From NCBI GenBank assembly GCA_903813345.2, contig CAIIXF020000006.1, positions 12,094,348 through 12,158,347 on the forward strand: 64,000 nt of DNA. Direction: 5' to 3'. Of this stretch, positions 1 to 64,000 are shown piece after piece; the first letter of the stretch is position 1; each line of letters starts with the position of its first letter. The notes below the pieces were generated by a model that saw only the letters and a program-made list of their open reading frames with translations, ran no database searches and was not told where the DNA came from. The stretch comes from Owenia fusiformis (lineage: Eukaryota > Annelida > Polychaeta > Sabellida > Oweniidae). The position numbers were made by a program, and so were the translations under genes.

Positions 1-1675
1 TGATTTGGTGTTAAATGTTTTATTGAAAAAAGAGATTGTGCAATATTAGTACATTAGCATTATTTGAGGTGGTTGGGCAAGTGACTTTACTGTACATTGC
101 TTGCATGCTGCATATAGAGATCAGGGGGCGGCAGTGGTCAGGGTGGTATATGGATACTCACTGCAATGGAAATGATGGCAGGGGTCAGCCTACATGCTGT
201 AATGAATTAAATGATTGTAATTGTATTACCATACATTGTTAATATGCTGTATAAGTAATTCTCTGCTTTTGAGTTGTATTTGAACACTTGTTGTTGATTA
301 AAATATACATTTCAAACCTAATATGTTATCCTCAAAAACTCTTAAAATTTAAGAGTAAGAATACCAGTATTTAAAAGTGTGCCGATGAAGGAGAAAATTG
401 CCTTGCTATAATGAATAAATGAGACAATTTCCTCATTCTGTTTGTTCCGAGATAAATTAATTGTAAATATATGTGTATATAAGATGAAATATTGTACATA
501 AGAAGGTGGAAGTTCATCATGAAAACATATAAATTATTCAGAATAAAGAATCACCATTACAGAGATAACTACTGTATCAGAATATGTGTAAATATTTTAT
601 TGTGCGTTGGTAATTTGGATTTACCTGAATGTAGTGTGTTCTTTATTTTAGAATTTTCCTATATAATGAATGACATTTAAATATACGTGATCTGGTATGG
701 CAAAAGGATCAACTTTATTACTGTAACGAAGTAAGAGATGGTTTGCCCAGTTGTGGAATTGAAATGATAATTTTAATATTTAAATAACCCTTCCTAGCTA
801 GGGTCAAGCTTTTAATGTCATCTTTACCTCCCCCTTAAACCAAACTGATATTTTATTGAAACCAAATGGATTTTAGTTCAGGTCACTTGGTTTATGTGAA
901 GACGATCCTCAAATCTTGACAATGTGAAAATCAATTTTGTTTGTTCAATTTGGCTGATTTGATCAGACAAATATTGATTGCTCTTTTGATTGAGGTTTTG
1001 TGTGTTATTTGTTAAAGTCAATGGAGCCGTCTAGTAGAACTACCGTAGCTGTAAATGTAACTAGAATTGTCTCATTTTTCAGCAGTTAAAGAATTCAGCT
1101 TTGGTCAATATCTCCAAATATGGTAAAGTTTCAGATTCACAAGTCATTCGTCTCTTACAATTAAGCCATAAATCTTGGAGCGTGCAACTGAATTGTGAAA
1201 TTGTAACTTTAAAATTCTATCCCTGTATGGTATCATCTGAGGGAGTTGAACTGAAACAATTGAAGATGGTTTTAAATCTGTTAAAACACAGAGGTTGTTA
1301 TAATTGTATGATATGTCAATGAAGACAAAGAATAAAGAAATATTTTACAAAATGTACTGCTGTATTTTGTAAAAGTATCATAGCCATGCCGTGGCACTAG
1401 TCGGAAGGAGTTCAATAGTGAGTTAATGATATTATGATTATATTTTAGCTGGTATATATTCATTATTCAATTCCCATTTTGGTAACATTTGGGTAAAACT
1501 AACCATGGAATCAAGAAAAAAAAAGAAAATAGTGTGTTATATACAGCAACTTTTTTAACAAAACGACTACAATAAAGCAAAGACTACAATATAGCAAAAA
1601 TGAAAAGTGTGATAAAATCGTTTTTCAGTTTATAGTTTTTCCAGAAAATTCATTATTTCATTTGTTGATTCATTC

Positions 1676-2367
1676 TACACGACCCGGTATCCAAACTGAG
1701 TGCATACTATGCACGCAGTTTGAAACACTGACAAACTGCACGCATATTTAAAAATGACAGACGGGGAGGACATGACTCTCAAAAGGATGAAAGGTACTGG
1801 AAGTTTAGTTTTGTTTATCAGACAGTGCCATTATGTGGAGACTAACTTACTTTACAAGTAGCACTCAATTTTTTCCCCGATGTAAATGAATAAACGCACG
1901 GAGGATACCGCGTCTCGAACTCGCAACCTCGTGGTTATCTCAATATAAGGTTCCTTAGGAGCTTTCATGTTCAAATATACAGTGTTGCGTTGTATAATGT
2001 CTGTTTGTCTCATGATCATCTGATTTAATACGAAATGTTTTGTATTGTACGTGAGAACTGGGTTTAGATTTTCCGTGGGCTTTCAATAGAACCAAAACCC
2101 AAGTATTTTCTATTTTTGTGAAAAGTGCGACATATGTTTCGGTAATTAAAAAACCGATGGAATTTCTTTATTAATCTGCTTATATTCTAAAATCTAAGTT
2201 CATCTGGACATAGTTTTCGCTATCACATGGCAGAATCATATAATCGCCACCGAGTGGACGTATGAAACCATAAAACAATGCAGAATAAATGTCTTAAAAT
2301 TACGTTTGAAAACGCAGACTCCACACACTGATATGCACGCAGTTTGGATACTACGCCGTGTTCTATA
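1676..2367. repeat. Inverted-repeat bounded segment, MITE-like
   Basis: A left arm around 1678-1712 (with the core GTATCCAAACTG) is matched in reverse orientation around 2333-2366 (CAGTTTGGATAC, then CGCCGTGTTCT). The arms match imperfectly over roughly 25-30 bp. The left end also has a second local copy of the GCACGCAGTTTG motif. The interior has no transposase. It could be a non-autonomous DNA transposon or a foldback element. No clear target-site duplication is seen. Confidence 0.45.
1882..1938 (-). repeat. tRNA-derived SINE fragment (3' half, B box)
   Basis: On the minus strand, 1910-1937 carries a tRNA-like B box (GGTTGCGAGTTCGAGAC). These 28 bases are identical to 18617-18644 on the plus strand, and both copies then run into a related GTTTATTCAT tail. 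The A box half is not visible here, so this is a truncated copy. Confidence 0.55.
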
Positions 2368-2760
2368 ACTAGAGCAGAAAAGCTGTCATTTAATATATAT
2401 TTTTCTAATTGTGACACACAGGTTCTTCAATGGGATAATACAGGAGGGGGGATAATTAAATCATTTAGGTACATATAACTTTTTTTGTTCTCAGATTTTG
2501 AGTAAGATTTATCTATTGTTATTTTTAGAAGAAAAAGAATTAACGCCACCTGTATGCCAATACACAATTTGTTTGGGTCATGCTGTACATAAAGAAATGT
2601 TCAGGATTTATAGATTCAAATTCACATAAATAATCTCTAGCAAAGCATTTAAAGTTCAAATACTAGAATTAATGTGATTCTATTTTAATTGAAAAACTAG
2701 CATATCTGATTATACATTGCCTGACTTCAAAGCAAACGATACACACTAACATTAACAAAA

Positions 2761-4753
2761 ATGGAAGATTTCAAAAGATTTTTACAATTCATATCGGTAT
2801 CCGTTTGTCTTTATATATTCATACTGGTAAAGATGTCATATGATACACCAAAAGAAGTAAGCCTTTCTGGAACATCAGATATTCATAGGAGTATGGTTGT
2901 ATCTACAATTGTAAGTGGATCAGAAGGTTTGAATTCAAAGGATGCTCATATAATATATGACATGGCCAATGTAAAAAGTTACGATTATACAGACGAACAA
3001 GATGATATTGCCCATGACGATGATGATGATAATACAGATGAACATGAAGAAGGTGATAATCATACAGACGCTGTCGAACAAGATGATATTGCTCATGACG
3101 ATGATAATGATTATACAGATAAACATGAAGAAGGTGATAATCATACAGACGCTGTCGAACACGATGATATTGCTCATGACGATGATAATGATCATACAGA
3201 TGAAGATAATCTTGCAAATGAAGATGGTAAGAATCAAGATGCAATCATCGTTGATTCACAAATTATAATCCCTAATATTAATATAAGTCCTGAAAGAATT
3301 GAGAACAATAAAAGTGACTTAAAGACTACAAAAAGCGAAATGGTAAATGAAAAAAACAAGTTTTATAAATTAGAGCCACTTCCTGATCTCGGAGAAACGC
3401 CATCTATATCTTCAAATGACCTGAACAAAGGAGCATACACGCTGAAACAATTCTTGAACATGACGATAACCCAAACAGCACCATTTTACAAGGAAATTAC
3501 TATGATATCCAAGAAATGGAAGCAAAATGATATCATCAGTTCTTTGATTGTCACTCGATCATATATGGACCAATTACTGAATTGGTTAATAGCTGCAAGC
3601 CTAAGACTGAAACCTCCGATTTCTCCAATACTCCTGTATACACCAGATTACTCAATCGCTAAATTCTTCAAAGATCGTCAATTTGATTGTGTTTATTTGA
3701 ATACATCTGATATATTGAAAGAAAATTTAGACATTGACCGAAAACAAATCTGGTATTTAAGAATTATGATCTGGAAAATTATTAATTTTATAGGATTTGA
3801 TGTTTTGAACTTTGATGCAGATGCTCTACCATTGAAGAACCCCTTTCCATTATTGAAATCCCCAAAGGTGCTAAGCAGTGATGTGGTAGGGGCATTTGTT
3901 GCAAATAAACCTAACTATGTAAGGGAAGAATGGAAACTGAATTCGGTATTCTGTATGGGATTTATGCTTTTCAAGCATACACTGATATCAGGTACCAATG
4001 TTTTTTAAGTGACAGATAATTTTTTGAATGTTATTCGTTTCACTCCAAAATTTGTAACGTTTGAACATGGAGTTAATCCACAAAACTTCATTGTTCTGAA
4101 AAATTACCATAATACTGTATGCAAGAAATGGAAGCAAAATGATGTTATCAGTTTTTTTAACAAATCTGTTTTTAAGAATTATGATTTGGAAACTATCAAC
4201 GGGCTATCAACATCTGTTTAGATATTTTCTATGTGCAACATATTTATGTAATTACATTTACATTTAGATATCAATAAAAGCGACACATTTATTGCCCCAC
4301 CCTGTATAACTCCCTTTATATTTTCCAGGAGTTTTCTGGCAAAAATTGAATGACATTGTGTTTAAACAGATTGAAAAACATTCAACATTATGCAATGATC
4401 AAAGTATTATGAACAATGCTCTTCTCAACATGGGCTTGGCCTGGAAGAAGACGGCTATTAATTTCTGTTTTGATGACGAGCAGTGCTTGAAAGAGACCTA
4501 CCAAGCCACTGGATCAAAGGGGTTTAAAGTCACTGCACTTCCAGAGCAAATAACATGCAGAGGTACATGTAGAACAAAAACTAACCTCCACGAGGTGACG
4601 ATTTGGCATCCAATTAAAGAGACTGAAAAATTTAAAGTGTGGTTTTTACAACCTGACTGGGAGAAAAAAGTTAAAGGATCACATGCTACTGGAACAAGGT
4701 TCTTGACAGAATTGGCAGATTTGACAAAATTTGATTTGAGCGCATTTTATTAA
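2761..4753 (+). CDS. Golgi-type glycosyltransferase, tandem copy 1 (two exons)
   Basis: CDS join(2761..3991, 4329..4753), 551 residues. The donor is CAG/GTACCA and the acceptor TTTTCCAG; the phase-1 intron splits a Gly codon. Residues about 8-24 are a hydrophobic anchor, giving type II topology as in Golgi transferases. Residues about 25-200 are an acidic stem with a 27-residue repeat (2995-3210). The catalytic core begins near KKWKQNDIISSLIVTR. D352-A-D354 in FDVLNFDADALPLKNPF is the DxD expected to bind the metal/nucleotide-sugar. Exon 2 starts GVFWQKLNDIVF and has NDQSIMNNALL, a Cys-rich CR-x2-C stretch and VTIWHPI, the layout of the nucleotide-diphospho-sugar transferase family (PF03407-like). 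Donor sugar and acceptor cannot be read. Copies 2 and 3 lie downstream in the same orientation. The start ATG fits because the anchor follows at once and the context is AAAAATGG. Confidence 0.85.
2995..3210 (+). repeat. 81-bp coding tandem repeat in the stem of glycosyltransferase copy 1
   Basis: Units start at 2995, 3076 and 3157, exactly 81 bp apart. Each encodes 27 residues beginning E-(Q/H)-DDIAHDDD and ending in EEGDNHTDAV; the third is incomplete. The unit length keeps the frame, so copy-number change would lengthen or shorten the acidic stem without breaking the enzyme. Copies 2 and 3 of the gene lack it. Confidence 0.9.
4098..4210 (+). pseudogene. Collapsed fragment of glycosyltransferase exon 1 inside its own intron
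   Basis: Two blocks in the intron of copy 1 resemble exon 1. Positions 4098-4152 (with AAGAAATGGAAGCAAAATGA) match 3495-3550, and 4168-4203 (TTTAAGAATTATGATTTGGA) match about 3755-3790. In the exon these blocks lie about 210 bases apart; here only about 15 bases separate them. The second block is closer to copies 2 and 3 at a few bases (TTTGGAAACTATCAA). It is a decayed partial duplication with a deletion, not a usable exon. Confidence 0.75.
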
Positions 4754-4760
4754 CACTACA

Positions 4761-4949
4761 CACTCGCAAATCCAGGGGGCATGGGTCCCAGCCTCAAAAA
4801 TGGGTCTTTTTGGGCAAAACTTGGACAAACTATTAAACAATGGGCCTCGAATTTTCAAAAGGGCCCAATTTTTGGTTTTAGGTACTCACAATTTTTGGTA
4901 GAGCTTGAAATCTGCCCCCCCCCACTGTTAGCTTCTGGATCCGCCAGTG
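4761..4949. mobile_element. Short inverted-repeat element just after the stop of copy 1
   Basis: The left end CACTCGCAAATCCAG and the right end CTGGATCCGCCAGTG form imperfect terminal inverted repeats, flanked by a CTACA direct repeat (4756-4760 and 4950-4954). A poly-C run (4917-4923) lies near the right end. This resembles small non-autonomous hAT-like elements common in invertebrate genomes; the assignment is inference. It starts 8 bases after the stop codon and so would form much of the 3' UTR of copy 1. Confidence 0.55.
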
Positions 4950-4954
4950 CTACA

Positions 4955-5951
4955 ATCATTTGTGTTTTGGTCCATGCTGAGATTTTTATGTGCTGAATAT
5001 TAATGTGCTGATATTGTTATAACATGGTCAAAGATTACTGGTCATAACCAAAAAATTGTAAGGCTATAAATGGCAACATTTGATTCCATTTAATCGGCTT
5101 TAAAATATTGTAAATGAAAGCGTTTGATAGATTAAGAAACCAATACAAAATATATACATGTAGTATTTTTTAGATATTGCAATTTAATTTTGCTGTTTAT
5201 TGTGCTTTTCCAAAAAATATTTCTCTATGATACGCGATTTGATAGCTGGATAGAGGAACGTTGTAAAACAAATCTGAACATTTACATTTGTGGGGTATCT
5301 ATTCAATTCATATTCTTAAAATCTTGCGTTTTATTAAACCGAGGGCTACGTTATTGTTCTGATAAGCTTCAAGATCAACTATAATCCAATTGAAATGTGG
5401 TTACATTATGAAGCAGACCCGGTCACCAAGAGTATTAATATACCTATTACAGTTGGATATAACATAGAGACATAATGGTTTGGTCGTGATGGACACAGTG
5501 ATAAGAACTGAAATATATGAATAACGACTCAATATGGATTTGGGAGAGAATACTTGTTTTTGATTAACTACAGAAAGGTAGGTACCAGTTACAGATATGG
5601 ACCTGTTTAGTGTTAAAGGGTAACGTATATCGTATAGCAAATCGAACGCTTGTTTCTGGTGATGCTCACCGTTTAAGGTTATTTACAAATGTGTGTAACA
5701 AAATCCTAGACAGTGAACTTGACCGTAAATTTTATAGTTCAACTGTCACAAACTATCAATGTTGTATACGGTTTAATGCCGTCCATATTTGACCACATAC
5801 AGTATATCCATTATTTTCCTAATGAAAATTTCACTGTGAAAGCTGTCAGTTTCGTTCGAGAAGTATACTGATAATTTGAAAACGGAAGATCTGACAAGAA
5901 TATCAGAATGATATAATTGATACAATCACATCGATCATTATTTATTTGTAG
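4955..5951. other. Spacer between glycosyltransferase copy 1 and the next gene
   Basis: Nothing here can be assigned with confidence. A donor-like AAAG/GTAGGT at 5577/5578 ends an open frame that would join in phase to the exon at 5952. However, that frame is closed by a TGA at about 5517 and no acceptor lies between, so it was not called. A 5' non-coding exon of the downstream gene may be hidden here. Confidence 0.35.
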
Positions 5952-7365
5952 GGCGACAAAGATTTTAGAAGAGCCATGCCATTGTATATTGATATCGGTG
6001 ACCAGTTTTCTTCTATACTCGGGCACAATGCTAGGATCCCAATTGCAAATAGTAGCCAGAAAACAATCGAAGTGAAGAAACTGTTCAGACTCACACCCTT
6101 CGATGAGGAGAATGCGGACAAGGGAGGAAAAAAGTCCGTTGCTAGCCATAATGAAGACGATGATTTGGAGGTGGAGGCAAATATCAACTTCAGCATTGGG
6201 AAGCTGAATAGATATGATAAAAAGTAAGTTGAAAAGAATAATGTCCAAATGTTCGCAGTTGTGAGAAAAGCAATGGATGTTAGACATCGTTTCTTACAGT
6301 TTGGAATTAGATTAGTGATGTGTTGTTTTTAGCTGCTATTATGATAATATTAACCACCAAATGGGATGTAAAGAACCCTAATTTCACCTGCGTGGAAAGT
6401 TTCAAATTGTCTAAAAGGGGTTATTTTGGGATTTTTTGTTTCCACTACAATATTTTTTAAGTTTTCATATTTCCAGGGGTCTATATGGTATGACAGACGA
6501 AAGGGTATACGATCCCAACGTGGTAGCATTACGGGAATCACCTCCTTCTCGCATGAAAGACCGCCATCTATTACCTAACGATCAGGAATACAAAACCGAG
6601 CGAGATTACATTAACAATGTTAACAATCAAATGTCTAATGAAACACGATGTCAGACATGTGCTCGGATTAATACAGTTGGGTCAAAGATTAAACAGGTCA
6701 AGACAGCTGGAACAAAAGGTAGTTCACATTCTATGTGGGTACAAGAGGTGAAAATTGAGAAACAGGGAACGTCATCCGAGTCCGCATCGTCATGGCGGGC
6801 ATCATTACACGCTAGTGGCTCTGAGGAACGCAACATATCCCATCACTATTGTGATGCGTTAGGCCCGGACACATGTTCGGAATGTTCCACATATAACGTA
6901 AGAAGGAAAAGTTATCGTGCTATGAGATCACGTTTTCCCGACATAGATACATCAGCAATGAGTCTAGTAGCACCAAGATATGCCAAACTTTTTAGAAACA
7001 AAGAAATGACACATTGTCGATATTGCGACAGAAAATCGTTACCCAGTCAAATAGATCGCTCTCCAAATACATACAGATTGAGAAGAACAGACCGACCATC
7101 CCGATTTGGAAAGCTAGACATTGTCCATCAACGAAAAACCCGTCCAAGAGACATTCATCCGACACTAGAGACATCCGATGATTTGCGCCACGAGCGCGAG
7201 AAAACCTTACCCTACATAAAATATAAACAAAACAATAGAATCGTTTCCTTGCCAAATGTCAACGTGACTGAAAATTCATTTTTATCAAATAAAAAGAGTG
7301 TGGATGGTTATTCAATCGGAGGGAAATCAAATCTCTCTTGCAAAAAAGTACAAAAAAGCAGTTGA
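5952..7365 (+). CDS. Unrecognised protein with three CxxC pairs (two visible exons)
   Basis: Exons 5952-6223 and 6477-7365. The donor is AAAAA/GTAAGT and the acceptor TTTCCAG. The join restores Lys and stays in frame (RYDKK-GLYGMTDERVYDP). If translation starts at the ATG at 5976 the product is 378 residues. The frame is open back to the acceptor-like TTTATTTGTAG at 5941-5951, so a further coding exon upstream is possible (386 residues visible). There is no signal peptide or membrane span. The protein is basic and polar with three CxxC pairs (RCQTC, TCSEC, HCRYC), which might bind zinc but do not match a zinc finger I know. An acidic stretch HNEDDDLEVE lies near the end of exon 1. I do not recognise the family. 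The length, conserved phase and poly(A) signal argue that it is real. Confidence 0.65.
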
Positions 7366-7400
7366 TTGGAGTAAACGATATTAATCAATTAATGAATTTC

Positions 7401-7406
7401 AATAAA
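7401..7406 (+). terminator. Polyadenylation signal AATAAA
   Basis: AATAAA 36 bases after the stop codon of the gene ending at 7365, a plausible distance for a short 3' UTR. Confidence 0.5.
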
Positions 7407-8040
7407 ATATATCATTTGATAGAAAAATAATTATAAAATACAGTTTCGCTGATACACGTCGCACGAAACTGGGAACAATTAGCGTAACATTATGGCTTCA
7501 AAATACCATTGAAACAAAACAATGGGCAGTAGGAAGAGACTTATAACGTCAAAAACGACAAGCGTTACATTTTGTCAAGTTTAGTCAACCTAAAAATAAG
7601 ATGCTTTGTCCTTATTCAATCCTGGTAAAATTCACAGAGCAACAAGATCCCGAGGACAATATTTCTAAAATGTTTTTGATTTTTGGGGGTACATTTAACT
7701 TAAAAAATATGGTAGATCCCATCGAACTTTTCAAGGAAAAATAATTTCAGTGAATTGCGAATAAAAAATACTTCAAAATGATATATAAAGCACATGGTTA
7801 GCTTTTTAAATAAGGCAGATGTTAACTCTTAAAGCTGAGATTAGCCCGTAGGTCCATGCACGTCATATGACTATTTCATTTACTTACGTAAGAAATAGTG
7901 CATTTTCCATCAGAACATTTACCCTCAAGACAAAGAAATCTGAAATCTAATGTGCTAATAATGTGCCCCCGGAATGTGCCCTGGGTCTTTGGTAGCACAA
8001 ATATCATTCATGCCAAACCACCTTCTATTTTATTTGAGGT

Positions 8041-8593
8041 TTATCCAGGTTCTTGGCAATTTCGATACTTTCGATATATTCCATATTTTCGATTATCTGC
8101 ATACGATGTCTTTCGACTGGCGATCCGTTCGATAGACTCGATATGTATTAGAAGAAAATCGATATTTTCGAATACTTCGAGTATACATGTAAAGATAAGA
8201 AATATGTAACTCCAAAATGCCTAAATCTAAATCCTAAGCCCTAACCCTAACGTTAACCTAAATCTAACCCTAACTATAACCCTAACCCCTAACATCGAGT
8301 CTAAGGTCTTAGCCTAAGCCCTAACTTGAACCATAAGCACTTAACTTAAACCTAAGTCCCTAACTTCGAAGCTATTAAACTTCGAGTAAACTGATGTAAT
8401 CGAAGAATCAAAAATTTCGAAACCTGAAATGTTTTTCGATTTAGTTAATTTCATCGAAAATATCGAAACATTTTTTTCGATTGAACTGATGTAATCGAAG
8501 AATCGAAAATTTTGAACCTGAAATGTATTTTTTCGATTAAACAAATTTCATCGCAAATATAGAAATAATCCAAATTGCCAAGATCCTGGATAA
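8041..8593. mobile_element. MITE-like element with a telomere-like centre
   Basis: The left end TTATCCAGGTTCTTGGCAAT and the right end, whose reverse complement reads TTATCCAGGATCTTGGCAAT, are near-perfect terminal inverted repeats. Between them lie repeats rich in the palindromic TTCGAA/ATCGAAAAT type and a degenerate CCCTAA array. No transposase is present. The superfamily is uncertain because the target-site duplication is unclear. Confidence 0.65.
8219..8380. repeat. Degenerate interstitial telomere-like (CCCTAA)n array
   Basis: Runs such as CCCTAACCCTAACGTTAACC and variants of CCTAA/CCCTAA extend for about 160 bases with many substitutions. The unit is the metazoan telomere repeat TTAGGG in reverse. 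It sits in the centre of the inverted-repeat element 8041-8593, so it probably moves with it and does not mark an old chromosome end. Confidence 0.75.
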
Positions 8594-9060
8594 GTATGCT
8601 TTATTTCGAAAGGGGCTTTATTAAGGGTCTTAGAAAAATAGTGAATTGTCAAAATTCATATACTTACTCTCTGTGATACGTACACCCCTCCCTACTATCT
8701 GAGAATGAGGTTTACAGCATTTAAGTCATTGAACTGAATTCAATCTACAAATCTAGGTTTCAGTGTCTCCTTCGGGAGACAATGGGATATGCCTGATGTG
8801 GTTACTTAACTGTGGCATCACATGGCCTCACATGGACCAATGAAGTTGAATGAACCAACCTCAACTGAAATCGGCATCGATCAATTATGTAAATTATGTA
8901 AAATACACACGAGTCAACAAACCCATTATTAAATGAATAATGGTGCGTTGAGTCAACAAAACCATTATTATGAGTAATGATGTGTAAATTGAAGTCTCTA
9001 GGCTTTTTTAAACATCGAATTAACATATTCCCAATATAACAGACTAAATGAAAAACATTA

Positions 9061-11307
9061 TCACACTACCCTACCACGTGACCACGTTTAAAAGGGAAAT
9101 AGGGTACAGCTAAGTTGTAAATGGAGGACGTGGGTTTAATTACATATTTCTGAACGTAAAATACATTTTACATTTATTTCTAGTGTTCTACCAGACATAG
9201 AATTGATTCATCAAGCAGTTTGTAGAATATTGTTGGCAAAAAAAACCTGTAGGCAAAGATAGATAATAGTGGACGCATTGAAGCAAAACTCGAATGCAAT
9301 ACACGATACATTTCAGTAAATCTATCAACGTACAGGGAGCATGTACGTTTCCCTTCGAAAATGTTACATTGATATGTAACAAAAAACAATTAACTGTTAT
9401 TTAAACTGCGTGTCATCGTGTTATATGTGGATACGTTTTCCAGTATATTATTCAACTGTATTTTTGTGAATTAATTGTTTTTCTAAAATCTTAAGATGCA
9501 TAAAAAGTCGTCCCAGATATGTATCTTTACTTTGCCGTAAGGCATAACAAATTGTGGAACATATTTCCCCTTGTCACAAAGAGGATAATGTTTGTTTCGA
9601 GGTGTCTTGTGATGAGCGTTTCATGATTAAATGCAAAATCACTGGAGCAGAAACCATCCAAAAACATCTGACATTCAACACGTCGTATAAGACTCTTTAC
9701 AATAATAGAGAAATACGACGTCATATCAAATCGCGAAGAACAAAATGCTCTCAAGTCGTGGCATGATAGTATTTTGAACATTATATTTTAAATGATCGGT
9801 TTTTGAGGACGGTGGTGAATTAGACCATTCAAAGGGGTTATATAGAAAGATTCTTCACATGTAGTTCAGGCAATTTTAATTATTCTGAATAGCGGATAGT
9901 CATTAATACTGATAGCGGATAGTCATTTATCATTAACGTGTCCATATTTAATTTCGTTATTTTATTTCAATTTGATATCTTGCAACACGTATAATTTAGC
10001 TTTCTAAAATGCATCTACGACCTGAAAGCCCGTGTCTAAATCTACAAAATAATGTTTACTTTATTTGGATTCAATAACAATTGATGACACCTCAAAGCAT
10101 CAACAGGCGGCCTTTTGGCATTGTTCTCACTGTTTGCAACGTAAATGTATATGAGATCGGGACATAGTATGTCTGTATAATCAGCTTACTTTCTCGCTCC
10201 CAGTACTATTAAACAATTTACATTCCTTGTACCCTGTATTGATCAACTTTTGCAACTGTGTACCGTGTACTATGACACATCAAATATTTTGAAATTTAAA
10301 ACGATATCATTTACATTCTTTCTTCAACTACACTCCCCTCCATAAGATTGGCAACCTTTTCCCCAATTGAACTACGTGTAAAAGCCTCTTTACGTTTGAA
10401 TTTTTATTTACTTAACCGGTGATAAAATAGCTTATAATATTGATGGAAACGCAACTTGACTTTATTTCCAATACCTCCAAATTTTCTCATTTTTTTCCTC
10501 AATTGCAATAGGTCGAAAATTGATGATAAATTTGATGAATTTTTGAAAATCGTCATTCCCATGTAATCCAATGGGAAATGGAGGGTTTGGGGCAAATCAA
10601 AAATCAGGATATCTTTTCAGTAAAAGATTCAGCAAAAAATATTTTTATATAGAAAATTTAATTGTCTAACTTTTTTGAACATTAAGTGCTTAGTTTATTT
10701 AATGAATATTAAAGTTACAGCGCTTCAAAGTCATTTTTGAAAATAATTTTTCGCCTCCTGTGTTATTTCAATGGGAGAGGTTTTTTGAAAAACAATTTTG
10801 ACTTTAAAGCCCTATAACTTTGTTGAACCTGAAGAAACATATCAATTTTTTGTTAAATAAAGTTAGCAAATTCAATTCCCTGCTAGTTAACATGGGAATG
10901 TCGATTTTCAAAAATTCATCAAATTTATCATCAATTTTCGACCTATTCTAATTGAGGAAAAAAATTGTGAAAATTTGTAGGTATTGGAATTAAAGTCAAA
11001 TTACATTTCCATCAATAGTATAAATATTTTTATCGCAGGTTAAGTAAATAAAAATTCAAAGGTAAAGAGGCTTTTACACGTAGTTCAATGGGGGAAAAAA
11101 GGTTGCCAAACTTATGGAAGGGAGTGTATCATATAACTTGGAACATGAACTTCACTACTGCACCACTGTAGTTCAGCGAATAGCAATATTGACTCACTCC
11201 GATCACAAAACGTATTAACCTTTTGACTAAGCAGTCGATATACTCAAAAGCGACCTGGTTGAAAACTAAAATATTCGCGCATGCGCGATCGAGGTAGGGT
11301 AGTGTGA
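9061..11307. mobile_element. 2.2-kb inverted-repeat element with TTA target duplication
   Basis: A 15-bp perfect terminal inverted repeat, TCACACTACCCTACC at 9061-9075 and GGTAGGGTAGTGTGA at 11293-11307, is flanked by TTA on both sides (9058-9060, 11308-11310). A 3-bp TTA/TAA duplication suggests a PIF/Harbinger-like element. The interior has no recognisable transposase, so it would be non-autonomous. A second element (10331-11126) is nested inside. Confidence 0.6.
10331..11126. mobile_element. Foldback MITE with long arms, TA target, nested in the 2.2-kb element
   Basis: Termini are CACTCCCCTCCATAAG and CTTATGGAAGGGAGTG, flanked by TA on both sides (10329-10330, 11127-11128), as in Tc1/mariner-type insertion. 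The arms are long: sequences around 10340-10560 recur in reverse orientation at about 10895-11115, including TTACTTAACC/GGTTAAGTAA. The RNA would fold into a long hairpin. No coding sequence is seen. Confidence 0.8.
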
Positions 11308-11538
11308 TTATGGCTTAAATAACTTTGAGCAAAGCAATCTTCCCCGATTATATTTGTTAAAGATACACCTGCTAAAATCATTTATAACAAAAATGTTAAG
11401 AATCTAGACACCGAAAAAGGTTATCATGAATCTAATCTATGGTCCAATCTATCGACCTAATTTCGGATATCAAATATGCAATGTACTCTAAAGTTTAATT
11501 CAATAATGTACTGATCCTTAACATAACATCTACATATA

Positions 11539-13330
11539 ATGGATTTCTTCAGGAAGATTTTGGTATTCATATTTGTGCCACTTTGTATATATATCTTTCT
11601 CACTGTGCCACCCTTACACCAAGGACTTGGTTCAACAGTAACCTCAAACACTAATAAGAGTAGGCTTAAAGTTATACGTATATCCAAAAGTCAAGATGGA
11701 AAAGATTTAACAGATGAAAAAGAGAACAAAGTTCACAAGGGAGGGGACAAAGGACCCAAGACAATTGATCCATCTCATATGATCGAGGATCAAACGCACA
11801 TAACAGTGGGTAGAACACAAAGGACGGTAGATTTTGACTTTGAAAAAATGAAGCATACAAATGTAATACATAGTACAGTTAATGTTGAAAATGAAACAAA
11901 TTATTCCGACGAAATCGGAGATGATTCAGAAAAGGCCATCTTGAATGTTAATCCCAGTTCAGGTTTTATAAGTAAGGCTGGCAAAGCGGAAACCAATGAA
12001 GCTGCTTTGTTTAGGTTAGAGCCACTTCCAGATCGAGAAACGCCCTCAATTGCATCAGAAAATGATCTAAACAAAGGTGCATACACACTTAAACGATTCT
12101 TGAACATGGAGATAATACAAGCAACTTTATTCTTCAGAGAAATTACCATGATATCCAAAAAATGGAAACAAAATGATATCATCAGTTCTTTGATTGTCAC
12201 TCGACCATACATGGACCAATTATTGAATTGGTTAATAGCTGCAAGGCTAAGACTAAAACCTCCGATTTCCCCAATACTCCTGTATACACCAGATTACTCA
12301 ATCGCTAAATTCTTCAAAGATCGTCAATTTGATTGTGTTTATTTAAATACATCTGATATATTGAAAGAACATTTATACATTAACCTGAGACAAATCTGGT
12401 ATTTGAGAATTATGGTTTGGAAAACTATCAATTTTATAGGATTTGATGTTTTGAATTTTGATGCAGATGCGCTACCATTGAAGAACCCCTTTCCATTATT
12501 GAAATCCCCAAAGGTGCTAAGCAGCGATGTGGTAGGGGCATTTGTTGGAAATAAACCTAACTATGTAAAGGAAGAATGGAATCTGAATTCGGCATTCTGT
12601 ATGGGATTTATGCTTTTCAGGCGAACACGTAAAACAGGTTTGTTGATTTTATGTAATTTTGTTTCATTCCACGTACAGAAACAATGGAGAACTTTCGATA
12701 AAAGTTGTTTTGAAAACGTATACGTAAACTTGTACCTTAAAGGGTCTTGTCTAACTAAAATCAATTTGAAATTGATTTTCATGAAATGTTCCCTGTTGAC
12801 ATAAATAGTGGCTGTGTTGTAAAGCATGTTCATCAATTAGTGATTGCAAATGTAATATCTGCATAATCTGAAATAATCAATTGCTTTAAATTACATTTTC
12901 AGAAGCGTTCTGGCAAAATGTAAATGATTTTATATTCGGATCGACAAAATCAAAAGAATCAACAACAAGAACCGACCAAAGTATCATTAACAGTGTTTTA
13001 CACCTGATGCACGTGACCTGGAAAAAATCAATTGTTAATGCTTGCTCTGATAGTGGGCCGTGCTTGAAGGAAACCTACCAAGGAATGGGATCAAATGGCT
13101 TTAGAATAACCACACTCCCAGAGCAAATTACATGCAGATTCAGCTGTAAAATAACAACTCACATACATAAGGTGACTATTTGGCACCCCATTAAGAACAC
13201 AGTGAAGGGTAACGTTTGGTTTTTAGTACCCGATTGGCAAGACAAAGTTAAAAGTTCACATGCCACAGGAACAGAATTTTTGAAGGAATTGGCAGATATT
13301 TCAAAAATTGATTTGAGTAACTTTTTCTAA
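11539..13330 (+). CDS. Golgi-type glycosyltransferase, tandem copy 2 (two exons)
   Basis: CDS join(11539..12637, 12903..13330), 508 residues; donor ACAG/GTTTG, acceptor CATTTTCAG, phase-1 intron splitting a Glu codon. The membrane anchor is at residues about 6-23 (ILVFIFVPLCIYIFLTV). The stem (about 25-160) is unrelated in sequence to that of copy 1 and has no 27-residue repeat. The core carries D308-A-D310 in FDADALPLKNPF. Exon 2 begins EAFWQNVNDFIF and keeps TDQSIINSVL, CLKETYQGMGS, TCRFSCK and VTIWHPI. The function is inferred to match copy 1. The exon-1 frame stays open for about 55 codons into the intron, so intron retention would give a truncated 421-residue protein lacking exon 2. Confidence 0.85.
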
Positions 13331-13456
13331 CAATGTGAAGCTATCTATGTAAAGTGATTCACCAAGTCAGCCGATGTAGAGTTTCAGATATTAATTCGTG
13401 TATAGATGGTAGCATCTTGGTATATCTAAACAAAGGCAGCTATATATATGGGTCTA

Positions 13457-13462
13457 AATAAA
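13457..13462 (+). terminator. Polyadenylation signal AATAAA
   Basis: AATAAA about 127 bases after the stop codon of glycosyltransferase copy 2. Confidence 0.5.
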
Positions 13463-14601
13463 GTTGGTCGCACTGTTATAAGTTAATGCATTTTTACATC
13501 AATTTGGCTTTGATATCACAAAAAATCAGGATTACATGTACGAGGGTTGTCCCAGAAGTAATACACTAATGCTCTAACTTTCTTGACTATCCCTCAATTC
13601 TGTCATATGCTCATGCAAGTCTTTTCAATCGTTATGGGCTTGAGGGTTTCAAGGTAAGTAGAGGAACGGCGCAAAAGATATTAACGCCCGTTAGGCAACA
13701 AAATAAAGCTGTGTCCAATTTTCAATCATTTGTTTACTTAGAAGAATTATGGTATATATAAATACAAATTCTTGATAATTTTCCAAGTGAAGAACATTGT
13801 ACATTGCCCTGCGTGCAGTGTCTAGTTAAACTACAAGACGAAGCTCTCTTTTAAGAAGTGAAGTCAAACGAATGCAAAGGGTAATTGTACATAACACCGA
13901 TATTGCTGCCTGGGGTGGTACTACAGGTTAAGCATCTCATTGTCTTACCATTGGAAAGTACCAATAAACTATTGAAATAAATTGATTTTTGAGAAATGCA
14001 AATACTACATGTTGGTATTGAAATTGATATGTCAATAAGTCATTATTAATTAGTTCATAATATGCAAAAAGAAAGGTTGTAATATAACACGATGTCATAT
14101 CAACCCATACGTCACTTAGATTATGTGATAGAGTGCTTCAAAAAGGATATTCTGTTTTTTATATACTTAAGTACATTATACAAAGGATGATCAATTAATT
14201 TCACAAGTGACTACAAGTAACAGTATCTTAGAAATTATTCGAAGCCATATTGTCAAATTTTGTGGAGACATGGTTCATGTACTCCTGACCCTGACAATCT
14301 AATGCAATATTATCAAAGACCACTTCATTATAAATCGTTGCTAAGTCTATTTAAGTCTTGGTTCATCAATGATAGCTATTTTTTGTTCCAACAAGTAGCC
14401 ACACTTACCGTTATCCTGGAAAATAGAAAAGAAATAAGAGTTAATATCTAGAAAACAAAAACAGATGACTCACTTCGGGGTTTGACATATACCCCAAGCC
14501 GGACCTTAAGTCACCCGGCGAAGATCATAGCATAACTAGTTAACTACCACCAGCAGGAGCAGGACCAAGAAAACGGGTAAGCTCATGGAGATCAGCTTCA
14601 C
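13463..14601. other. Spacer without recognised gene
   Basis: No exon recognised. A GAGGGTTGTCCCAGAAGTAA stretch at 13543-13562 is reminiscent of a mariner-type terminus, but no partner end was found. The rest is AT-rich sequence with short open frames only. Confidence 0.35.
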
Positions 14602-14862
14602 TTAGTAAGTGGACATTTTAAATCGATCTGGAGAATCAATTTTTGCAACAGTAAAAGCATTAGATTCACAGCAAGGCAGATCCCCAATCCCTTTGGCATC
14701 CAATGTGGTGGCTATTCCGAATTCATAGTCAATTTTAGATCTAGAAGATGGAGATTTGTTCCAGCTGAACACATTTCCAGAATTAAATTGATACATTATC
14801 GATACTGGACAACGTCCAAAACTATCCAGAAATCCATATTTTCGTCCAGGAACTCCAAGAGT
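14602..14862 (-). CDS. Unrecognised minus-strand terminal exon (86 residues)
   Basis: Reading down from 14862, the frame is TLGVPGRKYGFLDSFG and continues for 86 residues to a stop at 14602-14604 (ending RFKMSTY). An acceptor-like CCATAG precedes it; a stop lies in frame just before the AG, which fits an exon boundary. The composition is protein-like (Gly, Trp, a CC pair, one further Cys, ordered hydrophobics) and unlike the flanking AT-rich DNA. No start codon or upstream exon was found, so this would be the last exon of a gene or a relic. I do not recognise the family. It lies between two plus-strand glycosyltransferase genes. Confidence 0.45.
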   Translation of the reverse strand, partial: TLGVPGRKYGFLDSFGRCPVSIMYQFNSGNVFSWNKSPSSRSKIDYEFGIATTLDAKGIGDLPCCESNAFTVAKIDSPDRFKMSTY

Positions 14863-15269
14863 CTATGGTCTAAATGAAACCCAAGGTTAGATCGTAAAGG
14901 TTATCAACGTGAATCTGAACTATGGTGATATTTATTAATGTGAAATAGAAACCTTTACAGATTCGCGTATAGGCCTACAAGGTGGGCCCGGTTTCAAGGT
15001 TAATATTTGACGTTACAATTTTATGCTTTTAGTTATAGCCCATGTATTGGAACAAGATGGACATCTCAAACAGTCTATCAAAGAGACACATTGTGTATGG
15101 TGCTTACACTATTTTAATTCATATTTTTAATCAAGGATGAAGCATTGAGACTGTACTGAGACAAAATAAGAAGGTAAGAAAGGTAAGGCCAAATTCTGTG
15201 TGATTTCAAATGAGTCATTCGTTTTATTTTTGGTCAGGAAGATTAGCAAAGTATAAATCTGAGTCCTCG

Positions 15270-16035
15270 AAAACATTGGAAAAACTAGAAATCGGCAACT
15301 CCATGGAGTGGCAAATCCCAACGAACACTATTTAAATCATGAATCTGTACAGTCACAATTTAATATTTACCATCTACTCTTCCCTTCAATAAACACTTGA
15401 GATAATTGTAGTATCATGTAACCATAGTTAAAGATATCTCAAGCCATTTTGAATTTTCTGAGGCAGAAATCAGGAAAACGATGCCATATTTGTGATCTAC
15501 TCTAAAATTCATTCAATTATAGCCATACTCCTAAGAGATCAGAAAATTATTGCGAAATCCCACATTAGGCGGCCATTTTGAATTTTACGAGGCCCGAATC
15601 AGAAAATGATGCAATTTTTGCAATCTTCTCTAAATTGCCTTTAATTATAATAAAGCTATACTTCAAAAACATATCAAAATTAACGCTAATTTCTGTTTTC
15701 CAAACCCCTCATTCACAGCCCCCGGGGGTCAAGGTGAAAAACACGAAATATATGTGAAATAGATATATTTAGTGAATATACTACCAACATTTCAAATAAT
15801 AATATGTATTACTTTGGTTTAAAATGAAAAACATAAAATGTTTGCAAAAAGTTTCCGCCATTTCTGAAGCGGCGGCCATCTTGAATTATTTTGCGTAAAA
15901 TTATTCACCAATATACATCTTTCCACCAAATATGGAGAAAATCCGTCAACTAGTATTCGAGTTATTTCCCGGACGGACGGATGGACTGACGGAAGTCTTC
16001 ACTATATCCCTACATAACTTCGTTCGGTGGGATAA
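15270..16035. mobile_element. Inverted-repeat element with CGGACGG run (family member 1)
   Basis: The left end contains AAATCCCAACGAAC (about 15312-15325) and the right end GTTCGGTGGGATAA (about 16022-16035). The right end has the sequence ...CGGACGGACGGATGG...TATATCCCTACATAACTTCG. The same layout occurs at 31903-33520 (CGGACGG run, CTATATCCCTCCGAAC, GTTCGATGGGATAA), and the left flanks are also alike (CGGCAAC..CCA). The interior has CGGCCATTTTGAATTTT motifs. It has no coding capacity. The outer boundary on the left is uncertain. Confidence 0.55.
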
Positions 16036-16304
16036 CAAGTTTTTTAATTACAATCTAGCACAGTTACCTCAAGTAAGATCTCAGAATAGTTTCCATATGC
16101 TTCCTTCTCTTCGTACTTCAAATTCAACAGAACTATACATTATTAAGAAGTATTGTCAAATAAAAATATCAACTTTTTGGACCACCCCATATAGTAGTCC
16201 TATTTACGCTATATATGTTATCAATCTTCTTTTAACATTCGATTCGATTTAGAGTCAATACTTGAACACAGACAAACACAAGGAAGCGCATCCACTAACA
16301 GAAA

Positions 16305-18261
16305 ATGCCGGAACACTTTAACAGGATGTTCCTACTCATGTTGGTACAGATGTGTAGTTTTATGTTCATATTGTTCATTCTACCATACAATACATCATTC
16401 CAACAAGTTCTTTATCCCAAACCAACATCAGACACGAGGAAAAGAATAAGCATATCCAATTTTACACTTATATCAGAAGGAAAACATGGAGAGGATGAAA
16501 TAAATGAAAATGAACAAAAGACATACAATAACGAACGTGAGACAGCAATGCAAGCGCATAATACAGAATTAGAGCCAATTCAAGATTTTGAAACGCCTTC
16601 ATCATCAAAGAATTATCTGAATAGAGCTGCAAATACACTAAAACAATACCTGAACATGGAGATAATCCAAACAACATCATTTTACAGAGATATTTCAAAA
16701 ATATCCAGGAAATGGAAGCAAAAAGATATTATCAGTTCTTTGATTGTCACTCGATCATATATGGACCAATTACTGAATTGGTTAATAGCTGCAAGGCTAA
16801 GACTAAAACCTCCGATTTTCCCAATTATTTTGTATACACCAGATTACTCAATCGCTAAATTCCTCCAAGATCGTCAATTTGATTGTGTTTATTTGAATAC
16901 ATCTGATATATTGAAAGAACATTTACACATTGACCTGAAACAAATCTGGTATTTAAGAATTATGGTTTGGAAAACTATTAATTTCATAGGATTTGATGTT
17001 TTGAACTTTGATGCAGATGCGCTACCATTGAAGAACCCCTTTCCATTATTGAAATCCCCAAAGGTGCTAAGCAGCGATGTGGTAGGGGCATTTGCTGCAA
17101 ATAAACCTAGCTATGTAAGGGAAGATTGGAGACTTAATTCTACATTCAATATGGGGTTTATGCTTTTCAGGTACACACTTATAACAGGTACACTTCTTTC
17201 GTATCATTTTACTTTGCATCAGTTGTAATATTAAAATGGTTTCCACATACTGATACTAAATGAATTAATTAGTAACCATATGACATCTGGTAGACACTTC
17301 AACCCTTTTCCATTTCAGAATTTTGAAATATCTCGAACTTCTTGATGTGGTTCAGTCGCGAACATTTATTCGGTACAAGGTCATTGTTATGTCAAGAGGA
17401 ATGTTCAAAATAACTTAATTATACAAGAATTCATCACTTGATTTTTGATGCTAACAAATTCGTTCGATATTTTTGGAAACTGCTACTTTAAAGGGCTAAG
17501 TCGCTGTGATTCTCAGCCGAAATAACTGAAAATATCTTCAAGTCATAATATGGTAGACTATGCATCTTACACAAAGTCAAATTAAATGTAGATCTTTGAA
17601 TTGAAAAAGATGTACGTATTTCTCAACTTTGAACTTATCACACTGCTAACGATACAAGAACATTTTCCAAACTTGAATATTTTCAGAAAAACGGTTTGGA
17701 CAAAAGTCTGTCAATGGTGCAAAGAAACAGGTTTTATAAAGTAATAATTTTAGATTCATCTGGGTGATTGTACAAGAAAGGTCGTTGGTCTATTTTACTT
17801 GAGCTTATCTTTCAATTCAATTTACAGGAATGTTCTGGGAAGAACTGGATGCTTTTTTGTTCGACACTAAACTGAATAAGACACATGCAATAATATATAG
17901 TGACCAGGGTATCATCAACAGTCTCTTACATACGATGAGCTTGACATTGAGGAAGACTGCACTTCAGTTCTGCCTTACCTTGCCTAAGCAGTGCTTCAAT
18001 GGCATCTACCAAGGGACAGGATCAAGTGACCTTAAAGTAACTGCATTTCCAGAGCAAATAACCTGCAGAAGAACATGTAAAACAAGAACTAACTTACACA
18101 ATGTGACTATCTGGCACCCCCAAAGTAAAGGAACGGAGAAGAATATAGTGTGGTTTTTACGACCTGATTGGCAATTTAAAGTTAAAAACTCAAATGCTAC
18201 TGGAATAGATTTCTTAAAGGAATTGACCGACTTCACAAAATTTGACCTGAGGCACTTTTAA
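16305..18261 (+). CDS. Golgi-type glycosyltransferase, tandem copy 3 (two exons)
   Basis: CDS join(16305..17187, 17828..18261), 438 residues; donor ACAG/GTACAC, acceptor TTTACAG, phase-1 intron splitting a Gly codon as in copies 1 and 2. The anchor is at residues about 8-27 (MFLLMLVQMCSFMFILFIL). The stem is the shortest of the three (about 28-85), which explains the shorter protein. The core has D236-A-D238 in FDADALPLKNPF. Exon 2 begins GMFWEELDAFLF with SDQGIINSLL, TCRRTCK and VTIWHPQ and ends in DLRHF. A second CAG/GTACAC inside exon 1 (17170/17171) would be out of phase with exon 2 and was not used. Function inferred as for copy 1. Confidence 0.85.
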
Positions 18262-18446
18262 TCACTTTAATCACACTCGCCTAGCTACAGGCCGCTGTAA
18301 CCCCCTTTCACTACTAGACTACACAGGTATGAATTGTTTTCTTTTTATCTCAAACTCGATCTATAAGTCTCATTCTAGATATCTCAATCGGTCGGTCGAT
18401 GTGACGTCACTCATGTGTGCATTAATACTGCACACATGCGCAATAC

Positions 18447-18452
18447 AATAAA
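18447..18452 (+). terminator. Polyadenylation signal AATAAA
   Basis: AATAAA about 186 bases after the stop of glycosyltransferase copy 3. Confidence 0.4.
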
Positions 18453-18558
18453 GAAGCCAAAAGGGAAAAAGGGCAGGGTGCTTCCTCTGGTGTGTCTGAG
18501 CGTTAACATCTGCTGCCTCTAGTCACATCGACTAACAAAACAGCCTTTTTTGGGGTTG

Positions 18559-18672
18559 TTGAGTTGGCCAAGAGGGCTTGAGCGCCAGCACGTTCAGGCT
18601 AGGCGATTGGGCGCCGTAACCACGAGGTTGCGAGTTCGAGACGCTTGTGTCTTGAGTTTATTCATCCATACA
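18559..18672 (+). repeat. tRNA-derived SINE
   Basis: A tRNA-like A box (GTTGGCCAAGAGGGCTTGAG, about 18562-18581) precedes a B box (GGTTGCGAGTTCGAGAC at 18626-18642), then a tail with GTTTATTCAT. The A box resembles Leu/Ser-type tRNAs. The body does not fold as a functional tRNA. The 28 bases at 18617-18644 recur exactly in reverse orientation at 1910-1937. Confidence 0.65.
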
Positions 18673-18940
18673 TTTTAAGAAAATAGGTCTGATAAAGAAA
18701 AATGTTAAGCCAAACGTTCAGAAAAAGTGACATCTTTCTCTTAATAGGCCCTGTTGCCTCTTTAATGATGTTCTTGTGTGAGAAACGATATTTTCCAAAC
18801 CAAGTTGAAAATAGTGTTTATGTTTTACAATAAAAATGTCATAAAGTTAAGTTATCATAGTTTGTAGATTAAATATAGTCTGGCTTTGTTTCAGATAATC
18901 AGAACTAATGATTTTATGAAGAGAGTTCTTAGAATATCAT

Positions 18941-19093
18941 GGGATAAATAGCTTATTTCCTCAGGACGGGATTAAATATGGATTTATTCCTCGTGACAAT
19001 ATGATATTTCCCTCTGTCCCTCCGGGCCCTCGGGAAACATCATAATATCCTTCGGAATAAAACCCATATTGAATTATTTTATGGGATTATCCC
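18941..19093. mobile_element. Small inverted-repeat element (GGGATAAATAGC family)
   Basis: The left part reads GGGATAAATAGCTTATTTCC, then AATATGGATTTATTCCTCG. The right part reads CGGAATAAAACCCATATTGA, then GGGATTATCCC. The same family recurs at about 22075-22290, with a third partial copy near 22360-22400. Confidence 0.6.
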
Positions 19094-19099
19094 TTTATG

Positions 19100-20207
19100 G
19101 CGGACGTCCCCTTTTTAGTTTTAGTGGATCAATGTTCATACAACCTTTGAGAATGTGATAGTTTAAATAAAAAATATGTCCAATATAAGAAAATATTAAC
19201 TGTTCTGTAAAGTAAGAGGTATTTCACTTTTGTGACTTTATAACATGGAGTCTATGGGGAATCTATCCGACCTAGAAGTTAATCAAATTTTCAAAATTGA
19301 TAAACAATTCATGAAAGCACATTTTAGATGCAACGTTATGATTATATCTCTGACTTCTTTGAATATCTTGACGTAAATCAAGATTATTTCTTCCTGCATC
19401 TAGTCTATTGTAATGAATTTGGTAATTTCTTCATTTTAAATCTTTCATAACATCTGCATTCTTAATTAGGACAGTAAAGGAAGCATTGGCGTGGCTTTTG
19501 AATATTGTTTCTTCCACGATTTGGTACTTCTGTCTCATCTACCTCTTTACCTCTTTTAAACTATCTTCAAAGACACTGTCAGAACTGATCAGAAAGTGCC
19601 AATTCTGATCAGTACTTATTGAACACCCTGTTAATAAAAAGTTTTGCATCCGGGTGCTGAAATACTGGGCGGGGTTACCATGACTAAAACTCACTACAGG
19701 TTTGAACAAAATATTTTTCAATGTGCCCACAATTAATTATTTCTGTGACAACGACTTGAATATTGTAAAGGAAGGTAAACTTCCTATATTAAGATACAAC
19801 TCAGAATGTAGATACTGTTATATTGCTTTCTCTTATTTTTGGCTCTTTACTATACACCATGTTGTATGTAATGCATGGAATATGATACTTATAGTTTGGA
19901 TAACCTTTAGAACGGGACGTTGGACGCATTAAACATGAATAATTGTTTACATATACTTTGATTTTATCAAAATTAACAAAAGAACAGTAGTTAATAACAT
20001 TCAGATCTGCTACTATAAATTATAACATTATGTGAATTAAATAGTCTATGATTAGATCTACTTGGATTACATCATTAATGTTAAAGTGCAATGGAATCAA
20101 TAACTCCAGATGCGATAAAATCATGCACATTTTATGAGATATTTTTTTACTAAGGAATACCCCGCGCGCAGAGTCTAGTTATAAACTACCTTTAGCTCTG
20201 TTTTTAG
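19100..20207. other. Gene-free stretch
   Basis: AT-rich sequence with no exon that can be supported on either strand. Confidence 0.4.
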
Positions 20208-20420
20208 AAGTGAAGCCAGGATTTGCCAAGGGGGGGGGGGGGTCACTTTTTTAAAACTTTCAGGGGGAGTTCACTTTTGACAATTTTGGTCCAAAAATGG
20301 CCAAAATCACTCAAAAAGTGCTCAGAATGATGAAAAACTGCATGATTTTGAAAGATTTTTGGCCAGAGGGGGGGGGGGGGGTCGCTCGAACCCATCCAAC
20401 GCCCCTGGCTACAGGCCTGT
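20208..20420. mobile_element. Short inverted-repeat element with poly-G runs (GCCAGGATTT family)
   Basis: The left end AAGTGAAGCCAGGATTTGCC with a G run and the right end GCCCCTGGCTACAGGCC (reverse complement GGCCTGTAGCCAGGGGC) form imperfect inverted repeats. Two poly-G tracts (about 20229-20242 and 20369-20381) bracket the interior. The interior (CTCAAAAAGTGCTCAGAATG and TTTTGAAAGA) is shared with a copy at about 28204-28370. It is probably a non-autonomous DNA transposon. Confidence 0.55.
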
Positions 20421-20429
20421 CACCCTACC

Positions 20430-20726
20430 ACATGTTTCACCATCTTCTAGTTGGCACCTTCCCCATTGAGCTGTGACATTAGGACCAGTAGATTGAGGAA
20501 CCTCCCCTTTATGTTTGTTGTCTTCCTTTTGTGTCTCATCAAATATAAGTTCGCAATCACTAACTGGGTTATAGTCGCCAGTCTTTACATTTTTGATGTT
20601 AAACGTCGGTTTGGTGCGACACTTGTACGAAGGGTATATCAACAATGAGGAAAATGACTGAAATTCCCGCTGTGATTGGAATGAGAGTTGTCCATAACAT
20701 TAGGCTCGGGAGTTGGAGCGATGCAT
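20430..20726 (-). pseudogene. Membrane-anchor C-terminal exon, apparently frameshifted
   Basis: After an acceptor-like ACCTTAG the exon starts at 20726 with two bases of a split codon, then ASLQLPSLMLWTTLIPITAG and a hydrophobic span to FLIV. That frame stops at 20599-20601. If one base is dropped near the end of the span (about 20625-20631), the frame continues as a basic then polar tail: LIYPSYKCRTKP and on to EDNKHKGEVPQ. The layout resembles the exon at 24104-24303: same starting phase, short linker, one span, then YP and Cys. I infer a single-pass membrane protein tail inactivated by a 1-base change, or a shorter tail. Family not recognised. Confidence 0.4.
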
Positions 20727-21149
20727 CTAAGGTATATCAGGAAACATTTTTGCTATTATCACAAATACTATCTACATCCTGTAGATTAGTTATATTTATA
20801 ATAATGTGATAAATGGGTACTAATGTGATGGGCCTAATTGTTTGTGTAATAATGTGAAAATAGATAAAGAGATGAATGGCGATTATTTATTTATTTTTTA
20901 TATTCAGTAAATCGAACAACAATTCAACAACCCCCTTTTCAAAAAGGCATTTGTATATGTTTACCTTCCTTAAGTATAAATTTATTATTCCATAGTATCT
21001 CGCTTTTTACCCCGGAGCTGTTCTTTGGTTCCTCTGTTTGACTCACCGTTGACTAATAAAACAAAGCGTTCTTATAAAATTCTGGAAGTTTTTGTTTGAA
21101 TAGACGTACATCATACCTACATTGAATAAGTAAGTTAAGACCAAAAAAA

Positions 21150-21560
21150 TGTTCACAATATAATCCCGGATCACTCTCCAGTGACTAACTTGATCGTCGA
21201 AGTATCGTTTACGCTTTTCCATCGATTACACATTCACAATTCGGATGACCCCTCCCCTCCGATCATAATCTCCGATAACTGCATTTCGTTTTATCTTATC
21301 GCGCTTCCCTATTTCCATAGAAAATCATATAACAGAGTACTTACCTTTGAGATACTACTATCGGGTGTAACAGTCATGGACATAGAGTATACAATCTGTG
21401 ACACAGCCAGGGATTTGATTTTCATAACACGGCCGTAAATGGTGAGATTTCGCTTTTAAGAGATTCAAAATTCTCTCCAATGAATCTATGAGGACAATTG
21501 GGAAAGTATTTCTTCGGAATTCCAAATAAAACACTTCATTGGAATTTTACTACTGGGTGA
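21150..21560 (-). pseudogene. L1/Tx1-like LINE reverse transcriptase C-terminal fragment
   Basis: On the minus strand, 21452 down to 21309 reads RNLTIYGRVMKIKSLAVSQI, then a segment ending YDFLWK and a stop. One frame over, the next stretch (about 21308-21240) reads GKRDKIKRNAVIGDYDRRGG. Upstream, in a third frame, DSLERILNLLK is visible. The order LTIYGR-x3-IKSLA, FLWK-G-x-DKIKR, DY-x2-GG is typical of the region after the polymerase motifs in L1/Tx1-like LINEs. At least two frameshifts and several stops make it dead. The GTAAGT at its middle looks like a splice donor but lies inside the LINE reading frame. Confidence 0.7.
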
Positions 21561-22074
21561 TAAAATCACGGACTTTTTTTCGATCAGCCGTGTTGTTCGC
21601 GATGTGGGAACTATGTGCGCGAGTGGAGAAATATGTTCGGGAGAGAGGAACTGGTGGTTCGCGACTATAAAAGAATCGATGTTCACGTTGTGAGAACCGT
21701 GGTTCCCGACTATTGAAACGTAATTCGCGAGGTCGGAACTGGTTCTCGTAAGTGGAAGTCAAAGAGGCCTGGTAAAGTATCCTGATATCTAAAAATCTAA
21801 ATGTGTTACTAAAATGGCGGGAAATTAAGATATTTAAAAATTAAAAGACCAACAATTTTTTTCAAAAATGTCTAATTGGAGAATCGTTCCTTATTAACTA
21901 AATTGAACTTTAGGACAATTATTATTCATTTTCTTTTCTTTTTTGAATGATTTGACGTGAGAGAACATCTTGGTGAAAAATGTGGTTTCTCGAAATGTCA
22001 GAGCTATAATTACAACAAAATGGGAATCTTACAAAATCACAATTTTATTTCATAATCCACACTATTATTGCTCT

Positions 22075-22290
22075 ATTTACATTTTTATAACTATTTACTG
22101 GGAGGGATTGAATATGGGTTTTATTCCGAGGGACAATATAATATTGACCGAAGGGTAATATGATATTGACCGAGGGAGAGCAGCGACCGAGTGTCCATAT
22201 GATATTGCCCAAGGTCAATATAATATTTTCCGAGGAATAAAACCCATATTCAATCCCGACCAGAAATAACCTATTTATTCCATAATACAT
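22075..22290. mobile_element. Small inverted-repeat element (second copy of the GGGATAAATAGC family)
   Basis: GGGATTGAATATGGGTTTTA at 22103 is mirrored by AATAAAACCCATATTCAATC ending near 22256, with outer segments (AACTATTTACTGG and CCAGAAATAACC) extending the pairing. The centre has repeated GACCGAGGG/ATAATATTGACC. A partial third copy is at 22360-22400. Just beyond, 22455-22560 has short repeats of AATACGATTTTT. Confidence 0.65.
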
Positions 22291-22659
22291 CCCTCTAAAA
22301 CGTTACATTTGAATAATGCAAACATTATATTAATAAATGCACATTATTTGCGCTACCTCGGTCAATATCATATTTTCCGAGGAATAAAACCCATATTCAT
22401 TTAACAATTAGTCAAGGTTAAAAATAATCGGGAGACCAAAAATAGGTAAATATGCTCCAATACGATTTTTCCCCATGGACAATACGATTTTTTCATGTAA
22501 TACGCTCCAATACGATTTTTTCATGTAATACGATTCAATACGTTTTTCCATAATACTACTGTTTTCCAAGGGAAATACGAAAGGAATAAAAATCAATGTG
22601 CATTTATTAATATAATGTTTGTATGTACAATTGTATACTGTATACTGCATTTATTTGCA

Positions 22660-23610
22660 TCCGTTATAACAATAAAAAAATGGTTGGTGAAGAATTACAT
22701 ATCATGTATAAATTATTGCTATTGAGCAAAAATAGAGTTATAACAATACATGTATTTAACAAGACACACAATTATCCTAATTCTAGTTACAAAAATGAAT
22801 GCCAATAACAATGAAGTAAAAAAGCAAAATCGTTTTAAACCTTTACATTACACAATGGACAATGAGTGATGGTTCAGTTTGGTACATAATATCGAGCAAT
22901 CAACAATTTTTTCTTCAGCTGATTTTGATGTCACATAAAGTCAGTACATGCACAAGGCCATCTTGGTAATTAGGACTTTTTAAAGTCTGGTTTATTTTTC
23001 AATATAATGTTTTCACTGGGGTCTTGTTCAGGTCAAAAGTTTAGTTTCACAACCAGAAGGGGAATCACCTCAAAAGCCCTGCCATGCCTGAAATCATAAT
23101 AGTCTCACTAGGGTCATTATGTCTGAATGTGAAATCATTTTTAATTCTATTTCATTTAAAAAAATGACAACACACATTGTATACATGGTACATATATCTA
23201 TGTGAAATGACAATTGAATATGATGAAGACGGTACTTAATAATTGTTACTTGAAATAAAACAAATCATGTGAAATCATGGCCTGCTATTAGTTTCTTTCT
23301 TATTTCTAGTTCATGTAGTTAATAATAAAAAATAGAAAGATGTGATAAGTACCAGAATGCACTGGATTGATAAGTATGTGAAGCTTTTTAAAAGGAAAGG
23401 ATAGGTATCGATATGGTGAACTGAATTCAACAATTTTTTTTTTCTCTTGAACCAATTATTGAAAACATTCTGTAAAAACACAGTATTTTATGTAATGTTG
23501 ACTGATTGACAACAATTTAATTTGAAAATTATTTAGAAACATTTTATATAACTGTTTTTGTTGACATTTTTTGTTTTTTTAATGCAATTGTTTTTGCTCC
23601 TTTCTACTAA
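22660..23610. other. Gene-free stretch
   Basis: AT-rich DNA without recognisable exons or structured repeats. Confidence 0.4.
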
Positions 23611-23629
23611 TTCTTGAGAATGAAATAAA

Positions 23630-23910
23630 ATGTCTTTCCGAACCTTGTTGGAACAAACTAGCATATACAACATGTTTTAGAGCTCTCAATATTATATAAA
23701 GGAATTTTTGGTTGATTTTAAAAAAGTATTCAAAAAATTAAAACAAAATCTCCCAAAAATAGATAAAAATCAAGATAAACCTTTTATTTCATTAACAAGA
23801 TACTTTTTTAAAATCAACCAAAATTTCCTTTGTACAATTACAATATTGAGAGACCTAAGCATGTTGTGTTTATCTCGTTTTGTTCCAATGAGGTTCGGAA
23901 AGAAAACAAG
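23630..23910. repeat. Foldback repeat, about 95-bp arms
   Basis: The left arm (23630-23722: CCGAACCTTGTTGGAACAAA, CTCTCAATATT, GGTTGATTTTA) is mirrored in the right arm (about 23810-23905: TAAAATCAACC, AATATTGAGAG, TTGTTCCAATGAGGTTCGG) with some mismatches. The roughly 90-base loop is A-rich. The transcript would be a long imperfect hairpin. It is a MITE or a simple palindromic duplication; no terminal duplication is clear. Confidence 0.7.
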
Positions 23911-24103
23911 TGTTTGATGTGTTTTTTTAAAACAATATAGATGAAAGTATATATATGTTTTTCAAACTATATTGTTACCATTCAAAAGATGGCCATTAAA
24001 TTGACGTTGTGTTAAATTTTTGTTCTCCATATCGATACCACTCCTTTGGCTGACAAATGGAATCAAGAAATGTTTAAAAAACTCACTTGGTCATCAAAGG
24101 CCT

Positions 24104-24303
24104 TCATTTTGTATACCGAATATTTGATGGACTATATTTCAAACACTGACGTACTACTGAGCAGATTTTGGCAGGATAAATATACAAGAGAACCAGCATA
24201 ATGACAAGGAATCCTAACACAGAAGCAACGGTCACAATCGGAATGACAATATTTGATCGCTCAGGCTTGGACTCGGAAGGGGAAGCCATGCATTTTATGT
24301 AAT
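24104..24303 (-). CDS. C-terminal exon of a single-pass membrane protein
   Basis: After an acceptor TTTTTGATTCCAG the exon starts at 24303 with two bases of a split codon, then 65 residues to a stop at 24104. It reads a short linker (YIKCMASPSESKPERSN), a strong hydrophobic span (IVIPIVTVASVLGFLVIMLV and on to LLYIY), then a basic Cys-containing tail of about 24 residues ending NIRYTK. The topology suggests a type I receptor-like protein with a very short cytoplasmic tail. The ectodomain exons must lie at higher coordinates on the minus strand; none could be recognised before the IMP3 gene. Family not identified. Confidence 0.5.
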
Positions 24304-24625
24304 CTGGAATCAAAAATAATGCAAATGTACACATTAGCTTTGTAGAAGATTCTCTGTACATAGTGATTTTCATTATCAAAGCCATTCCTTTGAGCTTGTT
24401 AACTTGAACTAAATTCATGTTAATCATTGCGATCTTTTAAGTTTATTACATCTATCACGCTTGGTGATCGTACAAAATGGATGGAGGGGGATCAGGCCAT
24501 TTCTGCAAGAAAACTCAACAAATTTGGAAGAGAGAAATTTACAACTGAATTGCCAAATGAATAGGCGCAGTGCATGGCAAAATATGTTAGGTCTTCTTAT
24601 ATTTTTTGAACTGATACGCTTCTAA

Positions 24626-25421
24626 CCCTACTATCACACCAAACTAGTTCTCACTACGTTCTCGAAAACGGGCTTCAACTGTGTACGAACGGACTGAACC
24701 TACTAAGAACCGTTTGGGATCTATTTACAAACTTCATCGAACGTACTCGAACGGGTAGGTCCTCTAGAACTTAGACAATGCTCAAAATGTTCTCGTGGTC
24801 GTCACGTTCTACAATTAGAACGAATGACAACGTACTAACGACGAGCTGGACTTACTACGAACGGAACCGTCGTACTTCAATCCTACTAGGGACGTTTTAC
24901 CAACGAGTTGAACTGTCTGAGGACGTGTTGAGAACGAGGTAGAACTAATTGCAAACGTGTTTAAACTGATTAAGAACGTATTTAACACTGTTTATGAACG
25001 AGTTAGCAAAAATATAGCTATCACACCAAACAAGTTGCCACTGCGTTCTTCAAAACTGGCTTTAAACTGTGTGCGAACGGAATGAACGTAGCTGCAACTT
25101 TCGAAGGTCTATTTACGAACTTTATGAACGTTCTCAGACGGGAATGTGATTTTAGAATTTTGAATCGATTCAAAATTCGATGGCGACCATACCGTTCTGT
25201 AATCAGGTCATGTTGACCTTCTAGACTAAGGGACGCGTTCTACTACGTTGCACACCGACGTGGTCCGACCTTAACGAACTGCGAACGAGATGGACGTATT
25301 GAAGACTGTTTAAGAACGAAGAAGCTAATTATTTCAGACATATTTCCCGATCACAGCCAGATTGAGCCCGTTTTACGACGTTTTAAGAACGGGTAAGAAC
25401 TAGTTTGGTGTGATAGGGGGG
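24626..25421. mobile_element. PIF/Harbinger-like MITE with TAA target duplication
   Basis: Ends CTATCACACCAAACTAGTTC (24631-24650) and GAACTAGTTTGGTGTGATAG (about 25397-25416) are perfect inverted repeats. The outer bases are CCC/GGG and TAA is found on both sides (24623-24625, 25422-25424). The interior is partly a tandem duplication: the left end recurs near 25018 (CTATCACACCAAACAAGTTG) with the following ACTGTGTGCGAACGGAATGA block. It is rich in GAACG motifs. No transposase is seen. Confidence 0.75.
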
Positions 25422-25429
25422 TAAGATAT

Positions 25430-26515
25430 GAGATCTATTAAAAAAGGCGCATCATCACCAACGTGCAAAAGTCAATGTTTTGCTATATACTATAAATCAG
25501 GCAACATTGGTCTACACGACCCGTAATAAGGGACGTTATTATCACAACACTAATATGACAGTGCTCACTTTTTAAAGTTAGTTTCCATGCGTTATACAAA
25601 AAATAATCGAAATAAATTAATATTGGATTGAAGGGGGGGGGGAGTGGATGGAGGGGGGGGGGGGTGACGTGTATATAAGACATGCTACTTGAATTTATTT
25701 TTATAACTCCAAATTTTCCCATTTTTCATTCTCCAGAGATATAATATCCAGTTTCTTACTGGGGTACTGAGTTTAGGTTTTTCAAACACACGAGTTCTTT
25801 TGAATTTGTTCAATCGTAAAGACATATAACTCCCCCCTCCATCCCTTTTGTACGATCACCGGGCGACGGGCGTGTCTATGGGAACACCGATTTTACCTTG
25901 GCATTGTGTCCTATTTTATCATCATAACACCATTACATGACACGAACGACCATTTAGCAGTTTGTTACACAGAGCACTTACAGAAGGTGAATTGTGAAAT
26001 AATGATAAAATAAATAATTGCAGTTGTCAGCCAATGTTCTCTCCTTTATTGCATCGCATCTCATCTCAAAAGTTGAAAAACTCAATTGGTAAAATGTTAT
26101 TACTCTGCTCTACTACATGCATGTCTTTCACTCTACTAATACTTTCATACTAAACTCAACTCAGTCAACCCATTTATGCACTACTGAACAATCCATTCAC
26201 TCTGTCTGTGAAAGTCAAAATCTCAATGTCTCTCAAAATATCTCAAATTATTTGCTCAAAATAATGGCTGAAGTTTTGTTTGGTAGGTAGTTACAGCGAT
26301 TGTTCCTTGACGGTTGAAATTGTTTCTCAATACAGGTTTGAATCCAAGTGCCGCAAAATGTCTCTATCGAGAAGTACTCCTAATAGTGTTTAGTATATTT
26401 TGTGAACATTTTGACTATCAATATGTCATTATGATTAGTACATGAAGTAGTGTAGCATAAGTCAAAGATAACAAAGTAGAGAGGATAACATTAGTAATAG
26501 TTGGATCACAATGAG
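25430..26515. other. Gene-free stretch
   Basis: Two short poly-G tracts at about 25632-25663 and AT-rich DNA. No supported exon. Confidence 0.4.
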
Positions 26516-26518
26516 AAC

Positions 26519-26905
26519 AAGGCATTAACATGACAAAATGTTACCACCTAGTTGAAGCAAGAAAGAAAAATACCTTTTTGACCTTGAGGAGGTCATTAAA
26601 GGTCAAATCTATTTTGACCTTGAGAATGTCATTGATGGTCAAATCCATAGTCAGATTTGAAATGTTGAGAACTTGTGGATGATTTTGAAAAAAAATTGTT
26701 CAATTGGAAGCAAGTTTAAAAAGACCTTTTTGACCTTAAAAATGTCATTGAAGGTCAAATCTTAAATATAAAGTCAGATTTGAACTTGAACATGTAGATG
26801 ATTTTGAAAACAATTGAAGTCAGTCTATACAGTATTTGATAAATTATTAGAAGTTGTAAGGATTTGTTACAGACGCCGACCGCCGATCGACAACCGCCGT
26901 CAAAA
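26519..26905. repeat. Interspersed repeat with GGTCATTGAAGGTCAAATC units (copy 1)
   Basis: It begins AAGGCATTAACATGACAAAA, continues with several degenerate units of the type TTTTTGACCTTGAG-x-GTCATT-x-AAGGTCAAATC, and ends near CGCCGATCGACAACCGCC. The same beginning, units and end recur at 41431-42450, so both are copies of one family. Related units also occur near 39530-39690. Confidence 0.65.
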
Positions 26906-28203
26906 AAAGGAGACCATAACAATATGCAGATAACTAGTCAAGTAAATGAGGAATAAATTACTGAATCTTTTTGAAAATTGCTGTGAATTCTACCAAAAAA
27001 TTACTCATTGATATTGCCACTGAAATTCATCTATACAATAGGTAACTTACATATATATAATACTATCTGAATTGATCTTTTAAAGTCATCTACCAAAAAA
27101 GCTATTTTTCCAGATCATCCATGATTCTCTATTGAACCAGACAGAAGATCCATTGTCAACATTTTGTAAGTAGCTCTATAGTTCTGTTGAGATATGTCCT
27201 CAGTGACAAGCATGGGACTTCAAGAATTCATGTCACAGAAATCTCATGGAAATCCCATTGTGTTATATATCATATAAATACATATCATTATAAAAATTGT
27301 GAAAAACACTTTAGGGTACTTTAAGCTGGGAATTAAAGCTATTGACCCTTTAATTGTCATTTGTAAAAATATTCACCTTTTCATATAGAATTTTAACTTT
27401 CCACCTAAATCTTAATTTTGCCAGATAATGGTGTCACAACATTTCAGCTGTCTGTCAACAAGTACAACATAAGTGCCTATAAGCTCAGTCATCAAAACCA
27501 TTAGTCACAAAAAACTATTTCCTAGCTGTTTCTATCATGCAATGTCCAAAATGACAAGGGATTTGATGAAATACATTTATTTTTGTGGGATTTGCTACTG
27601 CGGGGAGTTGCTGTCTTCCTAGTACTTTTTCATACTTCAGTACCATACCACTGAAGGAAAGAACATACTTGAGTGCAACAAGTATGTTTGAAGCAGTAAG
27701 TCATTTTCAGCTTCATAAAACAGGGCAAATGATGCAGAGGTAACGTTCCCTTATTTGAGCAAGTGTGGCATATTGGTACTTTTCAAAAGTCAAAAGGGGG
27801 AATCTTTAGGTATAATTAAATGTGTGATATTTCTTCCATCTTCCTAATGAAGATGTTGGATACATTTGAATATCCAGTTTTGTTGAAAATAAGAGTGGAC
27901 ATATGTCTCAGCACTCAATTCAGACAGAATCAAATAATACAGACAGAAAATAATACCATTCCTTACCAAAATATGATTTTATTCAATACATAATGCGATC
28001 TTTTGACATAATGCTTTTAAATGAATCAAAGAATTTACTACTAGTATTACAATCACAGTTGTTAGTGAGTAAAACACTGTCATGAAGTCATTGCATTTGC
28101 CAGGGGATTACAATTTGGAAGTATGATGTGGCTAACTGGAAATACCCCTATTTGGATAACCATTAGTCAATCCTGAGGCCACTTTCAGCTTTCACATGGC
28201 ACT

Positions 28204-28370
28204 TGTTCAGATTTATCAAGAGGAGGGGGGGGGGGGGGGATTTTTTACACTTTTGGCAAAAAATTCATGCAAAAACTGCTCGGAATGGTGAAAACTGTAT
28301 AATTTTGAAAGAATTTCTGGTCAAGGGTGAGCTTTCGCTCCACCAGCTTCCCCTGACTATGGGCCTGTGG
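28204..28370. mobile_element. Copy of the poly-G GCCAGGATTT element family (partial)
   Basis: A poly-G tract (28225-28239), then CTGCTCGGAATGGTGAAAAC and TTTTGAAAGAATTTCTGG, parallel to the element at 20208-20420, and an end CCCCTGACTATGGGCCTGTG. Imperfect, probably an old copy. Confidence 0.5.
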
Positions 28371-28660
28371 TAGGACCAGAATGCCTATGGAGCATGGGCT
28401 AATTTGAGCACAACACATCCTAGACCAATTGGGACAACTTTTTGATTGTATGAAGTTCAGTTTGATACTGTGGTGAACAGTCCAATCTCATCCAGAACCT
28501 TTACTTTTCATAAACACTAGGCTCAATGTAAAATAGTCAAATTCTGTTCAACACTGCAGGATTAGGATGTTGTACAATAGTACTTATGTATGAGTCCACT
28601 GTAGACTGTCCCTCGTAACTGTTGCTTAGGTCTGGTCCTGACTGTCTCTCTGTTCACCCC

Positions 28661-31600
28661 TCATGCCATCATATCATAGTCATCTCTCTGAAATCACAAT
28701 GAAATGTATGATATTACATGTCCTGGAGAAATACACTGGAAATACTAGAAATAAATATACTTAATGTTTACATCCAATGTAACAGCCATCAACTTCGCAT
28801 CAAAGATGGCATATGGGAAGTGTCGATTTTGATATTTTTTGTTTTCATCAAATTTAACTACGTTATAGTTGACATAATGTTTGTACAGACCAGTGAATGT
28901 GATGTAAGCAGATTGAATGTAGAATTTTACTTTATTGCCAATCACATACTCAGCAGTAAAGTAAGCAACTGCAAGTACTTTAACTGGTTGAGAGTTTCAA
29001 AATGTAAACAATCACAACAATAAGGGCATTTTTACAAAACAGCGCAACATTGGAGAAAGAAAGGATGCAATTTCCATACCAGTTCATTGTAGTCTAGGAC
29101 ATGTTTCCTAATGGCAGAAGTATCAGTCCAGGTGACAAAGTCTTCCATCATCCTACAAATATAAAGACATAATATTATTATGAATTCTGAGTAACAAGTC
29201 TCAGAAATTTCTCACAGCAGTGCTCTATGTTGAGGTTGAGTAGGAAATATAGAAATATAAAGTATGTAATGAACTTTGCACTGGTTGTTATACATTTATG
29301 ATGTAGACTAAATAGAATGAAAACAACTGCCATCTTTCTTAAAATAAATGAATGAATTCCAGAATTCAAACATGAACCATATCATGTAAAGATGAATCCC
29401 TGTTTTCCTGGTCTATGACATATCAACTGATAATTAAGTAAGTAAAACATGTTACCATGGTAACTAGTTTTGTAAAACATGTTACCTGGCGACTAAGTAA
29501 GTGAGACATTCTGCATGGTAGCAAGGTACACTTATATAAAATAGGTTACCCAGGTAAGTGAAATATGTTACCTGCTGACAAAGTGAGACATGCTATCTAG
29601 TAACTAGGTAAAGGACACATGTAACCATGGTAACTAGATTAGTGAAACATTTTACCTGGTGACTAGGTATGCTGGGTCTGTGACTGCCTCTGGACCTACT
29701 CTCACATCTACATATAGTTAAGGAAACAAACATCCATGTACTTTAATAACATAACACAAAATAATCCCATGGGAAGAACATTCTTTGTAAAATGCTCCCT
29801 TCACCCCTACAAGCAGGATTTGAAGTTTTAGTTGAAAAACAGAGTAAATTTGACATCTCATTTGTAATTGATTGTTCACATTTCATTTGTTTTGACTCTG
29901 TCCCCAACACATAGTGTTGTCACGTCATACTGTTAGCACTGGTGGGTCTGCCTTCCTGAATGGCTGACTATTATGTTCAAATGAATTCTTTAAAGTTGCT
30001 GCAGGTATCATCTTCAAATTTTCAGGAACATATTTGGTATATACTTGTTTTATAATATATGCAGTCATCTTTGCTTGATTCTTGCTTCCTCTTCACCATT
30101 GAAGCAGAATGCTTAAATCCTTGTCTGCAAGAAAATGCTTCAGAATATTCAAATTTCAGAACTACTGTATTTAGGTTTTACGCAGTCTGACCCAACTGCA
30201 GAAACCACTTTGAATATCTATTGAAAAGTCAATGTTACATCAGTATTTATCATACTAACGATGAATTGAGTTTTCATAATAATGCTCTTTCGCTGAATTC
30301 TAAAATTTTAGGATGGTAATCTAGAAATTAAAATTGAGGCATCCTGGGTTATTTTTTTAAGGTTTGAATACCTGCCGTAAAATCTAGTCTGTTCAGTCTT
30401 GTCTTTTTCCAGTTATGTAATTTGTTTGTTTGCCTTGCACCCTTATACTTTTGGTTTTTGACTAGACACAAAACACAGAATAGTCTTTCCAAGGCCTAAC
30501 TTGCAATCAATCACCCAACATTATGAGCATTTCTTTAATTAATCCACAATCCATTCATTATTCACATCAAAGAAAATCCACATATTTACAACACTTATCT
30601 TTACAGTAAATTCCTAGATAAATTACAGATTTCTAAAATAGAAGATGTATTTGATTTTCAAAATGCATCTTCCAACAATCAATCAGAAAAATGTTTGAGA
30701 AGTCAGTTAATTCAAAGGATACGGCCCTGTTCTATAAATGTCACAGCTGCTTTCAAATTTTCTGCCATATGACTCCGTACCATTACAACTGGCAACCGCC
30801 GTCTGCAAAATGAAATGCATTATGGGTAAACAAGTCAAGATCTTAAGTAAAGATAAAAGGAACTTACAAATGTAATAGAGCATATTGACATAAAAAGTGT
30901 GTAACTAATTTAAAATAGAAAAATATCTCGAATCAAACAAAAATTAGTTAGCAGAGGCTTTTAATATTTTAAGGTTGTAGTAGCATATGTGTTATTTGGC
31001 AGATTACTTTTCTACTCTGGCAACCGTATACACTGTTACTTTAAAAGTTGAAATTATCAAAAAACTGTTTAATTAGAATATACATAAATGTGTATTTGAC
31101 AATGGACAATTAATAAAATTCTTTGAAAGAGACAATTTACACATACATACAATATGACCTACATTTTGAGAAATAAAGGTCAGGGTGACCCAATTTTTAT
31201 ATTTCATGCTTAAAATATGTTAAATATCTGGAAGGCTAAATCTTAGAGTCATTTGTTCTTTCTTTTTTCAGATTTTGTATAGACTGGACCAAGGAAATAA
31301 AATTCTTTTTTTCTAGTCTTAAGAATGCAGATTTTGTTATTTCAGGCACATAATCAGAGGATGTTATGACAGGCTTCAATAGATGAGTTTTTTGCTATGT
31401 TTCTTGAAGTTATTAAAGTTAAAAATGGCTGCCCTTGATTACATAATGATTAATTATCACATAGTGAGAGAATAGTCTTTGAAATACTAGATAAAGGTCA
31501 AGCTCCCTCCTCAAATATCTCTGTTCAGTCTCTTGTAAAAATGAGCGTTTAGCCCATCCAGGGCCTAAAAATTCAGAAAATCGGCAGAAACCCGTATCAC

Positions 31601-34600
31601 GACAAATATACTCTGGTTCAATACATGTACACTACTGCATAAAAGAGCCTATGTTAGATCGACAATGGCGCTATTTTTTACCTATGATCTAACATGGTTA
31701 TACTTAAACATTATTCTAATATGGTATGGTGAGATCTAAAAAATGTTTTGGCTATTAAATTTCACTGTCAATACAAGCAAAAAGCTATAAATGATGTAAT
31801 CTTGTAAAAGGTCAATTAAAATTACACTATCTTATGGTGGGGAAGGGATATTATAACTTTAAAACTTTTTATTGACATAAGTATCATAACATGATTACAT
31901 TAGTCAGAACCAGAACAACGGCAACGCCAAAGCGTAGCGAATCCCATCGAACAGAAATGGCTGGCATTTTTACAAACGAAATATATAGCAAATATCATAA
32001 AACAACACACCAGAAAGGCCACCATTTTCAAAATGGTTAGCCAAGTTGTCATCAGAAGAAATAATATGCTTTTAGTAGCCACCTATAAAATTTTTGAAAA
32101 ATCGCACACATGTACTTGTGAAATAAGTAAAAAATGTAAAAATGACAGCCATTTTTTAAAATGGCCTCCTACTATCTGAAGTGTCATGAGACAGTGTGCA
32201 AGGCTCGTGAGTATTCACATATCAAATATGAACAAAATCGCTTCACTACTTTTCAAGTTATAGTAAAAACGTAAAAATGGTGGTCATTTTTCAAAATGGC
32301 CGCCTACTACCCAAAGTGTCATTAGACAGTGTGCCATGCTTATAGTATTCACATATAAAATATGAAACATACCAAATATGAACAAAATCGCTGAACTACT
32401 TTTCAAGTTATAGTAAAAACGTAAAAATGGTGGTCATTTTTCAAAATGGCCGCCTACTACCCAAAGTGTCATTAGACAGTGTGCCATGCTTATAGTATTC
32501 ACATATAAAATATGAAACATACCAAATATGAACAAAATTGCTGAACTACTTTTCGAGTTATAGTAAAATACGTTAAAATGGCAGCCATTTTTCAAAATGG
32601 CCACCTTTTACCAAAGGTGTCATTAGACAATGTGACATGCTTATAGTACTCACATACCAAATATGAACAAAATTGCTTCACTACTTTTCGAGTTATTGTA
32701 AAATACGTTAAAATGGCGGCCATTTTTCAAAATTTTTTCAAAATGGCTGCCTTCTACCAAAAGTGTCATAGGACAGTGTGCCATGCTTATAGTATTCACA
32801 TACCAAATATGAACAAAATTGCTTCCCTACTTTTCGAGTTATAGTAAAATACGTTAAAATGGCGGCCATTTTTCAAAATGGCCGCTTTCTACCAAAAGTG
32901 TCATAGGACAGTGTGCCATGCTTATAGTATTCACATACCAAATATGAACAAAATCGCTCCACTACTTTTCGAGTTATAGTAAAATATGTTAAAATGGCGG
33001 CCATTTTTCAAAATTTTTTTCAAAATGGCCACCTTCTACCAAAAGTGTCATAGGACAGTGTGCCATGCTTATAGTATTCACATACCAAATATGAACAAAA
33101 TCGCTCCACTACTTTTCGAGTTACAGCAAAAATCGTAAAATAACGAGTAAAGGCCGCCATTTTTCAAGATGGCTGCCATGTGCTTTTTTAATATCTACAT
33201 TTGCAGCTTTATTAATGTCCTTTATAATTTTTTTACACTTAAAACATATTGCTATTACAGTTTTACATATTGTACCTAAATTACTGTAAAATCGGCACTA
33301 AAATGGCCGCCATTTTGAAATGAGCGGCCATTTTGAAAATCGGCTTTCGAGCAGAACTTCTACCCCCATAGGGTATATGTGTACAAAATATGAACAAAAT
33401 CGGGCCAACGGTATTTGAGTTATTGCCCGGACGGACGGACGGACGTACGTACGGACGGACGGACGGACGGACGGACGGAGGCGTTCCCTATATCCCTCCG
33501 AACTTTGTTCGATGGGATAATTATGGTAAACTACATATCAACTACACTAAAAAATACAAAAATATATAAAAATATATATATAATATATATATAATATATT
33601 TCTGCTTATTGGTCATGTGCATCTTCTTCTATAATAGTGTGGTGCACACACAATGCATTAAGAGCATTATGCTTGTTATACACAAAAATGTGTATTATAA
33701 TTGCAACAAATTTTTCTGTTACATGTTTTTCTAACGGGAGAATATATTCATGAATATTGCAAGTTAAATACTTATACCAGAATATGAGGAATCTTGTCTA
33801 TTAAAATTATCAGTAAATCTTCAAAAACACTTGTGAGTCATCTCTAAGTGTGCCGAAAGTGTGGTTGGTGAGGAGCCACTTATTCAGTAGAACTCCCAGT
33901 GATTAAGATTTACATATTATTTAGACCATGCTGACGGGTGGAGGGAGAGAGGTGAAGTGGGGGGTTCCAGATATGTAATTTACACATTTCTGCTTATTGG
34001 TCATGTGCATCTTCTTTGTGTGAATAATGTGCCTACTAGGGTACCATCCGCCTTATTTGTATCTTTCACCAGATGTTTGAAATAAATAGCACAGGACTTC
34101 ATTCTGTGTTTTCATTAACCAACGAATCAAATCATGGATAAATGAAGTAGAATAGCAGAAATTGACTCAACCTGCATCAGTTCAAAAGTATAATCTGGAA
34201 TTTATATTTCATGTGGAACTGAATACACCCTTAGAAACAAATCCGAAGTCTACATGAGAAAGGTGCTATAGGACAGCGTTATCTACTTTTGGACAGCGTT
34301 ATCTACTTTTGCTAATATTTTGCCAGAACTTAACCTCTACTAGAAAGAAGACATTTCCATTGATAAAATGAAGTGGGGAGATAATTCTCTGATAACCCAT
34401 CCCTAGTTTCTATCTTTATACTCTTCAATACATAAACATACATCATTTTCCATTCAGAAAGTATAGAGGGTACAGGGGTTTCAGTGGCGTAGCCAGGATT
34501 TGTCAGGGGGGGGGGTTCTAATATTTTCTGCCAAATTTGCCAAATGTGCTTAAATTTTGCCAAATTTGCTTAAGTTTTGCCAAATTTGCTTAAATTTTGC

Positions 34601-37600
34601 CAAATTTGCTTAAATTTTGCCAAATTTGCTTAAATTTTGTCAAATTTGTTTCAATTTTACCAAATTTGCTTAAATCTTGCCAAATTTGCTTAAATTTTGC
34701 CAAATTTGCTTAAATTTTGCCAAATTTGCTGAAATTTTGCCAAATTTGCTTAAATTTTGCCAAATTTGCAGAAATTCTGCCAAATTTGCTGTATGTTTGC
34801 CAATTTACCTCAATTTTGCCAAATTCGCTTAAATTTTGCAAAGTTTTCTTAATTTTGGTCTAATTTAATTAATTTTTGACAAGTTTCTAAAATTTTACTT
34901 AGGTTTTGCCAATTTTACTTAAATGCCAATAATGGATAAATTTTGGCAAAGTTTCATTGTTGCCAAATTTTCATAATTTTGGCCCATTCGCTAAAATTTA
35001 AAATTTTACCAAATTTTCTCAAGTTTACCAAATCTCAAAAAATAGGTAAAATATCCCAAGACCAAGTTCATTTATTTGGGCAGATTTTTAAAAATTTGGA
35101 CCCAACATACCACAAATTCACAGAAATTAGCAGACATAGAACCCCCTCCTCCCAATTTTCAATCGCTTGTACAACGAGCTTTATAAATAAATAGGAGCCA
35201 AAAATCAGTAAACAACTCTGTGTGAGTGATCTTTATACTTGCTCTCTGATCTAACTACAGCATGAAAAAATAAGAACGTTGTAAGTAAGAATTTTCTAGC
35301 GTTCACAATTTTGGTGCATCACGGCCCAGTGTCACTTTACATTCACATGTTCAAAATTCTCTGCTGATTTATATCAAAAATTAGACCATTTTGACGTTAT
35401 GTACAACAATCAGATAATTTCAACTTTGTAGGTATGCTTTATTTGTGCATTTGCATTCATTTTGAAGATATTACTTCAGTATTTCAGGCCTAAAGTGCAA
35501 AGAGCATACCTATTATCGCCCATTATTGATTAGAAGTTTTTTGTTTTTCTGTTTTTTTTAAATCTTTTTTACTCAAAATGAAGCTATAAATCTCACATAT
35601 TTCCATCTTGACATATAACTCAATTGTCTTTGGGTAATCAAAAACGATAAATTATTGAAAGACTGCAAAAATTTTACTCAAAGTTTGGAGGTTTGCATAA
35701 TTGCCAGAAAGGGTGGGTTCGAATTTTTTTTAGGCAAGATTTGGGGGGGGGGGGGGTTCGCACGAGCCCTACGAACCCCCTCTCCCTACGGCCCTGGGTT
35801 TGCGCCAAAGTGTATGTATAAAGGCTAGTAAAAATATGATAAAAGAAATTCATGGACACCCAGTAGGTTTCCCAAAGAATTCATCTCTATGGAAATTCTA
35901 CCTTGGGTATTGCCTGGAGTTTTTATACCAATTTCTACATGTTATTTATTTTGTTAACTGCAAGACCTCCCTTTATAACAAAGTGCCCCTTGCAAAAGTG
36001 AATATTTTTCTAAAAAATAAGGTACTCTACAAATGATTCAACCACCCTCTAATAAAACTCATAACAATTATTGCAATAGCGAAACATGTGAGACATTGTC
36101 TTACCTGCAGAATGATGAAGCTGTCACCTTGTCAGCCAGTTCCAGACTGCTCTTGGTGGGTGCCAGTCCCATAGAATGTCTAAAATAAACAAATGGAATC
36201 ATCAACCAGGAATAGCAGGTATAAATTCAAGGATATACAAGTTTGAATATATATACCTGTACGTATATTTAATCACTATTTTCTCCAAGTTGCTGGTGCT
36301 TGAATACTTTGACAACTTGAGGAATGAAGGTCAATGTCAGTTAAAGGTCAAATATTTAGATATCAAGATTTAGATTAATGAGGATCAATGGAATCATCCA
36401 GTAAAATGATTATATTAGAGAGGACTAAAACTGAGTAATTATATTTGTATTTAGGAGCCATTAAGCCCCAACATATTAATTAGTCACGAGAGGTCAATTT
36501 AAGGTGAGGGTCAATGTTTGATTTTAAGTCATAGAATGGTAAAGGTGTGGTCTGGTAAGGGGCAGGATGTGGTGCATATCAAGGTGTGGGGAAGGCCAAG
36601 CTTTGGTAAAGGTCATAGAATGGTTAAGGTGTGGTGTGGTACTAGGGGCAGGGCATGGTGCATGCCAAAGTGTAGTAAAGTGTGGTAAGGGGCCGGGTGT
36701 GGCGCATGTCAAAGTGTGGAGAAGACCAAGATTTGGTAAAGGTGTGGTATGGTAAGGGGCAGGGCGTGGTGCATGTCAAGGTGTGGGGAAGGCCAAGCTT
36801 TGGCAAAGGTCATAGAATGGTTAAGGTGTGGTGTGGTACTAGGGGCAGGGCATGGTGCATGTCAAAGTGTAGTAAAGTGTGGTAAGGGGCCTGGTGTGGC
36901 GCATGTCAAAGTGTGGAGAAGACCAAGATTTGGTAAAGGTGTGGTATGGTAAGGGGCAGGATGTGGTGCATATCAAGGTGTGGGGAAGGCCAAGCTTTGG
37001 TAAAGGTCATAGAATGGTTAAGGTGTGGTGTGGTACTAGGGGCAGGGCATGGTCCATGCCAAAGTGTAGTCAAGTGTGGTAAGGGGCCGGGTGTGGCGCA
37101 TGTCAAAGTGTGGAGAAGACCAAGATTTGGTAAAGGCGTGGTATGGTAAGGGGCAGGGCGTGGTGCATGTCAAGGTGTGGGGAAGGCCAAGATTTGGTAA
37201 AGGTCATAGAATGGTTAAGGTGTGATGTGGTAAGGGGCAGGGCATGGTGCATGTCAAGGTGTGGGGAAGGCCAAGCTTTGGTAAAGGTCATAGAATGGTT
37301 AAGGTGTGGTGTTGTAAGGGGCAGGGTGTGGTGCATGTCAAAGTGTAGTTAGTAAAGGCCAAGGTGTGGTGAAGCTCAAGGTTAGGTTAAGGTGTGGCAA
37401 AGGTCAAACTGTGGTTAAGGCCAAGGTGTGGTGAATGACAAGATAAGATGAAGGCCAAGATGTGTTGAAAACCAAGCTCTGGTAAAGATAAGATAAAGGG
37501 GACAGTCAAGGTCACAAGGTGTGGTAAAGGCCAAGTGATAACTTTATGTTAAAGTTTATTGAAATCTCTGAGACTTAAAGAAATCAGCTGTGAATTGTCT

Positions 37601-40600
37601 TAACTAGAATACATGTATAACGATTACTGTCATGTATGGCTGATGTGTAGACAAAACATCAGGTGAGAGTTTTACCTGAAGATCTCAGGTATTATTACAT
37701 TATACCTGTTGAGAACTAGTGCTCACTTGGAATGAACGATACTGTTAATTATCATGCATCAAATTACATTTTATCATTTCTTTATTTTTGTGATTTATGT
37801 GAGTTTGTCAGGTTTCAAGTATATATATGTATTTGTGTTGATATGTGGGTGTCCTGATAATTAAAGCTGGAGATCAAAGGAATTTCCAGGTAACATATTT
37901 TTACCTGTGGACATAGATCCTGACAAGGGTCTCACCTGTACAGAGGCACATGTGGCCTCATCATGTCAGATAGATGCAACAGATTTTTAAAACATCTTGG
38001 ATTTTTCTTAAAATTGCCTCAATGACTCGTGTAATGAGAAATTAACTTATAAATATGTTTTTTGCCATTCAGTATAACTTCCATATAGTTTTCATATTCT
38101 AAAATTTCATTCAAGTTTCTAACTTACGTGTTTCTGAATCTTGAATATGTAAGCCTTAAAAATCATATTTATCTATTCTCCCCTCATTATATATAGTACA
38201 ATTTTGAAAAGTAAAATTATGGGAGCATTTTGAGCAAAAAATCTATTTGGAAACTTGATGTGATAATTGAGTAGAGGTATTTCCTGGGTTCACTTTACAC
38301 CAGAGCTAAAATTATATTCTTTTTTGTTTCTTAGAATCCAATTACTAAAAGATACAGACACAACAGGTGTACCTTGAACACAATTTCAAAATTTTCACAA
38401 ATCTTACAAATGCGAAGATTCTGCTGACCTTTGACAAGGAAACCTTTGCTAGTAGCTTCTCATAGTCATTTCAGATTTTATGAATGGAACCTTTACACAA
38501 GTAATATATATTCCTCATTTTTGCTTTTATCACATCTTCTGTTGCTAAGCAATGGGGGAAATGGAAGAACTGAAATTAGAAAAAAGTGTTTTTGAGTGTT
38601 GAGGAATTATTTTCAAGTTCTTAATGTTTGATACAGCCCCTATCATTCTCCTCATATGGGTATTGTACATATGTCACATTTGACATGACCCCTGAGTTGT
38701 TAAACTGGTTTAAAATGCCTTGTGTTACATGTACTTTGCATGTGTGGACCATATTTCACAATTGTTCAACAACCGTTCACTATTATCATACCTGGTTAGA
38801 ATCTATTCTGATCTACATTCGCAGTGATTCTACCTAATTTCTTATTCTATTTCTACAGTTTATTTGCACCGAGAGCATATATATGAAAATATACTGATTA
38901 CTCAAATTAGATACTAGTACAGTAAATCCTGTTTCTTCAATAATTTCTCTCATCTGATCACATCTCAATATGAACACTTTTTGGTCCCATTTTTAAATCT
39001 GCTACAGATAACCACGTTAAGGTAGAACTTAACTGTCAAATTGCAGCATGGTGCAATCAATTAAAGTGCTGGCTTTTAAATTTTCAAACCCTGAGAGTGG
39101 GTTCGAAACCTGGTAGAATCAGTTTCTAATTCATTCTTCAACCGTCTACAATACATTTTCTTGATCTCTCTTTATATGACACACTCATTTTGATCTACTT
39201 TTGTATTCCCATAGAATAATAATCACAATTTTTGGGAAAAAATTAAAAAACGAATTTTTTATTATAACATTTCTTTTAGAAATAACTAAATGGCCAATCT
39301 TTCTAATTTTCACATATTTTGTTACATATCACCTCGATATCAGTATATCTTTCACCTAGATTTTTTCAGGAAATCTGAATTATAGAAAAATAGGACCCAC
39401 GGTCCTGTGCTCACACAGTTTGGAACCTTCAGAGGAATGTATATCCTGACTTTAAAACAAAAATATTGATTTGGATTTGTAGTCTCGAACTTTGAGAAAT
39501 AAACTTTGATAGAACAGTTGTGTGACCTAGTTTGATGACCTTTGACCTTGAAAATTTTACTTATTCAGAGCTCAGTAAGGTCTTTTGTGATTAAGCTGAC
39601 CAAAATTAACATCCAAAAATCAATTTGAAAATTCAACTTTTTTGACCTTTCGAAGGTCACTGAAGGTCAAGTAAATGTCAAATCCTAAAACTAATGTCAG
39701 AATTGAGCTCCTGGCAACTTGTAGATGATTTTCAAAAAAAAAGTTGGTCAAATTGAAGCAAGTTGAAAAATAACTTATTTTTACTGTTTTTTGACGTCAA
39801 ATATCTCAAAAACTGTAAAAATTTGATGCTGACATATATTGAGCAATATGTAGGGACGGAATGCTTAAATCTAGTAATGATGTAATTCATTGCAAGAAAT
39901 GATCAAGTATAAGGCAAACTTTGAGAAACTTGTCAATCACAAAACCTGCCATTGACTTTATACATGAGAAAGTTTCCTGAAATGATATCTAAGTCCTACT
40001 TTTTGTCAAATTTTATAGAGTAAACACCAAAAACTGTAATTCCAAGAGCTTTGAAATCTTCAGAGGACATAAGTTGCATATACAGCAACTACTTAAAGTT
40101 ATTTGAAAGTTCTACTTCAACAAAGTGTCTAGTATTTACAGAAAATTTGACTTTTTGACGTCAAAATCCGCAATTTCTCGGAAACCGGGCAAACTTGGGA
40201 AATGGCGATGATAGGTCAAAAAATAGGCATTCTGGATATGTAAAAAATGAATGTGGATATGACTCAATCCGAATAGCAGTTTTAATTTGTGCGGCCAATG
40301 TTGATGGACGGACGGACGGACCAACGGACGGACGCCTGGTCGATCCCATAGGCTCACTGTGTGAGCCAAAAAATCAATCGAAAGTGATAAAGGGCCAGGG
40401 ATAAATATCTCCTGCAATGCATCGCGTCAACAATGACAAATTTTCATTGGTCCTTCGATTAATACCAAATTGTCCCAATCTTAAAACTGGTTTGCATATT
40501 GTCAGGACAATAAAGTTATATCATATCAAGTTACAACCTTCACAATTGATACAAGTCAAATAAACATCAAATCAAAACACACATGAAAAAGCTTTGCAGT

Positions 40601-43600
40601 TTGTCTTGAGGACAGATATTTTTTATTGATAGCACAAATATATGTGAAGAAGAATGTCAAATAAACCTGAAATGGTGCATTCAAAATCAGACCCTGTATA
40701 TTTCAAAGGGAAAGAAGAACCCAGATGTAAAAAATCTGTACCCCAAATGAGAGCTCTTCAACACAGGAGGTAAGAAAATTGCTGCAATGCTAAACTATCG
40801 TGTATTAGTCTATTAAATTGAGGTCACAAATTGATGCCAAATGTTTGTGTTTTGTATTTGTTTTTCCCTTGCTTACAAGAAAAATTTTCCTAATGGGAAA
40901 CAAAGAATTCAAGGTCAATGGCCTGAACCAAGTTAATGAGGTCAAAATGTACTTTATGAGATGCAAATATCAAGGTTTTTGGTTTATATATCAAGGTTTT
41001 TGGTTAAAATGACCTATATATTACCAGTTACTACCCTTTGCATTCGTTTGAATTAGCATTGTTTTCAATTCACTCTCCCAAGTTTAAGAGAAACCTAATT
41101 GAGCCAATCATAACTTGTCGTCGCCAGGAGGACAATAAGGTAGTTTCTAAATAGCTGAATAAAGCTGAATAAATAGGTTTCACTATTGGCATTTTTTGGG
41201 TTTGGGCCAGACAGCCATTCACTTCAATGTTAAAAGCTTGCAATAGTCACTTTATTTCATGATTTATCAAAAAGTGATGGTTGAATCTGTCTTAAACTTG
41301 AATGGCATACTATGGAATGACTATGTTGATGTTCATATTGTGATAAATTATGACCATTTTAGGTTTATAAACCAAGGATTTAAAGAATTTCACCATGCAT
41401 CAATGAAGATTTGGCCCAAGCTTTTTTAGACAAGGCATTAACATGACAAAATGTCACCACCTAGTTGCTCACAATATTATGAGTCCAATCTTCAGATTTG
41501 AATTTCTGAGAACTTGTAGATGATTTTGAAAAAATAAACTGGTCAATTTGAAGCAAGTTGAAAAGAGACCTTTTGACCCTAAGAAGGTCATTGAAAGGTG
41601 AAATCTCAAATCTAAAGTCAGATCTGAACTTCTAGAACTTGAAGATAATTTTGAAAGAAAATTGGTCAAAGATGCAAAAGCAAGATGAAAAGAGACCTTT
41701 TTGACTTTGAGAAGGTCATTGAAGGTCAAATCTTTTTTGACCTTGAGAATGTCATTGAAGTCATTGTCATTGTGTTTCGAGAACTTGTAGATGATTCTGA
41801 AAAAAAGAATTGGTCAATTTGAAGCAAGTTGAAAAAATACCTTTTTGACCTTTTAACCTTTTTTGACCATGAAGGTCAAATCTTACAAATAAAGTCAGAT
41901 TTGAACTTTTGAAAACTGATGATTTTGAAAAAAATTGAAGTCAGTCTAAACAGTATTTGTTAAGGTGACATTAAAGTTCCGGCAAACAAAATGGGGAACA
42001 TGAAATATTTAGAATTCACAATGGTTTGAGCTTTATTATACTCTAACAATGCAAGAAGTGCACATTTTCATGCTCGAGCTCCTTCGTTGTTCCTGGGAAA
42101 GGTAAGATGATTTGTGGAAATTTTGGACTCTTGCAAATATGTGACTGTTGCAAGGCTACTCCTTGAAACTTTGAAATTAGCCTCACTTCACACTCTTCAT
42201 GCTAGCTTTGGGGATCCATGCACCTCCAATTCATGTGTTTATGTGTGATGTTAACTTTTACATGTTTCTTTAGTCAAGATATACAATTCATATACAAGGT
42301 AAACAGATTTTAAAAACATGTGTCTTTATCAAAAAAATATGGCAGTCATTCTTTGTACTTTTTATTTAATTTAGCTTCGCCTTGGCCTTAAGTTACTGGA
42401 AGTTGTGAGAATTTGTTGCAGACACCAATCACCGATCGCCAACCACCAATCTTTTAAATATTTCTATTGTAATTTTTTTATTGTTGGATGTACATTTGGC
42501 CCTATTAGGGCATCAGTACAAATAAATCCTTTTATATATACATACTGCATGCTACATTTAGAGACAGAAATCAAACCATAAAGCTTAAAATTTCCACTTC
42601 ACATAATTTGGTTATTTTTGGGTTATTTCTACAAGGGATCCGATTTGAGAGAAAATATGTCAAATAGTTACAGATAACACTGACTATATATAAACTTTTA
42701 GAAAATATATTGATTCTGTGGAGAATTCCACAGAGATTGACCAAAATAGTTGATTCTGCAATTCTGCGGGCAAAGGCAAATTCCGTCCGTGCTCTGCAAA
42801 CATGGAATCCCGGGGCAGAGGTTCAAAATTATGCTTAGGGTACAGATTACAGATCATTCTACAAATATGATAAAGGACCGTGTTTGGACCATGTCCATTT
42901 TCTCGTTATTCACCAATAGTATGCTATTTAATGTGAAAGTTACCAAAAGTTGAAAGAACATATAGACAGCAAATACTAGAAATAGTATCTTGACAAATAA
43001 ATCAATGAAACTACACTTCCGATTATCATAAAAAAGTCCAGGTGAGGTTAACTATAGGTTCTCATAGGCATATATCCCAGAGAAATTCCCAATAGGAGAA
43101 ATGGTGCAAGTTTCCTATGAAAGGATTTGGTTCAACAGGTAAATCACCAAAAAGGAGAGCTGTAATATTTCTTTGAGTTTGCGAAGACAGAGCACATTTT
43201 AACTTTTTTCAAAATGCCAATGCTTCCTATTATGTAACACATTAATTGAAATGAGAACATCTGACAGCAAGAAGCAAAATAAATCTACATTAGTGTTAAG
43301 TTGCAGCTGTTTATGAAAGGCAACAGATCAGGCGTGTTTCCACTGATTGTAAAGTATCGTAAAACGACAACAAACAAAACTGTTCCAGTGAATGATATCT
43401 CGTCAAAGACTGTTCAAATTATGATATATCAAACTCTATTTTTCCAAATTCAAAGAGCATGATAGCACTACCTTCATAAAACCAATCAGCATCGCTACAA
43501 ACCCCTAATAAACATATCTCATGAATAAAATAAAACATGGATGTAAAGTGACAGCCAAATGAGGCTCCCCGTCTGTTCGATTCAGGTGTGCTAATCATAA

Positions 43601-46600
43601 TAGGTAATCTACTGACGTGAGCCAAGCGTGTGTCTGGCTGAGAAGAAAACATATCTTATAAAAAAATTCAACAACCATCAATTCCTTAACTTAATATACC
43701 AAATATAGCAAAATCACTTAAGGAGAAGAGTATGAAGTTTGATATATGAATGACAAAAGTATCATGTTATTAGGTACCCTATGCAAACATTCAAAGGTCA
43801 CAATGGCTTACAGAATCACTTTTTGGAAGGTGTACCTCAGAGAGCAGGTAAAACAGAAGCACGCGACTTGTTCAGCTTATCTCTACAGAGGAGCCGTCAG
43901 ATAACACAGCAAGGTAACAAAAAGCTTAACCATTATTTGGAAACTATCTTTTTTCAAGTTTGATTTGTTTTTTACATAATAAGTGATTTCAAATCAAAAA
44001 CAAACTCGGACATAAAAAACTACTTTTGAAACAAGTGACAGATTTTTGATTTTCACTTATACAAAAATTGCAAAAATGAAATTTATTTTTTTATAAAAGG
44101 ATAAAAATGTCGAAATAATACTTTTTTTATTAGAGGATATTTTGAGGGATTCTTCTTTATCTATCAATGGATTATAATTATACATGTGTAACGCGTGAGT
44201 AAATGGGAAGACTGGTAGATATAAGGACAAATCAAGAAATATAATATCACAAGAAAATCAAAAATCAACGTATCATTTTTATTATTCTATTATTAGCTTT
44301 TTAAAGATGTTAATTTAAGAGCAAAAAAGGCTCCAAAACTTAATGAAATATGTAGTTTGGATGTTCATTTATGTCTGTGGATTATATTTTATACCACAAA
44401 CACTTTATAAATACCTGAAATTTGCAATAAAAGTGCCCAAAAATTGTTGTTTCGAAATTCCCCATTTTTCCTGTATCGCGCTAGTCATGTGACCATTACG
44501 CGTAGCAGGCAATGTACATATATTACAGTACATATAATATGTTCAATATGGCAAACATCAGCGATTCTGATTCCCGGGTTCTGGGAGATGGCTATATAAA
44601 TCAGCGAGAGGATGTAATTTGAATGAAGACAATTTAAGGAGGGGAAATGTGTGCAAGTATGGCAGTAAGAGAGCAGATATGGGGACTTTAGACAAGAACT
44701 ATGACGGAGAATCAACTAAAAATGTGAGTTCTGGAATGAAGACCTGTTGCCATTGACTGAAGATTCCAGCGATCCTATTATCATACTCAGTTTGAATCTA
44801 GACGCGGAAAACAGATAATGTAAACAGGTTTTCTGCAAAGTTATCAAATTTAGAAAATATGGATCTTGTTTTTGAGTGGCTTAACAAGCATTTAGATACA
44901 AGACTTGGCGCTATCTCTTGTCAAATACATGCACTGGACTTGCAGTAAATTGGCCATTGCAAATTGCAAAATCAGATCGTCAAATTAATCGCTTCGTTTT
45001 TAAACCTACGCTTCATATCTTCTTCCAAAACTTTAGGATTCGATAGAGATAAGTTATAACTTGTACAGGAAAAAAATGGCAGATCCTACCTTAATTTAGA
45101 ATCGCTGATTTCTCTGGACAAATTCCGAGAAGAAATTGTTCAACATCGCGATCACCTCAGACAGCGTGTCACTCTGAACTCACGTGATAAAATACGGCAT
45201 CTTGATTGGTTACTACTCGTGTTGTCATGACGCGAAAAGCAGTAGTAAACACTGAATATGTTAATGAACTGCCATACATGGAACAATTGTCTTTCTGATT
45301 GGTTAACTTTACACGCGTCCTAAATGAATATAGTAGTCGTAGTAAATGATTCATTGATAACTCTGAAAGTGGGCGTGACCAGCTTCATTTTGACACCAAA
45401 TTCAAGATGTTTCAAATCAAAATGGCCTCGCAAGACGAGGTTGAAATATCAGCAATTTGATACTGATATGGTCTACGATAGATCAAAATTGCCTGCCCCG
45501 CGTCACATGTCACGTGAGCCTTTATTTGTTGAAAAGTGAAAGAGATAGTGACACTTTTTAATCTTAAGTTTATACCAATATTACAAACAGATATCTATTT
45601 TTTCATTATATATTTATTTCTTCATTATACATACATTTGTTTTATACTACATTGATTTATTTTTGCAAAACCTTTGCTATTAGATCTTTAATAAAAATTC
45701 TTTAAGACATCAGTACAAATACAATGCCAGAATGATTTTCAACATAAAAGCAAAGAACTGGAAAGAGAAACCAAATATTTCTTCTCATCTTTTGATATTT
45801 GATTTAATTTGAGTCTTCTCTAATATAATTTATACAACTGTATCTTACAATCTATAAAAAACACATGTAATCTAAAAAACTATATCAATAGTATAAAATT
45901 TATACATATCACGATTCACACTAAAAATGCCAAAATGAAAGGATAAAAGGCACTTTTTGCATATTTGAATAGGATTCATACCATTTTTTTTCAAATGTGC
46001 ATGTAGGTAATTGAAGGGATTTTAAAGTATAAATATATATATATGTATACTGTTGGAAAGTGGGAGATGGAGGGGGATGTGTCAGTCTGACAAAGTAAAT
46101 TTAATTTTGAGAGAGGATCTCAAATATCAATTGTTTTGTCAACATGGATTTTTGTAATATCTATGAAAAACTTATTTATTTTGAGATTATTTTGGTTTGT
46201 TATGATCAAAGCAAGGGGCACTTGACTTAAAACAAAAGACACGTAGGATTTGATCCTGTATATTATTTTTGTCACCTAATCTCATGTAGAATATACTTAC
46301 AATTTTTCTAATAGTTGCGAAGTTGCTTCAGTCCTGAATGGATCTTTAACATCTATCTCCTTAATTTTTCTGCTAAGCTCTCGTATGTGACGGGAAAGTT
46401 TGTTATATCTGAAAAAATAAAACACAAGAGAATGATTAAAGTGAAAATCAGTGAGGAAAAAGGCTTAAAATTCAGCATACATTGCCAATCAGAAATTTAC
46501 AGGCTTCTACAAGCTAATTAGTAAAATATGCAACAAGGATGCATTGGCGAAGCACTGGGACCACAGGAACAGGATGGTGACATGTACATGTAGTCCAGAT

Positions 46601-49600
46601 GACTAGATGTTGATTATAAGGTGCCCTGTAAATTTCACAATGATGTTATTCAAGTCTTAAGATCAACGGGAAGTTATCATACATAAAAAACATGTACCCT
46701 TTGTTTTTTATAACAAAATAATAAAAAGCTTAAGCTTTTACTTATTTGCTCACTGCAGGGGCGTAGATAGGATCTGATTAAAACTCGAGCAGAGCTTTGA
46801 ATGACAGCTCTATAAGATCCTATTGTTTCTAGTTTTTAAAACAAATGTGTGAACTAAATCTAGTACAAGCTACAGGGAAACAAATGTGTTTTATATGGAG
46901 AATCAAGTATTTCAAAGATGACTGGGTAAAAGAGACAAAGGTGAATACTCATAAGACACATAGAGCCTGTACTGTTGTAATTTCTGCTTCAGGAACGTAC
47001 ACCAAGCACCCATCGTTTCAGTTTAATTTGACTGGTATCTGGTATGAGTAAATCTGTAAGTTATCAAATGTTTCTTTGTCGATCAGAACTTGTCTTTTAA
47101 TATCCCCGAGTTGACATTTTCTTGTGAGAAATCAAAATGGTGGTTTTGAATTGATGGAAATTTAGGAAGTAGCATTTGAAATTTCCAGTGATTTCAGTTC
47201 CGAAACTTAAGCCATTTCAGTAGTAGATCTTGGATCTGCAAAATACACTCTGTCACTGTGCATGCGCAAAACAAATATGTACGAAAAATATTTCTGTTTT
47301 TTATGTTATACCAAATTATCTCTTATAGATGCACACACTTCAATAATTGCACACACGACTTTTCCAAGAGAGACTGGTAACTTGAAAAACAAAAGTCAAG
47401 AAAAAATACAATTTAATCGAGCAGGCGATAATAGACTTAATATTGAATAATTCACTTACCGTTATTGATAGAGCCATTTTTGTGCATAAGGCTGTTACAG
47501 ACGTGTCTCCGGAATATTAAGAACTATAACTATGTTCATGATAACCTTTAAGTAATGAGTTGAAATCTATAATGAAAGTCAATTATGACCCGTCGCCACT
47601 CGCCATTACTAAACACTCGCAGTCATTTGAGACATCTCCTTCAGGAGAATTTTGTAAACACACTGTGTGTTTATTGGAGAGAATACGGTATCTTGTATTT
47701 TTTGTAAAGGCCAAGATGACATTTATTGCAAGAAATTAGAGATTTTTGCCTTTTATGCAACATTATGCGCTCGTGACGTGTATGGATTATGCAGACCAGG
47801 GTAAATTATGCACCATTGTGCTTTGGGCGCATAATCACATAAAACTGAGGGGACAAAAAATTTGTCCGCACTCCGCAGTCTTTGACTTAAGGTGCTATGG
47901 AAGTTAACAGGAAATGACAAAACAGGAAGTGACAAATTTTTTTGCATTTTTAGACATTTTTTGAACAAAGATAACAGAGTTGTGTTTTGACCTCCAGTCG
48001 ATTCAACTAGTTCCAAATACCATTTACAGGTCCAGGATCACAATGTGCATGGTCAGAATGACCCTAAACATGATGAAATAACCTTTTTAGCCCTTTGAAA
48101 GTGTGACTGATAAAGAAGCTAAAAGTAGGAGCTTGGGAAGGTCACTGAACAGAATGTTTTGAATTTTTCAGAAAATGTGCCCAACATAATGCTCCAACTG
48201 ATACAATCTTTGAAATTTTAGAAAATTGTCTTAAACAAAAATGACAGTCATCATTTTTTTCATTTTTTTTATTTTTCCATGAATGATATCAAATTTTCAA
48301 AGATTGTATCATTTAGAGCAATATATTGGGCACATTTTCTGAAAAATTCAAAAGATTCTGTTCAGTGACCTCTCCTACTTTTAGCTATTTTTCAGTCACA
48401 TTTTCATAGGGCTGAAAACGTTATTTCATCATGTTTAGGGTCATTCTGACCATGAACATTGTGATCCTGGACCTGTAAATGGTATTTGGAACTAGTTGAA
48501 TTGACAGCAGGTCAAAACAGAACTCTGTTATCTTTGTTCAAAAAATGTCTAAAAATGCAAAATAAATTGTCACTTCCTGTTTTGTCATTTCCTGTTAAGT
48601 TCCATAGCACCTTAAGTTTGACATGGGGAAATATACCGTGCTCACCATAAATAAATGGAATCTTGATTTTCTATCACCATTCCCAGACCATGGTGATTTG
48701 AGACTTCATACTTCCCAATAATGTCTAGATAACACATCCCTTAGTTGTCAGGCCTGTCAACTTTGGAACACCTAACATGAGTGACTTACAAATGTTGAAT
48801 ACCTTTATTCAAACTGTGCACACCTTGGTCCAAATCTGAACACCTTGGCCCACAATTTGAACACCTTGGTTCAAATTCTATTGTATATAACCAAAATTTT
48901 TTGGGGGGGTTTAGGTACGAAATATATCTGTGATATATACAGTAGATCTATCCGCGTGAAAAGACTGTTTTGAGGCTGTATTTTTTTGCTTGAAAATACT
49001 CAGGTAAAATGCGTATTCAACCCAAAAAAAATTTCTATCAAATGCGTGACAAATATTCAAATTGCGGGATAGTTGGATGGCTAGTCCAACAACATTAGAC
49101 CTAGCCCGGGCCTCGTTTCTTATCTGACATGTGATATGGCCCGGCTAGGTCTAACCTCCATGACCATTTTGCCTTTGATGCGTTAATTTAATCGTTCAGC
49201 AGGTTTCGACAAGCGGAACTAATTGAACCCTGAAAACATGGCAATATTACACAAAGAATGTGATTCAAGCATGCATACATACCTTATAAACACATACACC
49301 CCGTCCCGTATCCCCCTTAGACCCTATTGATGCATAATTACGAAAATATTGGAGACAGGTTTGGAATATGACGAAAATGTCGGTCAGTTTCGGTAACATC
49401 GAAATTGCAAATCGTTTCAGGAATTAACCGTCATCACGGCACTGCATTAACGAACAGTTGGTTTGCAATTAATAACTATTTTGCATGTATATACGCGCTA
49501 TATAAATTAATCAAAGATACCTGTTATCCTCAAAATTGATCTTTTTATCCCGAGTAATCGCGATAATAATTATCAATCTATTTGACAACAATTTCGTTTC

Positions 49601-50928
49601 GCTGGTAGTTTAATTTTACGATCCGGGACACTCAGACGAACAGACACAATGACAGACATGCGGAAATGTCACTTTAGAGATTGGTAAGTGTAGCCTCATT
49701 TTACTCGTATAAATGAACATTTAACACAATAATATTGTGTTAAATCGCTTGATGTTATGTGTTTTTATATTATTGTCAAGTATCAGTTGCACGTTATCGC
49801 GGAAAAATGGTTTCGATGGATTCAGAACTTGCATCAAAGGAAAGAATAGTAAGGAGGTTAAACTCAATAATGGCCACAAGAAAATTCCTAATAATAAAGA
49901 ACGCCATTATTGAGTTTAACGACGTTGAACTAGATCTATTGGATGGCCTGAGTTTTGTATATTTTACATTTTGTTTTTTGATTTTCCAATCATGTGACGT
50001 GCATGGCGCAAGACAAGAACCAATCTCGTCAATTAAGCTGAGACTATATAGATTTTCCCGCCGCAGTGATATGAAGACTAGTACTGCCAAGGTTTACTCT
50101 ACCGAGCTGACAGAAGTCAGCTCTGGGAAGTTGGATGTATGTGAACTTGAAAAGAATAAATCGAGCCCATTTTGACTAAACGCTGTACTGAGTAGCGTTT
50201 ATAATACGCTATATATTTGAATCAATACATAATTTATTTGTTGTTACCTTATTTTGTTCCTTCAACAGTCTGTTGTTGTAGTAAATCAATGTTCTTGTAG
50301 ACAACAAAACTTTTGAATTTAGATTCCAGCCATTTTAGGTCACGCGAGATCTCGTGACTTTCGAAAGTAAAAATTTGCTACAAAATAACTCGCGCTAGCT
50401 AAATATGATATAGTCACGTGATCTCTCAGCGGTAATACCCATGCGCATAAAAGTACAATGCGCATGTGAACGCATGCGTAAAAAGTTAAAAAATGGTGCG
50501 CGCCAGATTTGGAATTTCTCCATTTTAACTGCAATTACACAAGAAGTAGGACTTATTGTCACCACGCGTGATGAAAAGGGCAAGTTACATTCAATTATCT
50601 TCTTAAATACCGTTTCTTATTCCAGCGCGCCTGCTGGAAGTTGGAGAAAACCGCTTCACAGGACGGTATATTCTAACGGTGCTTCAGCTGGCTTTTGAGC
50701 CAGCTGTGTTCAGTAAGCCAAGGTTATAAATATATTTACAAACATGGGAAAAAAATATTTACAAAAAATAAAATCACAAAATCGAACTCACTTCGTGTAG
50801 TCTTCCCTCTTTTGTATGTAGTATTTTTTCATCACTTTTAACTCATGCAGATTGTTATCAACTTCCCATGATATAAAATCAACCTTTTTGAGCAGTTTCT
50901 TCTCGTGAAACTTGAGTTTACGGACCAT
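28661..50928 (-). CDS. IMP3: U3 small nucleolar ribonucleoprotein IMP3, seven exons
   Basis: CDS complement(join(28661..28687, 29080..29152, 29656..29707, 30723..30802, 36105..36179, 46301..46408, 50792..50928)), 183 residues; human IMP3 is about 184. All six introns are GT-AG and every join is in frame. Exon 1: [18 protein letters not shown] to REDYT; exon 2: [15 protein letters not shown]; exon 3: [20 protein letters not shown]; exons 3/4: [20 protein letters not shown]; exon 5: [17 protein letters not shown]; exon 6: [20 protein letters not shown]; exon 7: RDDYDMMA. The segment from GLAPTK to VGPEAV is the S4-like RNA-binding domain. IMP3 works with IMP4 and MPP10 to pair U3 snoRNA with pre-rRNA in the nucleolar SSU processome, needed for 18S rRNA. 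The gene spans 22 kb because of repeat-rich introns. Confidence 0.95.
29434..29670. repeat. 27-30-bp minisatellite overlapping the donor of IMP3 exon 5
   Basis: About eight degenerate units of the type GTGAAACATGTTACCTGGTGACTAGGTAA (plus strand, consensus in part) run up to and include the 3' end of exon 5 and its donor (29655/29656). On the minus strand several units carry donor-like CAG/GTAACATG, for example at 29485/29486 and 29571/29572. Confidence 0.75.
32150..33180. repeat. Tandem repeat, unit about 130-150 bp, 7-8 copies
   Basis: Each unit contains CATTTTTCAAAATGGCCGCC, TACCAAAAGTGTCAT, GACAGTGTGCCATGCTTATA, CACATACCAAATATGAAC and CTACTTTTCGAGTTATAGTA. Two adjacent units (starting about 32281 and 32431) are practically identical at 150 bp spacing; others are 135-146 bp apart. 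Confidence 0.85.
33427..33480. repeat. (CGGA)n microsatellite
   Basis: About 13 tetranucleotide units of CGGA/CGTA. Shorter versions of the same motif occur at 15970-15995 and 40305-40333, each near the right end of a repeat element. Confidence 0.9.
34481..35796. mobile_element. Probable non-autonomous element with CAGTGGCGTAGCCAGG terminus
   Basis: The left end CAGTGGCGTAGCCAGGATTT with a poly-G run (about 34505-34515), and on the right a poly-G run (35742-35755) followed by ACCCCCTCTCCCTACGGCCC (reverse complement starts GGGCCGTAGGGAG). Such GGCGTAGCCAGG termini occur in many invertebrate hAT-like non-autonomous elements. Whether both ends belong to one insertion is inference. It contains a 20-bp tandem repeat. 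Confidence 0.4.
34520..35040. repeat. 20-bp tandem repeat (GCCAAATTTGCTTAAATTTT)
   Basis: More than a dozen nearly perfect 20-bp units from about 34535 to 34800, then progressively diverged units to about 35040. It lies in intron 3 of IMP3. Confidence 0.9.
36530..37510. repeat. Higher-order minisatellite, 197-bp period
   Basis: G-rich units built on AAGGTGTGG and GGTAAGGGGCAGGG. Equivalent positions (for example 36749, 36946 and 37143) repeat at exactly 197 bp, each built from shorter variant units. Open frames run through it on both strands because the period and composition avoid stops; they are not genes. It lies in intron 2 of IMP3. Confidence 0.9.
39046..39122 (+). repeat. tRNA-like SINE fragment
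   Basis: An A-box-like TGGTGCAATCAATTAAAGTG is followed by a canonical B box GGTTCGAAACC (39101-39111). The spacing is tRNA-like, but there is no proper acceptor stem pairing, so it is called a SINE head and not a tRNA gene. It lies in intron 2 of IMP3. Confidence 0.45.
39391..40367. mobile_element. Possible inverted-repeat element with CGGACGG run (family member 3)
   Basis: GTGCTCACACAGT (about 39408) is mirrored by ACTGTGTGAGCC ending at 40367, and a CGGACGG run lies just inside the right end as in the elements at 15270 and 31903. The interior has GACCTTTGACCTTGAA and GGTCACTGAAGGTCAAG blocks related to the repeat family at 26519 and 41431. The boundaries are approximate. Confidence 0.4.
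41431..42450. repeat. Interspersed repeat with GGTCATTGAAGGTCAAATC units (copy 2)
   Basis: It starts ACAAGGCATTAACATGACAA and runs through several degenerate GACCTT...GGTCATTGAAGGTCAAATC units. It ends near CACCGATCGCCAACCACC, matching the start and end of copy 1 (26519-26905). It is longer than copy 1 because a segment at about 41960-42390 interrupts it. Confidence 0.6.
42460..46300. other. IMP3 intron 2, right part
   Basis: No further exon is supported. AT-rich sequence with scattered short open frames, none with recognisable protein features. Confidence 0.4.
47886..48616. mobile_element. Long-arm foldback element flanked by TTAA
   Basis: CTTAAGGTGCTATGGAAGTT (47886-) is mirrored by AACTTCCATAGCACCTTAAG read in reverse at the right end (to 48616, with AGTTCCATAGCACC on the plus strand). 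The arms are several hundred bases: TTTGTCATTTCCTGTTAA, GTCATTCTGACCATG and AGTGACCT... blocks pair across the element. TTAA stands at both ends (47887-47890, 48612-48615), as in piggyBac-type insertion, though only the flanks support that. No coding sequence. It lies in intron 1 of IMP3. Confidence 0.75.
49857..49920. repeat. Perfect 18-bp inverted repeat, 28-base loop
   Basis: GTTAAACTCAATAATGGC at 49857-49874 and GCCATTATTGAGTTTAAC at 49903-49920 pair perfectly. They sit inside a 138-codon open frame (49759-50175) of unknown meaning. The arms are TA-poor and not part of any repeat recognised here. Confidence 0.85.
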
Positions 50929-52539
50929 ATTTGAAGAGTTAGAAAATTCACGTTTCTTTTTTGCGGGCGATAATGGAGTAATCTCGTGTAGTCTCGAATG
51001 TTACCGAAGTTTCTCGTGTTTCTAATTTTGATTTTCATAAATAGATGTCAGGCCAGTGAAGATAAATTTCTCAAGTAGCACAATTTAGTTGAGGATGCAA
51101 ACATGCCAATAAGAAATTTTATTTTAAAAAGGTTTTGTTCAAAGACTTGCAGATATCATAATTCATGGGGTACAGCCTTTATAATGATGCTTTATATAAT
51201 AAGTTTTGTTTGAATTTTTTGTTTGACGATTAGTGATTTTATTTACCACTGATTGATTCCTAGTTACTTAGGGCCAACGCCTTCTCTAATAGAGACTCGA
51301 GTAATTCCTAGCATCTTGCTTGTTTAGTGTAATGGAAAGTAGACAAGAAGGTGATGCTCAAAGCTCTGTATTTACCGGAAAAATCATGTGTATTAACATT
51401 GCATAAAGAATAGATTGAAATGTTGGATGCAATCCTTTCCAATGCTTGCCAATGTTATCTTTAATGTAATTGTTTTATCAATTGAGATATCATTCTGTCT
51501 GATAAAAAAGTTATCAAAAATCACAACATGGTCCAAATTCATTAAAATATTGAAGTTTAAAAAATAAGTTGTATAATCATGAAATATAAGCAGCAAAATA
51601 TATTGTAAAATTGTGACACGCTTTGAGAAGTTTACTCATAACTCATCTCTAGCCTTAATTTTTGATTTGATGAATCATCAATTGTTATGTCTTACTTGAA
51701 ATTTGCATTATTGGCAATCTACAGTACATGATATGTCTATTAATTTTTTCATCAAATAGTTATGATTTCATCTTAAAAGTTCTCTCCCTATTCAAGAATG
51801 TAAATCTCAGGTACAGCCGGATACAATTAAACCCAAATCAAACTGATTCAGTATTCTTTCTTGAAGTTTAAAGATTGACAGAACACTGTAAAATCTATAA
51901 ATGAAAATGTCACTTACATGTATTACTAATTGGATCACAAATGCATACTATCATTTACATTATGGGGATGAAAGGGTAGATGTGAAATCTTTAATAGTTC
52001 TCTTATACAGATTTATTTGTGTGAGAGGGGATGTGATTGCATTAAATGAAACAAAAATTCTTTGTTTTGTTGTGGTGTACCTTGTGACAGATCATAGATA
52101 TGTAAATAAATGTCATAATCATTAAAAAAAAGTCTTGGATTGGCAGTTTAGGCTTGCCAAATTCTAGATATTCAAAATTTGTGTATATGATTATTTTTCA
52201 TAATCTTTTGATTGAAATTAACATAATTAACAAACAAATCCAAACTCTTCATCCAGAAAATGTCAACAAAACATGCTAAAAGCCAATTAATAGATTCGCA
52301 TGCGTTTGTGGCATGGCCTCCCATGAATAAACCAACCTGGAAACCGAACCACGCCTTCTTAATTGGTTCAATTACCATAAGTGAAATGAGGATAATTGTA
52401 CTTCCGCTAAAAGTAGTTCTAATATATATTTAGCGAATGAGCATTAAATTTATAAAGTATTAATTTTTCTATACTAAATTATGAACTGTTATATATTTAT
52501 AAATACTATGTTATACTAAACTACCTGTGTTTATTTCAG
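50929..52539. other. Region between the IMP3 start and the EGF-protein gene
   Basis: The two genes are divergent, so promoters of both are expected here or, for the plus-strand gene, further left. No TATA box or other core element could be assigned. IMP3 translation starts at 50928. Confidence 0.4.
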
Positions 52540-52816
52540 ATTTCAGAGTGCCAAATTGGGACACTTGAGCGGAGTGATTTCTCAAATAGATCGGCATTTA
52601 ACTTTGTTGAAGAGGTCGGGAAGAATTTTAGATTTCACGGGAGAAGAAATTTGAGTTTAAAACTAGGATTTTCACTTAGCAGTCTGGATTATACACCACA
52701 AAAGAATCACATATGTTAGGAATAAATACTGGATAGTACTTCTGGCGCAGCTATGTTGCATAGGTTGGGTGTTCTTGCACTAGTTTTAGTGTTAAGTTTT
52801 GCAGTGATTGTAAAAG
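52540..52816 (+). CDS. Secreted EGF-like protein, signal-peptide exon
   Basis: An acceptor-like TTTATTTCAG (ending 52539; a second CAG follows 7 bases later) begins an exon with a 213-base 5' UTR, then ATG at 52753: MLHRLGVLALVLVLSFAVIV, then a Lys and one base of the next codon. The donor is AAAAG/GTAGGT at 52816/52817, phase 1. The 21 residues are a typical signal peptide: basic n-region, long hydrophobic h-region. Joined to 57854 it gives KAVPSC, a good signal-cleavage context. The exon and the EGF exon are 5 kb apart but phase, signal and product fit. Confidence 0.7.
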
Positions 52817-55800
52817 GTAGGTCACCGTACATTTTATGGGGGGCAAATAAAGCTTAGTTGGTGACACTAATTACTCCAAAAAATCTAACTACGATTTGTC
52901 TATGAAATATCTAAATGTTATCTTCATGTAACCAACTAGTGGTATGAGAAAATATAGCACTTTTGGTGGCATATATAATGTAGAAATCTACCGTGAGAAA
53001 GTTGGCAACTTTTAAACTTCTGAAGTCTCCCTTTGTTTTCAATGGCCACCATTTTGATTTTTGGCAGATGGGTGAAAGGGGCCCACACTTGTACCTCATT
53101 GGACTTGTTGCTTCCAATAGATCAAACCAGCGATTTGTCTTGAATAATGCAAAACTAAAACTTGTTTATTTGTTTTTGGTGAATTATTTTGTGTACTTGT
53201 CATTATTGTTGGAAATGTCCAAAAAACGAACAAGTGAAAATAGCAATTATCTAATGAAGAATATTACTTTTTCATTTACAACATGCTTTTATCAGATACT
53301 TAATATATTATATAGTTAAAATTCATGTCAAATTGATGAATATATCTTCACGGTGCTCCCGTTTTAGTATCAACCTCTATTTTGTCATTATTACATTTTA
53401 TTTTCAAAGTGAAGTGATATATGAACGGAGAGGCTAGACATAACCAATAAGGGATAAAAAATATCATACTGTTCTGATGTAAATTATATATTTGTCATAT
53501 TTTTAGTTCATTACCTACTTCATGTAAAATGTGACTTTGATCAGAGACGTCTGATAAATAAAGAATTTCACCATCGACCAGCTGTCATTTTTAGCATGAT
53601 TTAACTTGTTGCCTTTGGATATTACATTCTATTATCATCTCTCAGATATTGAAAACTTGAACCAACAATTTTGTTGATAAATCACTTTGTCCACTCAAAA
53701 TAGAATTTTCTATGAGTTATGGTAATCAAATTCTGATCGAGAAAATCATAATTCTAAATACACACTAACTTCCAACATTTTCCTAATAATCCCTGAATAT
53801 TAAGATTATTCAGAAATCTATGAAATCTTATGATTATCAGATCTTTAGAGGTGGCTTTGTCTTTCCATGGAATCATTCTATACTTTATAGCATATTTTAC
53901 CAATAACCGTAACAAGTAGCTTAAGAATCAATACCCAGGCGCAATTGTGGTTCTACGTTTGTTTTCATATGAAAAACAGACGGAAACTATTCTAACAGTA
54001 ACATGTAGAATCGTTTAACTAGTTATGAACAATATCTGAATAGTATTTCAAGCTTCGGTCAAGAATGTGTACTCATAAAGAGAGGCAAATTTATGTACAT
54101 GTTTCAAAAAACAAAGTATGATTTTATGACTAACAATCTGAGCTGTTATTTTGGTGCATGATTTAAAGTCATAAATCTTAATAAATACAGCATGTCTAAA
54201 AAATTATAAAAAATATTTTCCCATGAATTGGCTTTTAGTTATCAGTAGGTAGTTGCCTTTATCTTGCTTATCTGATTACCCATTATCCAAAGTAAAGCCA
54301 TGCTAGATTTCACTGAGGTTTGAATCTATGGGTAAAATGCCACATGTTCCGAACGCTCCTTGATCAGTCATAAATATTTAAAAAGACTGGTAATTCAAGT
54401 AATCTTATAAACCATGGAGGTTATATTACCTGTTAATTTTAGACTCTATGATTTTATTTTTAAAATCACCTTTGATTTAAATAACAAATTTGTAAAATTT
54501 TTATCAATCTGAGATTTTCCCAGGCTTGTATATCTGTTCTGTTAGTTGTTATATTGCCATTACCTATGAGCTAATTAGTATAAGCGATTAGCATGCAATA
54601 GATACAGAGAACATAAACAAGGTATGTAATTCAAGAAAGATGGGCAAACTTAAGAGATATTTCCTTAATTACCCAACACTTCTTAGACTAATTATACAAC
54701 TTTGATTGTTTTCACACTGTCTAGTTTTCCTTTACAAACTGTGAATATCTCCATATCCTGAATGAGATTCTTGGAACAACACCAACTTTGAAACTTGTTA
54801 CCTAATTTTGTAATTAACATAAGGAAGTTTTTCACACTTTGTCACTGCACTTTCTTAAAATAATACACACCTCTGTCAGTATTGATAGTTAATTACATAA
54901 CTCTTGACAATCTGAGATTTGGACATTCTGGGGCTGGAATAGTCAAAATATCATCTTCTTGAATTATTAGTTTTATAGATAGCCTATATATTCATGAGTT
55001 TTTCAGTGATATAAATGTCAATGTTAACATGATTATAGAACTAGTCTAGGTTTTGATTAACTGAATAATCTCATGGGTATCATTAATGTTAATATAAAAA
55101 GTAATTATGCTAAAATAAAAAGAAACATTGGAATTTGCATAGCTTGATCTGTTGAGAAATGAACTTGGAAATCTAATTTGACTTTTTGCTCAGTAACTTG
55201 TATTAAGTCATGAGTCAGTGCTCATTGAGCTGTAAGAAAATCTATTTAACCTTATAATCCAAGCAACATTTACCCCTAGCCTGCTAGTATTCAGACTACA
55301 TCAGTGCAAACCAGGACATGGGGAGTCATTCTGATACATTCATATATTCACAGTATGTTAACAATTCCATATCTGGGTTATTAACAGCAATTAGTAAAAT
55401 TCCAAGTCCTTTGATTATACTTGTCTGCATTTCTAGCCATAAATTGAGTCTCAGGAACAGTTGGATTGAGTGGAAATTAGGCAAAGCTGTCATTAGAATT
55501 AGTGCTGTTAAGAATAAATGGGCCTTACCAATTCAACAATTCAACAGGGTCTCACGTTGATGTCATACTTCCTTTTAACAGTTGAATATATCATCTCTGG
55601 TATTTAGATCAGTATCATCCTATGTAATTGTGTACATTTTGTTCTCTGATATTTTTACATTTTTGATTTTCACTTCTTGGATAATTCGACAGGATTGTTC
55701 GCTGGTATTTTTCACTTTGTTTTATTTATATTTGTTGTTCAAATGTAATCTATTTTACAAAGGTATACAAGTAATAATTGCAAAAAAAAATATTTAAGAA

Positions 55801-57853
55801 AACAGAGGTAAATATAACATGTTTGAAAAGATTTGTCCACCAGTAAGTGTAGGGTGAACAAAGATCCCTTTCACAGTTATCAGGTCCTCGGTTCTCCTAA
55901 CTCTTTCCCTTGATATGAACCCATATCTTTAAATCCTTTGCAAATTTCCTCTGGGTTTAAAAAGATCTACCCTTTGAAATGTGGTAGTAATTAAGGTCAA
56001 GTTGGTGCCACGATTTGTTCAAAGACAGCTGCATGGTTCTAATGTGGGTTTGCTATGTGTAGAATGTCAGGCATAGAACAACAGTCTTGTAGAATATTCT
56101 CTTAAACTGGAAATAAGAACAACATATTGTTTATGGTAGATATATTTTTTAACATGACCTAGGCCTATATTCTTTTGAGTCCACATTAAAACATTCATCC
56201 ATTGTCTTATTGCATGATGACTCGAAATGTTCCATTTTACAATGTCCTAAATGATTACATAGCTTAGAGGTTACTCTTTTGGGAGAAAATGGGATAATGT
56301 TGATTTAGTCTCATCTAATCTTACCAGCCAGCAAATAACCTCAAAGTAGAATGGGTGATAAACTGCGTTCTACCCTTCACTTATATTGATAGTTAGATGT
56401 AAACTACTGACCAAGTAAAAGTCATCTGTCCTTGTTCACCTGTATTCAATTCAGAGCAATCTGTATACAAAATATATTCTATCACGTCCAGATGAAAGAG
56501 GAGTAATATAAACAAACTTGTGGTAGAAATTCAGATGTTGTAAAATAAACTTGTTTTACTTAACCGGGTGGAATTCCATATTCACATAAAATGTCATAAA
56601 TTTTGCTGAATTTGAATGATTGTGGTTTTGCCTGGAAGTCCTTGGGTGCTATAGTGCCCTATAAACAGCTTATATTGGTACAAATAGCGGGAAACAAGGA
56701 TGTAAAACAATACTAATGTTTAATTGAAAGGAATTTGATCAGTTCTTGGTGTACTGTTTCTAAATATGGAGTTCTTATTGCACAAAGAATCTTTGACATC
56801 TATATGTACAATGTTGGGATCACTATTAGCTATGTTGAAAATGTTCCTGTTCTGTTTGTTTGGCATTTGTTTTTATTCAAAATGGGTGTTCCTATCTAGT
56901 GCCTGTTCAGCCAGGATTCTATATAATCTCTTGAAGGTAATCTCTTGTGATAATTATCACACTGAATCTTGTTTTGAATGAGTAAAACTAACAATAAGTT
57001 AGATCTTGTTTTTGTTTCACAGTTTATGTGATGCGTTGGTGTCAGATCTCTCTCACCATTAGAATTCATTCCTCACATCTAAATACAGGGTGGCTAAAAA
57101 GTAGGTTGATAGTTCTTCAGTAAACTGTAACTATAAACCTACATTTGGGTCACCCAGTATATAAATTCAAAGCACCTCAAATGAAATTTCAAAAATCTCA
57201 ATTGTGACATAAAAATTTTAAAGCCCTAAAATATTATCCTACATAATGAAGTCATCCGCATATCAAAATCCAAGGTAGAGTACTTTAACTAATACTACAA
57301 ATACACTTTCACACAGGCTTGTATTTTGATACTGACCAGATAGGTACAAATCATGGTTTACTCAACATTTTAACACAAATAATCTGATTCTGTCCAGTTT
57401 TATAAATTCTTCAGTGATCAATCAAACACAACTTGTAAATATTTGTTGTACACTATGATTTAGATTTGGTTTATTTTTCACATGGTTGGTTAATGACACT
57501 GAGTTTATTTGTTCCCTAAACGTCCAGGTTTATTGGTGTGTCAAGTTTCCAAACATGTTTTATTGTGTCATTTCCTTTCTGATTGTCAACGTTTATAACA
57601 GTCACACATTTGAATCAGTATTTGATTATTTCAAAGTTTCCAACTGAAATCAGTTTATATTTAGTTTTAAGAAATCTTATTTGTAAATACTAATTCTACA
57701 TTTGGTAAATACAAAATGCAACACAAGGAAACACCAAACTATATTTTTGTATCCTTTTATATAAAAATCTGCTAACATGTTGTAATTTATTGTTAACCTT
57801 GCTATTTAAGCTGTACAATGCTTTTTTTAAGCTGTACCATTATTTTATTTCAG
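52817..57853. other. 5-kb intron of the EGF-protein gene
   Basis: AT-rich with no structured repeats noticed and no other exon supported. Short open frames such as those near 55318-55797 and 56766-56981 have no recognisable domains. Confidence 0.45.
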
Positions 57854-57932
57854 CTGTACCATCCTGCACCCCCAATCCATGTAACCACGGTGCTGTATGC
57901 AAGCTCAATTCACAGGGTGATGCATTTTGCGA
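57854..57932 (+). CDS. EGF-module exon (first four cysteines) of a secreted protein
   Basis: An acceptor TATTTTATTTCAG precedes it and the donor is GA/GTAAGT at 57932/57933. The 79-bp exon encodes VPSCTPNPCNHGAVCK, then LNSQGDAFCE: C-x4-C-x5-C-x9-C, the first half of an EGF repeat with its typical NPC-x-HG-x-C. The exon enters in phase 1 and leaves in phase 2, so the next exon must begin with one base of an acidic codon and then the fifth Cys. EGF modules split between Cys4 and Cys5 are known in multi-EGF secreted and receptor proteins. The rest of the module and protein was not found with confidence; it is probably beyond 64000. The protein cannot be named from this. Confidence 0.75.
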
Positions 57933-60900
57933 GTAAGTCATATTTATATTTCCTAATTATTAATACTCTGCATATGATACAGTTCTATTATATTCTATAA
58001 CAAGTATGTGATCAGTTACAAGTATTTATACTTTTGGTATCAAGAGAACCGGAATGTTTTTTCTAATTCTGGTCATATGATTCATTCTACTTATGTCTTT
58101 CAACTCATCCTTAAGATCAGGCTTCTTGCTACATGTATATGAATAAAATGAAAAACACTTGGACCAAGGATGCTTTCAACTAACATTTTTATATATCTGT
58201 ATTACAGTATAATAAGCATTGAAAGTTCAAATTAAGATATACGGTAGCATAGATGGCCTTGGTGCTTTACTACACATATGTCAGTGTATGGTCATTTGTT
58301 CATTGATAATACCAACATTATTTTGATAATGTGTATGTATCATGAAGCTCAAAAACATCTGCCTATAAACCACTTATTTGTAAGTTCATCAGATTTGGAC
58401 CTTTGTAAAATAAGTTCATTTTTTATGTGGCTTGCGAATGGTATAAGTAAGCATTGTACTAGCTCCACACGCTACTATTTAGGTTAACCCTTTTAACATT
58501 AAAACTTATTCTTAAAAAAGGAAGTAGTTCACAACTGGAATGAGCTTGTAAAGAAGTTTCCTGGTCTTTGATTTTTTATATTTTTACTCAGTTTGAGATT
58601 GACCTTCTTTCATTTCCAAAATTGATTTTTACAATAACAAAAAACTGTTTTTGTCACTTGACAAAAATCTGGCCGGCCACTGGTATAGAGTTCCAAGTTA
58701 TAGGTTAACCCACCTGTAGGTTTAGTGGCAGATGTTTTCTTACCTGTGAACTGCTTACCTTGCCTTAATTACAGGTGACTTTATCAAGATATAGAGAACA
58801 TCTGGATATATGGAATTGTTATAATAACTGTTTAATAGAGATTTATATAAACCTATTCATATTGTTTTAATCCATTATATTAACAACTGTTGTGTTTTCA
58901 TAAAAATTGTTTGTTTTTAGAACTTTATTTTAATGTTGTATCAGGTTTGTATGAATAACACCAGTAGAAGCTAATAATTCTTATTTCCAAGTTGTTTAAC
59001 CAATGGGATGAAACTGTGTTTATGAGAGACACTTCAAGAAATGGTATTTTATTTTTGAATTATGATGATATGACATCCCTGATTTAGTGTATTACTAACA
59101 CTTTATAAATATCAAAATATAGAATAGTATTTGTCCCATTTGGCACAACAAACTTTTTAGGTCTAAACTCAACTGGTATTTTGTTGAAGCTATTAGGGTA
59201 GAACGCCCTGGCCTGGTAGAATTATATGACTCAATACCAGGTGAAATATTTCATGCAATAGTCACTGCTATATAGACATCTGTTTTGATATAATACAGGC
59301 TCTAATTTGCACTTGGATCGTGCCACACAAACTTTTGAATAAATGTGATTGCCTGATACTCTCATTCTATGAATGCTGCATGATATAAGTGGGTGATATG
59401 TGATAAAATGAAGTTCACTGGAGATATACCGTTAAATATGAACAGATCTGGGTCAGTATTTGAAAAATAAATTCTTCAAATGGAGATTTTGTAATTGTTG
59501 GGTGATTGCTATGAAGTTCATTTCTTTACTATGAAAGCTATATTTATCTGGTCACACTTTCTGTGGTATAGCTAGTGTCCCATGAATTAACCGCCAATAT
59601 TCAAGAGTTCTAATTCTATAGCACGTGAACTGTAAATGACCTATTAAAAGAACCACCAAGACCTCTACCTTTTCAAAAAAGAGCCAGGGTGACCTGTGCA
59701 GGCTCAACTGAACAATTTTAAATTAATAGTGAATGCCTCTCAACCATGGAAAATATTTGTCTCATTTTTGGCTATTAACCCTTGCATCTGAGAAATCTTG
59801 ACAGTTGTGTTGAATATGTATGGATAAAAGGACCTATATATGTCAAATCAAGAAATTATACTGTTGATGATTAAATACCATGCTAGAATACATCTTTGAT
59901 GTGCTTATCATGATGTGTAGGATGATATAAACAGATACTTTTTGAAATATGTTAGGAAGGGGACTTGGAGGTTAGAATACCTTTTAACAATAGGTATGAC
60001 TGGATACATTGTTGGTGTATTATATTCTAATGTAACAGATGTCCTTATATGTTTCAACCCCTAAAGTGCACCTCTGACCCTCCTAGGCCAAAACTTGTGA
60101 CCAAATATGCTGCCCCATTCAAACTGATCGGTGTTCAGTTGTGGTTAGGTATGATATTAATACTGTATACCTCCATTGAACCCGCGTGACAGCTGCCCCT
60201 ATAGTGAACTCAGGCTTGAGTAATGTCAGTGACTGGATATTGCAGATTCTTGCACAACCCAGGATTAACATGAGCCAGATTATATAGAACCATGGACTGT
60301 GGATATAAGGCGAACAATGGGGTTTGAAAACTGCTGGCCTTGCATCAACATAATGACAGTGAAACACACACGCTTATTACTTGATGTCCCAACACGCTTA
60401 ATGCTTGAGATAAAAAATTATAGATTATATGTTGTCAATTTTAAGCCAATGGAGTACAAATTGATGTATTGTTGCCAAAAAGTTGTTAAATTGTGTCTGT
60501 CAACATTTGAAGCAAGTACATCATATAATTTCATGTTTTGTCAGTCATTAGGGTTGGTTTTCAAATGCTGGCACTTGTTGTGAAAAACAAAATTAATTTC
60601 ATTATGGTTCAAGCCCTCCCATTCCCCTTCTATTTATCAATTTGGAAGTAAAAATATTTTTCCTTATAAGGCTAACTTTGTTCTGTTAACATCCCCCACA
60701 TACTTCAATTCTCACATTGCAGCGTATGATCTTTATGACTCTTCATAGGGTTCATCTGTGATGTCACAATAGTCTTAAGAAGGCACAGCTTTCATGCATG
60801 CATGTATTGATGTTGATGGATGGTCCTGGGAAGTGATAGAGTGTTTGCTTGATATCTACTCTTGAATGCCAGCTTTAATGTATTGCTAAACATAACATAC

Positions 60901-63900
60901 CACCATGATCATACTGATTCCACTATTTTCTCTCTATACATCGATATAACCATTGAATTTCTCCCATCTTCTTGAATATTGAAGTATCATCAATATTCCT
61001 GGCAACTAAGTGTTTTTAAAATTCACATGTGAGTTTTTTATTTGATGAATATTGTTTTGATAGTTGAGTAATATTTGAGGGCAGGAATATTGCCTTAATG
61101 GTCACTGTTAGCTGAGTAAATGTCCAGGACTTTCAGCAAATATTGGAACAAGAAACTTGCTTTATTGAAGAGTTTAGTCTATTGTAGCTTACATCTTACA
61201 AACCGTGTGTCCTTACAGCAATCATATCAGATCACCATACATATAACTGTAAAAATAATACAATACTAGAAAAAGAAAACATTTTTTTTAAGTTGAACAA
61301 TTGTATACATGTTTTCTGGTTTTATATGTTTTTCTCTTGATGATTTTTGACCAAAATGATTGGAATAAGTTGTCTAAGAGGAATTATAATTGAGGGGTAA
61401 TATTGCTGGTTTGTTTGGTTTATTTGGTATGTGCTGAATTGAAATGTGATTTAATTGTGATTTATTTCATGTAATCCTGCCATTGTCCACACCTCATATC
61501 AGAACCACTATAACTGCAAGTACTATTTCTACAATGAAATATCAGAATTACAAACAATCATGTTATGAGGTGTCATAAGTTACTTAAAGCTTGTGAAACT
61601 TATTTTGTCATTCATGAATCTAACAATATTAGCCTTTCTCCTGTGTCTGGGATGAGTTTCATTAAACTGAACATAAGGTGGGGTGTCTAATGTTGAGGCT
61701 CTAAATATGGAATCTAATTATGGTATCATTGTAGTGTGTTATGTCATTATTGCTGCATAGCAAGTTGACTCTAATCCCCCTAATATAATGATGCCGAGAC
61801 ATCAAATAACAGCTCTTGCGAGAATATACCAACCAATGCATGCTTCAGCTTGCTGAGCAGTGAAAAATAGAGGAATATGTGAGTAATGTAACTCGTACAA
61901 ACCCAAATATGAAGAATTATGAATTGTTAAATGTTTAGAGATGGCTAATAATTGACAGATGCAATGTTCTGGCTGGGTCTTCCTCATTTATAGTCACAAC
62001 AGTAGTTGGGTCTGGATTGAGGGCTGCGTCACTACACTTTTACATAATCTAATTTCCGAGCATTTTTTCTTCCTCGGAAATCTCATATTGGAATAACTTC
62101 TCATGACCTTTTGCATTGAGAGATCCTAATGTCAATTTCCATTTAGAGACATCATGTTTTTTATGAGGACTTTTAGGTAAATGGAGTAGATTTGAATAAT
62201 GAGCAGACAGGAGGGACTGGTGTTTAATTCCGAAATCACTGGGAAAACTTAGAATGTTCTCATACAATGCAACTTTTAATAGAGATTTTACATTGTGGGT
62301 TCAGATTAACTCTGGAGATTATTGGAGATTAATGAAGCATTGAAGCAAATGGATTATCTGCAGATTATGCATGGAGACTTAAAATAGTATAATAAAGAAA
62401 ATTCCCATGAATTTCTTAAACAAACTATGACTTAAATCTTGTTAGGGGGTAAAATGTCTGAAATTGGTTTCATTTACTCTTTGTTATAGTATTATATGGC
62501 ACAGGTCAAAGTATGTGATGTTAGATAGGTTTAATCCTGATTTTTAACTTATATAAACAATGATATTAAGAAATAAACATTCAGTTATTCAGAATCAATA
62601 ACACCTGAAATCATAATTTCTTGCAATCACTTCCCTTATGTGATATCCTTCTGAAGGAAAAGGCCAGATTTGAAGAGGTTTCAAGTATATTAGAACTCTT
62701 ATAATAATATAAGTTCTCAATATATTTTTTAGTCTTGAAATTAATTTTCATGTTTAATATTTTTGATATTTCTGCATTCGTGGAGTATTGCCTATGCTTT
62801 TCCTTGGCCCAACATGTTGATTCTTCGTTTTCTAATTTGGAACATTATTAATATCAAGATTTTGCTAACATTGTGTTCTGAACCGGTTGAGATGGTAACA
62901 GCACCAAAAGACATGGCAACGACACAACCTACACTTCATATTGCTAATTTATTCTCTCCTGATAGTGATAGCGTTCTATGTTTTCTCTCATTTTCAACTC
63001 TGTTCTATGTTCATTTATAACCTTATGATATCTGATGGAGTTGGGTACCTGGCACTATTATACAGAATGTATCAACATCATTGTGTCACACTGTTGGGTA
63101 GATGAGTTATGGGGGAGTGCTTTAGATTTTTTAATTTTGATGATTTTGATATGGTAATTTAAAGTATTCTGTATCGGTTAAATGGCCACATCTATTTTCT
63201 TTGTGCTGTGTCATATTTTCTCATGTGTTACCTCAAACACATGGTATATGCATATTACCTGTGTTTTTACCTGTTAATTGTCTATTTGCCTAACAAATCT
63301 GACCACCTGTCACTAGGTAAGGACATATCATATTGTTTGTCCTCTCAGATAAGACAGACCAAGATTATGCTCTATATATAAGATATCTTTGCAACTTTTC
63401 CAAAATGGTTATAACACAGTTGGGACAACTGAAAACTTGTGGATCAAAATGTATATTAGAAAAGCTAAGAAAAACCTTGAAAGTGTACTTCTAGGCATTT
63501 TGCACTCATTCATACTAATATGTTTTATTATTTGATAAGGTATACTAGATGATTATAAATCACATTCATGAATGAGATTGATCTCTCACCTACTTTTGAT
63601 TTATTTCAACTTTATAAAATTTTCTATACCACAACTCTTATGTACAAGTCTTATCACAAACTAATGAACTTTCTACTCATTAAAAAATGTCAAAATGTAG
63701 TTGGTAGTATATAATACTATGGGCCATTCTTTATACGTGTTTAACTTTTATTGTTTTCAGATGTTGCCGTTTGTGTAATATGTATTCATCCCAATTCCAG
63801 TCTGGTTATAATCAAACACAGGCTGACAGAATAAATTGAAAAAAGATATCATTTATAAATGTGACTATCAATTTCATTAGTGCTAATATATTGAACGTTT

Positions 63901-64000
63901 GACTCCCAGGGATTGATCTTATTCTTTCTTAGAAGCTCATTATCATATTATTGTTGAGCTTGGGGGTGAAATGACAAAACAATTGCCTGATAGTGCCAGT
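57933..64000. other. Following intron or 3' part, no certain exon
   Basis: A strong acceptor (TTATTGTTTTCAG, ending 63760) starts a possible exon in the right phase. Joined to the EGF exon it reads FCE-CCRLCNMY and stops after 25 more codons near an AATAAA. It does not complete a normal EGF module (no G-[FY]-x-G-x2-C), so it is either a short alternative terminal exon or chance. Otherwise no exon or structured repeat is seen. Confidence 0.35.

Follow-up and report, generated by a model that had tools for sequence, protein, structure and literature searches.

IMP3 is a protein of the U3 snoRNP, and its gene is an essential one that serves ribosome assembly. The window, by which we mean the whole 64,000-nt stretch of Owenia fusiformis DNA analysed here, carries on its minus strand a complete IMP3 gene whose seven exons assemble into an uninterrupted coding sequence of 183 aa. 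Exons 4-6 match IMP3 of human (E 3e-30) and of yeast (E 2e-25), and the last bases of exon 5 together with the first of exon 6 encode YLVTR, which is the same in yeast IMP3 and reads FLVTR in human. No second copy of the IMP3 exons was found in the 498-Mb genome (525 contigs), and thus no duplicate that could make mis-splicing of this one tolerable; the gene is apparently single-copy here. Its exons, and the introns on either side of exon 5, are laid out as follows.

28662..50928, minus strand: IMP3 coding gene, whole (assembled coding sequence and protein matches)
50928-50792, minus strand: exon 1 (assembled coding sequence)
46408-46301, minus strand: exon 2 (assembled coding sequence)
36179-36105, minus strand: exon 3 (assembled coding sequence)
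30802-30723, minus strand: exon 4 (assembled coding sequence)
29708..30722, minus strand: intron 4, 1015 nt, with U12-type signals (donor GTATCCTTTG at 30722, branch motif TTCCTTAAC at 29724-29716, end GTAG/)
29656..29707, minus strand: exon 5, coding, 52 nt, of which the final 14 (29656-29669) open the array
29648..29655, minus strand: true exon 5 donor, CAG/GTAAAATG, with its GT at 29655 (U1 pairing -8.3 kcal/mol)
29153..29655, minus strand: intron 5, 503 nt, U2-type, acceptor TTTGTAG/GATG (assembled coding sequence)
29152-29080, minus strand: exon 6 (assembled coding sequence)
28687-28662, minus strand: exon 7, which as cut stops short of the complete stop TGA (assembled coding sequence)

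Intron 4 combines a donor of the RTATCCTT type with a TTCCTTRAC-type branch motif near the acceptor; its 3' end reads TTTCCTTAACTATATGTAG, and the AG, ending at 29708, lies close behind the branch motif. The genome also holds U12 and U6atac RNA genes that score over the Rfam cut-offs, as expected where a minor spliceosome is present. Given these signals and genes, exon 5 has, on sequence grounds, a minor intron before it and a major one after it, and is defined between the two. The remaining IMP3 introns look U2-type, and a literature search on minor-intron genes found no paper naming IMP3. Introns 2 and 3 contain larger tandem arrays, at 36537-37346 (197/84/67-bp periods), 32126-33140 (135/150-bp periods) and 34536-34896 (20-bp periods).

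Exon 5 ends in TAC CTA GTC ACC AG, after which the intron opens with GTAAAATG. From this boundary a series of nine degenerate units, each 25-32 nt long, runs along the transcribed strand from 29669 down to about 29417, a span that corrects the 29434-29670 given by an earlier, sequence-only reading of the locus. The real end of exon 5 (its last 14 nt) and the true donor form unit 0 (U0), and the units group into three trimers (T1 to T3), defined by repeat spacings and unit identities.

29586..29669, minus strand: trimer T1, units U0, U1 and U2
29669-29643, minus strand: U0 (in T1), exon end and true donor
29642-29611, minus strand: U1 (in T1), palindrome, ATG/GTTACATG (GT site 29625)
29610-29586, minus strand: U2 (in T1), TACCTAGTTACTAG/AT, donor lost
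29500..29585, minus strand: trimer T2, units U3, U4 and U5
29585-29561, minus strand: U3 (in T2), decoy donor CAG/GTAACATA at 29571
29560-29531, minus strand: U4 (in T2), TGG/GTAACC at 29549
29530-29500, minus strand: U5 (in T2), without GT at the donor position
29416..29499, minus strand: trimer T3, units U6, U7 and U8
29499-29473, minus strand: U6 (in T3), decoy donor CAG/GTAACATG at 29485
29472-29441, minus strand: U7 (in T3), ATG/GTAACATG at 29455, with the perfect palindrome GTTACCATGGTAAC
29440 to about 29416, minus strand: U8 (in T3), without GT at the donor position

Identity is high between units six apart (U0-U6 23/27; U1-U7 26/31) and the repeat spacings are 84-86 and 170 nt, so the best reading of the array is a three-by-three structure in which a trimer of about 85 nt is present three times. 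CAG/GTAA would then recur in every third unit (29655, 29571 and 29485) because each such unit heads one trimer copy. The trimers are 72-76% alike, or about 0.3 substitutions per site between the 85-nt copies; alignment of T2 to the other two needs several gaps, and TRF alone reports 2.4 copies at 73% (29600-29669). Copies this divergent are not alike enough for the unequal exchange of a homogeneous minisatellite. As the array appears old and decayed, active repeat expansion is unlikely.

To compare the exon end with the array, we used a 14-column profile made from the intronic units only; U1 and U7 carry a one-base insert, which was put aside by hand. Among the 127,974 14-mers of the window, both strands included, the one that closes exon 5 gave the top score. 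An ungapped search, which needs no hand choice about the insert, found 12/14 matches to the exon-end 14-mer at only two places in the window, 29610 and 29499, both in register with the array. The true donor ranks 11th among 452 AGGT sites for self-copies within 240 nt, the higher-ranked sites lying in or beside tandem arrays. Of the 192 synonymous codings of YLVT, just 4, counting the real one, fit the units at least as closely as it does; therefore, the match extends to bases left free by the protein sequence. Local alignment of exon 5 to the array without regard to register is another matter: it scores 20, which 36% of window 52-mers reach, and is by itself not significant. We dropped it as proof, and the case for likeness thus rests on the register. 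The failed alignment is what one would expect if an unrelated intronic tandem repeat resembled the exon end by chance, but chance would also have to place the exon end above all other profile scores, set the only two 12/14 matches in register and extend the similarity through the donor into the intron, as between U0 and U6. We consider this highly improbable.

These results bear directly on the sequence-only reading, which had placed the true donor at 29655 and had described the units as containing the end of exon 5 and its donor. The assembled gene agrees on the donor (exon 5 at 29707-29656, GT at 29655, next exon from 29152), and the exon's last 14 nt and donor do align in register with the units. 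Its derivation of the array from the exon 5/intron boundary likewise stands; its picture of a lively, expanding minisatellite is not supported, given how far the copies have diverged.

The array has no relatives elsewhere. Both the 301-nt array and its 27-nt unit (3 mismatches allowed) match this locus alone in the 498 Mb searched, and a donor-centred 20-mer, again with 3 mismatches, has fewer genome matches than the same 20-mer reversed as a control (157 vs 264), which rules out a dispersed repeat family as the source. The palindrome of U7, GTTACCATGGTAAC, is by sequence a candidate motif, being similar to an RFX X-box. A canonical form, GTTGCCATGGCAAC, fits the restricted X-box consensus GYTRYY N1-3 RRHRAC, and the RFX targets given with that consensus include GTTACC half-sites (PMC2375033). 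Such X-box-like palindromes are over-represented in the genome about 100-fold or more (GTTACCATGGTAAC, 404 sites vs 4 for the reversed control; GTTGCCATGGCAAC, 438 vs 1), and at least five GTTGCCATGGCAAC sites stand at an exact 1044-bp spacing at G000:C2:20937153-20941342, suggesting a tandem array with an X-box in its unit. The seven exact GTTACCATGGTAAC sites examined elsewhere are solo and share no flanks with one another or with the array, so the palindrome is not the mark of a mobile element. The genome-wide excess, with one perfect copy in U7 and a near copy in U1, might suggest that the array grew from, or was kept as, a cluster of RFX sites, the exon likeness being secondary. Yet the palindrome occurs in only two of nine units, its solo sites elsewhere lack the array's flanks, and the match of the exon end to the array holds in register over 14 bases. 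As U1 and U7 are paralogous, the palindrome probably arose once in the array and was then copied with its block, and an RFX origin seems very unlikely.

The genome's own U1 genes start with ATACTTACCTG. With this 5' end, duplex energies are -8.3 kcal/mol for the true donor and -8.0 for each of the sites at 29571 and 29485, putative cryptic donors that are thus on a par with it for U1 pairing. Weaker sites follow at 29549 (-6.2), 29455 (-5.0) and 29625 (-2.6). Scored with a generic donor matrix, the true site reaches 6.5 and each of the two decoys 7.05, which is not a meaningful difference. Among the eight intronic units, then, two have the full CAG/GTAA, two a weaker GT and one a very poor GT, and three lack GT at the donor position. 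CAGGTAA is found twice in the 246-nt array vs twice in 21.5 kb of other IMP3 intron sequence, where the density of sites matching the decoys in quality is 0.70/kb. Retention of the core in U0, U3 and U6 is within chance (P = 0.066), and selection on the decoy cores is not supported. The U1 genes themselves form a tandem array of at least 34 copies among those listed, mostly with a 750-bp period (G000:C9:23745153-23771556), and further U1 genes lie on C1, C2, C5 and C9.

Splicing from any downstream donor would read ACC AGG TAA, that is, R and then an immediate stop, giving a 151-residue product with two exon junctions still downstream of the stop. The decoys lie 84 and 170 nt past the true donor and share its acceptor, and the exon 5 forms that they would make, 136 and 222 nt, are of ordinary length. 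The sequence-only reading had foreseen the run into TAA, and the assembled coding sequence confirms it. The same reading had seen CAG/GTAACATG in several units and a row of competing donors; that motif is exact only at 29485, the others being CAG/GTAACATA (29571), ATG/GTAACATG (29455) and TGG/GTAACC (29549). Thus, two copies do match the true donor in U1 pairing and in the generic matrix, but a row overstates a set in which the other intronic units offer only two weaker sites and one very poor one.

Which donor should be used? Where equal-strength donors compete and the flanking introns are long, human data and minigenes show a preference for the donor that lies closest to the acceptor on the other side of the exon; when the minigene donors are both strong, under exon definition, the upstream one is used exclusively, and shorter exons are favoured (PMC9225289). 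Exon 5, at 52 nt, is flanked by introns of 1015 nt and 503 nt, and the true donor is the one nearest to the acceptor across it; by analogy it most likely dominates and wins nearly always, although the human exon-definition rule may not transfer to this animal or to an exon behind a U12-type intron. RNA structure does not appear to hide the decoys: the predicted fold is ordinary (z -0.85), with U0 and U3 equally open (unpaired 0.23-0.25) and U6 somewhat less so (0.11). With the nearest-across-exon rule, folding without effect and core retention within chance, we take the decoys for relics.

Two possible uses of the copies have to be set against this. Regulated or steady use of 29571 or 29485 could yield unproductive IMP3 mRNA and so tune IMP3 dose. 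In favour of this, the two decoys have U1 pairing equal to that of the true donor, an intact core, an immediate stop and exon forms of ordinary length. Such useful competition is nevertheless improbable, as the cores are not kept beyond chance, predicted RNA structure gives the decoys no advantage, and both the nearest-across-exon rule and the preference for shorter exons favour the true donor (PMC9225289). The copies could instead remain unspliced and serve as extra U1 landing sites that define exon 5. A helper role of this kind is conceivable because removal of a minor intron is reported to be aided by U1 bound at the donor downstream of it (PMC8034651), and intron 4 has U12 donor and branch motifs. 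Against it, the true donor alone is enough in principle, and the decoys lie 84 and 170 nt further off; we judge it very unlikely. More broadly, that the copied donors have been kept as a working device, whether a poison-donor switch that sets the IMP3 level by nonsense-mediated decay or a U1 docking array supporting a 52-nt minor/major exon, is unlikely.

The minisatellite of human IFI6 is built of numerous 12-nt units. It lies at an exon end and gives multiple splice donors (Turri et al. 1995, cited in PMC4526556), two of its units being described as donors in mRNA (PMC4526556). By analogy this is the closest precedent for the IMP3 array, which would be of a kind already known in a different gene. 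In both, a tandem repeat sits at the end of a coding exon and carries donor-like units, the downstream ones of which could act as alternative 5' splice sites. The IMP3 array likewise begins at the exon end and includes the donor, with 14 exon nucleotides and the donor in register, but its units are only in part donor-like (two of eight with full CAG/GTAA, three with a weaker GT, three with none). In addition, where IFI6 has many 12-nt units with two in use, IMP3 has nine decayed units of about 28 nt, two of them with putative decoy donors. Tandem duplication of AGGT-bearing exon segments is also a recognised route of intron gain (PMC3443670; also PMC2891723). As in that process, a coding segment with AG/GT has been tandemly copied, leaving splice-site copies in intron DNA. 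However, the copy did not become the acceptor: intron 5 ends at 29153 with TTTGTAG/GATG, outside the array, which therefore appears to decorate an intron and not to have made one. Finally, like the competing 5' splice sites of equal strength in PMC9225289, the IMP3 locus offers several equal donors to the same acceptor across the exon, whereas the donors in that study were both used or tested and the IMP3 decoys are sequence predictions. The mechanism proposed for the IMP3 array is an ordinary one.

Collectively, we think it probable that the array is what remains of a local tandem duplication at the boundary of exon 5 and intron 5, whose copies drifted while the true donor dominated, with no function needed. 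The sequence shows a stretch of about 28 nt over the exon end and donor to have been tandemly duplicated; copying presumably ran from exon to intron because the YLVTR/LVTR protein sequence is ancient, being shared with yeast and human, and gene conversion back into synonymous sites of the exon is possible. A run of three units would then have been duplicated as a block of about 85 nt into three trimers and nine units, the best reading of the identities, after which the copies would have drifted as ordinary intron DNA. Two of them, at the same place in the later trimers, retain CAG/GTAA as putative cryptic donors. Being the nearest of the three to the acceptor on the far side of the exon, the true donor would most likely be chosen almost every time, and occasional use of a decoy would bring a stop one codon later. 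Since this stop precedes two further exon junctions, the mRNA would probably be removed by nonsense-mediated decay.

The locus is a natural experiment on how donors are chosen: three of them, alike in core and near-equal in U1 pairing, share one acceptor in a gene intolerant of mis-splicing. Silent decoys would support the nearest-across-exon rule for an exon of the minor/major kind and beyond vertebrates; decoys in use would mean that repeat copying had made a poison-donor switch.
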